Of a DNA stretch of 62,181 nt, positions 1-62,181 are shown in pieces. Within the stretch, counting starts at the first letter, position 1. Every line of letters starts with the position of its first letter. The stretch covers positions 1 through 62,181 of the forward strand of contig QJYK01000102.1 in NCBI GenBank assembly GCA_003248075.1. The letters run 5' to 3'. Position numbers and translations under genes: made by a program. The stretch is from Gemmatimonadota bacterium (GTDB lineage: Bacteria; Gemmatimonadota; Gemmatimonadetes; Longimicrobiales; Gaopeijiaceae). Below the pieces are notes generated by a model. That model made no database searches and had not been told where the DNA came from. It saw nothing but the letters and a program-made list of their open reading frames with translations.

Positions 1-1
1 G

Positions 2-628
2 GCATGGGGCATCGTGGGTGAGGGGCTCACTGAGGAGGACGCACGCGCGCTCGCCAAAGCACTCATCGAGGCAGGCGTTCCCTGCGCCGTCGGCGCACAA
101 TCCGCGCTCGCGACGCTTCCCGAGGTGGAGGAGGCATCGGCGTTCGACGAGCTGCCGCTCGATCCCGTCCTGATCGCCGCGGCCGCGCTCACCATCACCC
201 AGACGACCACCACCAAGCTGCGGGCGGGCCCGGGCACCGGCCACAACATCGCCAGCGCGGCGGTCATGATGGCCACGGGCCTCCCGATCAAGGTCGGCGG
301 AAGGAAGCGGGCGGTGGAAAAAGAAGTGAGGACCGACAGGCTCGTCTTCTATGCCGACCTGCTGTACACGTCTCCGGCGAGGCGCATCCGAATCGCCGCG
401 TCCGGCTTCGATTTTTCCTGCCTCGGCGCGCGGATGCTCTTCCAGGCTCAGGCCAACCTGAAGGTCCTGCTCGGAGATCTCGTCTCGGCTTCCCCCGAAG
501 CCGTGTTGAACCACGGAACGCGTGTGCTCCTGGAAGGAAGACCCATCCGCACGATGGGCTATGCGTCCCTGGGCGACCTCGAGCGCGAGGAGCGATGGCT
601 CCTGACCCTGCGGAGGAGCAGGCGCTAG
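2..628 (+). CDS. Unknown protein, 5' end outside the window
   Basis: The reading frame is open right back to the window edge (codons from base 2), so the gene is probably cut at its N-terminus; a GTG at 14 is the first possible start inside the window but has no convincing Shine-Dalgarno. About 208 residues are visible. The first part has an alternating helix/strand look (LTEEDARALAKALIEAG, then a hydrophobic turn), as in small regulatory alpha/beta folds, followed by a stretch rich in Thr and Gly around residues 60-80 and a basic C-terminus ending LRRSRR. There is no signal peptide, membrane segment or catalytic motif I recognise. It converges on the TPR protein that follows, 11 bases away. 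Function unknown. Confidence 0.6.
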   Translation, partial: AWGIVGEGLTEEDARALAKALIEAGVPCAVGAQSALATLPEVEEASAFDELPLDPVLIAAAALTITQTTTTKLRAGPGTGHNIASAAVMMATGLPIKVGGRKRAVEKEVRTDRLVFYADLLYTSPARRIRIAASGFDFSCLGARMLFQAQANLKVLLGDLVSASPEAVLNHGTRVLLEGRPIRTMGYASLGDLEREERWLLTLRRSRR

Positions 629-639
629 CTGGCCGCGTC

Positions 640-2958
640 TTAGCCGCCCACCCTCGCGAGTCCCGCCTCCGCGCGCGCCTTCCACTCGAAGCCGGGGTCG
701 GCGTCTACCCACGCGCCCAGCGACGACCGGTACAGCTCGGCGGCGCGCTCCCGATTCCCCATGCGCTCCAGGACCTCGGCGGCGCGGGTACGCGCGAAGG
801 GCATCCACGTCGGCTGGTCGTCCATCGAGAGGAAGAGGTCCACGGCTTCGGCGGGGGATCCCGCCTCGGCGAGCACCTCGGCGTGGTACCAGCGTGCGCT
901 GACCGCGAAGTGGTCAAGCCTACGCGCCTGACCGAAGGACCGGAGCGCGCTGTCGATGTCCCCAGTCTTCCAGTGCATGTACCCTTCGACCGTACGGGCG
1001 AGCCGTCGCCGGAGGAGCGCTTGCGAAGGCACCGTGAGCTCGGCCGCGAGGGAATCCGCCCACGCGATGATCTCGCGAGCCGCATCCAAGCGGCCCGCGT
1101 CGACCGCGTGGATCCCGACCTTCTCCCGGCAGGTCACCGAGGAGATCCCACCGCAGTTGTCGATCGCGTATTCGGCGTCGGGATCGAAGCCGGGGAGGGG
1201 GCCGATGAGGTCCTGGTGGTGACGCGCGAGGGACAGGCGGACCCCGTTGCCTCTCGGGATCTGAGCGAGGAGCGCCAGCGCCTGCGCTTGACGACCCGCC
1301 GCCATCGCGTAAGTGGACTGCAGGTCGATCACGATGAACTGCCCTCCTGCCGGGATCGTACCGATGAGGTCGGCCATGCGGGGCAGATACTTCGGCTCGA
1401 GCCGGATCGTCCGAAGCTGGCCAACGCCTCTTCGAAAATCTCCAAAAGCTTCCTGGAAGGCCGCCCTCGCCTGCTCCGGGTCCGCGTCGAGCAACGTGGA
1501 AAGGACTTCGAATGCGGCGGTCCTGGGGTCGTCGGGAAGCGACGTCCGCAGCTGGGTCGCCAGCTCGCGGCTGCGCAACGTGTCCCCGGCGCCCATCGCA
1601 TATTCCAGAGCGTGGAAGATGTAGGGCACGAATCCGGGAGCGAGCTCCAGGGCCTTCTCGAACGCTTCACGAGCGGGACGGTTGCCGCCGCCGGCGAGAC
1701 CGGGCTCGTGGTAGCGCACCTCTCCGAGCATGTACCAGGCCTCGGGATCGTCGGGATACTGGGTCACCGCCGCGAGCGCCGGCCGGATCGACTGGAGGGT
1801 GTCTCCGCCGACCTGCAGGCTCACGAGCGCGAGCGCGCGGTCCTTCGCGGACAGGTAGGGCAGCACGCGCTCGAGGCGACGGTCGGCGCTGTCGCGCCGT
1901 TCGCCCGGGCCTTGGTGGTATCCCAGTGCCTGCCGCGTCCGGAGCACCGGCAGCCCGAACGTCGTGTCGGCCTCCGCCGCGATCCGGTAGGCCTCCAGCG
2001 CCTCGTCGAAACGACCCGCCCGGTACTGCTCCTCCCCCTCGAGGAACGCGCGCGCTGCCTCCAGCGAGCTCGTCGTCAGCCGGGCCGGGAGCTGCCGGGC
2101 TGCGCCAGCGGCTCCCACCTCGCGGATGAGGTCGCGCAGGAGCGCGATCCCGAGGGCGTCCACCAAGGTGAGAAAGTCGCCTTGTGACCCCTCTACGGAC
2201 GCCTCCGCGACCTTGGAGGCGTCGGCCAGGTCGAAGACCTCGGCCGAAAGACGGACGTCGTCGCCGAGTGCCACCACGGCGCCGAGCACGCCATACCGGG
2301 CCCCCGTCGATCCGGCGACGGACAGCGCGGTGCGCTCGTCCGCGAGACCGTCTCCGACCCTCCGCCTCCATTGGGCCAGGACGGTACGGCTCGAAATCGT
2401 GTGAAAGCCGGCCAGGCCGTCCAGACCGGGCGTCAGGAGGTCGACGATTCCCTCCGCCCAGGGCTCGAGGTCGGGGTTGCCGACCGAGAAGGGCAGGATC
2501 GCGATATCCGTCGCGGCCTCGTCGGCTCCGACCTCGGCGGGGCCCAGTCCGCTTCCCCGACCTGTGAGGAGCACGTAGGCGCCGGCCACTCCGAGGAGCA
2601 GCGACAGAGAGACGAAGCCGCCCACGATCGCCCGACCCCACGTCAGGTGCGGGAGCCTCCCCGCCCTGAGGCTCGCGATCACGTCGGCCGGCGCAACCTG
2701 CCAGTCCGTCGGGATCTCGCCCGCCTCCTCGGCCGCCGTCGTCTCCGCCTTCGACTGCACCCACGCCGTGGCCAGCACGATCAAGAACCCGACGGCGAGC
2801 AGGATCAGCGTGACCGGGAAGACCCATTCCGGAAGGCTGAGCCGCTCCGTGAGCATGTCGACCACCTGGAGCACGACCCAGGAGGCACCGACGAAGATCA
2901 GAACGGCTTGGACGACGGAGCTTCGCTTCAGCCGTTCCAGCACGGGAGGGTGCGTCAT
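640..2958 (-). CDS. Membrane TolB-like/TPR protein without a kinase domain
   Basis: A 772-residue membrane protein. Three hydrophobic segments lie near residues 15-31, 46-66 and 110-131, followed by a TolB-like domain (begins DIAILPFSVGNPDLEPWAEG, about 151-290) and then helical TPR-type repeats to the C-terminus. The same order of membrane pair, linker, third segment, TolB-like domain and TPRs forms the C-terminal two thirds of the Ser/Thr kinase at 6859-10071, so this looks like a kinase-less paralogue acting as an extracytoplasmic sensor or scaffold (inference). I chose the ATG at 2958 (MTHPPVLERL) over an earlier in-frame start at 3015 because the homologous membrane region begins just after it. 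No enzymatic motif is visible. Confidence 0.85.
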   Translation of the reverse strand: MTHPPVLERLKRSSVVQAVLIFVGASWVVLQVVDMLTERLSLPEWVFPVTLILLAVGFLIVLATAWVQSKAETTAAEEAGEIPTDWQVAPADVIASLRAGRLPHLTWGRAIVGGFVSLSLLLGVAGAYVLLTGRGSGLGPAEVGADEAATDIAILPFSVGNPDLEPWAEGIVDLLTPGLDGLAGFHTISSRTVLAQWRRRVGDGLADERTALSVAGSTGARYGVLGAVVALGDDVRLSAEVFDLADASKVAEASVEGSQGDFLTLVDALGIALLRDLIREVGAAGAARQLPARLTTSSLEAARAFLEGEEQYRAGRFDEALEAYRIAAEADTTFGLPVLRTRQALGYHQGPGERRDSADRRLERVLPYLSAKDRALALVSLQVGGDTLQSIRPALAAVTQYPDDPEAWYMLGEVRYHEPGLAGGGNRPAREAFEKALELAPGFVPYIFHALEYAMGAGDTLRSRELATQLRTSLPDDPRTAAFEVLSTLLDADPEQARAAFQEAFGDFRRGVGQLRTIRLEPKYLPRMADLIGTIPAGGQFIVIDLQSTYAMAAGRQAQALALLAQIPRGNGVRLSLARHHQDLIGPLPGFDPDAEYAIDNCGGISSVTCREKVGIHAVDAGRLDAAREIIAWADSLAAELTVPSQALLRRRLARTVEGYMHWKTGDIDSALRSFGQARRLDHFAVSARWYHAEVLAEAGSPAEAVDLFLSMDDQPTWMPFARTRAAEVLERMGNRERAAELYRSSLGAWVDADPGFEWKARAEAGLARVGG

Positions 2959-3289
2959 GGGTGCGAAGATAGGCACGGCCCGGCCGTTCGCCACCAAATT
3001 GCGCGGCTCACGCACCCGCGATATGCGTTCGCAGCACCACGTCGGTCCGGTCGGCCGAGTCCGTTCTGTTGGCGGCCCTCACCCCGCTGGTCGCATCATC
3101 GCGGACTGCCGTCGTCCGGGCGTCCCTCCCCGCGGAGACACCGCGCGCCACCGCCCTCCACCGCTCGCCCCCCGGCCCCTCACGCGTGAACCAGCCCTAG
3201 CTCATCCTCCGGCGTGTGCCGAGACGCGGGTGGACCACCCGAGGGGTGGCCCCGCCCTGCGCGAATGGACGCTCGAAACGGGAGGGCCG
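2959..3289. other. Divergent intergenic region, no gene seen
   Basis: These 331 bases separate the divergent starts at 2958 and 3290. Frames run open through it but without gene-like composition or homology that I recognise. Promoters for both neighbours should lie here; I found no pair of boxes convincing enough to report. A good Shine-Dalgarno (GGAGGG at 3281-3286) serves the downstream hydrolase. Confidence 0.6.
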
Positions 3290-4834
3290 ATGAGAGCCGG
3301 GTGGAGGGGATGGAGGCGGTCAGCGCCCACGGTCGCGCTGGCCCTCTCGCTGATGGAGGCACCCGTCGTGGAGGCGCAGGCGACGGCCAGCGTCACGGAC
3401 TCGGTCGCGCTCAGGCAGGCGGCCGAGGCCCTCGTGGCTGCACTCTCGACCGGTGACGCGGACCGTATCCGCCGTTTCGTCGAGGAGCGGTTCTCGGCCG
3501 AGGCGCTTCGCCGCCAGGGCGGCGCCGACTTGATGACGGATTATCTGGGCTCGCTCTTCATCGAGCACGGCCCACTGGAGGTCCGTGCCTCCGCCATGAG
3601 GACGATGGGTCCCATGACCATGCCGATGCAGTGGGCCTATGGAGACCTCTCCGGGGCCTGGCTCGGTCTCACAATCGACCTCGGTAGCGACGGGATCCGT
3701 CGCTTCGGCGTGCAACGAGGTCCGACGCCGGGCATCCTCCCGGTGGACGCGCCCTCTGAACCGGCGGGAATCCCGGCGTACCTGGAGTCGTCGCTCAGGC
3801 GCGCCGCCGAGGCGAAGCTGTTCTCGGGGGTCGTGGTGGTGACGCGCGGCGGGGAGGCCCTCTTCCAGGGCGCCTACGGCATGGCGGACGAGGGGGCGGG
3901 GAGGGCCATGGCCCTCGGAACACGCATCCCGCTCGCCTCCGCGGCGAAGATGTTCACCGCGGTGGCCATCGGCCAGCTCGTCCAGGAGGGTGTCGTCTCC
4001 TTCGACGATCGGCTGAGCAAGTGGGTGCCAGAGTACCCCGCCCAGGTCGGAGACCAGGTCACCGTGCGGCATCTCCTCACGCACACGTCGGGGATCGAGA
4101 TGGACGACGATCCCGGCTTCCACGCGGCCCTCCGGAGCGCGCGCTCGATGGAGGACATCCTCGCCGCGCACCTGCGATACCTGCCCCGGATGAACGAGGG
4201 CCGGTTCCAGGACTTCCATCCACTCGATCACTACGACTACACCAACGAGGGGATCGACCTTCTGGGGCTCATCGTCGAGCGGGCGAGCGGAGTCCCTTGG
4301 CACGAATACCTGCATCGTCGCGTCTTCGAGCCCGCCGGGATGAGCGCCACCGCCTCCGACCTGCTCGAGTCCGTTCCGGACCTGGTGCACGGATACACCT
4401 TCCGGGTGGTGGTGGACGGCCGCGTCGTCCCCCGGCCCAGCTGGCGTCCGGCTCCGCCGATGGAGGAGCTGCGCTACCGTCCGGCCGGGTCCTCCGTAGC
4501 CACCGCGGGCGATGCGGCCCGTTTCATGGACGCCTTGTTCGCCGGAACGCTCCTCTCGCGGGAGCTGGTCGAGGAGATGACGAGCCGTCAGATCGCCATC
4601 ATTCCGCAGCTCGATCAGTGGTACGGACTGGGCTTCATGCGCTGGACGTCGGACGGGGTCGCGTCGGTGGGCCACATCGGAGGCGCCCCCGGCATGAGCA
4701 CGCTCATCGAGCACTACCCGGACCTGGGGTATACTGTGGTGGTGCTCAGCAATCACGACGGCGGCTACCTTGGCGCGAGCACGCGGATCCGGGAGGCCAT
4801 CGCCAAGGCGGAGGGAGCCACGGGAGCCCGCTGA
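3290..4834 (+). CDS. Exported serine hydrolase, beta-lactamase class C family
   Basis: A 514-residue secreted protein of the penicillin-binding-protein-like/class C beta-lactamase family (PF00144). It begins with a signal peptide (about residues 1-31, ending VVEAQA), has an N-terminal extra domain (about 35-155) and then the serine hydrolase fold. The catalytic motifs are visible: S217-A-A-K220 (SxxK), Y317-T-N319 (YxN) and H462-I-G-G in place of the KTG box, typical for esterase/peptidase members rather than true beta-lactamases. The ATG at 3290 is preceded by GGAGGG at 3281; the frame is open further upstream but without a better start. It lies 24 bases before the LytS-like kinase on the same strand, so it may be part of that signalling operon. 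Substrate unknown. Confidence 0.88.
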   Translation: MRAGWRGWRRSAPTVALALSLMEAPVVEAQATASVTDSVALRQAAEALVAALSTGDADRIRRFVEERFSAEALRRQGGADLMTDYLGSLFIEHGPLEVRASAMRTMGPMTMPMQWAYGDLSGAWLGLTIDLGSDGIRRFGVQRGPTPGILPVDAPSEPAGIPAYLESSLRRAAEAKLFSGVVVVTRGGEALFQGAYGMADEGAGRAMALGTRIPLASAAKMFTAVAIGQLVQEGVVSFDDRLSKWVPEYPAQVGDQVTVRHLLTHTSGIEMDDDPGFHAALRSARSMEDILAAHLRYLPRMNEGRFQDFHPLDHYDYTNEGIDLLGLIVERASGVPWHEYLHRRVFEPAGMSATASDLLESVPDLVHGYTFRVVVDGRVVPRPSWRPAPPMEELRYRPAGSSVATAGDAARFMDALFAGTLLSRELVEEMTSRQIAIIPQLDQWYGLGFMRWTSDGVASVGHIGGAPGMSTLIEHYPDLGYTVVVLSNHDGGYLGASTRIREAIAKAEGATGAR

Positions 4835-4858
4835 CCCCCACAGGATTCGAGAAGGGCG

Positions 4859-5977
4859 ATGTCCGGTCCAATCCCGGTGTCCGACGAGCCACGTGCCGCA
4901 CCGCCTCGATGGGGATGGGGTGTCGGCCTCGCGCTGGTGGGCGGCGCCCTGTGGACTCTGAGGCTCCAGTGGGCACAGCAGGGCGAGCGGACGCCGGCCC
5001 CCCTCGGAGCCCTCCTCCTTCTCGAGCTCCCCCCCTGGCTGGTGTGGATCGTGGCCGTGCCCGCCATGGTGGCCCTTCTGAATCGCGTCCCGTTCCGGCC
5101 GGGATCGAGGCTGAGGGCGGTCCTCGCGCACCTGGCGCTGGCGGGCGCCCTGACGATCAGCGCCTCGCTTCTCCGGCTCCCAGCCCTCACCAGGCTCGCC
5201 CCGGCCGGCGTCACCCCACTCCGTTTTCGCTTCATCACGGTGGAGCTGATCCCGTATGACCTTTCCATCGTCGCGCTCCTCTACGTCGGGCTCCTGGCGG
5301 CACTCTCGGCGGTGCAACTTCGCGACGAGGTCCAACAACGGGCTCGCGCGGCGGCCGAGCTCGAGGCCGAGCTCGCCAATGCCCAGCTCAGGGCACTCCG
5401 CACGCAGCTCGATCCGCACTTCATCTTCAACGCGCTGCAAAATATCTCGGTGATGGTCGACGAGAGTCCGTCGACGGCGCGACGCATGATCGCCCAGCTC
5501 GGAGATCTCCTGCGCACGACCCTGGGCGAGCACGACCACCTGGTGCCCCTGGGTACCGAGATCGATTTCGTGCGCCGGTACCTGGCGCTGGAGGGTGCAC
5601 GGTTCGAGGATCGGCTCCACGTCACCATCCACGTGGACCCGGGGGCGGCCGAGCGCCCCGTGCCTCCGTTCGTGCTCCAGCCGCTCGTGGAGAACGCGCT
5701 GCGCCACGGGCTCGGACCCCGCTCCACGCCGGGGAGCCTCGACATCCGCGCCGCCCTCGAGTCGGACGCCCTCGTCATCACCGTGAGCGACAACGGGCTC
5801 GGTGTGGGCGACGACGCTACGGAAGGGCTCGGTATTTCGGTGACGCGAGAGCGCCTTGCACGCCTCTTTCCGGGCCCGCCCTCCCCCGGATCACTTTCCC
5901 TGTGCTCCAGGGATCATGGAGGCACCGAAGCCAAAGTGTGGATTCCGCTTCCAGCCGACGGCGCTGCGACGCGATGA
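4859..5977 (+). CDS. LytS/YpdA-type sensor histidine kinase
   Basis: A 372-residue membrane histidine kinase of the His_kinase (PF06580) class. Four hydrophobic segments fill roughly residues 15-160 and there is no periplasmic sensor domain, as in short members of the family. A coiled linker rich in Arg, Ala and Glu leads to the phosphoacceptor box LDPHFIFNALQN (His187). The ATPase part shows an N-box (LVENALRHGLG), a G1 box (VSDNGLGVG) and a G2 box (GLGISVTRERL). Its stop overlaps the start of the LytTR response regulator by 4 bases (ATGA), which makes the two a cognate pair. GAAGGG at 4851 is the Shine-Dalgarno for the ATG at 4859. Confidence 0.93.
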   Translation: MSGPIPVSDEPRAAPPRWGWGVGLALVGGALWTLRLQWAQQGERTPAPLGALLLLELPPWLVWIVAVPAMVALLNRVPFRPGSRLRAVLAHLALAGALTISASLLRLPALTRLAPAGVTPLRFRFITVELIPYDLSIVALLYVGLLAALSAVQLRDEVQQRARAAAELEAELANAQLRALRTQLDPHFIFNALQNISVMVDESPSTARRMIAQLGDLLRTTLGEHDHLVPLGTEIDFVRRYLALEGARFEDRLHVTIHVDPGAAERPVPPFVLQPLVENALRHGLGPRSTPGSLDIRAALESDALVITVSDNGLGVGDDATEGLGISVTRERLARLFPGPPSPGSLSLCSRDHGGTEAKVWIPLPADGAATR

Positions 5978-6741
5978 GGGCGGTTCGTGTCCTGGTGGTC
6001 GACGACGAGCCCGTCGTCGTCCGCGGCGTGGCTCGCGCCCTGTCGGGGCGGCCCGGGATCGACGTCGTGGGCCGAGCGCACGACGGTGCGGAGGCCGTCG
6101 AGCGGATCCTCGAGCTCGCGCCCGACGTGGTCTTTCTCGACGTGCACATGCCCGAGCTGGATGGCTTCGGCGTGCTCCGCGCCCTGGAGCCCGAGGAGCG
6201 CCCCCTGGTCGTCTTCGTCACCGCCCACGACCAGCACGCCGTGGAGGCGTTCGAGGTCCATGCGGTGGACTACGTCCTCAAGCCCTTCGACGACGCACGC
6301 ATCGTCGCCGCGCTCGAGCGGACCCGCGAGCGGCTCGCGGAGGGCGCCAGCGGGGCCACCGGAACCGCCATCGACCGGGTCCTGGATGCGGTCGGCTCGC
6401 CGCGCCCCCTGCGTCGTTTCCTGGCACGCTCGGGCTCGCGCATCCACTTCGTGCCGTTGGACGAGGTGGAATGGATCGAAGCCGACGGGAACTACCTACG
6501 CCTGCACGGCCAGGAGGGAGGGAGGTTCCACCTGGTGCGGGAGACCCTGACGGCCGCCGAGGCACGGCTCGATCCCGCGACCTTCACCCGGGTGCACCGG
6601 TCGGTGATCGTACGACTGGACCGTGTGGTCGAGATCGAAGCGATGGGCACCGGAGATTGGCGGATCACGCTTCGGAGCGGCGCGACGGTGCCGCTGAGCC
6701 GACGGTACCGGGACGCGTTTCTGGAGCGGGCCGCGGAATAG
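5974..6741 (+). CDS. LytTR-family response regulator
   Basis: A 255-residue regulator with an N-terminal receiver domain and a C-terminal LytTR DNA-binding domain. The receiver has the acidic pair in VDDEP, the phosphoacceptor Asp56 in FLDVHMPELDG, the conserved Thr in VTAHD and Lys in LKPFDD. The LytTR part (from about residue 140) shows the hallmark VEWIEADGNYLRLH and FTRVHRSVIV segments. The start at 5974 gives MRAVRVLVVDDEP and a 4-base overlap with the histidine kinase stop; an upstream in-frame ATG (5902) would add a basic non-homologous tail. It is expected to be phosphorylated by the kinase at 4859-5977; its targets are not evident, though the flanking hydrolase and Ser/Thr kinase are candidates. 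Confidence 0.93.
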   Translation: MRAVRVLVVDDEPVVVRGVARALSGRPGIDVVGRAHDGAEAVERILELAPDVVFLDVHMPELDGFGVLRALEPEERPLVVFVTAHDQHAVEAFEVHAVDYVLKPFDDARIVAALERTRERLAEGASGATGTAIDRVLDAVGSPRPLRRFLARSGSRIHFVPLDEVEWIEADGNYLRLHGQEGGRFHLVRETLTAAEARLDPATFTRVHRSVIVRLDRVVEIEAMGTGDWRITLRSGATVPLSRRYRDAFLERAAE

Positions 6742-6858
6742 ACACGGACAGGAGTTCCACACGTCGGGCTGCCCGTCCGGCGGGGAAGTGGCCGCTTGCG
6801 GGAGACCCGGTCCCGTGCGACGATCCTGCCGCCCCGAACGCCCTCCTCCGAAGGACGA

Positions 6859-9800
6859 ATGACCGAGCCCCTGAAGACCCTCGCAACCGCACTGAGTGGC
6901 CGCTACGAGATCCTCGAGGAGCTCGGCGCGGGTGGCATGGCGACGGTGTACCTGGCGCGGGATGTTAGGCACGACCGCAACGTGGCCCTGAAGGTCCTGC
7001 GCCCCGACCTGGCCACCACGCTCGGTCCCGAGCGGTTCCTGAACGAGATCCGGATCGCGGCCAACCTGGCCCACCCTCACATCCTGCCGATGCACGACTC
7101 GGGGGAGGCCGGCGGATTCCTCTACTACGTGATGCCGTACATCCAGGGGGAATCGCTGCGGGAGAAGCTGCAGCGCGAGGGCGAGCTACCCATCCCGGAG
7201 GCCGTCCGAATCCTGAGGGACGTCGCGGACGCGCTCGCCGCTGCCCACGCCGCCGGGGTGGTGCACCGGGACATCAAACCGGACAACATCATGCTGTCGG
7301 GCAGGCATGCCCTCGTCATGGACTTCGGCGTGGCCAAGGCGGTCAGCGAAGCCGGTGGCAACCAGCAGGCCACCACGGTCGGCGTCGCGCTGGGGACGCC
7401 CCACTACATGGCACCCGAGCAGGCCGTGGCCGACCCGCACGTCGATCACCGAGCCGACATCTACGCGCTCGGTGCCATGGGCTACGAGCTGCTGACCGGT
7501 AGGCCTCCCTTCGCCGGCGGGACACCCCAGCAGGTGCTGACCGCGCACGTGACCCAGACCCCCGATCCGGTCACGCGCTGGCGCTCCAACGTCCCCCCGG
7601 CCCTGGAGCAGGTCATCGCCCGCTGCCTGGAGAAGAAGGCGGCGGACCGTTGGCAACGCGCCGAGGAGCTGGTCCCGGCCCTGGAGTCCCTCACCGCACC
7701 CAGTGGGGGCGTCACGCCCACCGGTACCCGGCCGATCGAGGCCGTGGGGTCGGTGGGTCTTCCCGCCTTGGTGCGCCGCGTGGGCTGGAGGCGATTGGGT
7801 CGTACTTTGGGCTTGTATCTGATCGCTGCCCTCGCGGTCCTGCAGACGGTGACCTTCGTGATGGGCCAGCTCGGTCTGCCCCGTTGGTTCCTGGACGCGG
7901 GGGTGATCCTCCTGCTCATGGGCATGCCGATCATCTTCGCCACGGCGTTGCTGAACGCCGCCGGGGTGTCCACCCAGGCCACGGCGCCCGTCGCCGTTCC
8001 CGCACCGCTGCGGCGAACCCGACGGTGGTTCACCTGGCCCCGCGCGATCCTGGGCGGGGTGCTGGCCTTCTCCGCGCTCGGCGCGGTGGGCGCCAGCGTG
8101 GTGTGGAAGCGGAACCAGGGACATTCCCTGGAGCCGGACATCGTGGCGGTGCTCCCATTCCGGGTCGTCGGCGCCGACATCGACCTCTGGAGGGAGGGGC
8201 TCGTCGACCTGCTCTCCACGGCCCTGGACGGCACGGGGCGTCTTCGGGCGTCGGATCCGCGTGCCGTGATGAACGCCTGGCACAGGACCTTCGGCGACGA
8301 CGCGCGTCTTCCCGAGCCCGACGTGGCGGTCGAGGTGGCGAGGGCGCTCCAGGCGGGGTTGATGATCCAGGGAAGCGCGGTCTCCACCGGGCCGGGGGAG
8401 GTCCGGGTGACCGCGGACATCTTCAACGTGAAATGGCTGCGCAAGGAAGGCTCGGTCGTCGCGGATGGGCCCGAGGGAGACATGGCCAGCCTGGTGGACA
8501 GGCTGAGCGTCGACCTCCTCAAGTCCATCTGGCGATCCGAGGAGGTTCCCGAGATCCGGGTCTCGTCGGTGACCACGAACTCGGTTCCAGCGTTGCGCGC
8601 GTACCTGGAGGGGGAGCAGCATTTCCGCCGGTCTGAGTTCGTGCAGGCCCGCGACGCCTTCACGCGCGCGGTGGAGATCGACTCGACCTTCGCCATCGCC
8701 GCGCATCGTCTCTCAATCGCCTACGGGTGGTCGGCCGGGGCCTACGCCCAGGAGCACCTCCGCTACGCGGCGATGGCGGCCCGGCATCTCTCCGGCCTTC
8801 CCGTCCGCGACAGCCTACTCATCCTCGGTCACAAGCTCGTCGACTTCGACGGGGACCTGGACGTCATCCCCATCTACCAGAGGCTGACCTCCTCGTACCC
8901 GGACGACTTCGAGGCGTGGGACGGAGAGGGCGAGGCCTATTGGCACCTGGGCGCGCAGGCTGGATTCGGCCCCCGTGACGTGGTGGAGGCGCTCGCCCGC
9001 GGATATGCCGTGGACTCCACCATGGCTCCGTCGCTCATCCACCTCGTGCAGTCCGCGAACGCCGTCGGCGACCCGGACCTGGTGCGAACCTGGACCGCTC
9101 GGTACCTCGCGATCGACTCCACCTCGGAGCCGGCGGAGGCGTTCCGCCTCGCCGCCGCGCTCCGCTTCGGATCCCCCTCCGATTCGTCCGCGGCGGCAGC
9201 CGCCCTCGATACCGCCAGCCAGCGGGTGCTGGGCGAGATGGGTGGATCCTTCGCGTTCTCCGGCGTGACCGGGCTCGGCTACTTCGAGGCCGTGTACGGC
9301 GCTGCCAGCGATACACGCTTCCCCGACCGGTTCCGGTCCAATGCCCACTACGGCCTGTCGGACCAATACCTCCGACACGGTCAGCTCGCCCGGTGGCACG
9401 AGCAGGCTCGTCGGGCGGCGACGCTCCGAGGCTCGCAGGGCGACCTGTACACCCTGGCGATGGCTCGTCTGGCCGAAGTCGCGCAGGACTCGGTCTCGAA
9501 CGCCGAGTTCGAGCGGCTGACCGCGGGAACCCGCTACCCCGAGGAGGCTCCCTATCTCGCCTTCCTCTACGCCAAGGACGGCCGCGCCGCCGATGCCCGG
9601 GGCGGCATCGAGTGGTTCGACCACCGGGCGGACAGCCTCCAGGCGACGGCCGACACCGCCGAGGCCGGGGCGCACCGGGGGCTCGCCCTCGCGGTGAGGG
9701 GACAGCTCGCCGCCGCCCAGGACAGCGTCGACGCAGCCATCGATCAGCTCCGGCGCGGCCTCTCGATGATGCCCGCCTGGGCGGACGGGCGCGACTACGC

Positions 9801-10071
9801 GCGATACCTGCTGGCCACCTTGCAGGAGAGTCGTGGCGGCGAGTCGGGGGCACTTCGGACCTACGAGTCCCTCTTCTGGACTCCCTCGCTCGAGGCCGTG
9901 GGCTACCTCGCGGGCGCCCAGCTCCAGGAACGCCGCGGGGAGACGGAAGGGGCGTTGGAGGACTATGAGCGCTTCCTCGCCCTGTGGGGGGATTCGGACC
10001 CCGAGCTCCAACCCCGCGTCCGGCTGGCCCGTGAGGCCGTGGAGCGGCTGAAGAGCGGTACCGAGCAGTAG
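6859..10071 (+). CDS. Ser/Thr protein kinase with membrane TolB-like and TPR sensor region
   Basis: A 1070-residue PrkC/PknB-type kinase. The kinase domain (about 16-285) has the glycine loop GAGGMATVY, catalytic Lys45, HRDIKPDN (Asp138), DFG at 155-157 and APEQ. Two membrane segments follow near 317-367 and a third near 395-415, then a TolB-like domain (AVLPFRVV onward) and a long array of TPR-like helices. By topology the kinase is cytoplasmic and the TolB/TPR part faces the other side after an odd number of membrane passes. ATG 6859 is preceded by AAGGA at 6851; a frame extension to 6796 has no Shine-Dalgarno. The gene follows the LytTR regulator by 117 bases. Its C-terminal half is paralogous to the protein at 640-2958. 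Confidence 0.93.
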   Translation: MTEPLKTLATALSGRYEILEELGAGGMATVYLARDVRHDRNVALKVLRPDLATTLGPERFLNEIRIAANLAHPHILPMHDSGEAGGFLYYVMPYIQGESLREKLQREGELPIPEAVRILRDVADALAAAHAAGVVHRDIKPDNIMLSGRHALVMDFGVAKAVSEAGGNQQATTVGVALGTPHYMAPEQAVADPHVDHRADIYALGAMGYELLTGRPPFAGGTPQQVLTAHVTQTPDPVTRWRSNVPPALEQVIARCLEKKAADRWQRAEELVPALESLTAPSGGVTPTGTRPIEAVGSVGLPALVRRVGWRRLGRTLGLYLIAALAVLQTVTFVMGQLGLPRWFLDAGVILLLMGMPIIFATALLNAAGVSTQATAPVAVPAPLRRTRRWFTWPRAILGGVLAFSALGAVGASVVWKRNQGHSLEPDIVAVLPFRVVGADIDLWREGLVDLLSTALDGTGRLRASDPRAVMNAWHRTFGDDARLPEPDVAVEVARALQAGLMIQGSAVSTGPGEVRVTADIFNVKWLRKEGSVVADGPEGDMASLVDRLSVDLLKSIWRSEEVPEIRVSSVTTNSVPALRAYLEGEQHFRRSEFVQARDAFTRAVEIDSTFAIAAHRLSIAYGWSAGAYAQEHLRYAAMAARHLSGLPVRDSLLILGHKLVDFDGDLDVIPIYQRLTSSYPDDFEAWDGEGEAYWHLGAQAGFGPRDVVEALARGYAVDSTMAPSLIHLVQSANAVGDPDLVRTWTARYLAIDSTSEPAEAFRLAAALRFGSPSDSSAAAAALDTASQRVLGEMGGSFAFSGVTGLGYFEAVYGAASDTRFPDRFRSNAHYGLSDQYLRHGQLARWHEQARRAATLRGSQGDLYTLAMARLAEVAQDSVSNAEFERLTAGTRYPEEAPYLAFLYAKDGRAADARGGIEWFDHRADSLQATADTAEAGAHRGLALAVRGQLAAAQDSVDAAIDQLRRGLSMMPAWADGRDYARYLLATLQESRGGESGALRTYESLFWTPSLEAVGYLAGAQLQERRGETEGALEDYERFLALWGDSDPELQPRVRLAREAVERLKSGTEQ

Positions 10072-10110
10072 GACCCAGAAGGGACCCAGGGCCCGGGCCT
10101 CAATCAGGCG

Positions 10111-12099
10111 CTAGGACATTCCTTCGGCGTCCCGTTCGGCGGCTCCTGCCGCGATCATGGCGTCCACCAGGGCCGCGATCCCCTCGGCCTCCACCCGGGC
10201 GCGCTCACGGCGCAGGGCCGCCTCCATGCGCGCCAGCAGGGCCTCGAAGCCGGGATTCCCCCGCAGCGGCTCGAACATCGGGTCCTGCTCCAGCAGCCAG
10301 TGCTCACGGTAGCCGCGGGCGTACGACTCGTCGAGCCATTCGAGCGCCGCTTCGGGACGGCCCTGGAAGGCATGGATCGCGGCCATCTCGAGCGTGTGCG
10401 CCGGCCACTCGCTGCCCGCGACGACGGCGACCCTCGCCGATTCCAGGGCCTCTGCAAAAAGCAGGTCTGAGGAATCTGGGTCACCCGCCCGATGGAGCAG
10501 GAGGGCATAGTTGGCCCGCGGCGTGCGGTAGGAGGCGTTGGGGAGGAGCACCGCATCGGGCGTCACACGCGCGGCGCGCTCGAGGTCTCCCCGGATCACT
10601 CCGGGCTGGCCCAGAAAGAGCAGGACGTCCAGGGCGAAGCGCTCGAACTCGGTCCCCTCGCCCCACCGGTCGAGCCCGCTCCGGGCCAGCTCGATCGCTC
10701 GGGCCGTATCGGCCTGGAGCAGCGCGAGCCGGGTGCGCGCCAGATCGAGACGGGCCTCCTCCATCCCCTCCGATGCGGCCAGGTCGAGCCACGCCCGGGC
10801 GCGCGCGCTGTCGCCGAGCATCTGGAGCGGCCAGAAGACGTGGAAGCGCGTGTTGGCGAGGTTCCGTCGCAGCGCCAGCGCCCTGGACGCGTATTCGAGC
10901 GCCGTGGCCGGCTCGCCGAGCACCGACAGCAGATAGCTCTCGTCCTCGAGGGCGTCCGCGTGCTTCGGATCGAGGGCGATCGCGTCCTCGAAGGCCATGG
11001 AAGCCTCGCCCAGCCTTCCCGACGGCATCCGCGAGGTACCGAGCACGTAGTGGGCGTCGGGCGAACCGGAATTCATCTCCAGCACGCGCCGGGCGACGAC
11101 GTAGGCGGAATCAGCCGCGGCCTCGTCGCCCGCGTTCAACCCCAGCCATTGATAGCGGTGCGAAAGCCGCAGCCAGGCGGCCTCGAAGTCCGGATCGATC
11201 GATACCGCCCGTCGCAGGAGCGCAATGCCGCGCCGATTCTCGTCCGCAACGAGAGACGAGAGCGCCGTCTGCTGAAGATAAAGGTCGTAGGCTTCCAGGT
11301 TCTCGGTCGGCGCGACGTCCAGCCAATTCCTCTCGGCCTCCGTGAGCTCGGCACGGAGCGCGTCAGCGATCGCTATGGCGACCTCCGCCTGAAGGGCGAA
11401 GACGTCCGAGAGGTCGCGATCGTAGTCCTGCGACCAGAGCTGCTCGCTCGTCGCGGCGTCGCTCAGCTTCGCGCTGATGCGCACGCGCTGCGCCGCCTTA
11501 CGCACGCTTCCCTCCAGGATCGTCCCGACCGCCAGCTCCCGGCCGATGTCCCGAAGCGAGAGGTCGCTCTCCAACGCGCGGCTCACCGCGGTCCGGCTCA
11601 CCACGGATAGCTCACCCACCCGGGCAACCTGGCTGGTGATCTCCTCCGTCATCCCGTTCGCGAAGTAGGCATCGTTCGGGTCCGGCGAGAAGTTCTCGAA
11701 GGGAAGGACGGCGATGGCGCGCGGGTCCGCTCCTGCCGCCGGACTCGCGGTCCTCCGGGCCCCCTCCCCACGCTCTCGGGAAGCCGCCTCCCCTCCAGTG
11801 GCGCCCGGAAGGAACCTCGGCACGACGACCGCGGCGATCACGAGCAGCACGGCGAGGATCGAGAGCTCGGCGCCGCTCACGCGCTGATGGCCTTTTTCGC
11901 CGTGGTACCAGGCCAGGGTGAGCGTGGCCGGCAGCCCGAAGGCCAGAATCGCGACGAGCACCGGAAAGAAGGCGGTCGACCAGCCGAGGTTCTCGCGCAG
12001 CGTGCTGAATACCTCGAGGGCGAGCCAGGCTGCGGCGAGATAGGCCAGGGCCCACTGGACGAGCTTCCGCTCCCGAAGGCGGCCGAACCACGAGATCAT
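10111..12099 (-). CDS. Membrane TolB-like/TPR protein of the cyclase-associated type
   Basis: A 662-residue membrane protein without kinase or cyclase domain. It starts MISWFGRLRERKLVQWALAY and has hydrophobic segments near 14-31, 42-64 and 79-96. After a short Gly/Ala/Pro linker comes a TolB-like domain (AIAVLPFENFSPDPNDAYFA, FANGMTEEI, LEGSVRKAAQRVRISAKL, WSQDYDRDLSDVFALQ), a segment known from CadC-like regulators and from bacterial cyclases, and then TPR repeats to the C-terminus. Here no DNA-binding or catalytic domain precedes it. The ATG at 12099 was chosen over the frame start at 12153 because homologous N-termini begin with this basic amphipathic stretch. It converges with the kinase-TPR gene, 39 bases apart. 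Confidence 0.88.
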   Translation of the reverse strand: MISWFGRLRERKLVQWALAYLAAAWLALEVFSTLRENLGWSTAFFPVLVAILAFGLPATLTLAWYHGEKGHQRVSGAELSILAVLLVIAAVVVPRFLPGATGGEAASRERGEGARRTASPAAGADPRAIAVLPFENFSPDPNDAYFANGMTEEITSQVARVGELSVVSRTAVSRALESDLSLRDIGRELAVGTILEGSVRKAAQRVRISAKLSDAATSEQLWSQDYDRDLSDVFALQAEVAIAIADALRAELTEAERNWLDVAPTENLEAYDLYLQQTALSSLVADENRRGIALLRRAVSIDPDFEAAWLRLSHRYQWLGLNAGDEAAADSAYVVARRVLEMNSGSPDAHYVLGTSRMPSGRLGEASMAFEDAIALDPKHADALEDESYLLSVLGEPATALEYASRALALRRNLANTRFHVFWPLQMLGDSARARAWLDLAASEGMEEARLDLARTRLALLQADTARAIELARSGLDRWGEGTEFERFALDVLLFLGQPGVIRGDLERAARVTPDAVLLPNASYRTPRANYALLLHRAGDPDSSDLLFAEALESARVAVVAGSEWPAHTLEMAAIHAFQGRPEAALEWLDESYARGYREHWLLEQDPMFEPLRGNPGFEALLARMEAALRRERARVEAEGIAALVDAMIAAGAAERDAEGMS

Positions 12100-12187
12100 G
12101 AGCCGGAGGGTGTCGCGGCGGTGGGTCGGGGGCAAGAGTGCGATGGACCCCACGTCGGGATCACCCGACGGTCATCCCCCGGGCCGG

Positions 12188-13144
12188 TCAGCCCTCCGCG
12201 CGACGCATCAGGAGCCACCAGCGCATCGTCTCCGTGACCAGGGCGGCCGCGTCCTGCTGCACGAAGTGGCCGGCGCCGGGGACCGTGACGATCGTCAGAT
12301 CCCGGTCGATCCAGTCCCACGTGTTGTTGAGGCCGTCGGAGTGGAGCGCCTGGTCCTCCAGCCCGTGGAAGATGAGGGTGGGGATCTCCAGGGACGGTGG
12401 AGGGGCGGCCGCGAACGTCTTCCTGGATGCATCCGCGCTCCACAGGTCCGGATAGTTGCGCTTGTAGTAATTGAGCATCGCGCCGAAGTCGGAGCGCTCG
12501 AAGGCTTCGACGTACTTCGCCCGGGCCTCGGGATCCCGCACCCACCCCGACAGCGTCTGCGGCGTCATGGGTCGGCCGAAGAAGATGTCGGGATCGCTGG
12601 GGCTCCCCTCCCGAAACGCCCGGGCATACGCGGTGTTCGCGAGGGCCTCTGCGTTGGACGCCCACGCCCGCGCGAGTCCGGTGGGATGGGGCAGGTCGAG
12701 GATCACCAGGTTGTGCACGAGCTCGGGTCGTGAGAACGCCAGGTTCCACGCCACGACGCCACCCCAGTCGTGGCCCACGATCGTGGCCTGCGCGTAGCCC
12801 AGCTGCTCGATGACGGCCGCCACGTCGCCGACCAGGAGGCTCATGTCGTACTGCTCGACTCCCTCGGGATGGTCGGACAGGTTGTAGCCGCGTTGGTCGA
12901 TGGCGACGACCTTGAACGTGTCCCGAAGCCCCTCCATCTGGTGACGCCACGAGTACCAGAAGTCCGGGAAGCCGTGGATCATGACGACCAGGGGGCCCTC
13001 TCCCACCGAGGCGTAGTGGATCCTCACGTCCCCGTTCGTCGCGTACCCGTGCTCGACCTGGTCCCAGAGTTGCCCCCGGGCTCCGTCGGGGAGGCTCATC
13101 ATGGTCATCGCCAGCGCGCCGGTGATTGGAATCGCTCTACGCAT
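12188..13144 (-). CDS. Exported alpha/beta hydrolase, epoxide-hydrolase-like
   Basis: A 318-residue hydrolase with a likely signal peptide (MRRAIPITGALAMTMMS to about residue 24). The fold signature of epoxide hydrolases and haloalkane dehalogenases is clear: oxyanion motif HGFPDFWYSW, nucleophile elbow GHDWGG with Asp126 instead of Ser, an acid in HGLEDQAL, and catalytic His in GAGHFVQQD. An aspartate nucleophile with HGFPxFW favours epoxide hydrolase, which adds water to epoxides through an ester intermediate; a dehalogenase or esterase-like role cannot be excluded. The ATG at 13144 gives the signal peptide; the frame extends to 13192 without a hydrophobic benefit. Export is unusual for this family, where most members are cytosolic. 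Confidence 0.88.
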   Translation of the reverse strand: MRRAIPITGALAMTMMSLPDGARGQLWDQVEHGYATNGDVRIHYASVGEGPLVVMIHGFPDFWYSWRHQMEGLRDTFKVVAIDQRGYNLSDHPEGVEQYDMSLLVGDVAAVIEQLGYAQATIVGHDWGGVVAWNLAFSRPELVHNLVILDLPHPTGLARAWASNAEALANTAYARAFREGSPSDPDIFFGRPMTPQTLSGWVRDPEARAKYVEAFERSDFGAMLNYYKRNYPDLWSADASRKTFAAAPPPSLEIPTLIFHGLEDQALHSDGLNNTWDWIDRDLTIVTVPGAGHFVQQDAAALVTETMRWWLLMRRAEG

Positions 13145-13239
13145 GGTCTCCGTGCTCCCGGTGGACGGTACTTGCGGCGGGACCGAGGCCAACGGTAGGC
13201 CGACGCGTCTCGGAGCGGCAAGCCTGTCGGACCATGGAG

Positions 13240-13264
13240 GACGGGGCGTCAGACGCGCCCCGTC
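13240..13264. terminator. GC-rich hairpin in the gap after the cupredoxin lipoprotein
   Basis: A perfect 9-bp stem (GACGGGGCG at 13240-13248 pairing with CGCCCCGTC at 13256-13264) with a 7-base loop lies between the lipoprotein stop at 13325 and the hydrolase start at 13144, both on the minus strand. There is no T tract on the minus-strand side (only TTT on the plus side), so it is at best a weak terminator. Confidence 0.35.
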
Positions 13265-13324
13265 TTTCGCGATGGCGGCGCGGCGATGGCCAACCTGTTG
13301 CGGACGGAGAGCCCGCGACCACCG

Positions 13325-14191
13325 TCAGCTGATGGTGAAGGGCAGCACCATTCCTTCCGCCAGGTGGGGCATGTTGTTCTTCGTGGGATCCGGCACGAAG
13401 CACAGGATGGCGTAGTTGCCCGGCGTGAGGTCCAGGGGGAAGTACTCCACCTGGCCCGGTGCCATCGGGGCGGCTCCGCCCAGTGACGACCCCGGCAGGG
13501 GCCCCTGGAAGGTCTGGCCCCACTGGGCCAGGTCGTCCATGGTCTTGCCTTCGGCGAGCTTGATGACCTCGAGCTCGTGGGGCTGCGTCCCCAGGTTCAC
13601 CACTTTGATGACGTGGTGTCCCGCGGTGAGCGGAGCCGACGGGGCAAAGGCGAAGTCGACCTGGTTGATCGTCACATCCGCGGTGGGCTCCGGCGCGGCG
13701 GGTCCCGAGGCGGACCTGACGGTGAGCGCCGAGATCATGCCCTTCATCATGTGGGGGACGTGATCCGGGATGTCGACGACGCACACCACCGCGTAGTCTC
13801 CGGGCTGGATGTCCAGCGTTGCCCGCGTGTCCGCGCCGGGGTCCGGCGGGTTGACGCCCCCGGCCGGCACGGCCCACGTGGGCGGCATCATCTCACCCGG
13901 CTTCATGGCGGCCGCAGCCGCCTCCAGGTCGCCCACCGTCTTCCCGTCCGTGAGGCGGAGGAGCATGAGGTGGTGGAGCGTCGGCCCATCGTTGTGGAGC
14001 ACGATCGTGGTCCATCCCGAGGAGATCGTCGCCGGGCCTTCGAAGGAGAAGTCCTTCGCCGTGAAGTGCACCTCGGGAGGGGTCGCGGCCGACGAGGCCA
14101 TCGTACCCTCCGCCTTGGACGCGGATTCGTCCTTCCTGGCGCAGGCACCGAGTCCCAGCAGAGCGATTCCCAGCATTGCAGCGTAGCGCAT
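13325..14191 (-). CDS. Lipoprotein with two cupredoxin-like domains
   Basis: A 288-residue lipoprotein: signal MRYAAMLGIALLGLGAC with lipobox LGAC, acylated Cys16. Two halves repeat the same design: an AKDFSFEGP or VDFAFAPSA strand, a T-W/H-V strand followed by LHHLMLLRL or PHELEVIKL, a helix with DGKTVGDLE or EGKTMDDLA, and a final GDYAVVCVV...VPHMMKGM or GNYAILCFV...MPHLAEGM. The His, Cys, His and Met of each half are placed like the ligands of type 1 copper sites, but the Cys-His spacing (10 and 12) is longer than in classical plastocyanins, so metal binding is inference. ATG 14191 has AAGGGGG just upstream; the frame runs open to 14467 without a better start. Possible roles are electron transfer or copper binding at the membrane. 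Confidence 0.85.
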   Translation of the reverse strand: MRYAAMLGIALLGLGACARKDESASKAEGTMASSAATPPEVHFTAKDFSFEGPATISSGWTTIVLHNDGPTLHHLMLLRLTDGKTVGDLEAAAAAMKPGEMMPPTWAVPAGGVNPPDPGADTRATLDIQPGDYAVVCVVDIPDHVPHMMKGMISALTVRSASGPAAPEPTADVTINQVDFAFAPSAPLTAGHHVIKVVNLGTQPHELEVIKLAEGKTMDDLAQWGQTFQGPLPGSSLGGAAPMAPGQVEYFPLDLTPGNYAILCFVPDPTKNNMPHLAEGMVLPFTIS

Positions 14192-14478
14192 GAGCGCCCC
14201 CTTCAGCCGTGGAAGACTCACACCGTCACGCCGCACGGCCGGGCGCACACGAGACGGTTCGGATTCTCTTCTCTGTCCAGATTCGGCCAAATGCGGCCGA
14301 GTCGACGGAGTAGGAGGGCAACGGACGTGCCGTGCGAACCGCCGCAGATTCTGTGGAGTTTGGGCGGAAGAGGCCGGCCCATGTGGGCCGATGTGGTGGA
14401 TTTGAGCCAGCAGCGCGGACCGGGTGACCTGAAGGACGGGCGCCCGCTGGCGGTGGGCATTCCCCACTCGGATGCGGG

Positions 14479-14799
14479 TCAGGCCTCCCGGCCGCGGAGC
14501 GGGCGATCCCCAAGCTCCGCGGGCTCCCTGGTCGTCTCGATGCCGAGCGCGTTGGCGAAGCCCAGCAGTGCGTCCTCGAGGACCGACATCTTCACCCGGT
14601 AGAGAATCACCCGCCCGCTCTTCTCCGCCTCGACGAGTCCCGCCTCCTGAAGCACGGAGAAGTGGGCCGACATGGTGGGCTTCGAGAGCGGGAACCGATC
14701 GGCCAGCTCCCCGGCCGTCATGGCGCCGCCGCGGAGCAGCTCCAGCACGCGCCGCCGCGTCGGGTCTGCGAGCGCCTTGAACACCCGGTTGCTCGTCAT
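14479..14799 (-). CDS. ArsR-family repressor, SdpR-like
   Basis: A 106-residue winged-helix regulator. It opens with NRVFKALADPTRRRVLELL, the standard ArsR start, followed by the recognition helix region LSKPTMSAHFSVLQEAG and the wing EKSGRVILYRV. No metal-binding Cys pair is seen, which fits the SdpR/aromatic type rather than metal sensors. Its ATG overlaps the stop of the SdpI-like gene by 4 bases (ATGA), so the two proteins are translationally coupled. By analogy with SdpR/SdpI of Bacillus, it probably represses its own operon; the perfect palindrome at 15454-15479 on the operon promoter is the likely binding site. Downstream there is no further gene on this strand until 14191. Confidence 0.92.
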   Translation of the reverse strand: MTSNRVFKALADPTRRRVLELLRGGAMTAGELADRFPLSKPTMSAHFSVLQEAGLVEAEKSGRVILYRVKMSVLEDALLGFANALGIETTREPAELGDRPLRGREA

Positions 14800-15449
14800 G
14801 GTGTCCGCGCGGTGGGGCCGGCGTTCATCCAGACGATCGCGCCCAGCACGATCAGCAAGAGACCCACAGTCACCCAGCGAGCGAGCGTGCGTGCGACGCC
14901 GACGGGTAGCGTCAGGAAGGCCAGCGCGAGCACGAGGCCCTCGATCACCATCGCCCTGCCCAGGAACCGACGGGCGGAGGTCACCCGTTCGGCGAGATGA
15001 ACGGGAAGCAGGGACAGCGGCGTCAGGATCTTGGGCACCGCGTTGCCGATGACGATGAAGACCGCGCTCGCCGCGAGGCCCAGGACGCGGCGCTCCCCGT
15101 CGAGGTTCGGGCGATGATCCCCGAGCCGAACCCAGAGCTCGAAACCGAAGCGCGTGGCCTGCACGATCCCGAGCGCGAGCACGATCAGCGTGAGCGCGGA
15201 GAGGAAGTAGCGCTCGGTGGCCGTTTCCCCGGCCTCGCTCGGACCACGACGTGATCGACGCCAAGCGTTCCAGAGCGTCGGGCCGAACCAGAGCAGGGGC
15301 AGGATGAGCAGGCCCCGGAGCCAACGCAGCGCCTGCTCCGGGCTCAGGATCCAGTTCACGCCCGCCAGGAGCGCAACCAGAAGGACGATCAGGGTGGCAG
15401 ATTCGCGCCGACGACCGACATGCGCGATTACCGGAGTCTGGGGTTCCAT
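14796..15449 (-). CDS. SdpI-family membrane protein
   Basis: A 217-residue protein with about six membrane segments. The SdpI signature is visible as VIVIGN-type text (FIVIGNAVPKI), the GN..PK motif of that family, preceded by a segment with VLGLAAS. In Bacillus subtilis, SdpI gives immunity to the SdpC toxin and sequesters the SdpR repressor; here a toxin gene is not visible nearby, so the role is open. The ATG at 15449 sits only 4-5 bases after the predicted transcription start, giving an almost leaderless message, and has no Shine-Dalgarno. The longer open frame to 15908 runs antisense-like through the YbjQ gene and is not credible. The stop overlaps the ArsR start. Confidence 0.9.
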   Translation of the reverse strand: MEPQTPVIAHVGRRRESATLIVLLVALLAGVNWILSPEQALRWLRGLLILPLLWFGPTLWNAWRRSRRGPSEAGETATERYFLSALTLIVLALGIVQATRFGFELWVRLGDHRPNLDGERRVLGLAASAVFIVIGNAVPKILTPLSLLPVHLAERVTSARRFLGRAMVIEGLVLALAFLTLPVGVARTLARWVTVGLLLIVLGAIVWMNAGPTARTP

Positions 15450-15453
15450 GATA

Positions 15454-15479
15454 ATTCGATGTTTAGCGAAACATCGAAT
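15454..15479. promoter_or_regulatory. 11-bp perfect inverted repeat, likely ArsR operator
   Basis: ATTCGATGTTT at 15454-15464 and AAACATCGAAT at 15469-15479 are perfect inverted copies with a 4-base centre. The AT-rich palindrome stands out from its GC-rich surroundings and covers the spacer and -10 of the promoter for the SdpI-ArsR pair, as expected for autorepression by the encoded ArsR protein. Confidence 0.85.
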
Positions 15480-15488
15480 CTTTGTCAA
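15460..15488 (-). promoter_or_regulatory. Sigma-70-type promoter of the SdpI-ArsR operon
   Basis: On the minus strand a consensus -35 box TTGACA (15488-15483) is followed after exactly 17 bases by TAAACA (15465-15460). The -35 box overlaps the TGA stop of the YbjQ gene (15487-15485). The predicted start of transcription is near 15453, only a few bases before the ATG at 15449. Confidence 0.75.
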
Positions 15489-15955
15489 TCGCCGACGACA
15501 TTTCGTGAGATCGCCGTCCCGTACGCCAGGATCTCCACGCCCGCGGTGCCCTTGCCGTCCGGACGCTGGCTCGCGAGGCGCGATGTCTCGATCCTCACGT
15601 TGATGATCGTGTCGTGCCCGCGGGCGCGAGCCTCGCCCTTCATGCGGACCAGGGCCTCGCGTCGGGCCCGCTCGAGCAGCGGCTCGTAGACGCCGATCGT
15701 GCCGCCCACGATGCCCTTGAGGGAGGCCGCGACGCGCTTGAAGTAGTCCTGGGAGATCACGACGTTGCCGAGCACGAGGTCGCTGGACACCACCTGCCAC
15801 TCGGCAGGGATGTCCTCGATCGTCAGCGCGAGGATGTCGCTCGATCCACTCTCGAGCAGTGCGAGCCGCGCGAAGTGCCGACGTTCGATGATCGTGCCGG
15901 TGATCCATGCTCCCAGCAGCATCGCCGGGGTGATCGCGTAGATCAGCAGCTCCAT
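15485..15955 (-). CDS. Membrane-anchored YbjQ/UPF0145 protein
   Basis: A 156-residue protein with one N-terminal membrane segment (MELLIYAITPAMLLGAWITG) and a C-terminal YbjQ-like domain (PF01906). The domain shows VLGNVVISQDYFKRVAASLK, the GGTIGVYEPLLERARREAL helix, and the DTIINVRIETS strand; family members form pentameric rings of unknown function. It starts 4 bases after the stop of a second YbjQ gene, so the pair is an operon and probably a duplication of which this copy gained the anchor. Its stop codon is inside the -35 box of the next operon. No metal-binding residues are obvious. Confidence 0.88.
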   Translation of the reverse strand: MELLIYAITPAMLLGAWITGTIIERRHFARLALLESGSSDILALTIEDIPAEWQVVSSDLVLGNVVISQDYFKRVAASLKGIVGGTIGVYEPLLERARREALVRMKGEARARGHDTIINVRIETSRLASQRPDGKGTAGVEILAYGTAISRNVVGD

Positions 15956-15959
15956 CGGG

Positions 15960-16274
15960 TTACTCCACCGTGACCGCTGTGCCGTACGCGAAGAGCTCCG
16001 CGGCGCCCTGTGCGACGCTACTCGTGGCGAAGCGCACGTTCACGATCGCGTTGGCGCCCATGCTCTCGGCCTGATAGCTCATCCGCCGGATCGCCTCACC
16101 GCGAGCCTCGGTGAGCAGCTCGGTGTATCCACGTAGCTCACCGCCGACGACGTTCTTGAGCCCCGCCATGATGTCCTTGCCGATGTGCTTCGCGCGCACC
16201 GTGCTCCCGCTCACCACCCCGTGGAACTTGACGATCGACTTCCCGGGGATCTCCTGCGTGTTGCTGATCAGCAT
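15960..16274 (-). CDS. YbjQ/UPF0145 family protein
   Basis: A 104-residue soluble YbjQ protein (PF01906): PGKSIVKFHGVVSGSTVRAK, then KDIMAGLKNVVGGELRGYTE, the helix LTEARGEAIRRMSYQAESMG and NAIVNVRFATSSV. Length fits the family (about 100-110). The ATG at 16274 (MLISNTQEIPGK) matches family N-termini; a longer open frame upstream to 16406 is rich in Arg and Pro and not homologous. It heads the two-gene YbjQ operon and is divergent from the PadR gene at 16480. Function of the family is unknown; heavy-metal binding has been suggested from fold alone. Confidence 0.9.
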   Translation of the reverse strand: MLISNTQEIPGKSIVKFHGVVSGSTVRAKHIGKDIMAGLKNVVGGELRGYTELLTEARGEAIRRMSYQAESMGANAIVNVRFATSSVAQGAAELFAYGTAVTVE

Positions 16275-16411
16275 GCTGCGTCCTTCCGCGTGTCGGAGAC
16301 CAGGGGGCGCGCCCGTCCGGGCGAGGTCCGCCCCACCCGGCGCAGATAAGCCTCGGAGGCCCCGCTCGCAACGGCTGAGCGCGGCGAGACGGTTTGAAGC
16401 GACCACGGTTC

Positions 16412-16464
16412 TTGATTACCGACCCATCGATGCCTACATTGCCGTCACCGTAGACGACGTAGAC
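16412..16464 (+). promoter_or_regulatory. Promoter and possible operator of the PadR-permease operon
   Basis: TTGATT (16412-16417) and TACATT (16435-16440) are spaced by 17 bases. The spacer contains the 8-bp palindrome CATCGATG (16425-16432), and two direct copies of GTAGAC (16450-16455 and 16459-16464) lie just after the expected transcription start. Both are candidate PadR sites; which one is used cannot be told from sequence. Confidence 0.55.
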
Positions 16465-16479
16465 ACCGATGGGGCCACC

Positions 16480-16803
16480 GTGAACGACGCCACAACCCTT
16501 GGCGAGTTCGAGCAGCTCGTCCTTCTCTCCGTGCTCCGCATGAAGCCCGACGCAACGGCGATCGTCGTGCGGCGCGAGCTGAACCAAGGCGGCCGACCCG
16601 TGTCCCGCGGCGCGCTCTACAAGACGTTGGAGCGGCTGGAGGTGAAGGGGCTCCTGACCTGGGAGGTCAGCGAGTCCACACCGGCGCGGGGAGGCCTTCC
16701 CCGGCGCCGCTTCGTGGTGACGCCGGCCGGGGTCGATGCGCTCCGCTCCGCCCGCGAGACGCTGCTCTATTTCTGGTCGGGTCTGGAGGGGCAACTTGGG
16801 TGA
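16480..16803 (+). CDS. PadR-family transcriptional regulator
   Basis: A 107-residue PadR-type winged-helix protein: GEFEQLVLLSVLRM opening helix, SRGALYKTLERLEVKGLLTW as recognition helix and wing, and a short C-terminal helix VDALRSARETLLYF. The start is GTG at 16480; in-frame codons upstream have no other sensible start and the ATG at 16469 is out of frame. Its stop lies inside the first codons of the large permease gene (TTG at 16796). PadR genes directly before ADOP permeases are a known arrangement and usually act as local repressors of the pair. Confidence 0.9.
   Translation: MNDATTLGEFEQLVLLSVLRMKPDATAIVVRRELNQGGRPVSRGALYKTLERLEVKGLLTWEVSESTPARGGLPRRRFVVTPAGVDALRSARETLLYFWSGLEGQLG
16785..16798 (+). 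promoter_or_regulatory. Strong Shine-Dalgarno that fixes a TTG start
   Basis: GGAGGGG (16785-16791) stands 4 bases before TTG at 16796. This combination overlaps the PadR stop at 16801-16803 and marks the permease start better than the ATG at 16736, which would put 20 non-homologous residues inside the PadR gene. Confidence 0.7.
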
Positions 16804-19459
16804 GCGTCGTCCGGACCCGGGACCGCCGCGCCTTGCCGAGCGGTGGCTTCGCCGCTTCCTGTCGGCCGACGCCGCGGGCCGCGCGATCCGGGGTGACCTG
16901 CGGGAGGAGTACGTCGAGCTGGCGGCGCGGCGGCCGCGGTGGCTCGCGAACGCCTGGTACTGGTGGGAGGTGCTGCGGCTCCGGCTGGAGCTGGGCGGGA
17001 CGGGAACGGGCGCTGGAATGATCGGGGGCATCCCGCACGACCTGCGCCTCGCGGCCCGCGGCCTTCTGCGGGCGCCGGGCTTCACGCTGGTGACCGTCGT
17101 GACGCTGGCGCTCGGGCTGGGCGCCAACACGGCCATCTTCGCGACGATCCGGGCCGTGATCCTCACGCCCCTCCCGTACGAGCGGCCCACGGAGGTCGTG
17201 GCGCTTCGCAACTACGGCAACCAGCAGGGTGCCACGTGGGCGCTCTCTTTCCCCCAGTTCGAAGAGCTGCGCCGCTCGCTTGGCAGCGTCAGCGACATGG
17301 CTGCATGGCGCTCCGTACCCACGGCCCAGACGTTCGACGACGGCCGTCCGCCCGCCCGCGTCGTGAGCGCTGGCGCCACGGCCAGGCTCTTCCCGATGCT
17401 GGGAATCGAGCCATCTCTGGGAAGGGGGTTCGGCCCGGCGGACGACGAGCCCGGAGCACCGCGCGTCGCCATGGTAAGCTACGGGTTCTGGCGAAGCCGC
17501 CTCGCCGCCGACACGGCCGCGGTGGGCCGCGAGCTACGCCTCGACGGAGAGGGATACACCGTGGTGGGCGTGCTTCCGCGCGCGTTCTCCGGCGACACCG
17601 ACGGAGGCGGGGTGCTCCCGCCCGCGAGCGTCGAGGTTTGGCTACCCTACCTCAACTCCCCGGCCGCCGAGGGCCGTGCACTGCCAGGGCTCACCAACGT
17701 GAACCCCGTCGCGCGCCTCGACGACGGCGTGTCCCTGGAGGTTGCGCAGGCGGAGCTGGATGCCGCCATGGTGGAGGTGGCTCGGCGCCATGAGGCGCTC
17801 GACGGCAGCCACACCGTCTACGTGCCCGCCCGCGACGCGTTGACGGCCGGCGCGCGCACCCCGATGGCGCTGCTCTGGGGCGCCGTCATCTTCGTGCTGC
17901 TCCTCGCCTGTGTGAACGCTGCCAACCTGATCCTCGAGCGCACCGAGAACCGCGGCCACGAGCTCTCGCTCCGGCGTGCGCTCGGGGCCGGACGAGGCCG
18001 CGTTCTCCGTCAGCTACTGTCCGAGTCGGCGATCCTTGCGGGGCTGGGCGGTGTGCTGGGGTTCCTCCTGGGCGCCGGGGGCCTACGGGCGATGGTGGGG
18101 CTTCAGCCCGACCCGTTTCCCCGCTTCGCCGAGACCAGCGTGGATGGCGCCACGGTGGCCTTCCTCGTGGCCACGACCGCCCTCGTGGCGCTGATCCTCG
18201 GTCTGATACCGGTCTTGGGGGCCGTGCGCGCCAGAGTCGCCGGATCGCTCCGGGGCGCCCATAACGGGTCCCGGAGGCTCGGTCGCCTGCGGCCCACGCT
18301 CGTCGTGACCCAGGTCGCGCTGGCCACCGTGCTGCTGACAGGCGCGGGGCTCCTTACCCGCAGCCTCGACCGGGTGCTGCGCATCGAGCCGGGCTTCGAC
18401 CCCCACCACGTGGTGAGCGCGCGCGTCGATCATCCCACCGCGTTCGTCTCGGACAATTGGCCGAGCCACGTCGCCTTCGTGCGCGACGTCGTGGAGCGGC
18501 TCCGCGGGACCCCCGGCGTGGCGGCGGCGGCCGCCGCCTACCAGGATCCCACCGACCCCGGCTGGAACAACGGCTTCACGATCGTCCGGGATGGCGTCGA
18601 CGCGCCGACGCGCGGGGCCATCTACCGACCGGTGTCACCCGGCTACTTCGCCGCGTTGGGAGTCCCCCTGCTCGATGGCCGGGACTTCGGGGCCGACGAC
18701 GACGAGAGCGCGCCCCGGGTGGCCGTCGTCAACCAGGCGTTCGTGCGGCGCTACATGTCCCAGATCGAGCCTCTGGGAGAGCGCCTACGCTACGGCAGCT
18801 TCTGGGGCATGGGTGACCCCGACGTCGAGATCGTGGGGGTGGTGGGGGACGTCCGCTTCTCCGGGCGTGACGCGGATGTGCCTCCCGCGATCTACTTCCC
18901 GCATCCGCAACAGCCCGTCAAGGAGGTGGCCCTGCTCGTCCGCACCCAGGGGGAGCCTACGGCCTTCGTCGAGGAGATTCGCCGGATCGTGGCCGACGTC
19001 GACCCCACGCTCCCGGTCTTCCAGATCACCACGCTGGAGGAGAAGCTCGTCGACGCCAATCGCGACCGGCGCTTCCTGGCGGCCCTCCTGGGCGCCTTCG
19101 CCCTGATCGCAGTCACGCTGGCCGGCGTGGGCCTCTACGGCGTTCTTGGCTTCATGGTCGCCCGCCGAACAAGGGAGATCGGCATCCGCGTCGCGCTGGG
19201 CGCCCGCGCGGAGTCGATCCTCGGGCTGGTCGTCCGGCAGGGAGTCACGCTTCTGGCGGTCGGCGTCGCCGCCGGGCTCCTGGCATCGCTGCTCGTCGGG
19301 AGGGCGATCCGCAGCCTCTTGTTCGGCGTCTCCCCGCTCGACGTCGCCACGCACCTCTCCGTACCCGCCCTGCTCTTCATGGTAGGTCTGCTCGCGTGCG
19401 TCGTGCCCGGATGGCGTGCGCTGCGCGTAGATCCGGTCGAAACCCTGACCGAGGAGTAG
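16796..19459 (+). CDS. ADOP-type ABC transporter permease
   Basis: An 887-residue permease of the MacB/FtsX superfamily, in the duplicated orphan form (ADOP). A soluble N-terminal region carrying IRGDLREEY, found in ADOP proteins with a PadR partner, comes first. Then DLRLAARGLLRAPGFTLVTV leads into the first membrane segment (about 90-112), a periplasmic MacB-PCD domain follows, then FtsX segments (from about 355), and the whole unit is repeated (second PCD from about 520, last three segments from about 755). No ATPase gene is adjacent, as usual for ADOPs. Starts at TTG with a strong Shine-Dalgarno, coupled to the PadR gene. Substrate unknown; macrolide- or peptide-like export is a family guess. 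Confidence 0.9.
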   Translation: MGERRPDPGPPRLAERWLRRFLSADAAGRAIRGDLREEYVELAARRPRWLANAWYWWEVLRLRLELGGTGTGAGMIGGIPHDLRLAARGLLRAPGFTLVTVVTLALGLGANTAIFATIRAVILTPLPYERPTEVVALRNYGNQQGATWALSFPQFEELRRSLGSVSDMAAWRSVPTAQTFDDGRPPARVVSAGATARLFPMLGIEPSLGRGFGPADDEPGAPRVAMVSYGFWRSRLAADTAAVGRELRLDGEGYTVVGVLPRAFSGDTDGGGVLPPASVEVWLPYLNSPAAEGRALPGLTNVNPVARLDDGVSLEVAQAELDAAMVEVARRHEALDGSHTVYVPARDALTAGARTPMALLWGAVIFVLLLACVNAANLILERTENRGHELSLRRALGAGRGRVLRQLLSESAILAGLGGVLGFLLGAGGLRAMVGLQPDPFPRFAETSVDGATVAFLVATTALVALILGLIPVLGAVRARVAGSLRGAHNGSRRLGRLRPTLVVTQVALATVLLTGAGLLTRSLDRVLRIEPGFDPHHVVSARVDHPTAFVSDNWPSHVAFVRDVVERLRGTPGVAAAAAAYQDPTDPGWNNGFTIVRDGVDAPTRGAIYRPVSPGYFAALGVPLLDGRDFGADDDESAPRVAVVNQAFVRRYMSQIEPLGERLRYGSFWGMGDPDVEIVGVVGDVRFSGRDADVPPAIYFPHPQQPVKEVALLVRTQGEPTAFVEEIRRIVADVDPTLPVFQITTLEEKLVDANRDRRFLAALLGAFALIAVTLAGVGLYGVLGFMVARRTREIGIRVALGARAESILGLVVRQGVTLLAVGVAAGLLASLLVGRAIRSLLFGVSPLDVATHLSVPALLFMVGLLACVVPGWRALRVDPVETLTEE

Positions 19460-19483
19460 GCGGCTCGGTCCGGTGACTTCAGG

Positions 19484-20140
19484 TCACTCGAACTGGCGCC
19501 GGAATGCCTCGAGCTCCGCGCGCAGCCCGGAAACCTCCTCCCTGAGCAGCGCGACCTCGCGCTCGAGCGCTGCGGTCCGGTCCGCTGATTCCGAGTGTCG
19601 CACCGCTCTCGGCGTCGGCTCTTCCTCGGCGGGGTCGTCCGGCGGCGGTCCGGCTAGGAGGTGTGCGTAGCGCACCTCCTTATGCCCCGGCCGCCTGGGC
19701 AAAGCCATGACCAGAGGTGTGCTCAGCGACGACAGCGCCTCGAGCGTGACCTCGACGTGGCTCGGGTCCACGAACTCGAACGCTCTCCCCGTCCTCGACT
19801 TGATCTCCCCGGGCGTCTGGGCGCCGCGCAACATCAGGACGGAGAGGACGGCACGCTCGGGCGCGTGGAGGTGCAGCCGCTCGCCGATCTCCTGGCGGTA
19901 GCGCATGACCCGGGCGTCACCGCGGTGGATACCGCGCGCCAGGGAGCGCGCGGCGAGGTCCGTGAGGCCCCGGGACACCGTCGCCTGGTCGAGCTCCATG
20001 ACCGGATCCCGGCTCGACGTCTGGTTGCACGCCGCGGTGAGCGCGTTCAGCGTGAGCGGGTAGTTGTCCGGGGTCGTGAGCTCCTTCTCCATCAAGCATC
20101 CGAGCACCCGTACCGCAATCTCGTCCAGTGGCTGGTCCAT
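19484..20140 (-). CDS. yceH: YceH-family protein (DUF480)
   Basis: A 218-residue protein with the YceH/DUF480 signature: RVLGCLMEKELTTPDNYPLT, ALTAACNQTSSRDPVMEL, then ERAVLSVLMLRGAQTPGEIK and RPGHKEVRYAHLL. The fold is two winged-helix units; function is unknown. The last 40 residues (ALEREVALLREEVSGLRAEL) form a coiled coil that is common in this family. ATG 20140 has a GGGGGGAG Shine-Dalgarno; the open frame to 20263 is not homologous. It converges on the permease with 24 bases between stops and is divergent from alkaline phosphatase. Confidence 0.92.
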   Translation of the reverse strand: MDQPLDEIAVRVLGCLMEKELTTPDNYPLTLNALTAACNQTSSRDPVMELDQATVSRGLTDLAARSLARGIHRGDARVMRYRQEIGERLHLHAPERAVLSVLMLRGAQTPGEIKSRTGRAFEFVDPSHVEVTLEALSSLSTPLVMALPRRPGHKEVRYAHLLAGPPPDDPAEEEPTPRAVRHSESADRTAALEREVALLREEVSGLRAELEAFRRQFE

Positions 20141-20339
20141 CTCCCCCCATCCCGTTGGATTCCGCCTCACGTGCCCCGGGGAAGCATAAGAGGACGAATC
20201 GCCATCGTGAACGACCGAGGCGCCGGCACGCTCGCCCAGGACCGGTGCGGGGACACGCCGCACGCGCTACCATGCCGCCCACGGCCCGGCGTGCGCGACG
20301 CCCGTGGGGCTCGCCACACTCCGCGAGGCCAGGGGACAC

Positions 20340-21614
20340 ATGGGACCGACGTCTTTTCGACGGACTCGAGTGAGGCCCCAGCCCGGCGGCCGTCGCCACG
20401 TCTTGATCGGGCCTCGAGGCCTGCTCGTCCCGCTGGCGCTCCTCGCCGCCTCCTGTTCGCCGGGGTCGCCCCGCGCGCCCCGGAACGTGATCGTCTTCAT
20501 CTCCGACGGGGCCGGTGTCGGTCACTGGACTCTGGCCAAGTTGGCTCGCGCCGAGCTTGCGGTCGACTCGTTCCCGGTCGGGGGACTCGTGCAGACGGGC
20601 GGCTACGAGCACGCGTTGACCGAAAGCGCGGCGGGGGCGACGGCACTGTCCACGGGGGTGCGCACGCGGCAGGGTTGGGCCGGCCTCGGCCCCGACAGCC
20701 TTCCCCGTGAAACGGTCCTCGAGGCCGCGATGCGGGCAGGCAAGGCGGCGGGGCTCGTCACCACGACGGCGATCGTGGACGCCACCCCGGCGGCCTTCGG
20801 CGCCCACGCGCATCGGGGAGGGTTCCTGGACATCAAGCGGCAGATGCTGGGGCAGCGCATCAACGTTCTGATGGGGGGCGGACGCCGGTTCTTCGAGACG
20901 GTATCGGAGGGAGGCGCCGTCGACCTCGTGGCGGAGCAGGCCGAGGAGTATGTATACGTCGGGAGCGCGGGCGAGTTGTCGGGCATGGACCTCGGCAGCG
21001 TGACACATCTCCTCGGGCTGTTCGCCGAGGGGTCCACGCCCGACGCGGGCGAGCGGTCGCCCACGTTGCCACAGATGACCTCCGCCGCCCTGGAGATCCT
21101 GGCGCGCGATCCCGAGGGGTTCTTCCTGATGGTGGAGAACGAAGGCTCGGACGACCCGGCGCACCGCAACGTACCGGCAGACGCGCTGGCGGCCGAGATG
21201 CTCGAGTTCGACGACGCCGTGCGCGTGGCCTTGACTTTTCAGAGAGCGAACCCGCGGACGCTGGTGCTCGTCACGGCCGACCACGAGACGGGTGGGCTCA
21301 CCCTCCCGGCCGACACGGCGCTGCCCCGAGGGGTCATCGACGCCCTGCTCGACAGCCTCGTGACGGCCCGCGGCGGTTCCGGCGCCCCGACCGTGACGGA
21401 CAGCGTGCGAATGCGGGAGTTCGTAAGGGAGGACGCCGACCGGCTGGCGCGCCTCATGCGCGCCTACTCCACTCCGCAGCTGAGGTACGCGACCGGGGAG
21501 CACACCGCTGCGCTCGTGCCGCTCTTCGCCATCGGACCGGGTGCCGAGCGCTTCGGGGGCCTCAAGGAGAATCGGCGTGTGGGCGAGCTCCTCCTGGAGG
21601 CTATCCGGAACTGA
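20340..21614 (+). CDS. Alkaline phosphatase, PhoA superfamily, probably a lipoprotein
   Basis: A 424-residue alkaline phosphatase that hydrolyses phosphomonoesters outside the cytoplasm. Metal and catalytic motifs are all present: FISDGAGVG (first Asp), nucleophile Ser96 in TESAAGATALSTG, VENEGSDDPAHRN (Glu, Asp and His), TADHETGG (Asp and His) and GEHTAALVPLFAIGPGAE (last His). The N-terminus is basic (RRTRVRPQPGGRRH) and followed by a hydrophobic stretch ending LLAASC, a possible lipobox. The start is uncertain: ATG 20340 leaves a long basic n-region, while a TTG at 20403 would give a standard lipoprotein signal. It is shorter than E. coli PhoA and closer to the PhoB-type of Gram-positives and environmental bacteria. 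Confidence 0.88.
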   Translation: MGPTSFRRTRVRPQPGGRRHVLIGPRGLLVPLALLAASCSPGSPRAPRNVIVFISDGAGVGHWTLAKLARAELAVDSFPVGGLVQTGGYEHALTESAAGATALSTGVRTRQGWAGLGPDSLPRETVLEAAMRAGKAAGLVTTTAIVDATPAAFGAHAHRGGFLDIKRQMLGQRINVLMGGGRRFFETVSEGGAVDLVAEQAEEYVYVGSAGELSGMDLGSVTHLLGLFAEGSTPDAGERSPTLPQMTSAALEILARDPEGFFLMVENEGSDDPAHRNVPADALAAEMLEFDDAVRVALTFQRANPRTLVLVTADHETGGLTLPADTALPRGVIDALLDSLVTARGGSGAPTVTDSVRMREFVREDADRLARLMRAYSTPQLRYATGEHTAALVPLFAIGPGAERFGGLKENRRVGELLLEAIRN

Positions 21615-21674
21615 CGGTCGGAGCCGCGCCATCCCCCGCTGGCTCACTTGCGGGGATGCCTCTTCGCCGATCGA

Positions 21675-21712
21675 CCTCCGCCGCTCCCCCGGCTCGTGTA
21701 GCCGGGCGGAGG
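21675..21712. terminator. Hairpin shared by two convergent genes
   Basis: CCTCCGCC (21675-21682) pairs with GGCGGAGG (21705-21712), and inside it CCGGCT (21689-21694) pairs with AGCCGG (21700-21705) around a 5-base loop, with a 6-base bulge on one side. It lies between the stops of the phosphatase (21614) and the M61 peptidase (21729) and could end transcription from both sides; neither side has a T tract. Confidence 0.4.
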
Positions 21713-21728
21713 ATGAACGGGTCGTGCC

Positions 21729-23297
21729 CTACCGGCCCCCAGCGGGCACCGTGAGCGCTCGGAAGTGACGCGCCTGCGCCGCGGACGTGTCGGGGTCGAT
21801 CTGGAGGGCCCAGCCAGCATCGGGGTTCAGGGTCAGCCCGTACCACTCGAGGGCCGGGCCATAATCCAGCTCCTCGGTGGATCGCAGGGCTCGAAGAAAC
21901 CACTCCTCCATGTCAGAGCCGGACACCTCGCCGGCGGTCCGGACGATGTCTTCGGGGGTGAACCCCCGCTCTCCTCCATAGCGTTGGGAGGCCGTCCTCA
22001 TGAAGTCGTCCAGGGAGCGTCCGCCGTCGGTGCGGCGTCGGATCTCCGCATCGAGCAGGAAGCCCACCACCTGTCCTTTCACGTAGTAGCTCACCGTCGA
22101 CTCAGCGGGAGCGACGCCTGAATTACTGTTGTTCCAGACCCCGAGCGATGACTGCTCGAGGGTCTGGCGCAGCCGGCCCGGAGCGTTCTGGAGCTGACTG
22201 ATGGCGGAGGACACGGAACGAAGGAAGTCGTCCGGCTCGAGGAGTCCTGCCCGGACGAGAAAGAGGTCGCCGTAGTACGAAGTGACGCCCTCGGCCAGCC
22301 AGAGGCTCGCGGTCATGGGGGGCGCGTCGTAGTCGAAGGGCCCCAGCTCCACGGGTCGGAGCCGCTTCACGTTGAAGGCGTGAAAGTACTCGTGGGCCGC
22401 GAAGGAGAGCCAACGGCGGTAGCCCTCATCGGTGGCGACTCCCTCCGCGTTCGTGGTGAGGAGCGAGGAGCTCGCGTGCTCCAGGCCTCCACCGCCCCGG
22501 CGGAAGACGTTGAGGAACACGTAGCGACGGTATGGGAGTCGCCCCCAGAGGGGCAGCGACTGCTGGACCATCCGCCGGAGATCCTCGGCCACCCTCTCGC
22601 CGTCCCAGGATCCTCGCTCTCCGACGTCGACGAGGAGATGGGGTACGCCCTCGACCCGGAACTCGTGGATCTCCAGGTCCCCGGCCAGGAAGGGTCCGTC
22701 GGCCAGCTCGTCGTAGTCGGCAGCGCGGTATCGATGTGCCCCGGACTCCTGGACCGGGTCCAGCCCGGTGGCCAGCGCCGGCCAGGATGGCGGAAGCTCG
22801 AAGGAGACCTCGTGAGGACCGTCCGCCGCTTGGACCGCGCGGAGGAACGTGGAGGGTCCGGTCAAAACCCCGAGATCCTCGGCGACCCAGTTGCCGGTAA
22901 CGAAGCTCCGCTCGCACCGGAGCCGGTACCTGACGACGACGCGCGGCGCCCCGCCCGTGGTCACACGCCAACGGTTGGGGTGCGCCACCTCCACGTGCAG
23001 AGACCGCCCGTCTTCACGCTCGGCCGCGAGGTCGAGGAGCTGCTCGGCGTAGTCCTCTACCCGGTAGTAGCCCGGCGACCATACCGGCATCATCACCTCG
23101 ACCTCTGGCAGACCGCGCGACGGGATGGTCATGACGACCTCCACGACGTGCGTTTCCGGGGCTGGGGCTCGCATGGCGTATCTCACCGGCTCGGCGGCCT
23201 GGGCTTGAACGCAGGCTACGCGCAGACCACCGAGCAGTAGGTGGACCGTCGCCAGCAGCCACGGCCAGCTCGAGATTGCTCGCTTGGGTCGAACCAT
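21729..23297 (-). CDS. Exported M61-family metallopeptidase
   Basis: A 522-residue secreted peptidase of family M61 (glycyl aminopeptidase type). Signal peptide about residues 1-36 (ends VQAQA). The zinc motif is HEYFH at 302-306 with the downstream Glu in WLAEGVTSYYGDL; the GGGGLEHASS loop just before it is typical of M61. N-terminal beta domain carries MMPVWSPGYYRVEDY. Family members usually end with a PDZ domain; this one stops right after LDYGPALEWYGLTL, where PDZ would follow, so that domain is mostly missing. ATG 23297 gives the signal peptide; the frame continues to 23396. Likely removes N-terminal Gly or Ala from peptides in the periplasm. The permease gene upstream on the same strand ends 95 bases before. 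Confidence 0.9.
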   Translation of the reverse strand: MVRPKRAISSWPWLLATVHLLLGGLRVACVQAQAAEPVRYAMRAPAPETHVVEVVMTIPSRGLPEVEVMMPVWSPGYYRVEDYAEQLLDLAAEREDGRSLHVEVAHPNRWRVTTGGAPRVVVRYRLRCERSFVTGNWVAEDLGVLTGPSTFLRAVQAADGPHEVSFELPPSWPALATGLDPVQESGAHRYRAADYDELADGPFLAGDLEIHEFRVEGVPHLLVDVGERGSWDGERVAEDLRRMVQQSLPLWGRLPYRRYVFLNVFRRGGGGLEHASSSLLTTNAEGVATDEGYRRWLSFAAHEYFHAFNVKRLRPVELGPFDYDAPPMTASLWLAEGVTSYYGDLFLVRAGLLEPDDFLRSVSSAISQLQNAPGRLRQTLEQSSLGVWNNSNSGVAPAESTVSYYVKGQVVGFLLDAEIRRRTDGGRSLDDFMRTASQRYGGERGFTPEDIVRTAGEVSGSDMEEWFLRALRSTEELDYGPALEWYGLTLNPDAGWALQIDPDTSAAQARHFRALTVPAGGR

Positions 23298-23392
23298 GTT
23301 TGCCGCCTCGCGTGTGAGCGAGGATCCGGGAGAACGCGGCCACGGTAGGCGCCGCAGCTGGACGCAGCAAGGCGTGGGATGCCGCTGCACCC

Positions 23393-25819
23393 TCACTCCT
23401 TGCGGATCGCCTCCAGGGGATCGACCCGCGCCGCGCGCAGCGCCGGGCCCGCCGTCGCCCCGAGGCCGACTGTGGTCATCACCAGCAGCACCGCGGCCAA
23501 GGTGCGGGGGTCCCCCGCCTCGGTCCCGTAGAGCATCCCCTGGAGCAGCCGCGTCACCGCCATCGAGCCAACCAGGCCCAGCACGCTCCCGGCCGCCAGC
23601 AGGCGCCCGCCGTCCCAGAGCACCATGCCCAGGACCCTCCGCGCGTCCGCGCCAAGGCTCATACGGATGCCGATCTCGGCGGTACGCTCGCTCACCAAGA
23701 AGGAAAGCACGCCGGCGAGTCCCACCGCCGCGATGATGAGGGCCAACAGCCCCAGCATCCCCACCAGGAACGTGTTCAGCCGCTCGGCGGCGATCTTCTC
23801 CCGGCGGATCTGCTCCAGCGTGGCGACCCGGAGGATGGGCTGCTCCGGCGCCATCTCGTTGATGATCCGCTGCACCTGCGGGGCCAGGGCGGGGGCCTGC
23901 TCGCCGCGGATGACGAAGGCACCCGGGTAGTAGGCGATGTCGTTCTGCGTGAGCGGCTGATACACCGTCGGCGGCGGCGGCTGGTCCGGCCCGTCGTCGC
24001 GGGTGTCGCTCACCACGCCCACGATGGTGCGCCAGTCCTCCTTCATGCCGATGGCGGAGAGCACCTCACCCGTCCACGTGATCCGCCTGCCCAACGGGTC
24101 CTGGTCCGGGAAGAGCCGCTCGGCGAGCGCCTGGTTGATGACCGCCACCCGCGCGCTACCCGCCTCGTCCGTCTCGGCGATGCCCCTGCCCGCGAGGATC
24201 CGCATCCCCACGGCATCGAAGAAGCCCGGCGTGGCCGTGCGATACTCGGCGAGCGGAATCGGCTCGCCCGGGACCGGCGGGCGTCCCTCCGCCTTGATCT
24301 CCAGCTTGATCATGTTGCCCCGTAGCGGGACGCTCAGCCCCACCCCCACGTCCTGGACACCCGGCAGCGCCGCGATCCGACGGGCCATCTCCTCCTGGAG
24401 CGCGACGATCTCGTCGGGCACCTGACCCTCCATGGTGGCGGGAGCCTCCAGCGTGAGCGTGTTCTCCACCCTCACGCCCGGGTCCACGGCGTTGAGCACC
24501 AGGAGCGTGCGCCCCAGCAGGCCGGCCGCCGTCAGCACCGTGACGCTGGCCGCCACCTGGGCGACGATCAGCCCGCGCTGCAGCCGGCGGCTGCCGCCGG
24601 TCGTGCGGGAGCCCGAGCGCGTGAGTGTGGCGCCGGCCGCCTCCTGGCCCCGAAGGCCCGGGGCGAACGCGAAGGCCAGGGCTGACAGGCAGGCCACCAC
24701 CGTCGTGAAGGCCAGGACCGCCGGGTCCATGTGGATCTCGCTGGCGCGGGTGGTGAAGCGCTCCGCGAAGCTCACCAACAGGCCCAGGCCCAGGTACGCC
24801 AGCCCCAGCCCCAGCACCGCTCCCACGCCGGCCAGGATACCTGATTCCGTCAGGAGGATGCGACGGAGCCCCGAGCGCCCAGCGCCCAGCGCCCAGCGGA
24901 CCGCGAACTCCCGGTCCCGGCGGAGATTGCGGGTAAGAACGAGGTTGGCCGCGTTCGCACAGGTCACCACCAGCAGGAGGCCCGCCGCGGCCATGAGCAG
25001 GTAGAGCGTCGTGCGGGCCTTCGATACCAGCGCCTCCCTGAGGGGCCTGACGCTCACGGCGTAGCCCGCCGCCGCGTCGTAGTTATCCGGGTAGTCGGCG
25101 TACATGCGGGTCGCCACCTCCTCCAACTGGGTGCGCGCCGCACCGAGGGTGGCGCCCGGCGTCAGGCGCGCGAACACGTCGTCCATCCGGTGCGAGCGGC
25201 CGTGCACCATCTCCGCGCCCATGTGATGGGGACTCGTCACGATGTTCACCAACACGTCCGTCTCGCCCGGGAACGGGGGCGCCGGCTCCAGCACGCCGAC
25301 GATGGTCGCCGAGCGGCCGTTCATCTCCACCGTCCGGCCGAGCACCGACGGATCCTCGCCGAAGGCGCGCCGCCAGTACTCCCAGTTGAGGATCATGACC
25401 GGGTCTGCGGCGGCGCCGTCGTCCCCGGGCCCCAGCACGCGGCCCAGGACCGGGCTCAGCCCCATCACCTCGAAGTAGTTGGCGCTGACGATGCCCGTGC
25501 GCACCTCGGTCGGCGTGCCCGCACCCAGCATCGTGAAGGGCATGGCCGAGAACTCGGCGATCCCGTCGAGCGCGTCCACGCCTTCGCGGAAGTCGATGAT
25601 CTCCGGGACCGAGAACTTCACGTCCTCCATCCCCGCGTTGGCCGCAGACTGCTGCAGGTAGACGATGCGGTCGCCGCCCTCGTGGGGTAGCGGCCGAAGC
25701 AGCACGCCGCGGAAGACGCAGAAGACCGCCGTGGTCGCCCCGATCCCCAGCGAGATCGTCAGGACGACCAGGAAGGAGAAGCCGGGCGACTTGAGCAGGG
25801 AGCGGAGGGCGTATCGCAT
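23393..25819 (-). CDS. ADOP/MacB-type ABC transporter permease
   Basis: An 808-residue duplicated MacB/FtsX permease. It begins directly with MRYALRSLLKSPGFSFLVVL, without the soluble N-terminal region seen in the two PadR-linked permeases of this window (16796 and 48710 starts). Two MacB-PCD/FtsX units follow; the first FtsX triplet begins near residue 265 and the last segments end with DPLEAIRKE, the usual C-terminal tail of this family. No ATP-binding subunit and no PadR gene lie nearby. ATG 25819 was preferred to the frame start at 25849 because the family N-terminus starts here. May be cotranscribed with the M61 peptidase downstream. Confidence 0.9.
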   Translation of the reverse strand: MRYALRSLLKSPGFSFLVVLTISLGIGATTAVFCVFRGVLLRPLPHEGGDRIVYLQQSAANAGMEDVKFSVPEIIDFREGVDALDGIAEFSAMPFTMLGAGTPTEVRTGIVSANYFEVMGLSPVLGRVLGPGDDGAAADPVMILNWEYWRRAFGEDPSVLGRTVEMNGRSATIVGVLEPAPPFPGETDVLVNIVTSPHHMGAEMVHGRSHRMDDVFARLTPGATLGAARTQLEEVATRMYADYPDNYDAAAGYAVSVRPLREALVSKARTTLYLLMAAAGLLLVVTCANAANLVLTRNLRRDREFAVRWALGAGRSGLRRILLTESGILAGVGAVLGLGLAYLGLGLLVSFAERFTTRASEIHMDPAVLAFTTVVACLSALAFAFAPGLRGQEAAGATLTRSGSRTTGGSRRLQRGLIVAQVAASVTVLTAAGLLGRTLLVLNAVDPGVRVENTLTLEAPATMEGQVPDEIVALQEEMARRIAALPGVQDVGVGLSVPLRGNMIKLEIKAEGRPPVPGEPIPLAEYRTATPGFFDAVGMRILAGRGIAETDEAGSARVAVINQALAERLFPDQDPLGRRITWTGEVLSAIGMKEDWRTIVGVVSDTRDDGPDQPPPPTVYQPLTQNDIAYYPGAFVIRGEQAPALAPQVQRIINEMAPEQPILRVATLEQIRREKIAAERLNTFLVGMLGLLALIIAAVGLAGVLSFLVSERTAEIGIRMSLGADARRVLGMVLWDGGRLLAAGSVLGLVGSMAVTRLLQGMLYGTEAGDPRTLAAVLLVMTTVGLGATAGPALRAARVDPLEAIRKE

Positions 25820-25985
25820 GGAGGGTCTTCCGGATGGCGGTCCGAGCACGCGCAGGTGGTCAGTCTACGCAGACCTGCGGGAGGGGGCTACGGTGCCCCG
25901 TCACCCTATCGTCGGTCCTGGAGGACGGCTTTCGACATCCGCTCCCGACGAATCGGATGCGAGATCGGCGCGTCGAAGCGGCTCC

Positions 25986-26261
25986 CTACACCCGCACCTC
26001 CCTCCGCACGAAGTCGATGAGCGCGCGGAGCGCCGCCGACCGGTGCCGGCGCCTGTCGTAGAGGATGGTGAGCCCGACACCGGCCATGGCCAGTCGCAGG
26101 TTGAGGTCCGGGTCCGTGGTCTGAACGCGGCTCTCCACGCTCACGGAGAACTCCCGACGGTCCTCGGTGAACTCCCAACGATAGGGAGGCTCGTCGGGTC
26201 CCGGCGCCCAGTTGATGCATACGTGCTCGACCAGGTCACGGGGATGCCACCTGGCTGGTCC
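25986..26261 (-). pseudogene. Decayed LysR-family regulator, C-terminal remnant
   Basis: The minus strand encodes about 90 residues of the LysR effector domain: HPRDLVEHVCINW, then YRWEFTEDRREFSVSVE, LNLRLAMAGVGLTIL and finally LRALIDFVRREVRV before the stop at 25986. An in-frame stop lies just upstream (about 26262-26264), and no helix-turn-helix region remains. Compared with normal LysR proteins, the stretch between GVGLTIL and the last helix is missing about 30-40 residues, so there is also an internal deletion. The rest of the 557-base gap from 25820 to 26376 holds nothing I recognise. Confidence 0.75.
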
Positions 26262-26376
26262 TCAACGTCTTCTATCTCTGGCCGCGGCGGCGGGTGGTGG
26301 TGTGAGGCCGCGCCATGACGACGTAGACGCAGACACGTCCTCCGGCGAACGCGGAACGGCTGAAGCGTCGGCCCCC

Positions 26377-27444
26377 TTAGGGGAACAACAGAGGTCGGGC
26401 CTCGTCCGAGGTATACATGCAGCGGCCGTTGTGCCCGCACCCGGTGACGACGACCACCTTGTGGTGTCCCCCGAGGCTCTCATTGACGTAGCGGGCGTAT
26501 GCGTGCCCCCGTGCCTGCCGCGTCGGTCCCTGGGCCATCGCCGCGCAGGAGCTGTCGAACCCGCTGAGCGGGAGGATGTCATCCTGGCCGAGCAGATAGG
26601 TCGTGGGCCGGGCGGCGAGCTGCCGCTTCAGCTGCTCGTCGGTTTCGCTTGCGGAGTACCCCGAGCGGTTCTCGAAGCCGTACGGCCACTCGTTGTACGT
26701 CGTGCAGCCACGTCCCTCCCCCATGGATCGGAATGCCGTGGTATTCGGCCCATTCTCCAGGATGAATCCCGGCGCGTTCGCCTCGAGGGGCCAGGCGGCG
26801 CCGGTCGGCCGCTCGTCGCTCGGATAGGCGTAGCTCGACGGGTTGGACACCACGTAGCTCACCGGAACGCCCAAGACGTCGTGGACCCGGTTGGACATCG
26901 CGTATCGGTTCGTGACCTGACCCCCCGCCGAGTGCCCCGTGACCACGATGGCCCTCAGGTTCGGATAAGTCTCCCTACGCGCGACCTTCCGCAGGATCGC
27001 GTCCAGGAAGTCGAACGAGGTTACGTCGGGATGGTTGAGCGAAGACCCCCCGGAACGCCACGTGTTACAGTGCCAACTGATCTCGTTGGGACCGAGCTCG
27101 TCCCGGCATCCCTGCCCGTTGTCGGATGCCATACGCGGTGCGATCACGAGCGTGCTCTCGAGCTTCCCCGCCAGGAAGGCCCCGGCCAGCGCGGATCGGA
27201 AGTAGTCGTCCGGGTTGCGCCCGGCGCCGTGTACCACGACCAACACGTTCGTGATGGCCTGGTTCGGTGTGTCCAGCCCATGGCTGCGATACACGAGGGA
27301 GCGGCCGGGCCCTTCACCCACGGTGATCCATTCGGTGCAGGCGGGGGTGGCCTCGGTGCAGGGAGCGGCGGGGGGGCCCTGGGCGGCGGTCATGACGGGC
27401 GTGAGCGCCGCGACCGTGATGAGGAGAGGTGTCCGGCGGGTCAT
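26377..27444 (-). CDS. Exported alpha/beta hydrolase, serine esterase type
   Basis: A 355-residue secreted hydrolase. Signal peptide MTRRTPLLITVAALTPVMTA, cleaved near residue 21. Oxyanion region VVVHGAGRNPDDYF, nucleophile elbow TGHSAGG (Ser172), acid in LGQDDILP and His in TGCGHNGRCMY complete a serine triad. At least seven cysteines, most in the mature part (for example PCTEATPACTE, QGCRD, SWHCN, GRGCT, SSCAAM, GCGHNGRC), suggest disulfides and export. The core resembles poly(3-hydroxyalkanoate) depolymerase/feruloyl-esterase-like folds; the substrate is not clear. The C-terminus ends ARPLLFP. Upstream on this strand the propeller gene ends 226 bases away, so it may have its own promoter. 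Confidence 0.82.
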   Translation of the reverse strand: MTRRTPLLITVAALTPVMTAAQGPPAAPCTEATPACTEWITVGEGPGRSLVYRSHGLDTPNQAITNVLVVVHGAGRNPDDYFRSALAGAFLAGKLESTLVIAPRMASDNGQGCRDELGPNEISWHCNTWRSGGSSLNHPDVTSFDFLDAILRKVARRETYPNLRAIVVTGHSAGGQVTNRYAMSNRVHDVLGVPVSYVVSNPSSYAYPSDERPTGAAWPLEANAPGFILENGPNTTAFRSMGEGRGCTTYNEWPYGFENRSGYSASETDEQLKRQLAARPTTYLLGQDDILPLSGFDSSCAAMAQGPTRQARGHAYARYVNESLGGHHKVVVVTGCGHNGRCMYTSDEARPLLFP

Positions 27445-27670
27445 GGTGACGTCCTCGCGTTGGAGATCCCGGGAGTATGACCGAGGACCTCACGCCCGGA
27501 AAGTGGAGGGATCCGCCGGGGAGGCCGCGGGTCCGGGGCGCTGCTCCAGGGCAGGGCGCCCCCAGCCCTCCTTCAGCACATCCACCGGCCGGATTCTCGA
27601 CCCCAGCAGGTTAGGCTCCAGGCACGAGGGTCCGGCGCGCAACAGGGGGACTCGACGCGACTGGAGGCTC

Positions 27671-29647
27671 CTACGGTGCTCCACCCGCTCCCGCCAGCAG
27701 GGACGCCACCGAAACGGACACGATGCTGTCGTCGAACATGGACATGACGAACAACAGCTGCTGTCCGTCCGACGTATAGGCGATCGGCACTTCGAAGGTG
27801 CGGGGCGTCGAGGTGAGCTGTCGCCGGGTCGTGTCGCTCACACCCATCGCCAGCACATCGGAGGTCGGATCGTCGCCGTATCCCCAGTCCTCTACTGCGA
27901 GGTGGGTGCCGTCAGGCGACCAGATCGGAGCGACCTGATACACGCGCTCCGTGCGCCGGGTGAGCCGGCGCGGCGCTCCACCGGCGGTCGGGATCACCTC
28001 CACGAAGGCCCAGCCATCCTTGAACGCCGCGTAGGCGTAAGCCGTCCCGTCCCGCGAGAGATCTCCGCCCCCGTCAGCATCCGGGTTGACCGGTAGCGCT
28101 TCCGGACCGCCGGCGGCGACGGGCACCTGGTACAAGGCGCTCCGGCCGTCGGCTGGGGTGACCATCACGTAGACCGTGCGACCGTCAGGGCTCCAGCGCA
28201 GCTCTCCCGCGACATCGGCGGCGAACGCGGTGAGACGCCTCGGAGCGCCGCCGGCACTCGGCACGATCCAGACATCCGTCCTGGTGTTCTCATGGTTCGA
28301 GACGAACGCGATCTGCGACCCATCGGGCGACCAGCGTCCCCGGTCCTCGTCGCTCGGCCAGTCGGTCAGCGGCCTGGCGTCGCCTCCCTCCGCGGGCATG
28401 ACCCAGAGGTCCGTGGATCCCGATCGATCGGACGTGAACACCACCTGCGCCCCGTCCGGGGAGAATCGGGGCCCGCGGTCGACAAGGGGGCTCACGGCGA
28501 ACGGCCTGGGTTCGCCACCGGCGAACGGAACGGACCAGATGTCGTCGTTCCCGCTCCGGTTCGAGGTGAAGAGCACACTCGCGCCGGTCGGGGCGAGGAC
28601 CGCGTCCCTGACGGTGTACCCTGCCCACTCCACCAGCATCCGGGGCGCTCCGCCCTCCGCCGACACCACCCCGATCCCCTCTTCGGTTCGGCTGCGCAAA
28701 AAGAACAGACTCCGCCCGTCGGGCGACCACTGGACGTCCGCTTCGACCGTCAGGTCATTCGTGACCCTCAGGGCCTGTCCCCCGCCCGAGGGAATGATCC
28801 AGACGTCGCTCTGGCCTCCCCGATCGGAGACGAACGCGATCCAACGTCCGTCGGGCGACCACGCGCGTCCCTGGTCGTTGTGCACGTCGTGGGTGAGCTG
28901 GCGCAGCTCACCCGTCTCCACGTCGGCGACCCAGATGTCCCACGTGCCGGTCCGACGCGATACGAACGCCACCTGCCGGCTGTCGGGGGACCAGGCGTTG
29001 GTGGTCGGGTTGGTGTCCTCGAATCCCTCGGTGGTGAGCTGGCGGGGCTCCCCTCCGGAAAGGTCCTCCACCCAGATGGTTCCCTGGCCGCCGCGGTGCA
29101 GGTCGAATACGGCCTTCGATCCGTCGGGGGAGATGGCGACGTGCTGATCGCCGTCCATGGGCGACGCGATCGGGTGCGCAGGCCCACCGTCCAGCGGGGC
29201 CACCAGCGTTCGCACATCCCCCGCGCCCGAGTGGTAGAAGACCACGCCGCTCCCGTCCGCCAGCCAACCGACCGGTTGCTCGAACCCGGGCGCCGAGGTG
29301 AGCTGCCTGGGCTCACCGCCAGCGCTCGGCACGACCATGAGGTCGAAGTCCGGTCCCTCCGCCATGTACGCGATCCAGCGTCCGTCCGGTGACCATACCG
29401 GATTCCGGTCCCAGCTTCCATGTGTCAGCACGACCGGATCGCTGCCGTTCGCATTCGCCACGTGGATCGCCGCCTGGCCGTTCACCGGCTGGGCCCATGC
29501 CAGCCGGCCGCCATCCGGCGAGAGGGCCGGGCCGAAAGGCGCCGCGACGGCACTTGTCACGAGATCCGTCGTCACCAGGCCGCGGTCACCTTCCGCGCAC
29601 GTGGTAAGCGCGATCAGCAGACAAGGCAGCAGGGCTCTGCGGGTCAT
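27671..29647 (-). CDS. PD40 beta-propeller lipoprotein, TolB-like
   Basis: A 658-residue protein made almost wholly of PD40/WD40-like beta-propeller blades; the repeat WSPDGRWIAF or close variants (SPDG, WSPDG, FSPDG) recurs more than ten times, each followed by a GG-PRQLT type turn. The N-terminus MTRRALLPCLLIALTTC looks like a lipoprotein signal with Cys17. There is no peptidase domain at the C-terminus, unlike DPP-IV/acylaminoacyl-peptidase relatives, so it probably binds rather than cuts. The ATG at 29647 is 11 bases after the stop of the Ser/Thr kinase with AAGGA as Shine-Dalgarno, so kinase and propeller form an operon and the propeller may serve kinase signalling (inference). Confidence 0.88.
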   Translation of the reverse strand: MTRRALLPCLLIALTTCAEGDRGLVTTDLVTSAVAAPFGPALSPDGGRLAWAQPVNGQAAIHVANANGSDPVVLTHGSWDRNPVWSPDGRWIAYMAEGPDFDLMVVPSAGGEPRQLTSAPGFEQPVGWLADGSGVVFYHSGAGDVRTLVAPLDGGPAHPIASPMDGDQHVAISPDGSKAVFDLHRGGQGTIWVEDLSGGEPRQLTTEGFEDTNPTTNAWSPDSRQVAFVSRRTGTWDIWVADVETGELRQLTHDVHNDQGRAWSPDGRWIAFVSDRGGQSDVWIIPSGGGQALRVTNDLTVEADVQWSPDGRSLFFLRSRTEEGIGVVSAEGGAPRMLVEWAGYTVRDAVLAPTGASVLFTSNRSGNDDIWSVPFAGGEPRPFAVSPLVDRGPRFSPDGAQVVFTSDRSGSTDLWVMPAEGGDARPLTDWPSDEDRGRWSPDGSQIAFVSNHENTRTDVWIVPSAGGAPRRLTAFAADVAGELRWSPDGRTVYVMVTPADGRSALYQVPVAAGGPEALPVNPDADGGGDLSRDGTAYAYAAFKDGWAFVEVIPTAGGAPRRLTRRTERVYQVAPIWSPDGTHLAVEDWGYGDDPTSDVLAMGVSDTTRRQLTSTPRTFEVPIAYTSDGQQLLFVMSMFDDSIVSVSVASLLAGAGGAP

Positions 29648-29658
29648 CGCTGCATCCT

Positions 29659-31068
<1,410 letters not shown>

Positions 31069-31110
31069 GGCCCCCAAGTTCCAGGGATCGTCCCGTGGGC
31101 GCCAGGGCTC

Positions 31111-32745
31111 CTACACGATCCTCCGGGCCACCGGATCCCAGAGGACCTTCCGGCCCTCCAGGTACGCCCGCGTGGCCATGTGGCAGGTGATGGCCTCCTC
31201 GAACGCCTCCTCGATGCCGCAGCTCGTGGCGGCGTTTCCCCGGATGGCGTCGATCCACTCCTTGATGTGCAGGTGGTAGGAGTTGACCATCTTCCCGTCG
31301 CGGTAGGTGTAGAGCAGCCCCCGCTTGGCGAAGTACGCCGCCGAAGCCGACGTCACCGCGTCCACGCCCCCGGTCTTGGGGTTGTACGTGAACATGGGCC
31401 GGTCGGGATCGATGAGATCCTCCTCGATCTGGTCGGCGTAGCGGGTGGAGTACTGGTCCGCGGTGACCTCCACCGTCTCGCTCACCGTCATGGTCGCGTC
31501 GTGCCCCATGAAGACCTGGCCGCGGTACAGGCTGTTGGCCAGGGTGGCGCTGTACATGAAGGTCAGGTCCCGGTCGGGGTACTCGCACACCGCCTGCCAG
31601 ACGTCGGGTACCTCGCGGCCGTCCTTGAAGTAGTAGATGCCGCCGGAGGACACCACGGAGTGCGGAATCCCCAGCCGCAGGATGCCGTTCACCGCGTCGT
31701 ATTCGTGGGACAGGAGGTCGCCGGAGAGGCCCGTGCCGTAGTCCCACCAGCACCGCCAGCGGAAGAAGCGCTCCGGGTTGAAGGGCACCTTGTTCTCGGA
31801 CGGCTCCTGGAACTGATCCCAGTCGATGGTATCAGGGGTGCCCCGCTCGTCGATGCCGTACACCCAGGCGCCCCACGGGGCGTTCCGGTTGGTGGTGACC
31901 TCCACCAGGGAGACGTGTCCGAGGATGTCCGCCTCCACGACCTCCCGGGCCTTGATGTGGCTCTCCGACTGCCGGGTCTGGTGGCCCAGCTGGAAGACGA
32001 CGCCCGACCGCTTCACGGCGTCGTACACCGCCATCGCTTCCTCTTCCTTCCGGGTGAGCGCCTTCTCGCAGTATACGTGCTTGCCTGCGTTCACCGCGTC
32101 GATGGTGATGCGGCTGTGCCAGTGGTCGGGGGTGGCCACCACCACGGCGTCCACGTCGCTCTCCAGGAGGTCCGTGTAGCGGAGGTAGCGCTGCGCCTGC
32201 CCGGCCCCCGAGGCGCCGGGGCTCTCGGTGCTGGCTGCCGCCACCCGGGCCCGCTCCGCCCGGACGTCGAAGAGGTCGCACACCGCCACGATGGAGACAT
32301 CGAGGTCCTCCTGGCTCATGAAGGTCGCCAGCGACTTGTTCGCCGGGTCGTCGAGGGCGTTCTTCCGCTCGCTCTCGATCCAGTCGGGGTGGGCGAAGCC
32401 GAGGCAGCGGCCCAGCGACTCGCCCTCGCCGCCGAAGCCGATCATCCCCACCCGGACCCGATCGCCCGGCGGGTGCGAGACGGCGTTGAGGATGACCGCC
32501 GGGGGGCCCTCGGAGATCCCCAGCTCGCCGATGATCGCGGCGCGCTTGGCGTCATCGGCGAGCTTCTTCTGATACCAGCCGGCGAAGAACACACCCAGCA
32601 CCGGCACCGAGGTCAGCGCCTTGAGCAGGTCCCGCCGTCCGATGCCGTTGGCGGCTCCGTTGCGTCCCGCCTCGTCGGCCGCGGTGCTTCCGGTGTCAGC
32701 GCTCGGCGCGGCCGGACCGCTGTCGTTCCTGCTCTCGTCGCTCAT
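31111..32745 (-). CDS. Tat-exported Gfo/Idh/MocA oxidoreductase
   Basis: A 544-residue oxidoreductase. After a 35-residue Ala/Gly/Asp-rich lead comes a twin-arginine signal GIGRRDLLKALTS with hydrophobic core, then the NAD(P)-binding fold VRVGMIGFGGEGESLG and the conserved active-site run AGKHVYCEKALTRKEEE, where Ala replaces the usual Pro of EKP. The C-terminal Gfo/Idh/MocA domain (FRWRCWWDYGTGLSGDLLSHEYD) is complete. The family oxidises or epimerises sugars and glycosides, with exported members carrying tightly bound cofactor. Its ATG overlaps the stop of the DoxX gene by 4 bases. Part of an ApbE-DoxX-Gfo operon; with DoxX and a flavin transferase next to it, an electron link to the membrane is possible (inference). 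Confidence 0.92.
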   Translation of the reverse strand: MSDESRNDSGPAAPSADTGSTAADEAGRNGAANGIGRRDLLKALTSVPVLGVFFAGWYQKKLADDAKRAAIIGELGISEGPPAVILNAVSHPPGDRVRVGMIGFGGEGESLGRCLGFAHPDWIESERKNALDDPANKSLATFMSQEDLDVSIVAVCDLFDVRAERARVAAASTESPGASGAGQAQRYLRYTDLLESDVDAVVVATPDHWHSRITIDAVNAGKHVYCEKALTRKEEEAMAVYDAVKRSGVVFQLGHQTRQSESHIKAREVVEADILGHVSLVEVTTNRNAPWGAWVYGIDERGTPDTIDWDQFQEPSENKVPFNPERFFRWRCWWDYGTGLSGDLLSHEYDAVNGILRLGIPHSVVSSGGIYYFKDGREVPDVWQAVCEYPDRDLTFMYSATLANSLYRGQVFMGHDATMTVSETVEVTADQYSTRYADQIEEDLIDPDRPMFTYNPKTGGVDAVTSASAAYFAKRGLLYTYRDGKMVNSYHLHIKEWIDAIRGNAATSCGIEEAFEEAITCHMATRAYLEGRKVLWDPVARRIV

Positions 32746-33278
32746 CGTGCGACCTCCGTGGCGAAATGAGCCGACGCCTCGGCGCGGCGCTTCGTGTGCC
32801 AGATGCGGTCCAGCCCGATCTGGTGCGCCGTGGGAAATCCCAGGATCACCAGCACGGCCCCCATCTCCACCAGGACCTTGTTGACGAAGAGGTAGCTGCC
32901 TTCGGTGGGGATGGCGGAGTCGAGGCCGGGGAAGGGAGGTGCCGCCAGGTAGTACAGGGCCAGGAGCACCAGCGCGGCCACCGAGGCTGTCCGCACGCAG
33001 CAGCCCAGCAACAGAGCCAGACCGATCGCCAGGAGGCCCCACTGGTTCAGCTCATCCACCGCGGCCAGGGTCGCGGCGTTCTCGGCCAGCCCGGTGAAGA
33101 AGTCCGAGAGCCATCCCCGGGACTCCATGAGGTACGCGAGGGAGCTCCACCGGGGGTTCGATAGCTTCGCCGCGCCCTCGTAGAGGAAGTGCCATCCCAC
33201 CAGCCAGCGGAGCGCCACCAGCGCCGTGATCTGGAAGCCTCCGTATCGGGGGAGCGAGCCGGGCGTCGCGCGGTCCAT
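32742..33278 (-). CDS. DoxX-like membrane protein
   Basis: A 178-residue protein with four membrane segments and the DoxX/TQO-small-subunit pattern: LVALRWLVGWHFLYEGAAKL in segment one, GLLAIGLALLLGCCVRTAS in segment two, then VAALVLLALYYLAAPP and KVLVEMGAVLVILG. The Cys-Cys pair in segment two is notable. DoxX-family proteins are linked to quinone or thiol redox chemistry in membranes. ATG 33278 lies 2 bases after the ApbE stop and its own stop overlaps the Gfo/Idh start, so it is firmly inside the operon. The frame extends to 33368 but the upstream part is the ApbE gene. Confidence 0.87.
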   Translation of the reverse strand: MDRATPGSLPRYGGFQITALVALRWLVGWHFLYEGAAKLSNPRWSSLAYLMESRGWLSDFFTGLAENAATLAAVDELNQWGLLAIGLALLLGCCVRTASVAALVLLALYYLAAPPFPGLDSAIPTEGSYLFVNKVLVEMGAVLVILGFPTAHQIGLDRIWHTKRRAEASAHFATEVAR

Positions 33279-33280
33279 GT

Positions 33281-34315
33281 TCAGCCTCGAGTCGTCGGGT
33301 GGGGGACGCTCTGCCACCGGCTGGACGACCAGGCTTCGCCTGCCGAGCCCAGGACGAGACAGGAGCATCCGGGGATACTGTCGATGAAAGCCAGGGCCCG
33401 GGTGGGCTCCATGGCGAAGAGCGTGGTGGCCAGCGCGTCGGCCACCATGGTGGAAGGTGCCCGGACCGTGGTGCTCCGGACACGATTCGGGGAACGGCCC
33501 GTGACGCTGCTCACGATGTGGTGCCGCGTCGAGTCGTAGCCGCGCTCGTAGCTGCCCGAAGTGGCCACCGCCCCCCCGGCGAGCTCCGTCACCGCGGGGT
33601 AGGCCCCCCGCTTGTCGGGGTCCTGGACGGCGACGCGCCAGGGGCGCCCGTCCTCGCGGGTGCGGCTGACGCGGATGTCACCGCCGGCGTCGATGAGCCA
33701 GTTGCCGGCTCCGGCGGCGGTGAGCGCCTCGCCCATGCGGTCCACGACGTAGCCCTTGGCGATGCCGTCCAGCGTCACGCCCATCCCGGCTCTCGCGAAG
33801 CTCACGGAGCTCCCGCGGAGCCTCACGGCGCGCATGTCCACGAGCGCCAGGAGCTCCTCGGGGGGCGTGCGCGCCTCGCCGGGGCCCGCCGACGCCTGGA
33901 AGTCCACGAGGGGCTGCACCGTGGCGTCGAAGGTGCCGACGCTCAGGTCGTGGACCCTCCGGGCCACCCGCAGCACCGTGGTGAGCTCCGGAGGGGCGTG
34001 GCGGAGGCGGCCCTGGTCGTTGAGCACCGAGACCGCCGACGACCCGTCGTGCCGGTCGAGGAGGTGCACGACCCGGTTCATCTCCCGGAACGCCGCCTCG
34101 GCCTGGTCCAGCCCCTGGGCCGGGGAATCGGCGAAGACGGTGACCGCGACCCGCGTGGTCATGGACTCGCGGGAGGCGGTGGCGCGGAAGACGCCGGGGG
34201 CGACACGGACGGCCTCGTCGAGGCCCGGGGTGGGCACGGTGGCCTCGAAGCCCAGCTCCCCCAGGGAGGCGGCCAGGCCGGCCGGTCCGGTACTCTGTGC
34301 GACGCGTTCCGACAT
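33281..34315 (-). CDS. apbE: ApbE-family FAD:protein FMN transferase
   Basis: A 344-residue ApbE protein, which attaches FMN covalently to Ser or Thr of target flavoproteins. Motifs: DRHDGSSAVSVLND, FDATVQPLVDF, GVTLDGIAKGYVVDRM, LIDAGGDIRVSRTRED, VATSGSYERGYD, HHIVSSVTGRSP and STMVADALATTLFAM (metal site). Family members usually carry a signal or lipobox because they act outside the cytoplasm; this start (ATG 34315) gives no signal peptide, and the longer frame to 34462 does not add one. It heads the operon with DoxX and the exported Gfo/Idh protein; no FMN_bind-type target is visible next to it. Confidence 0.92.
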   Translation of the reverse strand: MSERVAQSTGPAGLAASLGELGFEATVPTPGLDEAVRVAPGVFRATASRESMTTRVAVTVFADSPAQGLDQAEAAFREMNRVVHLLDRHDGSSAVSVLNDQGRLRHAPPELTTVLRVARRVHDLSVGTFDATVQPLVDFQASAGPGEARTPPEELLALVDMRAVRLRGSSVSFARAGMGVTLDGIAKGYVVDRMGEALTAAGAGNWLIDAGGDIRVSRTREDGRPWRVAVQDPDKRGAYPAVTELAGGAVATSGSYERGYDSTRHHIVSSVTGRSPNRVRSTTVRAPSTMVADALATTLFAMEPTRALAFIDSIPGCSCLVLGSAGEAWSSSRWQSVPHPTTRG

Positions 34316-34476
34316 CGCTCCGCTCCGACCCCTGCAAACCACCGTGGAGTCGAGCCTGGAGCCGCCGCGGGGCCCCGCCGTCACCGGGGGCGACCGTTGA
34401 TGGATCTGGCGTATCTGCTCCAGTAGAATCGCCACCCGTGGGGGTGGGGGCAACCGGTGCATGACCGCCCTGCCAT

Positions 34477-34503
34477 TGTCGAATCCGGCCCGCCCCGCTC
34501 GTA
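34477..34503 (+). promoter_or_regulatory. ECF42-type promoter
   Basis: TGTCGA (34477-34482) and CGTA (34500-34503) are spaced by 17 bases, upstream of the DGPF-sigma operon. From published work on ECF42 sigma factors in Streptomyces, the group recognises TGTCGA in the -35 region and a CGA/TC-type -10, so this is a good candidate for autoregulation. The distance to the ATG at 34559 leaves a leader of about 50 bases with a GAGGAG ribosome site. Confidence 0.7.
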
Positions 34504-34558
34504 GTAGAGGTGAGCCGCCGCACCCGCGGTGGGCCCCAGAAAGAGGAGATGATCAGAG

Positions 34559-34888
34559 ATGCACTACCTCGTTTCCGTGATCGATGACACGACCGGCGCC
34601 GCTAAGCCGGAAGAGATGGCGGCGATCGACGAGTTCAACGAGCGGCTCCAGGCCAACGGGCACTGGGTCTACGCCAACGGTCTCGCGGAGCCCGGCACCG
34701 CTACGGTCATCGACGGACGCGGGGAGGAGCCGGTGTTCACCGACGGTCCGTATCTGGAGTCGAAGGAGTATCTCGCCGGCTTCTGGATCATCGAAGCCCC
34801 CGATCTCGACGTGGCGCTCAGGCTCGCCGCCGAGGGGTCGAAGGCATGCAATCGCAAGGTCGAGGTCCGGCCCACCGCCAGCGAGTGA
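34559..34888 (+). CDS. YCII-related DGPF-domain protein
   Basis: A 109-residue protein of the YCII/DGPF group: MHYLVSVIDDTTGA start, EMAAIDEFNERLQANGHWV helix, and the signature FTDGPYLESKEYLAGFWIIE, followed by a helix and the last strand NRKVEVRP. DGPF proteins are small ferredoxin-like folds of unknown function and are the standard genomic partners of ECF42 sigma factors. GAGGAG at 34543-34548 is the ribosome site for ATG 34559; an ATG at 34549 is out of frame. First gene of a DGPF-sigma-DGPF operon behind the promoter at 34477. Confidence 0.93.
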   Translation: MHYLVSVIDDTTGAAKPEEMAAIDEFNERLQANGHWVYANGLAEPGTATVIDGRGEEPVFTDGPYLESKEYLAGFWIIEAPDLDVALRLAAEGSKACNRKVEVRPTASE

Positions 34889-34890
34889 AC

Positions 34891-36117
34891 GTGACCGACG
34901 TCGACCAATCGATCACGCGAGCCTACCAGGACGAGTGGGCGCGGGTGGTCGCCGCGGTGGCCCGGCGCTTCGGTGATCTCGACGTCGCCGAGGAGGCAGC
35001 GGCCGAGGCGTTTGCCACCGCTGTCGCGCGGTGGCCGGCCGACGGCGTTCCGGCCAATCCCGGTGCCTGGCTCACCACCACCGCGACCCGCCGAGCCATC
35101 GACTGGGTTCGGCGTGAGAGCAAGCGCGACGACAAGCAGAAGTCGGCTCAGATGCTCCTCGAGGAGAATCGACCCATGCCGCTCGAAGTCATCGAAGACG
35201 AGCGGCTCCGGCTGATCTTCACCTGCTGTCACCCGGCGCTGTCGATGGAGGCGCGCGTGGCGCTGACGCTGCGCCTCGTCGGCGGTCTCACCGTTCCCGA
35301 GATCGCCCGCGCCTTCCTGGTGCAGGAGACGACGATGGGGCAACGGATCACCCGCGCGAAGGCCAAGATCAGGGCGGCCCGTATCCCGTTCCAGACACCC
35401 CCCGCTGAGGACCTTCCTGCCCGCGTTTCCGGGGTGCTCGCCGTGCTCTTCCTGGTCTTCAACGAAGGCTACCTGGCGAGCAGCCCCGACGCCGATCCGA
35501 TCCGTCACGAGCTGACCAGCGAAGCGATCCGGCTCACCCGACTGATCCGCAGGCTCATGCCGGACGACGGCGACGTGGCCGGCCTGCTGGCTCTGATGCT
35601 CCTCACCGAGGCTCGCCGCACCACCCGGGTGTCGGAAACCGGAGAGCTGGTCACGCTCGCCGAGCAGGATCGCACCGAGTGGGACGCGGCGCTGATCGCC
35701 GAGGGTCACGAGCTGGTGCGAGGGCTCCTGGCCGCCGACGTGGCTCCGGGTCGCTATCAGATCCTCGCGGCGATCAACGCAGTGCACACCGCCGCCCGGC
35801 ACGTACGCGACACCGACTGGGCGCAGGTCGTCGCGCTCTACGACCAGCTCGTCGCGCTGGACCCGTCGCCGATCGTCGCGCTGAACCGGGCGGTCGCGGT
35901 CGCGGAGGTGGACGGCCCGGAAGTGGCCCTGGCTTTCATCGATCCTCTCGGGGACGAGCTGGCCGGCTACCACGCGTACCACGCCACCCGCGCCGATCTC
36001 CTGCGCCGGCTGGGGCGCACTCAGTCCTCGCGCGAAGCCTACGACAGGGCGATCGAGCGGACGGCCAACCGCGCCGAGGTGGCGTACCTCACGCGTCGAC
36101 GCGACGAGCTCGGTTGA
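34891..36117 (+). CDS. ECF42-group RNA polymerase sigma factor
   Basis: A 408-residue sigma factor. Region 2 (DLDVAEEAAAEAFATAVARW, PGAWLTTTATRRAIDWVRRE) and region 4 (LTVPEIARAFLVQETTMGQR, then ITRAKAKIR) are followed by a C-terminal extension of about 200 residues with TPR-like helices (FLVFNEGYLASS, LLALMLLTEARR, AINAVHTAARHV, ALNRAVAVAEVDGPEVAL, HATRADLLRRLGR). This long extension defines the ECF42 group and replaces an anti-sigma factor in control. The GTG at 34891 starts 2 bases after the DGPF stop; GTG 34885 is an alternative. Flanked by two DGPF proteins, as in the group generally. Expected to activate its own operon. Confidence 0.95.
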   Translation: MTDVDQSITRAYQDEWARVVAAVARRFGDLDVAEEAAAEAFATAVARWPADGVPANPGAWLTTTATRRAIDWVRRESKRDDKQKSAQMLLEENRPMPLEVIEDERLRLIFTCCHPALSMEARVALTLRLVGGLTVPEIARAFLVQETTMGQRITRAKAKIRAARIPFQTPPAEDLPARVSGVLAVLFLVFNEGYLASSPDADPIRHELTSEAIRLTRLIRRLMPDDGDVAGLLALMLLTEARRTTRVSETGELVTLAEQDRTEWDAALIAEGHELVRGLLAADVAPGRYQILAAINAVHTAARHVRDTDWAQVVALYDQLVALDPSPIVALNRAVAVAEVDGPEVALAFIDPLGDELAGYHAYHATRADLLRRLGRTQSSREAYDRAIERTANRAEVAYLTRRRDELG

Positions 36118-36159
36118 GCGCCGCGACAAACCACCGACACCGAACGAGGAGAAGAAGCC

Positions 36160-36528
36160 ATGCCCCTGTACCTGGTCGCCAGCTACCTGCGGGACGACTT
36201 CGATCCGTCCACCCAGACCGAGGAGACGGTCCAGGCGATCCACGCGCTCAATGCCGAGATGGAGGCGGCCGGTGCGCTGAAGTTTGCGTGCGGCGTGTCC
36301 CCCGCCGCCAGCGCGCGCACGTTGCGGAAGCGGGCCGACGGCCAGGTGCTCGTCACCGACGGGCCGTACATGGAGAGCAAGGAGCACATCGCGGGCTTCC
36401 TGTTGTTGAACGCGGCCGACATGGACGAGGTCCTCGCGTGGGCCCGGAAAGGTGCCTCCGCATTCGCGGGACCGGTCGAGGTGAGGGAGCTCTATTTCGA
36501 GCCCGACCCGGACCAGGATGCGGAGTAG
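36160..36528 (+). CDS. Second YCII-related DGPF-domain protein
   Basis: A 122-residue DGPF protein: MPLYLVASYLRDDFDPST, helix AIHALNAEMEAAGALKF, then VLVTDGPYMESKEHIAGFLL and the final strand PVEVRELYF. AGGAG at 36149 serves the ATG at 36160. It is the third gene of the operon, 42 bases after the sigma factor. It differs clearly from the first DGPF protein, so the two are old paralogues rather than a recent duplication. Function unknown. Confidence 0.92.
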   Translation: MPLYLVASYLRDDFDPSTQTEETVQAIHALNAEMEAAGALKFACGVSPAASARTLRKRADGQVLVTDGPYMESKEHIAGFLLLNAADMDEVLAWARKGASAFAGPVEVRELYFEPDPDQDAE

Positions 36529-36595
36529 TCTCGCCATGCCCCATCCGACTCGTCTCTTTCTGCCGAACGGCGGTCGAGGGAGCATCTGGGTCGCC

Positions 36596-36772
36596 ATGAG
36601 TGCCCTCGACACCCACACCCAACGTCTGGTCGCAGCCATGGCCGGCACGTACCGCATCGAGCGCAAGCTCGTCGAGGGCGGCATGGCGTCGGTCTACCCT
36701 CGCCGAGGACCTGAAGCACAGGCGGAAGGTCGCGCTCACGGTGGGGGAGCCGCGATCCGTGCTGGAGTTGGG
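36596..36772 (+). pseudogene. Decayed Ser/Thr kinase N-terminus, frameshifted
   Basis: From ATG 36596 the frame reads LVAAMAGTYRIERKL and then VEGGMASVY, the start of a PrkC-type kinase with its glycine loop. Right after VY the match moves to the next frame (LAEDLKHRRKVALTV), so there is a frameshift inside the glycine-loop region, and the catalytic Lys of VALK is replaced by Thr. Beyond about 36760 kinase similarity ends. In 36773-36999 I see only a short open stretch (about 36820-36931, LIERAAGPVASG...) without start or recognised family. Confidence 0.72.
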
Positions 36773-36999
36773 GCGTGACACCAGAATCCCGGACCGCCAC
36801 CCGATCGACGGGCGATAGCTGATCGAGCGCGCCGCGGGGCCGGTGGCCTCGGGGATCGACGAGACCGTACCCCGCCTCATCCTCCTCACCCGCTTCGACC
36901 AGAAGATCCGGCGCGTCTTCGGGGGGAGATGATCCCGGATCCCGTTCATCGCCCAACTCCTCCCATCCCCAATCCAGGTATCCCGATGTCGCGTGCCGG

Positions 37000-37341
37000 C
37001 TAGGGGCCAGCCACTTCCTTCCCTCCCACCCCGAGAAAGAACCCGAGGGCCTTCTGCGCCACTTCCATGCCTTCACGGTCGAGGCGGTAGAACGTCCACC
37101 CCTTCTGCGCCTTGGCGGTGACCAGCCCGGCCTGAACGAGAATCTTCATGTGCCGAGACGTCGTGGGCTGGCTCACCTCGAGCTTTTCCGCGATGAAGAC
37201 CGAGCATACCCCGTCCTCCACCAGGTCCCCATCCCGCTGGGGAGGAAAGTGCGCGCGCGGGTCGGCCAACCACTCCAGCACCTTCATGCGCTTGTCGCTT
37301 GCCAGGGCCCGACAGAGCCCCACGAGATTCTCGCGGTCCAT
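37000..37341 (-). CDS. ArsR-family repressor
   Basis: A 113-residue winged-helix regulator: LVGLCRALASDKRMKVLEWL, then CSVFIAEKLEVSQPTTSRHM as recognition helix, ILVQAGLVTAKAQKGWTFYR as wing. It has a longer loop before the recognition helix (DPRAHFPPQRDGDLVEDGVC) than the other two ArsR proteins here. A lone Cys precedes VFIAEKL, a place where redox or metal sensors of this family carry a ligand, but no second ligand is evident. ATG 37341 lies 64 bases after the stop of the MBL-fold gene on the same strand, so it is probably cotranscribed and controls the operon through the palindrome at 38407-38430. Confidence 0.9.
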   Translation of the reverse strand: MDRENLVGLCRALASDKRMKVLEWLADPRAHFPPQRDGDLVEDGVCSVFIAEKLEVSQPTTSRHMKILVQAGLVTAKAQKGWTFYRLDREGMEVAQKALGFFLGVGGKEVAGP

Positions 37342-37405
37342 GGCGGGTACGTTCCCCAGCCGTGCCGGTCCGGTCAAGCCGGACCCGTTCGGCTGTGGCC
37401 GCAAT

Positions 37406-38374
37406 TCATCGTCTAAACCACTTCCGCGCGCCGTACGCCATGAGCTCCGGAAGCTCGAGATCCGGATACCGCTGGACCATGGCCTCGACGAGATCGTCGG
37501 CTGACGCCGCTTCGCGCATCAGGGTGTCGTAGGCGTCGAGGTAGCGAAGCATGAAGGCGATCTGGTCCTGGGCGTCGGGCGTGGTCAGATGGCGCTTGTG
37601 CCCCGGTACCACGGCTGCGGCATCCAGCGCCGCCAGCCGCCGCAGCGACGCTCGCCACTCGTCCCTCGCCTGGATGTCGGCATCCCCGAGCCAGGGGTGG
37701 ATCCCCTCGAACACGAGATCGCCGGCCAACACGGTCCTTATGGAAGGGATCCAAAGCGCCGCGCTCTTGCCGCCGCGCACGTCACCCCCCAACCCCTCCA
37801 GGACCTCGATGGCGTATCCGTCCACGTCGAGCCCGCCGTCGGGCAGGAGCCGAGGCGTGACGATGCTGTCCGGCACCTCGTCCCCTCCTCGCTCCTGCGC
37901 CCTGGCCAGGACCCCAGGAGCTCGCCCCTGGAAGTCCTCGAGGCCGGACCGGGTCATGTAGACGGGCGTCCCGGGAAAGCGCCGCAGCACCTCCATGGCC
38001 CCCATGAAGTGATCGTGGTCCGCGTGGGAGAAGAGGATGGCCTTGAGATGCTTGCCCGTCGCGGCGATCTCGTCGGCCAAGTGCCGGCCGTCGCTCACGG
38101 TGTTCTGGGCGTCCCAGAGAATCAGCTCGCTGGGCCCCACGACCAGGGACGAGACCACGTAGAAGGCGGACGCCTTGGGAGCGCCGACCTTCACGATGCG
38201 GAGCGCGCCCGCCTGACCCTCCGCCAGGTTCTGGACCGCGGCCGCCGGAGGCTGCATGAGGAAGCCACCCCACGCCAGCGCCCCCGCCCAGCCCAGTCGC
38301 GTCCACAGTGTCCTCGCGGCGCTGCGAACCATCCAGCGCCCCACCTCACGCTGCCCCGAGCACGACTTTCCCAT
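37406..38374 (-). CDS. Exported MBL-fold metallo-hydrolase
   Basis: A 322-residue metallo-beta-lactamase-fold protein. Metal motifs: SHADHDHFMGA (HxDH box with the first His), the Asp in VLAGDLVFEGIHPW and the last His in VVPGHKRHL; the second box His may be in FEGIHP. A hydrophobic segment within the first 48 residues ending PPAAAVQN looks like a signal peptide after a basic n-region. GGAGGGG just before ATG 38374 supports this start over the inner ATG at 38332. The family includes hydrolases and persulfide dioxygenases; the acidic residue and sequence between boxes do not decide. Operon with the ArsR repressor and preceded by an operator. Confidence 0.88.
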   Translation of the reverse strand: MGKSCSGQREVGRWMVRSAARTLWTRLGWAGALAWGGFLMQPPAAAVQNLAEGQAGALRIVKVGAPKASAFYVVSSLVVGPSELILWDAQNTVSDGRHLADEIAATGKHLKAILFSHADHDHFMGAMEVLRRFPGTPVYMTRSGLEDFQGRAPGVLARAQERGGDEVPDSIVTPRLLPDGGLDVDGYAIEVLEGLGGDVRGGKSAALWIPSIRTVLAGDLVFEGIHPWLGDADIQARDEWRASLRRLAALDAAAVVPGHKRHLTTPDAQDQIAFMLRYLDAYDTLMREAASADDLVEAMVQRYPDLELPELMAYGARKWFRR

Positions 38375-38406
38375 AACCCCTCCCTTGCTCCACCCACGTG
38401 ACCTAG

Positions 38407-38445
38407 CTAGTTAGCATATTAGCTAACTAGTAACGTGAGCGTCAA
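38407..38445 (-). promoter_or_regulatory. Promoter with palindromic operator before the MBL-ArsR operon
   Basis: A perfect 9-bp inverted repeat CTAGTTAGC (38407-38415) and GCTAACTAG (38422-38430) surrounds ATATTA. On the minus strand the centre reads TAATAT (38421-38416) and is the -10 box; TTGACG (38445-38440) is the -35 box with an 18-base spacer. TTAG..CTAA-type AT-rich palindromes are typical ArsR sites, so binding here would block the -10 directly. Confidence 0.82.
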
Positions 38446-38560
38446 GGAATGAAGGCGCGCGCGGGCGTTTGACGCCTCCCAAACGCCCATGCCGCCGCCT
38501 CCGCCACGACCGGACGGGCCGACTGACCGGTTGAGTCCGCACGCGCACCGGCCAGCGGAC

Positions 38561-38603
38561 TTGCCCGATCCATAACCAACGTGCTATATAACTGTATGGT
38601 TAT
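38561..38603 (+). promoter_or_regulatory. Promoter of the ArsR-SRPBCC pair, with flanking inverted repeat
   Basis: TTGCCC (38561-38566) and TATATA (38585-38590) are spaced by 18 bases. ATAACCA (38572-38578) and TGGTTAT (38597-38603) form a 7-bp inverted repeat around the -10 box. The expected transcription start falls at about 38597, next to the ATG at 38596, and no Shine-Dalgarno is present, so translation may be leaderless. Confidence 0.6.
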
Positions 38604-38949
38604 GATGACGCCGGACGCGGACCTCCTCGACGCGACGTTCTTCGCGCTCGCGGACCCGACCCGTCGCGCCATCCTGGCGCGGCTCGCTACCGGCGAGGCG
38701 TCGGTGGGAGAGCTGGCCGAGCCCTTCGAGATAAGCCAGCCGGCCATCTCGAAGCACCTGAAGGTCCTCGAGCGCGCGGGCCTGGTCTCCGTGGACCAGG
38801 ACGGTACCCGCAGGCTCCGCCGCCTCGAGACCGCGCCCCTGGACGCCGCGACCGACTGGATCGCCCGGTACCGGGACCTGTGGGAGTCCCAGTTCCGGCG
38901 CCTGGACGCGGTGCTGGACGAGCTCAAGGCCGCGCGGCGATCCGATTGA
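38596..38949 (+). CDS. ArsR-family regulator, partner of SRPBCC protein
   Basis: A 117-residue ArsR regulator: LDATFFALADPTRRAILARL, then LAEPFEISQPAISKHLKVLE as recognition helix, RAGLVSVDQDGTRRLRRLE as wing and a C-terminal helix RYRDLWESQFRRLDAVLDEL. This C-terminal WESQFRRLD helix is typical of ArsR proteins coded before AHSA1/SRPBCC genes. Three in-frame ATGs (38596, 38602, 38605) are possible; the promoter suggests a leaderless start at the first. The SRPBCC gene follows after 37 bases. No metal ligands are seen. Confidence 0.9.
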   Translation: MVMMTPDADLLDATFFALADPTRRAILARLATGEASVGELAEPFEISQPAISKHLKVLERAGLVSVDQDGTRRLRRLETAPLDAATDWIARYRDLWESQFRRLDAVLDELKAARRSD

Positions 38950-38986
38950 CCCCCACCCCGAGACCCACGAGACCAAGGAGAAGACC

Positions 38987-39499
38987 ATGGTGACCCTCCC
39001 CGAGACCGCGCAGGTCGCCCTGCCCGGCGACACCCAGGTCAGCGTCAAGCGCGCGTTCCGCGCCCCCCGCGAGCTGGTCTGGGAAGCCTACACGACCCCC
39101 GAGCTGATGCGGCGCTGGCTCACCGGATATCCCGGGTGGACGATGACCGTGTGCGAGATGGACGTCCGCGCGGGCGGGACCTTCCGCTGGCGTTGGCGCG
39201 ACGACGCCGACGGAAAGGAGTTCGGCTTCCACGGCGAGTACCTCGAGGTCGACGCCCCCGCCCGCCTCACCAACACCGAGGCCTTCGACCCCGGTGACGT
39301 CGGCGGGAGCATGGGCGCCGAGCCGGCGCTGATCACGGTGACCTTCGAGGAACACGACGGGGCGACCGTGATGACCACGCTCATCGAGTACGACTCACAG
39401 GCCAGCCGCGACGAGGCCGTCGCCACCGGCATGACCGACGGAATGGAGTGGAGCTACAAGAACCTCGACCGGACCCTGGCCGAGCGGCAGAAGGGCTGA
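38987..39499 (+). CDS. SRPBCC/AHSA1-family protein
   Basis: A 170-residue START-fold protein of the AHSA1 (activator of Hsp90 ATPase homologue 1-like) family: VKRAFRAPRELVWEAYTTPE, LMRRWLTGYPGWTMTVCEMD, GGTFRWRWRDDADGKEFGFH, then VTFEEHDGATVMTTLIEYDS and GMEWSYKNLDRTLAE. The fold makes a hydrophobic pocket for a small ligand. AAGGAGAAG at 38975 is the ribosome site for ATG 38987. It is paired with the ArsR gene before it, an arrangement common in many bacteria; the ligand and purpose are unknown. Confidence 0.92.
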   Translation: MVTLPETAQVALPGDTQVSVKRAFRAPRELVWEAYTTPELMRRWLTGYPGWTMTVCEMDVRAGGTFRWRWRDDADGKEFGFHGEYLEVDAPARLTNTEAFDPGDVGGSMGAEPALITVTFEEHDGATVMTTLIEYDSQASRDEAVATGMTDGMEWSYKNLDRTLAERQKG

Positions 39500-39581
39500 C
39501 GACGGAACGGGGGCGCAGCCCGCCGGCGTCAGCCGCTTCCAACATCGACCGCCGCGGGTTTTCCGCCAACCAGGAACCTGT

Positions 39582-40772
39582 TCAGGGGGCGATGCCGAAG
39601 GGCCTCTCGCCCATCCGCCCCAACCCCCATGCCGCCGCCTCCGCCACCAGCGGATCGTCGTCCGACAGCGCGGACACCAAGGTGCCGACGGCTTCCGGGT
39701 CCGGCGCGTCCAGGGTGGCCAGCCAGTTGCCGATCGCGATCGCGACGTTGCGCCGCAGCTCCGAGTAGCCCGCCCGCCGCATCGCCGACCCCCGGGTGTA
39801 CGCGTCCCACTCGTCCTCGGACATGCGCATGAGGGCGACGAGGGACGGGCCGTCCGTTCCGGGGATCACCGCCTCGGTGGGCCCGTCGTCGTCGGGATCG
39901 TCGGGGTCGCGGTCCCACTCGGCCTCCCAGGAGGGACGCGCATCGTAATCGCGCTCTGCGGCCACCTCTGCGAAGCGCTCGTTCCATGGACACACCTCCT
40001 GGCAGATGTCGCACCCGTAGATCCGGTTGCCGATCCGGGGTCGCAGCCCGTCCGGGATCGCTCCGTGGTGCTCGATCGTCAGGTAGGAGATGCAGCGCGT
40101 CGCGTCCATCAGGGCCGCGCCGTCCTCGTCGCGGCCGAGCAGGGCTCCGGTCGGGCACGCGTCCAGGCAAGCCCGGCACGTCCCGCAGCGATCCACGGGG
40201 AACGGCGGATCGGGCCAGAGCTCGATGTCCAGCAGGAGCACGCCCAGGAAGAAGTACGAGCCGCGCGCCGGGTCGATCAACATCGTGTTCCTGCCGAACC
40301 AGCCGATGCCGGCGCGGCGCGCAAGGTCGCGCTCGAGGATGGGGCCCGTGTCCACGTAGGCACGCCACGTCACCGACCCTTCCACGGCCTCGTCGATGCG
40401 CCGGCCGAGCCGTTGCAGCTTCTTCTTGACCACCCTGTGGTAGTCGCGACCGCGCGCGTAGCGGGCGATCACGCCCCGCGACGGGTCGTCCGGCACGCCC
40501 GACGGGTCCTCCTGGGCGTAGTCGTGCGTGACCACGACCACGGACCGGACCCCCGGCAGCGTGCGCGCGAGGTCCGCGCGTCGCGCCACGGCGTCCGGGC
40601 GCGCCAGGTAGCGCATGTCCCCGTGTCTGCCGTCGTCGAGCCATCGTCGGTAGAAATCGAGGTGGGCGGAATCCTCGGGCGTCGTGATGCCCACGCGCCC
40701 GAAGCCCAGTGCCTCACCCTCCCGCTGAACGAGCCGGGCGAGCGCGACCCCGTCGACGTCGGACGCGCTCAC
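39582..40772 (-). CDS. queG: Epoxyqueuosine reductase QueG
   Basis: A 396-residue cobalamin and iron-sulfur enzyme that reduces epoxyqueuosine to queuosine in tRNA wobble position 34. Visible: YVDTGPILERDLARRAGIGW with active-site Asp141, FGRNTMLIDP, and two 4Fe-4S motifs (C196xxC199xxC202xxxC206 and C227, C254xxC257xxxC261 with ICQEVCPWN). HEAT-like helices close the C-terminus (SELRRNVAIAIGNWLAT, AEAAAWGLGRMG), as in full-length QueG. The GTG at 40772 overlaps the stop of the glycosyltransferase gene (GTGA) and puts the first helix at the usual place; longer frames are not homologous. QueE for the same pathway is at 53380-54051. Confidence 0.94.
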   Translation of the reverse strand: MSASDVDGVALARLVQREGEALGFGRVGITTPEDSAHLDFYRRWLDDGRHGDMRYLARPDAVARRADLARTLPGVRSVVVVTHDYAQEDPSGVPDDPSRGVIARYARGRDYHRVVKKKLQRLGRRIDEAVEGSVTWRAYVDTGPILERDLARRAGIGWFGRNTMLIDPARGSYFFLGVLLLDIELWPDPPFPVDRCGTCRACLDACPTGALLGRDEDGAALMDATRCISYLTIEHHGAIPDGLRPRIGNRIYGCDICQEVCPWNERFAEVAAERDYDARPSWEAEWDRDPDDPDDDGPTEAVIPGTDGPSLVALMRMSEDEWDAYTRGSAMRRAGYSELRRNVAIAIGNWLATLDAPDPEAVGTLVSALSDDDPLVAEAAAWGLGRMGERPFGIAP

Positions 40773-41932
40773 GAAGATCCCGTCCCGTCCTGCAGATGAT
40801 ACGTCCTCCCCTTCCACTCGACCCTGCTTCCCCGGGCCCAGGCCCGGAGGAAGATGTAGAGGCCGACCGCAGAGCCGACGGGATAGAGAAGCCCGTAGGC
40901 CGGGGGCGCCCCCATGCGGGAGGTTACCAACACCCAGAGGACGAGGCTCAGCCCCACCGTGGTGGCGGACCATGCCAGGGCAGCGGGTGATGCGGTCAGG
41001 CCGACGGCGCAGGCGACGAGGGACAGGGGCGGGACGACCCACGCCACGGCGCCGGTGAGCGCCGCGGCAGGCGCGACGAAGGGGCGTAGCGTCGGAGGCA
41101 TCGTCTGGAGGCCGCCGATGAGGAGGTTCTTCGACCATCCCGCCACGAGCTCGCCCAGAGACCGGTACATGCGCGTGGCGAACGACGTCTCGGCTCTGCG
41201 CATCGACAGGCGTCGACCGCTCCTGACGACGCGCTGCGCGAGCGCCAGGTCCTCCACGACCTCACCCTTCACGGCCACGTGTCCGCCCAGGGCCTCGTAC
41301 ATGTCACGGCGAAAGAGCATGTACTGCCCGTTGGCGATCGCGCTCCGCCAACGCCCGCGCCGCAACATCCCCTCCAGGTCGTAGTAGCGGATGAGCATGG
41401 CGAAGAAGACCTGAGGCTGGATCAACCGTTCCCAGAAGGTCCCCATGAGCTGGCGACCCGTCACGGTGAGCAGGTCCGCCTGGTCGTCGTACATGGCAGC
41501 CACCGCCCGCTCGAGAAGATCCGGCGCGTGCACGGTATCCGCATCCGTGAACAGGAGCAGCGCACCGGTGGCGACCCGCGACCCTTGATGGCACGCCCAC
41601 GGCTTGCCGAGCCACCCGACCGGCAAGTCCTCGCCCTGCAGGACCCGTAGAGCCGTCGCCCCGCCCGGTGGCAGCCCACGCGCGAGGGCACCGGTCCCGT
41701 CCTCGCTCCGGTCGTCCACGACGACGATTTCGAAGTCCGGGTATCGTTGGGCGGTGATGGAGCGCACACAGGTCTCGATGTTCCGCGCCTCGTTGCGAGC
41801 CGGCACGACGACGGTCACCGACGGTGCATGCTCGGGCGATCTCGCAGGCAGCTCGCGAGGGAGCCGGACGCGGAGCAGGAGGAACAGCAGGAGGCCGAGC
41901 CAGGGCGCGGCCAGCAGATAGGGGAGGATCAC
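40769..41932 (-). CDS. Membrane family 2 glycosyltransferase
   Basis: A 387-residue GT2 enzyme with one N-terminal (VILPYLLAAPWLGLLLFLLL) and about three C-terminal membrane segments. Catalytic domain: SVTVVVPARNEARNIETCV, VVDDRSEDGT (first Asp motif), LLFTDADTVHAPDLLE (DAD metal motif), GGHVAVKGEVVEDLALAQRV (ED base motif) and a later Arg-rich R..W-like turn. The layout with C-terminal segments and the final RVEWKGRTYHL resembles CrtQ/HpnI-type transferases that act on lipid acceptors such as carotenoids or hopanoids; the acceptor is not known. The start is GTG 41932 next to the hydrophobic segment; the open frame to 42100 is basic and non-homologous. Coupled by GTGA to queG. Confidence 0.88.
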   Translation of the reverse strand: MILPYLLAAPWLGLLLFLLLRVRLPRELPARSPEHAPSVTVVVPARNEARNIETCVRSITAQRYPDFEIVVVDDRSEDGTGALARGLPPGGATALRVLQGEDLPVGWLGKPWACHQGSRVATGALLLFTDADTVHAPDLLERAVAAMYDDQADLLTVTGRQLMGTFWERLIQPQVFFAMLIRYYDLEGMLRRGRWRSAIANGQYMLFRRDMYEALGGHVAVKGEVVEDLALAQRVVRSGRRLSMRRAETSFATRMYRSLGELVAGWSKNLLIGGLQTMPPTLRPFVAPAAALTGAVAWVVPPLSLVACAVGLTASPAALAWSATTVGLSLVLWVLVTSRMGAPPAYGLLYPVGSAVGLYIFLRAWARGSRVEWKGRTYHLQDGTGSS

Positions 41933-42093
41933 GGCGCGCGGACGTCTCCAGCCTTTGCAGGGCGGCGAGCGGCGAGTCCGCCCGACGCGACCGTAGTCTG
42001 CCGCGCGCCGCGCGCAGGGGACAAGGCACGACCGCTGGCGGCACCCCGGTCCGTCCGGCATTGTTGGGTCTGGACCCACAGGAGAGAGCCGCG

Positions 42094-43458
42094 ATGACAA
42101 CCCCGCGCCCGACGAAGTCCAGGCGGAAATTCCTCGGTCAGCTCGCCGCCGGGGCGCTGGCCGCCGGCGCCACGCCGCACCTCATGAAGGCTTCGGAGCG
42201 GCGCCGCGACGAGCTGCGCATGGCGCGTCGGCACCAGTCCGCCAACGATCAGATCCAGCTGGCCGTGATCGGAGCCGGCGGGATGGGCATGGCCGACGTC
42301 GACACGGCCCTCGAGGTGCCCGGAGTGAAGCTCGTCGCTGTCGCCGACTGCTACGACGGTCGACTCGCGGCCGCCAGGGAGCGCCACGGCGAGGACATCT
42401 TCACCACGCGGGACTACCGCCAGATCCTCGCCCGCGACGACGTCGACGCGGTCATCTGCGGGACTCCGGACCACTGGCACCAACAGATCTCCATCGACGC
42501 GCTGCGCGCCGGGAAGGCGGTCTACTGCGAGAAGCCGATGGTTCATTCCATCGCCCAGGGCGCGGCGCTGATCGACGCCCAGCGGGAGACGGGACGGACG
42601 TTCCAGGTCGGAAGCCAGGGCATGAGCTCGCTGGGGAACGAGAAGGCCAAGGAGCTCCTCGAGGAAGGGGCCATCGGCGAGCTCAACTACGCCGAGGGGT
42701 TCTGGGCGAGGAACGACCCCGTCGGAGCTTGGCAGTACGCCATCCCGGAGGACGCATCGGAGGAAACGGTCGACTGGGCGATGTTCCTGGGCCGGGCGCC
42801 GCAACGGCCCTTCGACCCGCTGCGGATCTTCCGCTGGCGCAACTACCGCGACTACGGGACGGGCGTGTCCGGCGACCTCTTCGTCCACCTGTTCTCGAGC
42901 CTCCACTTCGTCACGTCGTCGCGGGGGCCTCAGAAGGTCATGGCTCAGGGTGGGCTCCGGTATTGGAAGGACGGACGAGAGGTTCCGGATATCCTGCTGG
43001 GCATGTTCGACTACCCCGGGAGCGACGCGCACCCGCCCTTCAACCTGTCCTTGCGGGTCAATTTCGTGGACGGCACGTCCGGGAGCACGTTCCTTCGCCT
43101 GGTGGGCAACGAGGGCGCGATGGACGTGACCTGGACCGAGGTCGTGCTGCGTCGGAACAAGTCGGTGAGTCCCACGGACGTCTTCATTCAGATGAAGTCC
43201 GACGAGATCGCTCAGGCCATGGAGACCCGCGCTCAGATGCTCCCGCCGGCGGAGAGCGTCTACGTGGCCGAGTCCTCGTACCGAGGCGCGCACTTCGATC
43301 ATTTCATGAACTTCTTCAAAGGTGTGCGGGAGGGGACCCCAGTGACCGAGGACGCCGTCTTCGGCCTGCGTGCAGCGGCACCCGCCCTCGCATGCAACGA
43401 CAGCTACTTCGGCGACCGCATCGTCCGATGGGACCCCGAACGGATGGAGGTCGTATGA
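42094..43458 (+). CDS. Tat-exported Gfo/Idh/MocA oxidoreductase
   Basis: A 454-residue oxidoreductase with Tat signal SRRKFLGQLAAGALAAG, NAD(P)-binding motif LAVIGAGGMGMADV, and the active-site run YCEKPM (Lys147). The C-terminal domain shows FRWRNYRDYGTGVSGDLFVH, similar to the other Gfo/Idh protein of this window (31111-32745), so they are paralogues. AGGAGAG before ATG 42094 is the ribosome site. It is the first of four overlapping genes ending with a class V aminotransferase and containing two DUF1080 proteins; Gfo/Idh plus DUF1080 is the set known for making and cleaving 3-keto-glycosides, so a role in oxidising an extracellular glycoside is likely (inference). Confidence 0.93.
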   Translation: MTTPRPTKSRRKFLGQLAAGALAAGATPHLMKASERRRDELRMARRHQSANDQIQLAVIGAGGMGMADVDTALEVPGVKLVAVADCYDGRLAAARERHGEDIFTTRDYRQILARDDVDAVICGTPDHWHQQISIDALRAGKAVYCEKPMVHSIAQGAALIDAQRETGRTFQVGSQGMSSLGNEKAKELLEEGAIGELNYAEGFWARNDPVGAWQYAIPEDASEETVDWAMFLGRAPQRPFDPLRIFRWRNYRDYGTGVSGDLFVHLFSSLHFVTSSRGPQKVMAQGGLRYWKDGREVPDILLGMFDYPGSDAHPPFNLSLRVNFVDGTSGSTFLRLVGNEGAMDVTWTEVVLRRNKSVSPTDVFIQMKSDEIAQAMETRAQMLPPAESVYVAESSYRGAHFDHFMNFFKGVREGTPVTEDAVFGLRAAAPALACNDSYFGDRIVRWDPERMEVV

Positions 43459-44225
43459 CAGGGCGCCCCGTGGGAGCCTGTGGAATCGCCATGCTCCTGG
43501 TCGCCTGCGTCGGCGGAGGGGACGAGACCACCAGCGGCGCATCGGTCCGGGACGCCCCCACGCCGCACAACGCCCTCACCGCCGAGGAGGCTCGCGACGG
43601 CTGGCGGCTCCTCTTCGACGGGACGACCACCCGCGGTTGGCGCCGCTACGGGGGTGAGGACGTCCCGGACAGCTGGACCGTGGTGGACGGCGAGCTCGGG
43701 CTCCAGGCCTCCAGCGGGAACATGGACGGGGGCGACATCGTCACCACCGAGGAGTTCACCGACTTCGAGCTCGCCTTCGACTTCAAGGTGGGCCCCGTGG
43801 GCAACAGCGGCGTCTTCTATCGGGTCCGGGAGCACGAAGGCAAGGAGCTCTGGCAGGTGGCGCCCGAGTACCAGGTGCTCGACGACCCGGCGTATCCGGC
43901 GACGGAGGATTGGAGCCCCCCGACACACCGCACCGCCGAGAACTACGACCTGCAGGCCGCCGAGGGTCGGGTCGTCCACCCCACCGGCGAGTGGAACAGC
44001 GGACGGATCGTCGTCCGTGGCAACCACGTGGAGCACTGGCTCAACGGCGCGATGACGGTCGCCTACGAGCTGTACTCGGACGAATGGGAGGCCCTGGTGC
44101 GGGCGAGCAAGTTCGGGCCCGAGGAGTACTACGCCCGCGCGAGCTCCGGCGCGATCGGCCTCCAGGACCACGGCACACCGGTCTGGTATCGGGACATCAA
44201 GATCCGGACCCTGAGCGGTGGGTAG
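43455..44225 (+). CDS. DUF1080-domain lipoprotein
   Basis: A 256-residue lipoprotein with signal MTGRPVGACGIAMLLVAC (Cys18) and a DUF1080 (3-keto-disaccharide hydrolase, concanavalin-like) domain: GWRLLFDGTTTRGWRRYGGE, LGLQASSGNMDGGDIVTTEE, FTDFELAFDFKVGPVGNSGV, FYRVRE, YQVLDD, and HWLNGAMTVAYEL. It starts by ATGA overlap with the Gfo/Idh gene. DUF1080 proteins include enzymes that split 3-keto-glycosides after oxidation by Gfo/Idh partners, which fits this place in the operon. Surface-exposed or periplasmic location is implied by the lipobox. Confidence 0.92.
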   Translation: MTGRPVGACGIAMLLVACVGGGDETTSGASVRDAPTPHNALTAEEARDGWRLLFDGTTTRGWRRYGGEDVPDSWTVVDGELGLQASSGNMDGGDIVTTEEFTDFELAFDFKVGPVGNSGVFYRVREHEGKELWQVAPEYQVLDDPAYPATEDWSPPTHRTAENYDLQAAEGRVVHPTGEWNSGRIVVRGNHVEHWLNGAMTVAYELYSDEWEALVRASKFGPEEYYARASSGAIGLQDHGTPVWYRDIKIRTLSGG

Positions 44226-44841
44226 CACGGGGTCCGGCCTTGCTCGGCTGGCGATCACCGCGGCTCTGGTGCAGGTCGGGGTCGCGCCGGCGCTGGGTGC
44301 CCAGAATCCGGCCGCGATCTTCAACGGGCGAGATCTCGACGGCTGGACGGTCCACGGTACGGAGCTGTGGTACGTCGAAGGCGGGGAGCTGGTGTGCGAG
44401 AGCGGGCCGGACGCGGGCTATGGCTACCTGCGCACGAACGATGAGTACACCGACTTCGAGCTCACGCTCGAGTTCAAACAGGAGGCGAACGGCAATTCCG
44501 GCGTCTTCTTCCGGTCGACCTTGGAGGGCACGCGCATCACGGGCTGGCAGGCCGAGGTCGCCCCGCCGGGACTCCACTCCGGAGGCATCTACGAGTCGTA
44601 CGGCCGAGGATGGCTCGCTCAACCCGACGCCGACAAGGACGCCGTCTTGCTCATGGGCGCCTGGAACCTGATGAGAATCCGCGTCGTGGGCGACAGTGTC
44701 ACGACCTGGATCAACGGTACGGAGATGGTCGATCTCACGGACGAGCGGATCGGCGGGGCGACGGGACACATCGCGCTCCAGATCCACGATGGCGGCGGGA
44801 TCAAGGTGCGTTGGCGGAACATCCGCGTGCTGAAGCTATGA
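44218..44841 (+). CDS. Secreted DUF1080-domain protein
   Basis: A 207-residue single-domain DUF1080 protein with a cleavable signal (LARLAITAALVQVGVAPALG, then AQ). Domain text: AIFNGRDLDGWTVHGTELWY, LRTNDEYTDFELTLEFKQEA, NGNSGVFFRSTLEG, ITGWQAEVAPPGLHSGGIYE, WNLMRIRVVGDSVTTWINGT. The start is GTG 44218, which overlaps the last codons of the preceding DUF1080 gene by 8 bases. The two DUF1080 proteins differ in length and in the loop between the GVF strand and the QVLDD or QAEVAPP strand, so they probably act on different linkages. Signal peptide rather than lipobox suggests a free periplasmic protein. Confidence 0.9.
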   Translation: MGSTGSGLARLAITAALVQVGVAPALGAQNPAAIFNGRDLDGWTVHGTELWYVEGGELVCESGPDAGYGYLRTNDEYTDFELTLEFKQEANGNSGVFFRSTLEGTRITGWQAEVAPPGLHSGGIYESYGRGWLAQPDADKDAVLLMGAWNLMRIRVVGDSVTTWINGTEMVDLTDERIGGATGHIALQIHDGGGIKVRWRNIRVLKL

Positions 44842-46031
44842 CCCGTGACGCGGGCGCCCGCGCGCTCTCGCAGGACCGGACCGCCGCGACCGGGCCCCGT
44901 CCGCCCGTCGACCTGGAATCCGTGCGCGAGGAGTTCCCGATCCTCTCGCGCTGCACGTACCTGAACTCGTGCTCCCTGGGGGCGCTGTCACGGCGGTCCG
45001 AGGGCTACCTGTCCGATTTCCTGTCGCTCTGGCATCGGATGGGTGCGTCGGCCTGGTACGAGCACTGGCTCGCGCGCATCGAGACGCTCCGCTCGAAGGT
45101 CGCGGGGCATTGGGGCTCGGAGGAGGAGGAGGTCGCGCTCCTGCCTTCCACGTCCGCCGCGCTGTCCGTCGTCGCGGAGAGCATCGGAGATCCCAAGCGC
45201 ACGCGCGTTGTGTGCACCGAGCTCGACTTTCCCACCCTCGCCTATCAGTGGACGGTGAAGCCGGAGATCGAGCTGGTCGTTCTCGAGAGTCACGACGGCA
45301 TCCGCGTCGACCCCGAGCAGTTCGCGGACGCGGTGGACGAGCGGACGCTGTGCATCGCCACGAGCCACGTCTTCTTCGCCACGGGCTACGAACAGGATCT
45401 GCCCACGCTTGCGCGGATCGCGCACGACGCAGGCGCCCGGTCGGTGATCGACGGATACCAGGCGCCCGGGCAGATCCCGGTGGACGTGCGCGCGAGCGGC
45501 GTGGACTTCTACACGGCCGGTCCACTGAAATGGCTGCTCGGGGGGCCGGGCCTGGCCTATCTGTACGTGCGCGGCGAGCTCGTGCAGAGCCTCCAGCCCC
45601 GCATCACCAGCTGGTTCGCCGCAGAGCGCCAGTTCGACTTCGACGTGCGGCGCTTCGAGTTCCGACACGACGCGCGCCGGTTCGAGCTGGGCACACCGTC
45701 ACTTCCCACCGTGCATATCGCGCTGGGCGGTCAAGAGATCGTGGACGAGATCGGCATCCACGCGATCCGGGCGCGGAACGTCGCGCTCACCGAGCGCCTG
45801 GTGGAACGGTGCCAGGCCGAGGGGCTCACCCTGCGCCTGCCCGAGCCCGAGCGTCGCACCGCGATCGTCATGGTGACCCACGACGACCCGGCGGGCGCGG
45901 TTCGCCACCTGGCCGGGCATGGCGTGATCGTGGACCACCGGCCCGGGTTCGTGCGCATCAGTCCACACTTCTACAACACGGAGGAGGAGGTGGATCGATG
46001 TGTCGACGTGCTGGCGTCGTACGGGCGGTGA
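44838..46031 (+). CDS. Class V aminotransferase, kynureninase-like
   Basis: A 397-residue PLP enzyme of fold type I, class V. Opening: VREEFPILSRCTYLNSCSLG; substrate loop LLPSTSAALSVVAES; the PLP Asp-x-His region RSVIDGYQAPGQIPVDV; Schiff-base lysine Lys231 in TAGPLKWLLGGPGLAYLYV; C-terminal Arg in RPGFVRISPHFYNTEEEVD. The same layout occurs in kynureninase, cysteine desulfurase-like and isopenicillin-epimerase-like proteins; the HFYNTEEE end is common to all. It overlaps the second DUF1080 gene by ATGA, so it is the last gene of the Gfo/DUF1080 operon. Cytoplasmic. Substrate unknown; an amino-sugar or amino acid released from the glycoside is a guess. Confidence 0.9.
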   Translation: MTRDAGARALSQDRTAATGPRPPVDLESVREEFPILSRCTYLNSCSLGALSRRSEGYLSDFLSLWHRMGASAWYEHWLARIETLRSKVAGHWGSEEEEVALLPSTSAALSVVAESIGDPKRTRVVCTELDFPTLAYQWTVKPEIELVVLESHDGIRVDPEQFADAVDERTLCIATSHVFFATGYEQDLPTLARIAHDAGARSVIDGYQAPGQIPVDVRASGVDFYTAGPLKWLLGGPGLAYLYVRGELVQSLQPRITSWFAAERQFDFDVRRFEFRHDARRFELGTPSLPTVHIALGGQEIVDEIGIHAIRARNVALTERLVERCQAEGLTLRLPEPERRTAIVMVTHDDPAGAVRHLAGHGVIVDHRPGFVRISPHFYNTEEEVDRCVDVLASYGR

Positions 46032-46043
46032 CGGCGGGGTCGG

Positions 46044-48710
46044 CTAGGGACTCGTGAGGGTCGCGACGGGATCGACCGAGGTGGCAAGCCGCGCCGGCAG
46101 CCAGCTCGCGCCGAAGGCCACGACGGCGAGCACGGCTCCCACCGTCGCGAACGTGATGGGGTCCGTCGGCTCGATCCCATAGAGCACGCCCTCGAGGAGC
46201 CCGCGGAGGAGCGCGCCCCCCAGCAGGCCGACGACCACGCCCGACGCCGTCAACCGGAGTCCGCTGCGGATCACCTCGGCCCTGATCCGCCCACCATCCG
46301 CACCCATCGCCATGCGAATGCCGATCTCCTTCCTGCGCGACACCACGGTCTCGTTCAGGAGCGCGTAGAGACCGGAGGCGGCCAGAGCCGTCGCCAACGC
46401 GGCGAACAGGCTCAGGAGCCGGCTGCGCAGGCGGCTGGTCGACAGACCGTCGCCGTAGCGCTCCCACGCCGTGCCGACTTGCGAGAGCGGTACCTCGGGA
46501 TCCATCTGTCGGATGACGGCCCGGACGGCGGGAACGAGCTCGCCGGGCTCCGCCCTGGTGCGCAGGACCAGGTCCATCTCGGCCATCCACTGCGTGCGCT
46601 CGCCGGCCGGCGTGAACACGTGCGGCACGGGTGGCTCCGCCAATCCTGCCTGGCGGATGTCGCTGACCACTCCCACCACGCGGATCGCGTCGCTGCCGTC
46701 CCGATCGCCCCAGTCGAAGCGCTTGCCGACGGGATCCTCGCCAGGCCAGAAGGCCTCGGCCATGGCCTGGTTGACGACCGCGACCCGCTCTGCGTCGCGA
46801 CCGGCATCCCCGGGCTCGAGGAGCCGACCCTCAAGGAGTCTCATCCCTACGGTCCCGAAGAATCCCGGATAGACGGCATCCGACGTCAGACGCGGCTGAG
46901 CGTCGCGTTGTCCCGGCGGGTCCCCGACACGTCGAATGCTCAGATCGGGAATCCGACGCAGGAAAAGCGCCTCCACGCCCCCCGCGCTCTCGACGCGGGG
47001 AAGGGCCGAAGTCCGATCGATCACGGCCTGGAAGAACCGGTCGCGCTCCGCTCCCGACGCATATCCCGGACCGAGGTTGAGGCGGCCTACAAGGACGTGC
47101 TCGGCATCGAATCCCGGATCCTCCGCAGCCAGGGACCGCGCGCTCCGCACGAGCAACCCCGTTCCCGACAGCAGCACGACCGCGAGCGCGACCTCGCCGA
47201 CCACGAGCGCGTCGCGCAGACGTCGATCCGACGGCGTCGTGCGCAAGCCCACGGTTGCCAATGAGGCCCTGGGAGCGCGCCCGGCGACGAGAAGTGCAGG
47301 CGCCAGACCGAAGGCGAGCGAGGCAAGCAGGGTGCACGCGCATGCCGCCCACACGGCGGGGGGTGAGAGACCGATGGCGTCCGCACGCGGCAGGGTGTGC
47401 AGGTTCGCGGACAGGGCGGCGACGGTCGAGGTGCCCAGAAGCAGTCCGAGCCCGCCCGCGGCAATCGCCAGCATCACCGACTCGGTGACAAGCTGGCGCG
47501 CCAATCGCGTGCGCGTGGCGCCCAGGGCGGACCGTAGTGCCAGATCGTGTCCGCGGCGGGCCCCCCGGACCAGCGCGAGGTGAGCGACGTTGGTCGAAGA
47601 GATCAGCAGGACCAACACGACCGCGAGGAACAGCAGCCAGAGCGAGCGGCGGACCTCAGCCCCGGCGACCTCGTCCAGCAGCGGTGCGACCCGAGCGCCG
47701 AGCTCGGAGTTCGTGTCCGGGTACTCCGAGGCCAGCGCTCCGGTGACCTCGCCCATGTCGGCGCGCGCCGCCTCCAGGGAGACCCCGGCACGCAGACGAC
47801 CGAGGACCACGTACAGGTCGGATCGACGGCTCTCGCCCATGGGTCCCCGCGCCAGCCCCGCGGCGTCATGGAGCGTCCAGAGGCGGGTCGCCGGCCACGG
47901 CAGGTCGACCCAGTCGGGCACGACGCCGATCACGCGGTGGGCGAGCCCGTCGACGATCAGCGACGCACCCAGGGCCTCCGAGCTCGCTCCGAAGTGGTCC
48001 AGCCAGAGGGACTCGGACACGACCGCCAGCGCGGCGTCCTGATCGAGATCAGTGGGGTCGAACACGCGCCCGAGCACGGCGTCCACGCCAAGGATCTGGA
48101 AGAAGTTGCTGGACACGGCACCCGCGTGTACCCGCACGGGCTCCATGCCGCCCGACAGCGTCACCGTCGTGAAGTCCGGTCGGAAGTAGAGCGCCATGTC
48201 CTGGAACGCCGCGCTTCGGCGCCTCCAGTCCTCGTAGTTCGGGTACGAGGTGCCGTCCGGCAGGTCCGTGCGGAGGTTGTGCGTCCAGAGCACGGCGAGG
48301 CGGTCCGGCTCCGCGTAGGGGAGGGGTCGGAGCACCACGCTGTACAGCACCGAGTAGATGGCCACGACGCCACCCACACCGGACGCCAGGATCAGGACCG
48401 AGGCCGCCGTGAGGCCTGCCTGTCCCCTGAGCGACCTCCACGCGTGACGCACGTCCACGCCCCAGCCGCCTGCGGCCCGGTGTCCGCCCTCGCCGAGCCG
48501 AAGACGACGGGCCACCCCCGGGAGCTCGGCGAGCGCCTGCAGCACGAAGATCACGCCGGCCGCCCGCCCCTGATTCCGCGCACGCCGCAGGCCGTCGTCG
48601 AACGCGGCGAGCAGGTCCTCGCGATAACCGGTCAGGAACGACCCCGGCAGAACACGCATCGCCCAGCGGTAGATACGACCAGCCCAGCGGCCAGGAACCC
48701 GGGGGGTCAC
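46044..48710 (-). CDS. ADOP-type ABC transporter permease
   Basis: An 888-residue duplicated MacB/FtsX permease. A soluble N-terminal helix region (YRWAMRVLPGSFLTGYREDL, LAAFDDGLRRAR) precedes DVRHAWRSLRGQAGLTAASV and the first membrane segment (about 88-110). PCD and FtsX units follow twice; the last segment ends DPVATLTSP, the family tail. No ATPase is adjacent. The start is GTG 48710, which overlaps the PadR stop (GTGA); longer frames go through the PadR gene. Same design as the permease at 16796-19459, where the PadR gene also comes first, so these are two copies of one module. Convergent with the aminotransferase, 12 bases apart. Confidence 0.9.
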   Translation of the reverse strand: MTPRVPGRWAGRIYRWAMRVLPGSFLTGYREDLLAAFDDGLRRARNQGRAAGVIFVLQALAELPGVARRLRLGEGGHRAAGGWGVDVRHAWRSLRGQAGLTAASVLILASGVGGVVAIYSVLYSVVLRPLPYAEPDRLAVLWTHNLRTDLPDGTSYPNYEDWRRRSAAFQDMALYFRPDFTTVTLSGGMEPVRVHAGAVSSNFFQILGVDAVLGRVFDPTDLDQDAALAVVSESLWLDHFGASSEALGASLIVDGLAHRVIGVVPDWVDLPWPATRLWTLHDAAGLARGPMGESRRSDLYVVLGRLRAGVSLEAARADMGEVTGALASEYPDTNSELGARVAPLLDEVAGAEVRRSLWLLFLAVVLVLLISSTNVAHLALVRGARRGHDLALRSALGATRTRLARQLVTESVMLAIAAGGLGLLLGTSTVAALSANLHTLPRADAIGLSPPAVWAACACTLLASLAFGLAPALLVAGRAPRASLATVGLRTTPSDRRLRDALVVGEVALAVVLLSGTGLLVRSARSLAAEDPGFDAEHVLVGRLNLGPGYASGAERDRFFQAVIDRTSALPRVESAGGVEALFLRRIPDLSIRRVGDPPGQRDAQPRLTSDAVYPGFFGTVGMRLLEGRLLEPGDAGRDAERVAVVNQAMAEAFWPGEDPVGKRFDWGDRDGSDAIRVVGVVSDIRQAGLAEPPVPHVFTPAGERTQWMAEMDLVLRTRAEPGELVPAVRAVIRQMDPEVPLSQVGTAWERYGDGLSTSRLRSRLLSLFAALATALAASGLYALLNETVVSRRKEIGIRMAMGADGGRIRAEVIRSGLRLTASGVVVGLLGGALLRGLLEGVLYGIEPTDPITFATVGAVLAVVAFGASWLPARLATSVDPVATLTSP

Positions 48711-49057
48711 TCGGTGCCCCGCAGCATCGGGTTGCGACGGGCCAGACCGAGGTCGCTCTGCAGGCGCTCCACTTCGGCTCGCATGACGGCGACACCGAGT
48801 GGGGTGACCCTCCAGAAGCGCTGGCCCCGGCCGTCCGCCGCCAGCGAAGGGTCGTCGTCGGCCTCCTCGATCAGCCCCTTCTCGGTGAGCCGCTGGATGT
48901 TCTCGAACTGGCTCGCCGGCCCGAGGCGCACGGCGCCCCGGGAGTTTTCCTCGACGCGCGCCGAGACCTGGTAGCCATTGCGAGGCCCCTCCGCCAGCGC
49001 CAGCAGGATGTGGAACGCCTTCGATGTCAGGGGCAGGTACCGGTCGGTCGTCCCCAC
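48707..49057 (-). CDS. PadR-family transcriptional regulator
   Basis: A 116-residue PadR regulator: LTSKAFHILLALAEGPRNGY helix, RVEENSRGAVRLGPASQFEN then IQRLTEKGLIEEADDD as recognition helix and wing, and RFWRVTPLGVAVMRAEVERL at the C-terminus. It starts at GTG 49057 with a GGAGGC-type ribosome site and is coupled to the permease by GTGA. The promoter at 49157-49185 carries a palindrome between its boxes and is about 90 bases upstream. Expected to repress the pair in the absence of a ligand pumped by the permease (family knowledge). Confidence 0.92.
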   Translation of the reverse strand: MGTTDRYLPLTSKAFHILLALAEGPRNGYQVSARVEENSRGAVRLGPASQFENIQRLTEKGLIEEADDDPSLAADGRGQRFWRVTPLGVAVMRAEVERLQSDLGLARRNPMLRGTE

Positions 49058-49156
49058 GTCGCCTCCCTTCCCTCATGTTGCGCCCAATCGTACACGGAGC
49101 ATCGCGGCTCCCCGGGCCCCAGAGCCGCCTTACCCTTCGGTTTCCGAATGGTCGAC

Positions 49157-49185
49157 AGAATACCTCGGATTCCGAGAGGTCGCAA
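49157..49185 (-). promoter_or_regulatory. PadR operon promoter with palindrome in the spacer
   Basis: Minus strand TTGCGA (49185-49180) and TATTCT (49162-49157) with a 17-base spacer. Inside the spacer CTCGGA and TCCGAG (49164-49176) form a palindrome with one central base, placed where a bound dimer would block polymerase. The leader to the GTG at 49057 is about 90 bases. Confidence 0.7.
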
Positions 49186-49255
49186 GACGGGAAGGTTGCC
49201 GGAGTCGGGGCGGCGCACGATCATCGCCGCCCGCCCATTCGACCCCGGGGAGCCA

Positions 49256-50437
49256 GTGATCACGGATCCCACCGCCGTCTCCCTCGTTCTCGCGGGCATC
49301 GTCGCGCTCGCCATCTGGCTCGAGCCGAGGGCGGGGGCGTTCCGCGCGATGGGCGCCGCCCTGATCACGATCCTTTGCGGCATGACGCTCTCCAATGCCG
49401 GTCTGATCCCGGACGCCTCGTCCGCGTACGACTTCATCGCGGGGCCCGCCGTGAGCGCCGGTATCGTGCTCATCCTCCTGAGCGTGGATGTCCGCACAGT
49501 GGTCCAGGCGGGACCCCACATGCTGGCGGCCTTCGGCATCGGGGCCGTCGGCTCGTCGGTGGGATCGGGAGTGGCGGCGCTCGCCCTCGCCGGTCACATC
49601 GGTCCGGACACCTGGAAGCTGGCGGGGCAGTATGCGGCCACCTACACCGGGGGAGGGGTCAACTTCGCGGCGGTCGGCGCCGCCCTCGGCACCCGCGGGG
49701 AGCTGTTCGCCGCGGGTCTGGCCGCGGACGTCATGGTGACCGCGGCCTGGATGGCGACATGCCTCGTCGTCCCGCTGCTCTTCACCCGTCCCCGAGGGCG
49801 CCCGGCGGACGGTTCGGGGGTGGCGGCCTCCCCGGTGGCACCCGCGGTCCCTCACTCCGGGTCGAACGCAGGTGACCCCGGCCTGGCCGAGCGGCTCAAT
49901 GCGTCCCGGGGACCGCTACGCCTTGCGGATGTCAGCCTCCTGGTCGCGGTGGTCCTGGGCGCCCTGGTGGCCTCGAAGCTGCTCGCGGGGTGGACCGCCC
50001 CGGTCCCGCAGGTACTCTGGCTCACCACGATCGCGCTCGTTGCGGCGCAGGTCCCGGGGGTGCGGTCGATCCGTGGCGCGGCGATGATCGGCAACTACCT
50101 CATCCTACTGTTCCTGTCGACCACCGGCGCCCGCTCGGTGGTCGCCAAGATCCTCGCCGTCGGACCGCCGGTGGTCCTGTTCGCACTGCTCACGGTCGCG
50201 ATCCACGGCGTGGTGATCTTCGGGGTGGGTCGCCTGTTCCGGCTCGACCTCGCCACCCTGGCCGTTGCGTCGCAGGCCAACATCGGGGGGCCGTCGTCGG
50301 CCATCGCCCTGTCGTCTGCGCGGGGCTATCAGAGCGAGCTCCTCCCGGGCGTGGCCGCCGGCCTTCTCGGCTATGCGGCAGGGAACTACGTCGGGTTCGC
50401 CGTCGCGGCGGTCATGAGGGGGGTCATCGGCGGCTAG
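49256..50437 (+). CDS. DUF819-family membrane transporter
   Basis: A 393-residue protein with about ten membrane segments of the DUF819 (YjcL-like) family. Two similar halves each contain a Gly-rich motif: YAATYTGGGVNFAAVG in the first and ASQANIGGPSSAIALS in the second, which are the re-entrant signature of the family and resemble Na+/substrate symporters. A soluble linker (about 180-215) joins the halves. The GTG at 49256 is preceded by GGGGAG; the frame is open for another 80 codons upstream but that part is polar and not homologous. Divergent from the PadR gene, convergent with the MazG-like gene. Substrate unknown. Confidence 0.88.
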   Translation: MITDPTAVSLVLAGIVALAIWLEPRAGAFRAMGAALITILCGMTLSNAGLIPDASSAYDFIAGPAVSAGIVLILLSVDVRTVVQAGPHMLAAFGIGAVGSSVGSGVAALALAGHIGPDTWKLAGQYAATYTGGGVNFAAVGAALGTRGELFAAGLAADVMVTAAWMATCLVVPLLFTRPRGRPADGSGVAASPVAPAVPHSGSNAGDPGLAERLNASRGPLRLADVSLLVAVVLGALVASKLLAGWTAPVPQVLWLTTIALVAAQVPGVRSIRGAAMIGNYLILLFLSTTGARSVVAKILAVGPPVVLFALLTVAIHGVVIFGVGRLFRLDLATLAVASQANIGGPSSAIALSSARGYQSELLPGVAAGLLGYAAGNYVGFAVAAVMRGVIGG

Positions 50438-50451
50438 GGCGGCCGGGCACG

Positions 50452-50808
50452 CTAATCGGACAGGCTGCTGGTTCCCCCACCCTCCCTGGGCGTCCACCGA
50501 TCGGCGTCCCGCGTTCGGTACTTCTCGAGCGTGCGCTCGAGTGCATCGTCCAGATCGATCCCCTGCTCGTTCGCGATGACCAGGAGCACGAACAGGATGT
50601 CCGCGAGCTCGAGCGAAAGCTCCTGGTCGGGCTCGCCCGCCTTCTTCGGCTTATGGCCGAAGCGATGGTTCATGAGGCGCGCCAGCTCCCCCACCTCCTC
50701 GGTCAGCCGAGCCAGGTTCGAAAGCGGGGGCCAATAGCCCTCCTCGAACCTCGAGATCCAATCATCGACCCGACGCTGGGCTTCCCTCAGGTCCATGGAG
50801 CCGCCCAT
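50452..50808 (-). CDS. MazG-like nucleotide pyrophosphohydrolase
   Basis: A 118-residue all-alpha NTP-PPase: QRRVDDWISRFEEGYWPPLS, then LARLTEEVGELARLMNHRFG (EExxE) and ELSLELADILFVLLVIANEQ (ELAD, ExxD) give the four acidic metal ligands of the MazG fold, followed by DDALERTLEKYRTRD. Such enzymes hydrolyse NTPs to NMP and pyrophosphate for pool cleaning. The single-domain length is that of MazG-like/dUTPase-type proteins rather than full MazG. ATG 50808 has GAGGA upstream; the ATG at 50796 is also possible. Convergent with DUF819; 55 bases downstream of the reductase gene on the same strand. Confidence 0.88.
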   Translation of the reverse strand: MGGSMDLREAQRRVDDWISRFEEGYWPPLSNLARLTEEVGELARLMNHRFGHKPKKAGEPDQELSLELADILFVLLVIANEQGIDLDDALERTLEKYRTRDADRWTPREGGGTSSLSD

Positions 50809-50863
50809 CGTCCTCGGCGATCTTCCCACCCGGGGGCTCCGAGCGCGTCCCGTCCGGTCATCC

Positions 50864-51901
50864 TCACGGCACCAGCACGAGCTTCCCGAACACGTCCCCG
50901 GCCTCGAGGCGCTCGTGCGCCCTCCTCGCTTCGGCCAGCGGGAGCACCTCCTGCACGATGGGTGTGAAGCGGCCGTCGAAGACCATGCGCATCACCGTTC
51001 TGAACTCCCCCGGCGAGCCCATGGTGGTGCCCAGGATGGACAGCTGCTTCCAGAAGACGACGCGCAGCTCCGTCGTGCCGCGCGCGCCGGTCGTTGCGCC
51101 GTAGGTCACCAAGCGCCCGCCGACCGCCAATGCCTTGAGGCACTGGGGCCAGATCAGCTCCCCGACCGCATCGAAAACGAGGTCGACACCTCGCTTCGAC
51201 GTGTCCATCCAGACTTCACGTGAGAAGTCGACGCGCTTGCGATCGTAGACCACGTCCGCGCCCAGCTCCGACACGCGCTCGACGTTCGCGGGGCCGCTGG
51301 TGACGGCGTAGACCTTCGCCCCGGCAGCCTTCGCGATCTGGATCGCCGCGGTGGAGACGCCCCCCGAAGCGCCCGTGATGAGCACCCTCTCGCCCGTCCG
51401 CAGGCCGCCCCGTGTGATCAGTCCGCGCCAGGCCGTGACGAAAACCAACCCGGCCGCCGCAGCGTCGGTCGCCTCGAAGCCGGCCGGTAGCTCGAGGAGG
51501 TTGGACGCCGGGGCGATGGCGTACTCCGCGAAGCCCCCCTGGGTGTGCTCGCCGATGAGGCGCAGCTTTTCGTTGGCGAAGCTCGGGCCCCGGCCGTCCT
51601 CGTCGTACCATCCGTACGAGAGCGAAGGATCCACCACGACTCGCACGCCGAGCGGCACGTCCTCCGCGCCCGGACCCACCGCGTCGACCGAGCCCGCGAT
51701 GTCCGCCCCTCCGATGTGGGGCATGGGTGTCTCGATGGGCAGGCCACGCCGGACCCAGAGGTCCAGGTGGTTCATCGACGACGCCTCGACCTTGAGTCGG
51801 ACCTCGTCGGGGCCTGGCTCGGGAACGGGCACGTCACGGACGTCCACGACCTCGGGACCGCCATACTCCGAAAAGATCGCGGCGCGCATCCGTCGTGCCA
51901 T
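50864..51901 (-). CDS. Zinc-free medium-chain dehydrogenase/reductase, quinone-reductase-like
   Basis: A 345-residue MDR protein with GroES-like N-terminal domain and Rossmann fold (VLITGASGGVSTAAIQIAKA). The catalytic zinc ligands are absent (Asn in SSMNHLDLWVRRG where Cys would be, GAD in place of GHE), and the Cys-rich structural zinc loop is replaced by YGWYDEDGRGPSFANEKLRL, so it is a zinc-independent quinone oxidoreductase-type enzyme using NAD(P)H. ATG 51901 (MARRMRAAIFSEYGG) has AGGAG 11 bases before; the inner ATG at 51889 is possible. Divergent from the small unknown gene at 52048. Substrate unknown. Confidence 0.9.
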   Translation of the reverse strand: MARRMRAAIFSEYGGPEVVDVRDVPVPEPGPDEVRLKVEASSMNHLDLWVRRGLPIETPMPHIGGADIAGSVDAVGPGAEDVPLGVRVVVDPSLSYGWYDEDGRGPSFANEKLRLIGEHTQGGFAEYAIAPASNLLELPAGFEATDAAAAGLVFVTAWRGLITRGGLRTGERVLITGASGGVSTAAIQIAKAAGAKVYAVTSGPANVERVSELGADVVYDRKRVDFSREVWMDTSKRGVDLVFDAVGELIWPQCLKALAVGGRLVTYGATTGARGTTELRVVFWKQLSILGTTMGSPGEFRTVMRMVFDGRFTPIVQEVLPLAEARRAHERLEAGDVFGKLVLVP

Positions 51902-52047
51902 CGGGTGCCAGCTCCTGGTGCGGGGGAGCCCAAGTGTACCGGCAGCGGCGCCCCCCCGACAACCGAGAGCGTCGCCCGGTTTCCGCCGTGGCCCGGACCC
52001 GGGCGATCCTCTAGCTTCCGTGACCGGCAGTCCCCATCTCCCGACCC

Positions 52048-52413
52048 ATGGCCCGAACCCCAAGCGACGAGGAAGGCCCGCCCGAGGAAGGTCCGGAAGA
52101 CCTCACGCTCGGAGGCTACCTCGAGATGCACGACCGTCCGCCGGCCTACGAGGGCTCCGACGGTCACCCCTATACCGTCTCCCTCGAGGTCGAGCGCACC
52201 GGAGACCTGCGCGCGCCGTACCACGCATATCTCGTGTTTCCCCGATGGGCACAGAGCGGTGTGGGAATCGTGGGTCACGCGGAGAGCCCCACGCTGGCCC
52301 GGTGCCGCACGGCCGAGGAGGCCGCCCAGTACCTGAGCGCGCTCACCCTGCACGAGGTGCAGCGCCTCCTGGAAGAGGCGTTGAGACACGCCGCCGTAGG
52401 CGAGGAATCCTAG
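52048..52413 (+). CDS. Small acidic protein of unknown function
   Basis: A 121-residue protein. An acidic, disordered N-terminus (MARTPSDEEGPPEEGPEDLT) is followed by a compact domain: LGGYLEMHDRPPAYEGSDGH, PYTVSLEVERTG, PYHAYLVFPRWAQSGVGIVG, then a helix EVQRLLEEALRHA. The GGYLEMHDRPPAYEGSDG segment looks like a conserved signature but I cannot name the family. No signal peptide or membrane segment. It precedes proline dehydrogenase by 7 bases, so it is in the same operon as ProDH and QueE. Confidence 0.8.
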   Translation: MARTPSDEEGPPEEGPEDLTLGGYLEMHDRPPAYEGSDGHPYTVSLEVERTGDLRAPYHAYLVFPRWAQSGVGIVGHAESPTLARCRTAEEAAQYLSALTLHEVQRLLEEALRHAAVGEES

Positions 52414-52420
52414 GGGATCC

Positions 52421-53383
52421 ATGCTTCGAGAGGGCCTGATCCTGCTGAGTCGCTCCGGCGCCGCCAAGACGCTGGTTACGAAGACCCCCCTCCGCGGAAT
52501 GAGCCGCCGCTTCGTCCCGGGCGAGGGCGTCGACGACCTGCTGCGCGCGATCCGGAAGGCCAACGAGGAGGGGATGTCGGCGACGGGCAACTTCCTCGGC
52601 GAAGCGACCCACGACGAGGCCAACGCGCGACACGACGGGGACGTGTACTTCGAGGTGCTGGACCGGATCGCCGAGGAGGGACTGGACGCCAACGTGTCCC
52701 TGAAGTTCACCGCCCTCGGTCAGGACATCTCGGAGGCGTTCCTGGCCGAGAACCTGGGACGCGTCCTCGAGCGCGCCCGCAGGGACGACATCTTCATCCG
52801 CTTCGACATGGAGTCGTCGGGGTACACGCAGCGCACCCTGGACGCATTCGAGCACCTGTGGGCACAGGGCTGGAGAGACATCGGGGTCGTGCTCCAGTCC
52901 TACCTTCGGCGTAGCGCGGGCGACCTGGCCCGCATGAACCAGCTGGGTGCGCGTGTCCGCCTGTGCAAGGGCGCCTATGCGGAACCACCTGACGTCGCCT
53001 TCCAGGAGCGTGACGAGGTCGATGCGAGCTTCGTCGAGCTCATGCGCATGTTGCTGTCCGAGGGTCGATACCCGGCGATCGCGACGCACGACGAGCGGAT
53101 GATCGAGGCCACGATCCGCTTCCGCGAGAGCCAGGGGATCGCCAAGGACGCGTTCGAGTTCCAGATGTTGCACGGGGTTCGCCGTGACCTCCAGGCGCAC
53201 TTGGTGTCGGAGGGGTATCGCGTGAGGGTCTACATCCCCTTCGGAACACACTGGTATCCGTACCTGATGAGGCGGCTGGCGGAGCGCCCGGCCAACGTGC
53301 TGTTCATGGCGGGAAGTGTGGTCAAGGAGTCGCCGCTGGGCTTTCTCTGGCCCGGCCGAGGTGACCGCGAGGTTCCCTCGTGA
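52421..53383 (+). CDS. Proline dehydrogenase
   Basis: A 320-residue FAD enzyme that oxidises proline to pyrroline-5-carboxylate. TIM-barrel motifs of monofunctional ProDH are present: ATGNFLGEATHDEANARHDG, LDANVSLKFTALGQDIS, IFIRFDMESSGYTQRTLDAF, VLQSYLRRSAGDL, RVRLCKGAYAEPPDVAFQER, ATHDERMIEATI, FEFQMLHGVRRDLQAHLV and RVRVYIPFGTHWYPYLMRRL. The two Arg of YLMRRL that hold the proline carboxylate are present. ATG 52421 (MLREGLILLSRSG) fits family starts. Its stop overlaps the queE GTG by 4 bases. The P5C dehydrogenase partner is not in the window. Confidence 0.94.
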   Translation: MLREGLILLSRSGAAKTLVTKTPLRGMSRRFVPGEGVDDLLRAIRKANEEGMSATGNFLGEATHDEANARHDGDVYFEVLDRIAEEGLDANVSLKFTALGQDISEAFLAENLGRVLERARRDDIFIRFDMESSGYTQRTLDAFEHLWAQGWRDIGVVLQSYLRRSAGDLARMNQLGARVRLCKGAYAEPPDVAFQERDEVDASFVELMRMLLSEGRYPAIATHDERMIEATIRFRESQGIAKDAFEFQMLHGVRRDLQAHLVSEGYRVRVYIPFGTHWYPYLMRRLAERPANVLFMAGSVVKESPLGFLWPGRGDREVPS

Positions 53384-54051
53384 GCGCGGAGCCCTTCCTT
53401 CGCATCACCGAGATCTTCCACTCGATCCAGGGCGAGTCGACCTGGGCCGGGGTCCCCTGCACCTTCGTGCGCCTGACCGGATGTCCGCTCCGGTGCGTGT
53501 GGTGCGACACCGCCTATGCCTTCCACGGCGGCGAGCGCATGACCCTCGACGAGATCGTCGCGAGGGTGGTCGACATCGGCACGCCGCTCGTCGAGGTCAC
53601 GGGTGGGGAGCCCCTCGCGCACCCCAACGCGTTTCCTCTGATCACCAGGCTCCTGGACGAGGATTTCACGGTCCTCGTGGAGACCTCCGGGGCGTTCGAC
53701 GTGGCCCCCGTGGATCGCCGCGCCCACCTGATCATGGACCTCAAGTGTCCGGGCTCCGGCGAAAGCGCCCGCAATCTCTGGAGCAATCTCGACCGTCTCG
53801 CCCACGGGGACGAAGTCAAGTTCGTGGTCAAGGACCGCGAGGACTACGAGTGGATGCGCGAGGTGATCCGCGGTCGGGGGCTGGGAACCCGAGCTCGTCA
53901 GGGGGAGCTCCGCGCCCTGCTGGTGTCTCCTGTCTGGGGCGAGGTGGAGCTCCAGGATCTGGCAGGCTGGATCCTCGAGGATCGACTGCCGGTGCGTCTC
54001 CAGGTCCAGCTGCACAAGCTGGTCTGGGGCCCCGAGCGCACGGGCGTCTGA
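53380..54051 (+). CDS. queE: 7-carboxy-7-deazaguanine synthase QueE
   Basis: A 223-residue radical-SAM enzyme that contracts carboxy-tetrahydropterin to 7-carboxy-7-deazaguanine in queuosine (and 7-deazapurine) synthesis. Opening ITEIFHSIQGESTWAGVPCT FVRL is typical; the 4Fe-4S motif is C35PLRC39VWC42; VEVTGGEPLAHP is the SAM-contacting GGEP; LIMDLKCPGSGES and EVKFVVKDREDYEW follow; QVQLHKLVWGP is the family C-terminus. GTG 53380 overlaps the ProDH stop. QueC and QueD are not seen here; queG is at 39582-40772. Confidence 0.95.
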   Translation: MSAEPFLRITEIFHSIQGESTWAGVPCTFVRLTGCPLRCVWCDTAYAFHGGERMTLDEIVARVVDIGTPLVEVTGGEPLAHPNAFPLITRLLDEDFTVLVETSGAFDVAPVDRRAHLIMDLKCPGSGESARNLWSNLDRLAHGDEVKFVVKDREDYEWMREVIRGRGLGTRARQGELRALLVSPVWGEVELQDLAGWILEDRLPVRLQVQLHKLVWGPERTGV

Positions 54052-54159
54052 GCCAGGCTGCGTCGCCCACCCACCGGTGAGGGGACGGCGGCGCTCCGGC
54101 CGACCCACGTCGCGAGCCGCGGTCTGTGAGCCGACGCCCGGCCCCGCTACCTTGCCCGG

Positions 54160-54795
54160 GTGTTCAGGAGCCCCATCGAGACCGACCCACGATTCTGGGT
54201 CCTCAGCGAGGCGCTGGCCTCGTACGCGGCCGACGCCGACGACCCGCCGCCCGCCGACCCGCACTTCCTACAGGCCGCGGTGTCGGTCGTGATCCGGGCC
54301 ACATCGACGCTGGATCTCCTGTTGATCAAGCGCGCCCGCTCGGAGCGGGACCCCTGGTCGGGGCACATGGCCCTGCCCGGGGGCAGACGGGATCCCGACG
54401 ACCCCTCGCTCCTCGCCACGGCCGTTCGTGAGACCTGGGAGGAGACGGGTCTCGAACTCTCGGGCACCGCTGCCCACCTGGGGGAGCTCGACGAGGTGGG
54501 GCCGGCAAGCGTCCGCCTCCCCCAGCTCACCATCAAGCCCTATGTCTTCGGCGTGCCGGCAGCGTCGCGCGCCTCGGACAGCAGTCCCGAGGTGGACTCG
54601 GTGTACTGGGTCTCGCTGGAGGAGCTGCGCGCGCCCCATACGCTGAGCGAGGTCGAGATCCCGTTGCCCGGCGGTACCCGGTCCTTCCCGTGCTACCGCG
54701 TAGTCGGGGAGGTCGTGTGGGGGCTCACCTACCGCATCGTCGCCCAGTTCCTGGAGCGCTTCCCGGACTCCGAGCTCCGGAGTCCCCGCCACTGA
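54160..54795 (+). CDS. NUDIX hydrolase, CoA-pyrophosphatase type
   Basis: A 211-residue NUDIX protein. The box reads GGRRDPDD, then LLATAVRETWEETGLEL, with the REtwEETG core complete; the segment before it, WSGHMALPGG, matches the extra motif of the NudL/NUDT7 CoA pyrophosphatase group, which splits CoA and derivatives. The C-terminal half (YRVVGEVVWGLTYRIVAQFL) also fits that group. GTG 54160 starts the frame; the upstream 108 bases have no gene. Convergent with the PD40 lipoprotein. Substrate assignment is family inference. Confidence 0.88.
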   Translation: MFRSPIETDPRFWVLSEALASYAADADDPPPADPHFLQAAVSVVIRATSTLDLLLIKRARSERDPWSGHMALPGGRRDPDDPSLLATAVRETWEETGLELSGTAAHLGELDEVGPASVRLPQLTIKPYVFGVPAASRASDSSPEVDSVYWVSLEELRAPHTLSEVEIPLPGGTRSFPCYRVVGEVVWGLTYRIVAQFLERFPDSELRSPRH

Positions 54796-54800
54796 CCCAC

Positions 54801-54819
54801 GGACGGCGCGCGCCCGTCC
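54801..54819. terminator. Short hairpin between convergent genes
   Basis: GGACGG (54801-54806) pairs with CCGTCC (54814-54819) around CGCGCGC, between the stops of the NUDIX gene (54795) and the propeller gene (54819). It may help end transcription from both sides; no T tract is present, so support is weak. Confidence 0.3.
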
Positions 54820-55916
54820 TACATTCCGGGGTCCTCCACCCATTCCGCGATGAACACGTTGGTGTCACTCGTGCCCCCGTTGTTCCGGTTCGACGCGAAC
54901 ACCAGGTGCGTGCCATCGGGGCTGAAGACCGGGAAGCCGTCGAAGCCCTCGGAGAACGTCACGCGCTCCATCCCCGACCCGTCCGGATTCGCGATGAACA
55001 GGTCGAAGTTCCGACCCTGCGGATCCAACTGGTTCGAGCTCCAGATGATCTTCTGCCCGGAAGGGTGCCAGTACGGCGCGAAGTTGGCGCCGCCCACGTC
55101 GGTGACCTGGACCTGATTCGACCCGTCGGCATCGGCCACGTAGATCTCGAGCTCTCCGGGGCGGATCAGACCCTGACCCAGGAGCGCGAGATAGTCGTCC
55201 CGCTCGGGCCCCTCTTCCGGGTAGTGGGCCCTCCAGACGAGCTTGGTCCCGTCCGGGGAGAAGAAGGCGCCGCCGTCGTAGCCCACGCGGTGGGTGAGTC
55301 GTCGGACATCGGAGCCATCGGGCAACATCGAGTAGAGCTCGAGGTCTCCGTCACGGTCGCTCGTGAACACGATGCGATCGCCGGTGGGCGAGAACGTGGC
55401 CTCCGCGTCGTACCCGTCCTCGGTGGTCAGCTGTCGAAGGTCGGAGCCGTCGACGTTGGCCACGAAGATGTCGTAGGTATCGAAGACCGGCCACACGTAG
55501 CCCATCGAGAAATCAGGGTTCGGAGGGCACGCGGCGCTGTGGTGATGGGTAGACGAATAGAGGATCTGCTCGCCCGACGGGTAGAAGTACGAGCATGTCG
55601 TCCGGCCCTGCCCGGTGCTGACCAGCCGCGACTCGCCGGACGCGAGATCCATGATGTAGATCTGGTCGCACTCTTCGCCGGGTCTGCGAGACTGGTAGAT
55701 CAACCGGGAGCCGTCGAACGCATAGTACGCCTCGGCGTTCTCACCTCCGAAGGTGAGTTGCCGGATATTCCGCAGATGGCTCTCGCCGGGAAGGCCGAGC
55801 GCGTCGTCGGCAGCGGAGGTTGCCTGTCCCGCCGGTGAGCGCTCAGCGTCGCGGGGCGTGCAGGCCGAGATGGCCAGCGCCGCCGCGGCAAGAAGTTGAA
55901 GGGATCGATGAGACAC
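54819..55916 (-). CDS. PD40 beta-propeller lipoprotein
   Basis: A 365-residue lipoprotein: signal [19 protein letters not shown] with lipobox ISAC (Cys19). The mature part is a TolB-like six-blade propeller: [68 protein letters not shown] and [16 protein letters not shown] Cys in [13 protein letters not shown] and CSYFYPSG may form a disulfide. The start is GTG 55916 with GAGGGGTG upstream. It faces the M28 peptidase gene with only 27 bases between the two start codons, so each promoter must sit inside the other gene. Likely binds a peptide or surface partner. Confidence 0.9.
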
Positions 55917-55943
55917 GAAAGGCACCCCTCGAGAAGGTCGACA

Positions 55944-57701
55944 ATGTACGATTCGAAATACCGTGCGGGCGTCGTCGCGACCCTTGCCGTCTTCGCGGCG
56001 ATCCCGGTCTGCGCCCAACCCCGCTGCCCCGACCCCGCGACCGTCGCCATCGGCCTGTCGGGGCCCATCCAGGACGTTCGCTACCTGGCCGACGACGCGC
56101 TCCAGGGTCGCGAGGTCGGCTCCCCGGGGGCGCGCTGCGCCGCCGAGTACGTCGCCAGCCGCCTCGAGTCGATGGGGCTCCAGCCTGCCGGGGACAACGG
56201 GACCTATTTCCAGGTGTTCCCGGTGAGACGGGGAGCCGAGCTCGGCCCCCGGAACAGCCTCGCAATCTCTTCAGAGTCTTATGCTTCGGGCAAGGACTGG
56301 ACTCCCCTTGGGTTCTCTGCAAGCGTCCGGGTCGAGGCCGGGCTCGTGGACGCGGGCTACGGCCTGAGCCGTCCGGGTACCGACGACGGTGCCGCGCATG
56401 CGGAGGTCTCCGGCAAGCTCATGGTCGTCGAGTGGGGCGACCCCGACGCCGTCCACGGCGGCGGACTCCGGGGGGACCCACACTTCAAGGCCACGGTCGC
56501 CGCCGGCCGCGGCGCCGCCGGACTGATCGTTCTGCTACCGGAGGGGATGAGCCTCCCGTCCGCGGAGGAGGAGATCCGAAACGCGCTCGACATTCCCGTG
56601 CTCGCGGTATCGGCCTCCGCCGCGCCGGCTGTGCGGGCTGCCGCGAGGGCTGGACGGACCGCCTCCGTGGTCACGGACGTTCGACCGACCATGGCGGAGG
56701 CCCGAAACGTGGTGGCGCTGCTGCCCGCCGGCGACCCGACACAAGCCGGTCGCCCCATCATCGTGGGCGCCCATTTCGACCATCTCGGCCTGGGCGGAGA
56801 AGGCTCCCTCGACCCCGACGCTCGCGAGGTCCACAACGGCGCGGACGACAACGCCAGCGGGACCGCGGGACTCATCGACATCGCCCGTCGCCTCTCCGCC
56901 GGCGGACGGCTCGCCCACCCGGTTCTGTTCCTCGGGTTCACAGGAGAGGAGAAGGGATTGTGGGGCTCGGCGCACTACGTCTCGGAGCCCACTCTGGATA
57001 TCTCGCGCGCGGTCGCCATGCTCAACCTGGACATGGTCGGCCGGATGGTACACGACGCGGTGACCGTGTTCGGCACGGGCACCGCAGAGCAGTGGGAGTC
57101 CCTGGCGACCGACGCCAACGCCGGTCTGTCGCGGCCCCTCACGCTCTCGTTCTCGCCGGACGGGTATGGGCCTTCAGACCATGCTTCGTTCACGGCCGCC
57201 GGCATCCCCGTGTTGCACTTCTTCACCAACACCCATGCCGACTACCATCGGCCCTCGGACGACTGGGATCGCATCGACGGCGACGGGATCGCCCGCATCG
57301 GCGAGCTCGCGGCCGGCATCGTGAGGCGACTCGGTGGCGACGAGCGTACGGCCGCCGCGAGCCTCACGCCGATCAGGACCGTCCGCCCCGCCGCACCGAC
57401 GGCCACCTCGCCGTCCTCGTCCTCGAGCTCGGGCTACGGACCGTACTTTGGAACCATTCCCGACATGACGCCGCGTGACTTCGGACTGCGCATCACGGGC
57501 GTCCGCGAGGGAAGCCCGGCGGAGAAGGCCGGGCTCCGGGCCGGTGACGTCATCGTGGAGTTCGACGGGCGGGAGGTCTCCGACATCTACGCGTACACGT
57601 ATGCGCTTCGGGACAAGAAGCCGGGCGACGAGGTCAGGGTCGTGGTCGAACGCGACGGCGTCCGGATCACGATGACCGCGGTGCTCGCCGTGAGGAACTG
57701 A
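55944..57701 (+). CDS. M28-family metallopeptidase with PA and PDZ domains
   Basis: A 585-residue secreted aminopeptidase. Signal [20 protein letters not shown] ending VCAQ; a PA (protease-associated) domain sits in the middle (about 120-250); the M28 core has the five metal residues in [10 protein letters not shown] (His277, Asp279), [13 protein letters not shown] (Asp301), [11 protein letters not shown] (Glu335, Glu336), NLDMVGR and YGPSDHASF (His). A Ser-rich linker leads to a PDZ domain at about 490-585 ([30 protein letters not shown]). Removes N-terminal residues from peptides outside the cytoplasm. ATG 55944 has AAGG upstream; an ATG at 55896 would overlap the divergent gene. Confidence 0.93.
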
Positions 57702-57714
57702 GCCGTCGGTCCGC

Positions 57715-60225
57715 CTACCCGAGCAGGTTGAGCTGCCCGTCCCCGCCCTCGAGCGGTGACGGGGACGGTGCCGACTCGCCCGCCTGGGTCCTGGTCACCT
57801 CCACGACACGGTCGCCCGCGGGCAGGCTGACCAGCTTGCGTCCCTGGGTCCGGCGCCCCTGGACCGGAATCGCGCCCGCCCCGACCTGGTGCACCTTGCC
57901 AGCGGCCGAGATCACCATCACCTCGTCGGTATCCAGGACCTCCAGCGCCGCGACCACTCTGGCTCCGGTTGCGGACGAGGTCACCAGCGTCCCCATACCG
58001 CCTCGTTTCTGGAGCGGGAACTCCCCGACCGGCGTGCGCTTTCCCATGCCGTCTTCGGTCACGGTGAGGACCGCCGCCTCACGCCGGATCAGGAGCCACC
58101 CGACGACGGCGTCATCCCCCTTCAGGTCCATCCCCTTGACCCCCTGGGCCGCCCGGCCGACGACCGGAACCTCGGCTTCGGCGAACCGGATGGCCCGACC
58201 CGACCCGGACAGGAGCATCGCCTCGGCGAGCCCGTCCGAGAGCGCCACATCGAGGATGCGGTCACCCCGCCGGACGCTCGCGGCGATGACTCCTCCCGCG
58301 CGCGGGTTGGCGAACTCCGAAAGGGCGGTCCGTTTGACCAGCCCCTGACGCGTGAGGAAGACCAGGTACCGATCCGGCGTGGTCAGGTCGTCGAGAGGGA
58401 TCATGGCGACGATGCGGTCACCTCGATCGGCCCCGGCAAGCAGCGCATAGACGGACTGTCCCCGAGACGAGCGCGCGCTCTCGGGGATATCCAGCACCGG
58501 CAGGAAATGGCACTGTCCTTCCCGGGTGAGGCACAGGACCCATCCACGGGTGCGGGCCACGAAGATCCGCTCCAGATAGTCGTCCTCGTAGCGCTCCATG
58601 CCGGCCAGCGTCTTACCCGCGGTCAGGCGCCGTCGGTACAGATGCATCGGGATGCGCTTGACGAAGCCCTCGTGGCTCAGGGTGACCACCACGTCCTCGT
58701 CCGCGATACCCTCCTCCACGGGAGCGGCCTCGGCCGTGGGATCCTCGCCCTCTTCCTCCAGAATCACGGTGCGCCTCCGGTCGCCATGGCGCTTCACGAC
58801 CTCCGAGAGCTCGTCCAGCATCAGCTCGAGCTGCCGCTCCTCGGAGGCGAGGATCTCCTTGAGCTCGGCGATCCGAGACTCGAGCTCGACGAGGCGAGCC
58901 TCCAGATGGGACCTCTCGAGCGCGGTGAGGCGAGCGAGACGCATGTTCAGGATCGCGTCGGCCTGCGCCTCGCTGAGCCCGAAGCGGTCTTGCAGCCGGG
59001 ACGCGGCCTGCGGGCGGTCCTTGGATCGCCGGATGATACGGACGACCTCGTCGATATGGTCGAGGGCGACCAGAAGTCCCTGGACGATGTGCCGCTCCGC
59101 CTCGGCTTTCTCCAGCTGGTGCCTGGAGCGCCGCTGGATCACCTCCAGGCGGTGGTCGCGGAAGCGCTCGAGAAGCTCCTTGAGGTCGAACTCGCGCGGT
59201 TGACCTTTGTCCAGAGCGAGCAGGATGGCCCCGAAGGTGTACTGGAGGTTCGTGCGCTTGTACAGCATGCGCAGCACCTTACCCGCCTTCGCGGTGCGCT
59301 TGAGCTCGATCACGAGGCGAATGCCATCCCGGTCGGTCTCGTCCCGGATGTCCGCAACGTCGTCGGCCTTGCCCTTGCGAGCGAGATCGGCGATCTGCTC
59401 GATGACCTTCGACTTCGAAACCGTATACGGCAGCTCGGTGACCACCAGCTGCTCCTTGCCGCCCCGTAGCGCCTCCTTTACCACCCGAGCACGCATGACG
59501 ACGCGGCCCCGGCCCGTGGTGTACATGTCCCGGATGCCATCCCGCCCGACGATGAACCCTCCGGTCGGGAAGTCCGGGCCGGGCACGTGGCGCATCAAGT
59601 CCTTCACCGAGCAGTCCGGATCGATCACGAGCTGCTTCAGTCCGGCCGCCACCTCGCGGAGGCTGTGGGGCGGCACGTTGGTGCTCATCCCCACCGCGAT
59701 CCCCGACGAGCCGTTCACGAGGAGGTTCGGGAAGCGGCTCGGCAGCACGACGGGCTCCTCGAGCCGGCTGTCGAAGTTCGGCTGGAAGGCGACCGTCGAC
59801 TCGTGGATGTCGTCGATCAGCTCCACCGCCAGGGGGGCGAGCCTGGCTTCGGTGTATCGGTACGCGGCCGCGTTGTCCCCGTCGATGGAGCCGAAGTTGC
59901 CCTGGCCGTCGACGAGCGGGTAGCGGAGAGAGAAGTCCTGCACCATGCGCACGAGCGCGTCGTAGACCGCGGAATCTCCGTGGGGGTGGTACTTACCCAG
60001 CACGTCTCCTACGACGGTGGCGCTCTTCTTGTAGGCCCGGTCCGGCATGAGACCGAGCTCGTGCATCGCAAACAGAATGCGTCGGTGCACGGGCTTCAGG
60101 CCGTCCCGCACATCCGGGAGGGCTCGTTGGACGATGACCGACATGGAGTAATCGAGGAACGACTCCCGCATCTCCTCCTCGATGAGACGCGGCAGGATGC
60201 GCTCCCGCTTCCGGGCCGTGGCCAT
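57715..60225 (-). CDS. gyrA: DNA gyrase subunit A (type IIA topoisomerase A subunit)
   Basis: An 836-residue GyrA/ParC-family protein. Breakage-reunion motifs: [53 protein letters not shown] with Ser85 and Asp89 at the quinolone-interacting positions, and catalytic Tyr124 in [11 protein letters not shown] coiled coil (about 430-490) is followed by the six-blade C-terminal propeller. The place of the GyrA box in blade one reads [13 protein letters not shown], without the QRRGGKG text, while QKRGGMG occurs later at 739-745; this could mean a divergent gyrase or a ParC-like decatenase. The tail is acidic and ends GQLNLLG. Converges with the M28 gene, 13 bases apart. Confidence 0.9.
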
Positions 60226-60444
60226 TCCTTCTCCGGGAAGTCTGTTCCGGGGCTCGTTTCGGGGACCGCGCCCGCGCTTCCGGGGCGGGGGCCCGGGTCG
60301 GCGAGCGGCATCCGCACGTCACGCGGGCGGGCGCACGACCGGGACGGGGCCGCTCGACGGCCCCAAGGTTCTCAGTTTGGCCGGGGTAGAGCAAGGCGCG
60401 CCCCGGGAACCCGCGCAGGGGGATAAGCGGCCCTGGGGTCCTGC

Positions 60445-60756
60445 TCAGCCGTCCTCGGATCTGGCGATCAGGTCCATGACCCGCTCGCGCAGACCCGGAG
60501 GTGACTGCACCGAGCCCGAGGCACCGCGAAGAGCGGTCCGGAACGACTCCTCCAGCCTCAGGTGAGGATAGCAGCGGGCACACACGTCGAAGTGTGCCTT
60601 CACCTGCTCCCGCGGGCCCGCCTCCAGCTCGCCATCCAGATACTCGTACACGGCGCTCAGGGCCTGCTCGCAGGAGATCATCTCGGAGCCCCCCCCGGCT
60701 TCCTTCCAGCGCCGGACGCGGCCCAGTAGCCTCTTCAAGCGCTCAAGGAGCGACAT
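60445..60756 (-). CDS. Zinc-finger anti-sigma factor
   Basis: A 103-residue ZAS-type anti-sigma: basic N-terminus LLERLKRLLGRVRRW, Cys29, then YEYLDGELEAG, and the zinc motif HFDVCARC (His55, Cys59, Cys62). There is no membrane segment, so it is a soluble anti-sigma of the RsrA/ChrR-like size and may sense redox state through the zinc ligands. It overlaps the end of the ECF sigma gene by 14 bases, which identifies that sigma as partner. An inner ATG (about 60681) is an alternative start. The 219 bases from here to gyrA (60226-60444) carry no gene I can support. Confidence 0.9.
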   Translation of the reverse strand: MSLLERLKRLLGRVRRWKEAGGGSEMISCEQALSAVYEYLDGELEAGPREQVKAHFDVCARCYPHLRLEESFRTALRGASGSVQSPPGLRERVMDLIARSEDG

Positions 60757-61363
60757 GGCCCTCCTCGTCTCGAGTGCCGGACGCGACCGGGAGGACACCC
60801 GCTTCGACGGCGTAGTCGTACAGCACCCTCTGGAGCTGCCTCCGTCCCCGGAACAACCGGCTCTTCACCGTTCCCACGGGAACCCCGGTCATCTCCGCGA
60901 TCTCGATGTACGTAAGACCTTCCACGTCGGAGAGCACCACCGCGGTCCGATAGTCCTCCGGAAGACGATCGATCGCCCGCAGCACCTCGTCGTCCAGGAT
61001 CGACCGGAAGAAGGCGCCCTCGGGATCCACTCCGTCGAGGGATCTCCACAGTGGATTGACGAGGTCCACGACCCCACCTCGGGCTGCGGCATGTCTCTGC
61101 ACGATCTCGTCATGGCGACGGCCCCGCTCGCGCTGACGCAGGAAGACGTTCCTGCAGATCGTGAACAGCCAACTCTTGGCGCGGGTGCCCGGCGTGTACT
61201 GGCCCCAGGAACGATACGCCCTCAGAAAGGTGTCCTGCACCAGATCCTCGGCCTGGTCCGGCGTCCCGGACAGGCGCAACGCGAACCGGTAGACGGCCTC
61301 GAGGTGCGGAAGAGCCTCCTCCTCGAACGAGGAGGGGGCGTTCGATCGCGACGCGGCGATCAC
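60743..61363 (-). CDS. ECF RNA polymerase sigma factor, RpoE-like
   Basis: A 206-residue ECF sigma factor. Region 2: ALPHLEAVYRFALRLSGTPD, then QAEDLVQDTFLRAYRSW and AKSWLFTICRNVFLRQRERG; region 4: RLPEDYRTAVVLSDVEGLTY, then IEIAEMTGVPVGTVKSRLFR. A 35-residue linker between them holds GGVVDLVNPLWRSLDGVDP. The start is GTG 61363, in a GTGA overlap with the TPR gene before it; the TTG at 61372 would lie inside that gene. The zinc anti-sigma follows with overlap, giving a classical stress-response pair. Target promoter not identified. Confidence 0.94.
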   Translation of the reverse strand: MIAASRSNAPSSFEEEALPHLEAVYRFALRLSGTPDQAEDLVQDTFLRAYRSWGQYTPGTRAKSWLFTICRNVFLRQRERGRRHDEIVQRHAAARGGVVDLVNPLWRSLDGVDPEGAFFRSILDDEVLRAIDRLPEDYRTAVVLSDVEGLTYIEIAEMTGVPVGTVKSRLFRGRRQLQRVLYDYAVEAGVLPVASGTRDEEGHVAP

Positions 61364-61677
61364 CGATCCCAACCCTTGAGCAATGCTTCGAACTCCGCGG
61401 CCATCGAAGGGTGCCCATGCCGAAACGCGGCTTCGATGGCGCGGCGGTATGCCTCACGGGCCTCGACCTCGGCTCCCGACTCCCGCAGCGCCGCTCCCAG
61501 CCGGCCCCAGCCATTCCCTTGATCGTCCGAAGACCCGAGGTAGGCTCTGAGTTCCCGGATCCCTTCCTCCCGCCGACCCGCTCCCAGGTACTCGATGGCC
61601 AGCCCGTAGCGCAGACGTGGGTCGTCCGGCCGGCGGGCCAACAGTGCCTCGAGGGCGGCGATCCGCTCCGCGCTCAC
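61360..61677 (-). CDS. Small TPR-like protein
   Basis: A 105-residue helical protein with about two TPR-like repeats: IAALEALLARRPDDPRLRYG and LAIEYLGAGRREEGIRELRA, then WGRLGAALRESGAEVEAREA and YRRAIEAAFRHGHPSMAAEF. It ends by GTGA overlap with the sigma factor gene and begins with GTG 61677, 18 bases after the unknown gene upstream. Placement in a sigma/anti-sigma operon suggests an adaptor role, but nothing in the sequence proves it. No signal peptide. Confidence 0.85.
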   Translation of the reverse strand: MSAERIAALEALLARRPDDPRLRYGLAIEYLGAGRREEGIRELRAYLGSSDDQGNGWGRLGAALRESGAEVEAREAYRRAIEAAFRHGHPSMAAEFEALLKGWDR

Positions 61678-61695
61678 CGTCCGACGAAGGCCGCG

Positions 61696-62118
61696 TCAGT
61701 CCGGGAAGCCGAACGTGCGGCTCGCGCCCTCGTCAGGCTCCTCACCGGTCACCAACTCGATCACGGCCTCCATCTCGGTTGCCATGTCCGCAAGCCTGGC
61801 CGACACCGTCAGGGCGTGTGCCCAGTCGAAATAGGCTGCCACCGCCAGCTCGTCGGCGGCATGCGTCGCGACCACAGCCGTCTCCATCTCGACCAGGAGG
61901 TGATCGAGGATCGCTCCCACCGCTCGCTCGGCGCGACGGACTTCCGAAAGTGTCGACAGCGACAGGTCACCTTCGAGCCTCGGGAGAAACGCTTCCAGGA
62001 CCGCCCGGCTCACCGAGGGCGCCAGCACGGCCGACGACGCCTGCGCGCCGGCCTCCAAGAGGGCACGTCCGCCGGCGCGCAGCGCTCTGATCTCCTCGAA
62101 GTTCAGGTGAAGGATCAC
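61696..62118 (-). CDS. Unknown helical protein, first gene of the sigma operon
   Basis: A 140-residue all-helical protein without signal or membrane segments. Amphipathic helices LNFEEIRALRAGGRALLEAG, then LSEVRRAERAVGAILDHLLV and ADELAVAAYFDWAHALTVSA dominate, with an acidic tail EEPDEGASRTFGFPD. The GTG at 62118 has a strong GGGAGG ribosome site 4 bases upstream (62122-62128); a GTG at 62154 would extend it by 12 residues and has no such site. I do not recognise the family. It precedes the TPR, sigma and anti-sigma genes on the same strand. Confidence 0.7.
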   Translation of the reverse strand: MILHLNFEEIRALRAGGRALLEAGAQASSAVLAPSVSRAVLEAFLPRLEGDLSLSTLSEVRRAERAVGAILDHLLVEMETAVVATHAADELAVAAYFDWAHALTVSARLADMATEMEAVIELVTGEEPDEGASRTFGFPD

Positions 62119-62181
62119 CTTGCCTCCCGATCGTGTCGGGGCCACGACGAGCACGGGCCCCGGCTCCTGCTATCCATACAT

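Follow-up and report, generated by a model that had tools for sequence, protein, structure and literature searches.

How a two-gene ArsR cassette is controlled when a palindrome, a putative promoter and a start codon lie directly against each other is the question raised by positions 15454 to 15488 of contig QJYK01000102.1, from a Gemmatimonadota bacterium (assembly GCA_003248075.1). The window analysed here is the whole stretch of 62,181 nucleotides of this contig. We consider it probable that the cassette is an autoregulated two-gene switch, in which an SdpR-type ArsR repressor would act on the promoter dyad and an SdpI-like membrane partner would serve as sensor. It represents a widespread and apparently undescribed variant of the SdpR/SdpI switch; its gene order is unique to the window.

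Promoter-operator region and genes of the window

The features of the locus are the following:

15960..16274, minus strand: ybjQ1 (PF01906), upstream neighbour; from Pfam and comparison of relatives
15485..15955, minus strand: ybjQ2 (PF01906), upstream neighbour, kept in relatives that lack the cassette; from Pfam and comparison of relatives
15483..15488, minus strand: -35 box TTGACA, which holds the ybjQ2 TGA stop (15487-15485); from sequence and the TTGA position in relatives' elements
15454..15479, minus strand: operator dyad ATTCGATGTTT-CGCT-AAACATCGAAT, predicted binding site of an ArsR dimer; from sequence and the consensus of 84 elements
15459..15465, minus strand: -10 region TAAACAT, which falls within the right half of the dyad and has TAA(A/T)TAT as its counterpart in relatives; from sequence and column counts
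14796..15449, minus strand: SdpI-like membrane protein, 217 aa, with a GNAVPK motif; its gene comes first here and second in all relatives; from BLASTP and profile comparison
14479..14799, minus strand: SdpR-family ArsR repressor, 106 aa, without Cys; from Pfam and NCBIfam models and sequence

On the minus strand TTGACA (15488-15483) is followed after 17 nt by TAAACA (15465-15460), on a perfect inverted repeat with 11-bp arms (15454-15464 and 15469-15479) and a 4-nt loop, as an earlier note on this DNA had described. The element reads GATTGACAAAGATTCGATGTTTCGCTAAACATCGAATTATC-ATG, with the ATG at 15449. This start codon lies 4 bases beyond the repeat and no Shine-Dalgarno-like 4-mer was found upstream of it, in agreement with the near-leaderless geometry proposed in that note. 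Its term "consensus promoter" suits the -35 box, which is perfect, but is too strong for the pair, since TAAACA is a weak -10 that agrees with TATAAT at 3 of 6 positions and the TTGACA/TAAACA pair was not listed by a promoter scan of the window.

The repeat at 15454-15479 is the only perfect one with 11-bp arms and a loop of 10 nt or less in the window. First-order Markov simulations of the window yielded 0 to 3 such repeats, mostly 0, so that the repeat by itself is only moderately unlikely and it is conservation (see below) that secures the element. The composite promoter-operator pattern matched once in the window and not at all in 100 shuffles. The least credible of the explanations considered is a palindrome that arose by chance, combined with an assembly error that swapped the genes: simulations do sometimes produce an 11-bp repeat and the source assembly consists of 344 contigs, but 84 elements are conserved, both genes are intact, and the start codon of ArsR and the stop codon of the membrane gene share 4 nt (ATGA), which is the type of join found in relatives.

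The assignment of the repressor to the SdpR type, also made earlier, is supported by the NCBIfam SdpR model NF033789, which the ArsR protein matches with 103.4 bits against a curated cut-off of 100. Sensing of metal through an ArsR/SmtB-type CxC site was considered and rejected: the protein has no Cys and no CxC was found in the 84 relatives, which argues against a classical Cys-based metal sensor. A second ArsR gene lies on the contig (38635-38850, plus strand); its product is 44% identical to the ArsR of the cassette, and it lacks the operator of the latter.

A conserved element before the ArsR genes of relatives

A search of 394 genomes of the class with the ArsR sequence gave 5 close orthologs, and an ArsR scan of genome contigs gave 80 loci, distributed in Alpha-, Beta- and Gammaproteobacteria, Acidobacteriota, Planctomycetota, Zixibacteria, Gemmatimonadota and one record labelled Bacteroidota. 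The same element was near-universal among these loci, immediately 5' of the ArsR start codon. The consensus of the 84 different elements is TTGAC-N4..6-TTCGATGATTAGCTAATTATCGAA. In 80 of them a distance of 13 or 14 nt separates the dyad centre from the start codon, and in 74 TTGA lies 21-23 nt before the centre. The window departs from this spacing, its ATG being 17 nt from the dyad centre, which counts against the explanation that we prefer. Pairing of the arms reached a mean of 8.8 out of 12 pairs at the centre, compared with mostly 2-4 pairs at neighbouring offsets and 6.5-6.8 at plus or minus 4. The arms also covary: the count of pair 12 was reached by 0 of 2000 shuffles and that of pair 6 by 8 of 2000, in shuffles that ignore relatedness.

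The element could also be found by its DNA pattern alone. In the 394 genomes of the class there were 5 matches, all of this locus type (1 with the reversed control); in the genomes of relatives, 26 matches in 25 of 30 genomes (control, 2); and in 200 genomes of the Caulobacter order, 32 matches (control, 1). Among the fetched elements with an open frame behind them, 56 of 57 preceded ArsR, and the remaining one was that of the window, which precedes the membrane gene. The earlier note had suggested a search for the same palindrome before SdpI-ArsR pairs; in the 84 relatives the element stands before the ArsR gene.

The operator pattern occurs once in the 5.6-Mb genome of the window, a single copy that fits autoregulation; by these pattern counts the element is one-target and its predicted role autoregulatory. 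A wider regulon was rejected on the same single copy and on the extra copies in relatives. One Caulobacteraceae genome (G422) carries two separate elements, at L060 and L118, each before its own ArsR gene, and cross-talk between them is possible. One further second site of the pattern was present in G547. A good element at about position 1500 of L220 lacks a gene start in the next 30 nt, and a small secreted-looking frame starts some 90-110 nt downstream; the element may be an operator without a gene or mark a second target.

Translation signals differ between the two genes of the relatives. None of the 84 relatives has a Shine-Dalgarno-like 4-mer within 20 nt upstream of the first gene, versus 69 of 84 with one before the overlapping second gene, which supports autorepression of a leaderless mRNA. 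Judged by the position of the -10 region, transcription in relatives would be expected to begin on the start codon itself, and in the window about 3-4 nt ahead of the ATG.

An experimental precedent for the operator position is the ArsR autorepressor Rv2034 of Mycobacterium tuberculosis, whose footprint, CCGTAAGT-CTAA-ACTTACGG, ends 3 nt before its GTG (PMC3338718). As in the cassette, the palindrome arms are split by 4 nt and lie against the start codon, with the centre about 13 nt away (PMC3338718). Unlike the cassette, Rv2034 has the half-site CCGTAAGT and also regulates other genes, e.g., dosR, and the part of the report that we consulted describes no SdpI-like partner for it (PMC3338718). 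Among the papers that we searched, none united leaderless, autorepressor and ArsR, and in none was TTAGCTAA found as an ArsR operator. In other ArsR paralogs of the class (L026, L027, L029, L033-L036) a different dyad, ATTTAGAC-N-GTCTAATAGAC-N-GTCTAA, is conserved close to the start codon or a short way ahead of it, which suggests that these operators form a related family.

The membrane partner and its predicted role in the switch

In nearly all relatives a membrane gene with a GNxxPK or ANxxPK motif lies directly behind ArsR, usually with a 4-nt overlap. This partner family was found through the ArsR neighbours and not by searches with the window membrane protein, which gave no relatives in the genome contigs and only weak matches in the genomes of the class. 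In direct BLASTP comparison the window protein matched the partners with E values of 8e-18 (Caulobacter partner, L083) and 6e-14 (L047). Profile comparison of the partner family with true SdpI from the same relatives gave 96.5% (E 8e-10) over the C-terminal half and placed the partner GNxxPK on SdpI GNFLPK, against 0.4% or less for decoy profiles (one reversed, five column-shuffled). The C-terminal half of SdpI is the half that binds SdpR in B. subtilis.

Relationship to SdpI is thus the part of the earlier label "SdpI" that stands; membership in the Pfam family does not. The partners of relatives scored at best about 16 bits with PF13630 (SdpI), whose cut-off is 28.2. The window protein had no match in Pfam, not even to SdpI, and no significant one in NCBIfam, and the best PF13630 match in its genome (13.6 bits) lies elsewhere. 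By these comparisons the partner is SdpI-related, yet outside PF13630 by the cut-off of this model. The partner family also lacks the RTPWTL segment of true SdpI, which, together with the score below the Pfam threshold, makes a different function possible.

Such a function is the basis of another explanation, which we regard as unlikely although worth weighing: the ArsR autorepressor on the dyad would itself sense a small ligand or redox state, and the membrane protein would be an effector, such as a transporter or an envelope protector. Most ArsR proteins respond to ligands directly, and this, the missing RTPWTL and the small size of many partner proteins (only 124-140 aa) speak for it. Against it are the lack of a Cys-pair metal site and the association of the membrane family with the repressor across phyla, along with its profile relation to SdpI.

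In Bacillus, SdpI holds SdpR and relieves its repression (PMC1626106). The cassette resembles B. subtilis sdpRI in that one operon encodes an SdpR-family ArsR together with a polytopic membrane protein whose family is profile-related to SdpI. It differs from sdpRI in its predicted leaderless promoter-operator architecture, in the features of the partner given above and in having no sdpABC-like toxin genes adjoining it, as judged from the neighbouring genes only. The same relatives also carry canonical SdpR-SdpI pairs (L158-L161, L163, L164), in which, as in the cassette of these relatives, ArsR is followed by an overlapping membrane gene; unlike in the cassette, their ArsR proteins fall on separate branches of the tree and their partner is a true PF13630 SdpI with RTPWTL. 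Three of the canonical sdpR loci, of Alphaproteobacteria (L160, L161 and L164), present TTAG/CTAA repeats that follow a TTGAC- or TTGC-like box and precede the start codon by a few bases.

For the autoregulated switch that we prefer, the steps would be as follows. A dimer of the ArsR encoded downstream would bind the 24-26 bp dyad, as conservation strongly suggests. The dyad extends over the spacer and the putative -10 region as far as the predicted transcription start, so that bound ArsR would block RNA polymerase. With the repressor off, the geometry implies that transcription would start no more than about 4 nt from the ATG; the first gene would be translated from a leaderless or near-leaderless mRNA and the second by coupling at the ATGA overlap. 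By analogy with Bacillus, the SdpI-like protein would be the sensor: on an envelope signal it would hold ArsR at the membrane and thereby derepress its own operon.

The predicted switch is nearly unchanged across distant phyla, where it is repressor-first, and a promoter-embedded operator may be general for the SdpR family. To our knowledge, SdpR/SdpI-type membrane-to-promoter signalling is almost unstudied outside Bacillus. A 2025 paper describes SdpI as the only characterised member of its family (PMC11995493). As a DNA signature, the conserved element allows such switches to be located from the pattern only, and from it the precise operator and the start of transcription can be predicted. 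In culturable species (Brevundimonas, Massilia, Dyella and Sphingomonas) it makes directly testable whether an autorepressor can control a leaderless mRNA from a promoter-embedded site and what the GNxxPK membrane proteins sense.

Gene order, origin of the cassette and its ybjQ neighbours

The reversal of gene order relative to Bacillus sdpRI, which is repressor-first, had been pointed out earlier and extends to every relative examined: the order is ArsR followed by the membrane gene in all relatives with a partner found, and the window alone has the genes swapped. Because of the swap, the operator sits on the membrane-protein gene rather than on the repressor gene. The membrane partner would then take the leaderless first place and the repressor would be the coupled second gene, an arrangement that may alter the partner:repressor ratio. 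The swapped genes offer a natural test of the importance of gene order.

The closest neighbour of the window sequence in the ArsR tree came from Vicinamibacterales; support for this was weak and the branch long. This placement and the patchy spread of the cassette suggest horizontal transfer. We propose, only tentatively and with more doubt than confidence, that these cassettes, spread over several phyla, are a class of their own: horizontally mobile membrane switches with a single target, whose operator, -10 box and start codon are merged into about 45 bp so that the repressor controls its own leaderless mRNA, and that the swap in the window resets the sensor:repressor ratio to a lower threshold.

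The ybjQ1-ybjQ2 pair, with variable C-terminal tails, was also present in same-family relatives that lack the cassette, so the cassette lies flush behind ybjQ2 in the window, and the stop codon within the -35 box is a product of this junction. The stop noted earlier inside TTGACA is present in the window, but a functional overlap was rejected as it is absent from relatives.

It is very improbable that expression comes mainly from ybjQ read-through and that the dyad is an RNA hairpin or terminator behind ybjQ2. The dyad does begin 6 nt past the ybjQ2 stop and the genes run head to tail on one strand; however, relatives have the same dyad without an upstream ybjQ, the dyad is missing from the ybjQ pairs of 14 relatives, a scan showed no terminator-like site, and conservation extends to the -35 box and to the spacing from the start codon. 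A terminator or hairpin role was rejected on the absence of a T-run and on the relatives without ybjQ. Within the family the tandem ybjQ genes (15485-16274, minus strand) are conserved as a pair, and the second encodes a hydrophobic segment at the N-terminus.

Follow-up and report, generated by a model that had tools for sequence, protein, structure and literature searches.

A predicted operator of a DGDL/DGVC-type ArsR repressor covers the -10 box of a two-gene MBL-arsR operon in a Gemmatimonadota bacterium

Among the closest described systems is the BigR-Blh operon of Xylella and Agrobacterium, which shares an ArsR-fold repressor, an operator on the -10 box and an MBL-fold operon gene with the locus analyzed here. 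In the part of PMC5823870 available to us, the operator of BigR covers the -10 region and the protein requires Cys42 and Cys108; the available part of PMC4383860 gives His79, His135 and Asp154 as the iron ligands of ETHE1. Different from BigR-Blh, the MBL protein of our locus is probably exported, and no sulfite exporter was seen beside the operon. The repressor shares its fold and sequence neighbourhood with the NolR/HlyU/SdpR branch of ArsR proteins. Compared to that branch, however, it carries an additional loop, HFPPQxDGDLxxDGVC, which follows helix 2 and precedes the recognition helices, and it scores above no specific NCBIfam cut-off, the general metalloregulator model excepted. For the MBL protein, the closest named family is Vmh (NF040580).

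The features of the locus are collected in Table 1; the window is the whole stretch of DNA that was analyzed, 62,181 nucleotides in length. The palindrome in front of the MBL gene is a perfect 9-6-9 inverted repeat, CTAGTTAGC-ATATTA-GCTAACTAG. Its arms (38407-38415 and 38422-38430) are 100% complementary and are separated by a 6-nt spacer, which reads TAATAT on the minus strand and coincides exactly with the -10 box of the promoter. TTGACG-18-TAATAT (38445-38416) is the only sigma-70-like promoter found in 36900-39000, where shuffled sequences gave a mean of 0.2. The palindrome lies 33-56 bases before the ATG of the MBL gene (38374); on the minus strand, the promoter is followed by the MBL gene and then by arsR, whose likely ATG (37341) is located 64 bases past the MBL stop codon. 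The first-pass annotation had described a perfect 9-bp repeat centred on the -10 box at this distance from the MBL start, with the ArsR gene downstream in the same operon. The coordinates and the promoter scan agree on the former, and the shared strand and the 64-base spacing bear out the latter.

Table 1. Coordinates of the MBL-arsR operon, its promoter and the neighbouring divergent genes
Feature	Position	Strand	Basis or remark
ArsR operator (predicted)	38407..38430	.	palindrome; best motif match 38408-38429, 30.4 bits; unique in genome
-10 box TAATAT	38416..38421	-	centre of palindrome
-35 box TTGACG	38440..38445	-	18-bp spacer to -10
Probable ribosome binding site AGGGAGGGG	38377..38385	-	read from sequence
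MBL-fold protein, 322 aa, Vmh-like, probable signal peptide, HADHDH, without motif-3 His	37406..38374	-	profiles, alignment
ArsR/SmtB repressor, 113 aa, DGDL/DGVC subfamily, second operon gene	37000..37341	-	profiles, homologs, structure model
Divergent ArsR, SdpR-like/AHSA1-associated	38596..38949	+	profiles; not owner of the 38407-38430 palindrome
AHSA1/SRPBCC protein, partner of divergent ArsR	38987..39499	+	Pfam
Own palindrome of divergent ArsR, CATAACCA...TGGTTATG	38571..38604	.	start of ArsR-AHSA1 pair; type conserved among homologs

The palindrome most probably serves as the only operator of MBL-arsR, a self-regulated operon of two genes that would be switched by ligand release of the repressor. 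The sequence gives good support to the operator, the promoter, the order of the genes and the correspondence of the repressor subfamily with the operator. We infer repression, ligand release and export in the following form. One ArsR dimer would occupy the -10 box and block RNA polymerase; a cytoplasmic signal, at a guess an amino-acid-derived metabolite and possibly a reactive enamine or imine, would free the dimer from the operator, and the exported MBL protein as well as more repressor would then be produced. A switch of this type is already known; what is new is the ArsR subfamily and its pairing with an MBL gene.

The operator motif was derived by unsupervised search from the 124-bp regions that precede 49 homologs of the operon's ArsR (40 genome_contigs loci and nine from genomes of the same phylum), with the window excluded. 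One 22-bp motif, tAnTTAGcnAATTggCaAAaTG, is common to these upstream regions, 45 of the 49 scoring 13.5 bits or more. It is absent from the 124 bp upstream of the other four (L013, L023, L032 and L070); in L013, a similar repeat is located farther upstream. In the 62-kb window, the palindrome ranked first with 30.4 bits, compared to a maximum of 29.6 among the training sites; the next-best site of the window has 18.6 bits, and 60 simulated windows peaked at 16.6. The palindrome also came first when the motif was built from the 40 genome_contigs loci alone (28.0 bits) or from the nine own-phylum loci alone (22.7 bits). Two held-out enterobacterial ArsR homologs, on plasmids of Pantoea and Erwinia, gave 27.3 and 30.5 bits, in each case just before their own arsR. 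The earlier assignment of the palindrome as an ArsR operator is upheld by the distance between 30.4 bits and the null maximum; we ascribe the site to ArsR because the motif is conserved among homologs, not because of the number of repeats. It is very probable that the palindrome is an operator owned by the operon's ArsR, and the ArsR encoded at 37341-37000 is very likely autoregulatory and in control of MBL-arsR.

The type of operator seems to track the recognition helix, with at least three types among L008-L049 and L063-L071, as judged by eye and without statistics. By the same reading, Actinobacteria and the window's phylum combine TTAGC-type boxes with SQPT/SAPT helices; Rhodobacter-like loci, Pantoea and Erwinia combine CTATATAG boxes with SQPTVTSH-like helices, and sphingomonads combine TTTCGTTGATTGGCAAAC boxes with the NASTLSEH helix. 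Within the 5.64-Mb genome, the palindrome is unique when up to three mismatches in the 16 fixed bases are allowed, and it is the sole genomic occurrence of TTAGC-N6-GCTAA without mismatch. Since the operator has a single genomic copy, the regulon may consist of the MBL-arsR operon alone.

The operon's ArsR has the winged helix-turn-helix fold and the HTH_5/metalloregulator profile matches of ArsR/SmtB proteins: it matches Pfam HTH_5 at 32.9 bits (cut-off 22) and, from its ATG start, the NCBIfam metalloregulator model NF033788 at 55.2 bits (cut-off 55). Its structure model has a pLDDT of 90.8, with the As(III)-responsive ArsR 6j05 as the top Foldseek hit. An unusual loop, [HN]FxxQxDGDLxxDGVC, precedes the recognition helices and is characteristic of the subfamily; DGDL is kept in all 51 homologs, GVC in 50 and Cys46 in 50, the exception in each case being a truncated frame (L047 for Cys46). 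L008-L047 were found with seed peptides including AHFPPQRD, so the invariance of that peptide in these loci carries little weight; among the 11 loci retrieved without this seed, 11/11 retain DGDL and GVC and 4/11 retain HFPPQ. The only cysteines of the protein are Cys10 and Cys46, with none at the C-terminal side. The subfamily is apparently unnamed, and we found no study of it in the literature searched (open-licence papers).

We counted the genes within 1.5 kb of the 51 homolog loci, with representatives named by Pfam. Threonine/serine-dehydratase-like PALP genes are located near 14 of the loci, PhzF-like genes near 12, YbaK-like tRNA-editing genes near nine, RidA-like genes near eight, PLP decarboxylase genes near six and a Cys/Met-metabolism PLP enzyme near one. 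At least one of PALP, PhzF, YbaK, RidA and Cys/Met-PLP occurs at 37/51 loci, or at 43/51 when the PLP decarboxylase is included. PALP dehydratases together with RidA may point to an enamine/imine or amino-acid signal, and their presence near the homologs suggests such a signal for the ArsR. With PALP-fold dehydratase-like, RidA-like, YbaK-like, PhzF-like and other PLP-enzyme genes beside the subfamily elsewhere, our best guess, drawn only from these neighbours, is a signal related to amino acids or enamines; the same pattern suggests ligands to try.

The repressor may also be a metal or metalloid sensor, in which the invariant Asp/Cys loop (DGDL..DGVC) would be the binding site for a metal or As(III), with the MBL gene as a side gene. 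Near-complete conservation of Cys46, an As(III) regulator as the nearest fold and the score just above the metalloregulator cut-off are consistent with it; however, Cys46 is a lone cysteine without a nearby partner, no metal transporter or ars gene appears among the homolog neighbours listed, and those neighbours are amino-acid enzymes. We consider this reading possible but unlikely.

None of the 51 ArsR homolog loci has this MBL gene beside it, and no MBL-ArsR pair was found beside the MBL relatives examined, the closest of which stand with other regulators and without the operator. Among these 51 ArsR loci and the MBL relatives, the pairing is thus seen in this genome alone. It is possible, but unlikely, that DGDL/DGVC ArsR proteins are unstudied sensors of amino-acid or enamine/imine metabolites, with an operator code of their own in several phyla, and that one member has come to control an exported MBL-fold enzyme here, the metal site of which is altered. 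If so, a cytoplasmic metabolite signal would be coupled to chemistry outside the cytoplasm. In this genome, the predicted target of the DGDL/DGVC repressor is an unrelated, probably exported enzyme, and a widespread subfamily gains a predicted operator that is directly testable.

The palindrome could in principle be the operator of the divergent ArsR, or be shared by both regulators: it lies ∼165 bp upstream of the divergent gene, and the motif of the divergent-ArsR homologs scores it at 15.4 bits, the second-highest value in the window. That motif, however, places 38572-38603, within the divergent gene's own palindrome, first with 21.1 bits. In the reciprocal comparison, the operator motif of the MBL-arsR operon does not exceed 10.7 bits in the ∼300 bp upstream of any of 29 divergent-ArsR homologs, including one that is 96% identical and from the same genus. 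The alignment with a same-genus genome (G085) likewise begins at 38515, between both palindromes, and is confined to the block of the divergent ArsR and AHSA1 genes, at 94.4% DNA identity; in G085, the palindrome is absent at the aligned locus, and the MBL protein and the operon's ArsR have no match in that genome. On this reciprocal motif test we rejected the divergent ArsR as the owner, and ownership or sharing by it is quite improbable; cross-binding of the divergent ArsR to the palindrome is possible.

The divergent ArsR-AHSA1 block is flanked by one 40-bp direct repeat (38475-38514 and 39615-39654, 88%), which matches the 3' end of a neighbouring gene that we take to be QueG-like. The repeat looks like a scar of insertion or recombination. 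Since it brackets the block, we infer an insertion; it is as if the ArsR-AHSA1 block had been placed beside a pre-existing MBL promoter.

In the MBL protein, Pfam finds Lactamase_B only (64.3 bits). Its match to Vmh extends over residues 58-316 with 147.9 bits, well below the cut-off of 430; all nine MBL proteins compared match this family. The metal motif is HADHDH in place of HxHxDH, and the motif-3 His is replaced: the position reads GGD in the window's protein, and GGD, VGD or QGD across it and its three nearest relatives. The Asp of motif 4 (AGD) and the His of motif 5 (PGH) are retained. Further metal ligands are missing from five more distant relatives, of which four are on plasmids. 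The solved relatives found with the profile are the MBL-superfamily protein 8d2z, B1 beta-lactamases and a few others among the best 60 of 68 hits. Although B1 chains are among the nearest solved relatives, the protein has neither the HxHxD nor the motif-3 His of class B beta-lactamases. All nine proteins compared have a hydrophobic segment at the N-terminus, and that of the window's protein is the least hydrophobic. The enzyme had been described as exported: the segment in all eight relatives supports this, the weakness of its own segment speaks against it, and export is probable.

MBL matches were found in 5 of 395 genomes of the phylum, 3 of 154 of the order and 3 of 394 of the class, counts that include the own genome and were obtained with different E-value limits; no relatives were found on viral contigs. 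In the window's phylum, the relatives adjoin LytS-like, HTH or MarR genes (names partly by eye). On plasmids they adjoin LysR genes, in four cases read, and some are near DsbA or GST genes. Several Vmh-like MBL proteins on plasmids (L050-L053 and P0001) are without several metal ligands, for example with GDPDF in place of HxHxDH; in such proteins, metal binding may be of another kind or absent.

The first-pass annotation had likened the layout to the persulfide-linked BigR-Blh. On a full analogy, a dithiol of ArsR would sense persulfide, and the MBL protein would be an exported persulfide dioxygenase. The operator on the -10 box, as in the available part of PMC5823870, and the shared operon of an ArsR and an MBL-fold gene preserve the likeness in layout; the link to persulfide and to ETHE1/Blh did not hold. 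The MBL protein is unlikely to be a persulfide dioxygenase because ETHE1 needs the His79, His135 and Asp154 given in the available part of PMC4383860, whereas the motif-3 position here is GGD. It also has no DUF442 or rhodanese domain, and no ETHE1 chain was found among the best 60 of the 68 profile hits. It groups with Vmh-like and class-B1-like proteins. As to the repressor, it is without the Cys42/Cys108 pair reported for BigR in the available part of PMC5823870, reaches 23.8 bits against the BigR model NF040642 (cut-off 155), and belongs to a subfamily whose profile reads eWL at the CML position of HlyU; its homologs adjoin genes of amino-acid enzymes rather than of sulfur oxidation. We rejected the persulfide reading, which is highly improbable, because of the metal ligands, the domains and the cysteines of the repressor.

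A transcription terminator or a chance repeat is scarcely credible as an explanation of the palindrome: bare 9-bp inverted repeats (spacer 0-12) are indeed unexceptional in number, with 12 pairs in the window and 7-17 in six simulated windows, but no terminator-like site was found and the homolog-motif match far exceeds the null. Arms with at least five A/T of nine occur at two places (four registers) in the window and in none of the six simulated windows.

One further palindrome, TTCGATGTTTAGCGAAACATCGAA, is located at 15452-15481, adjoins a minus-strand TTGACA and is the second-best motif match of the window (18.6 bits). It directly precedes a frame that encodes a membrane-like protein (ATG near 15448) and is followed by an SdpR-like ArsR; the palindrome is probably the own ArsR-type operator of that operon.
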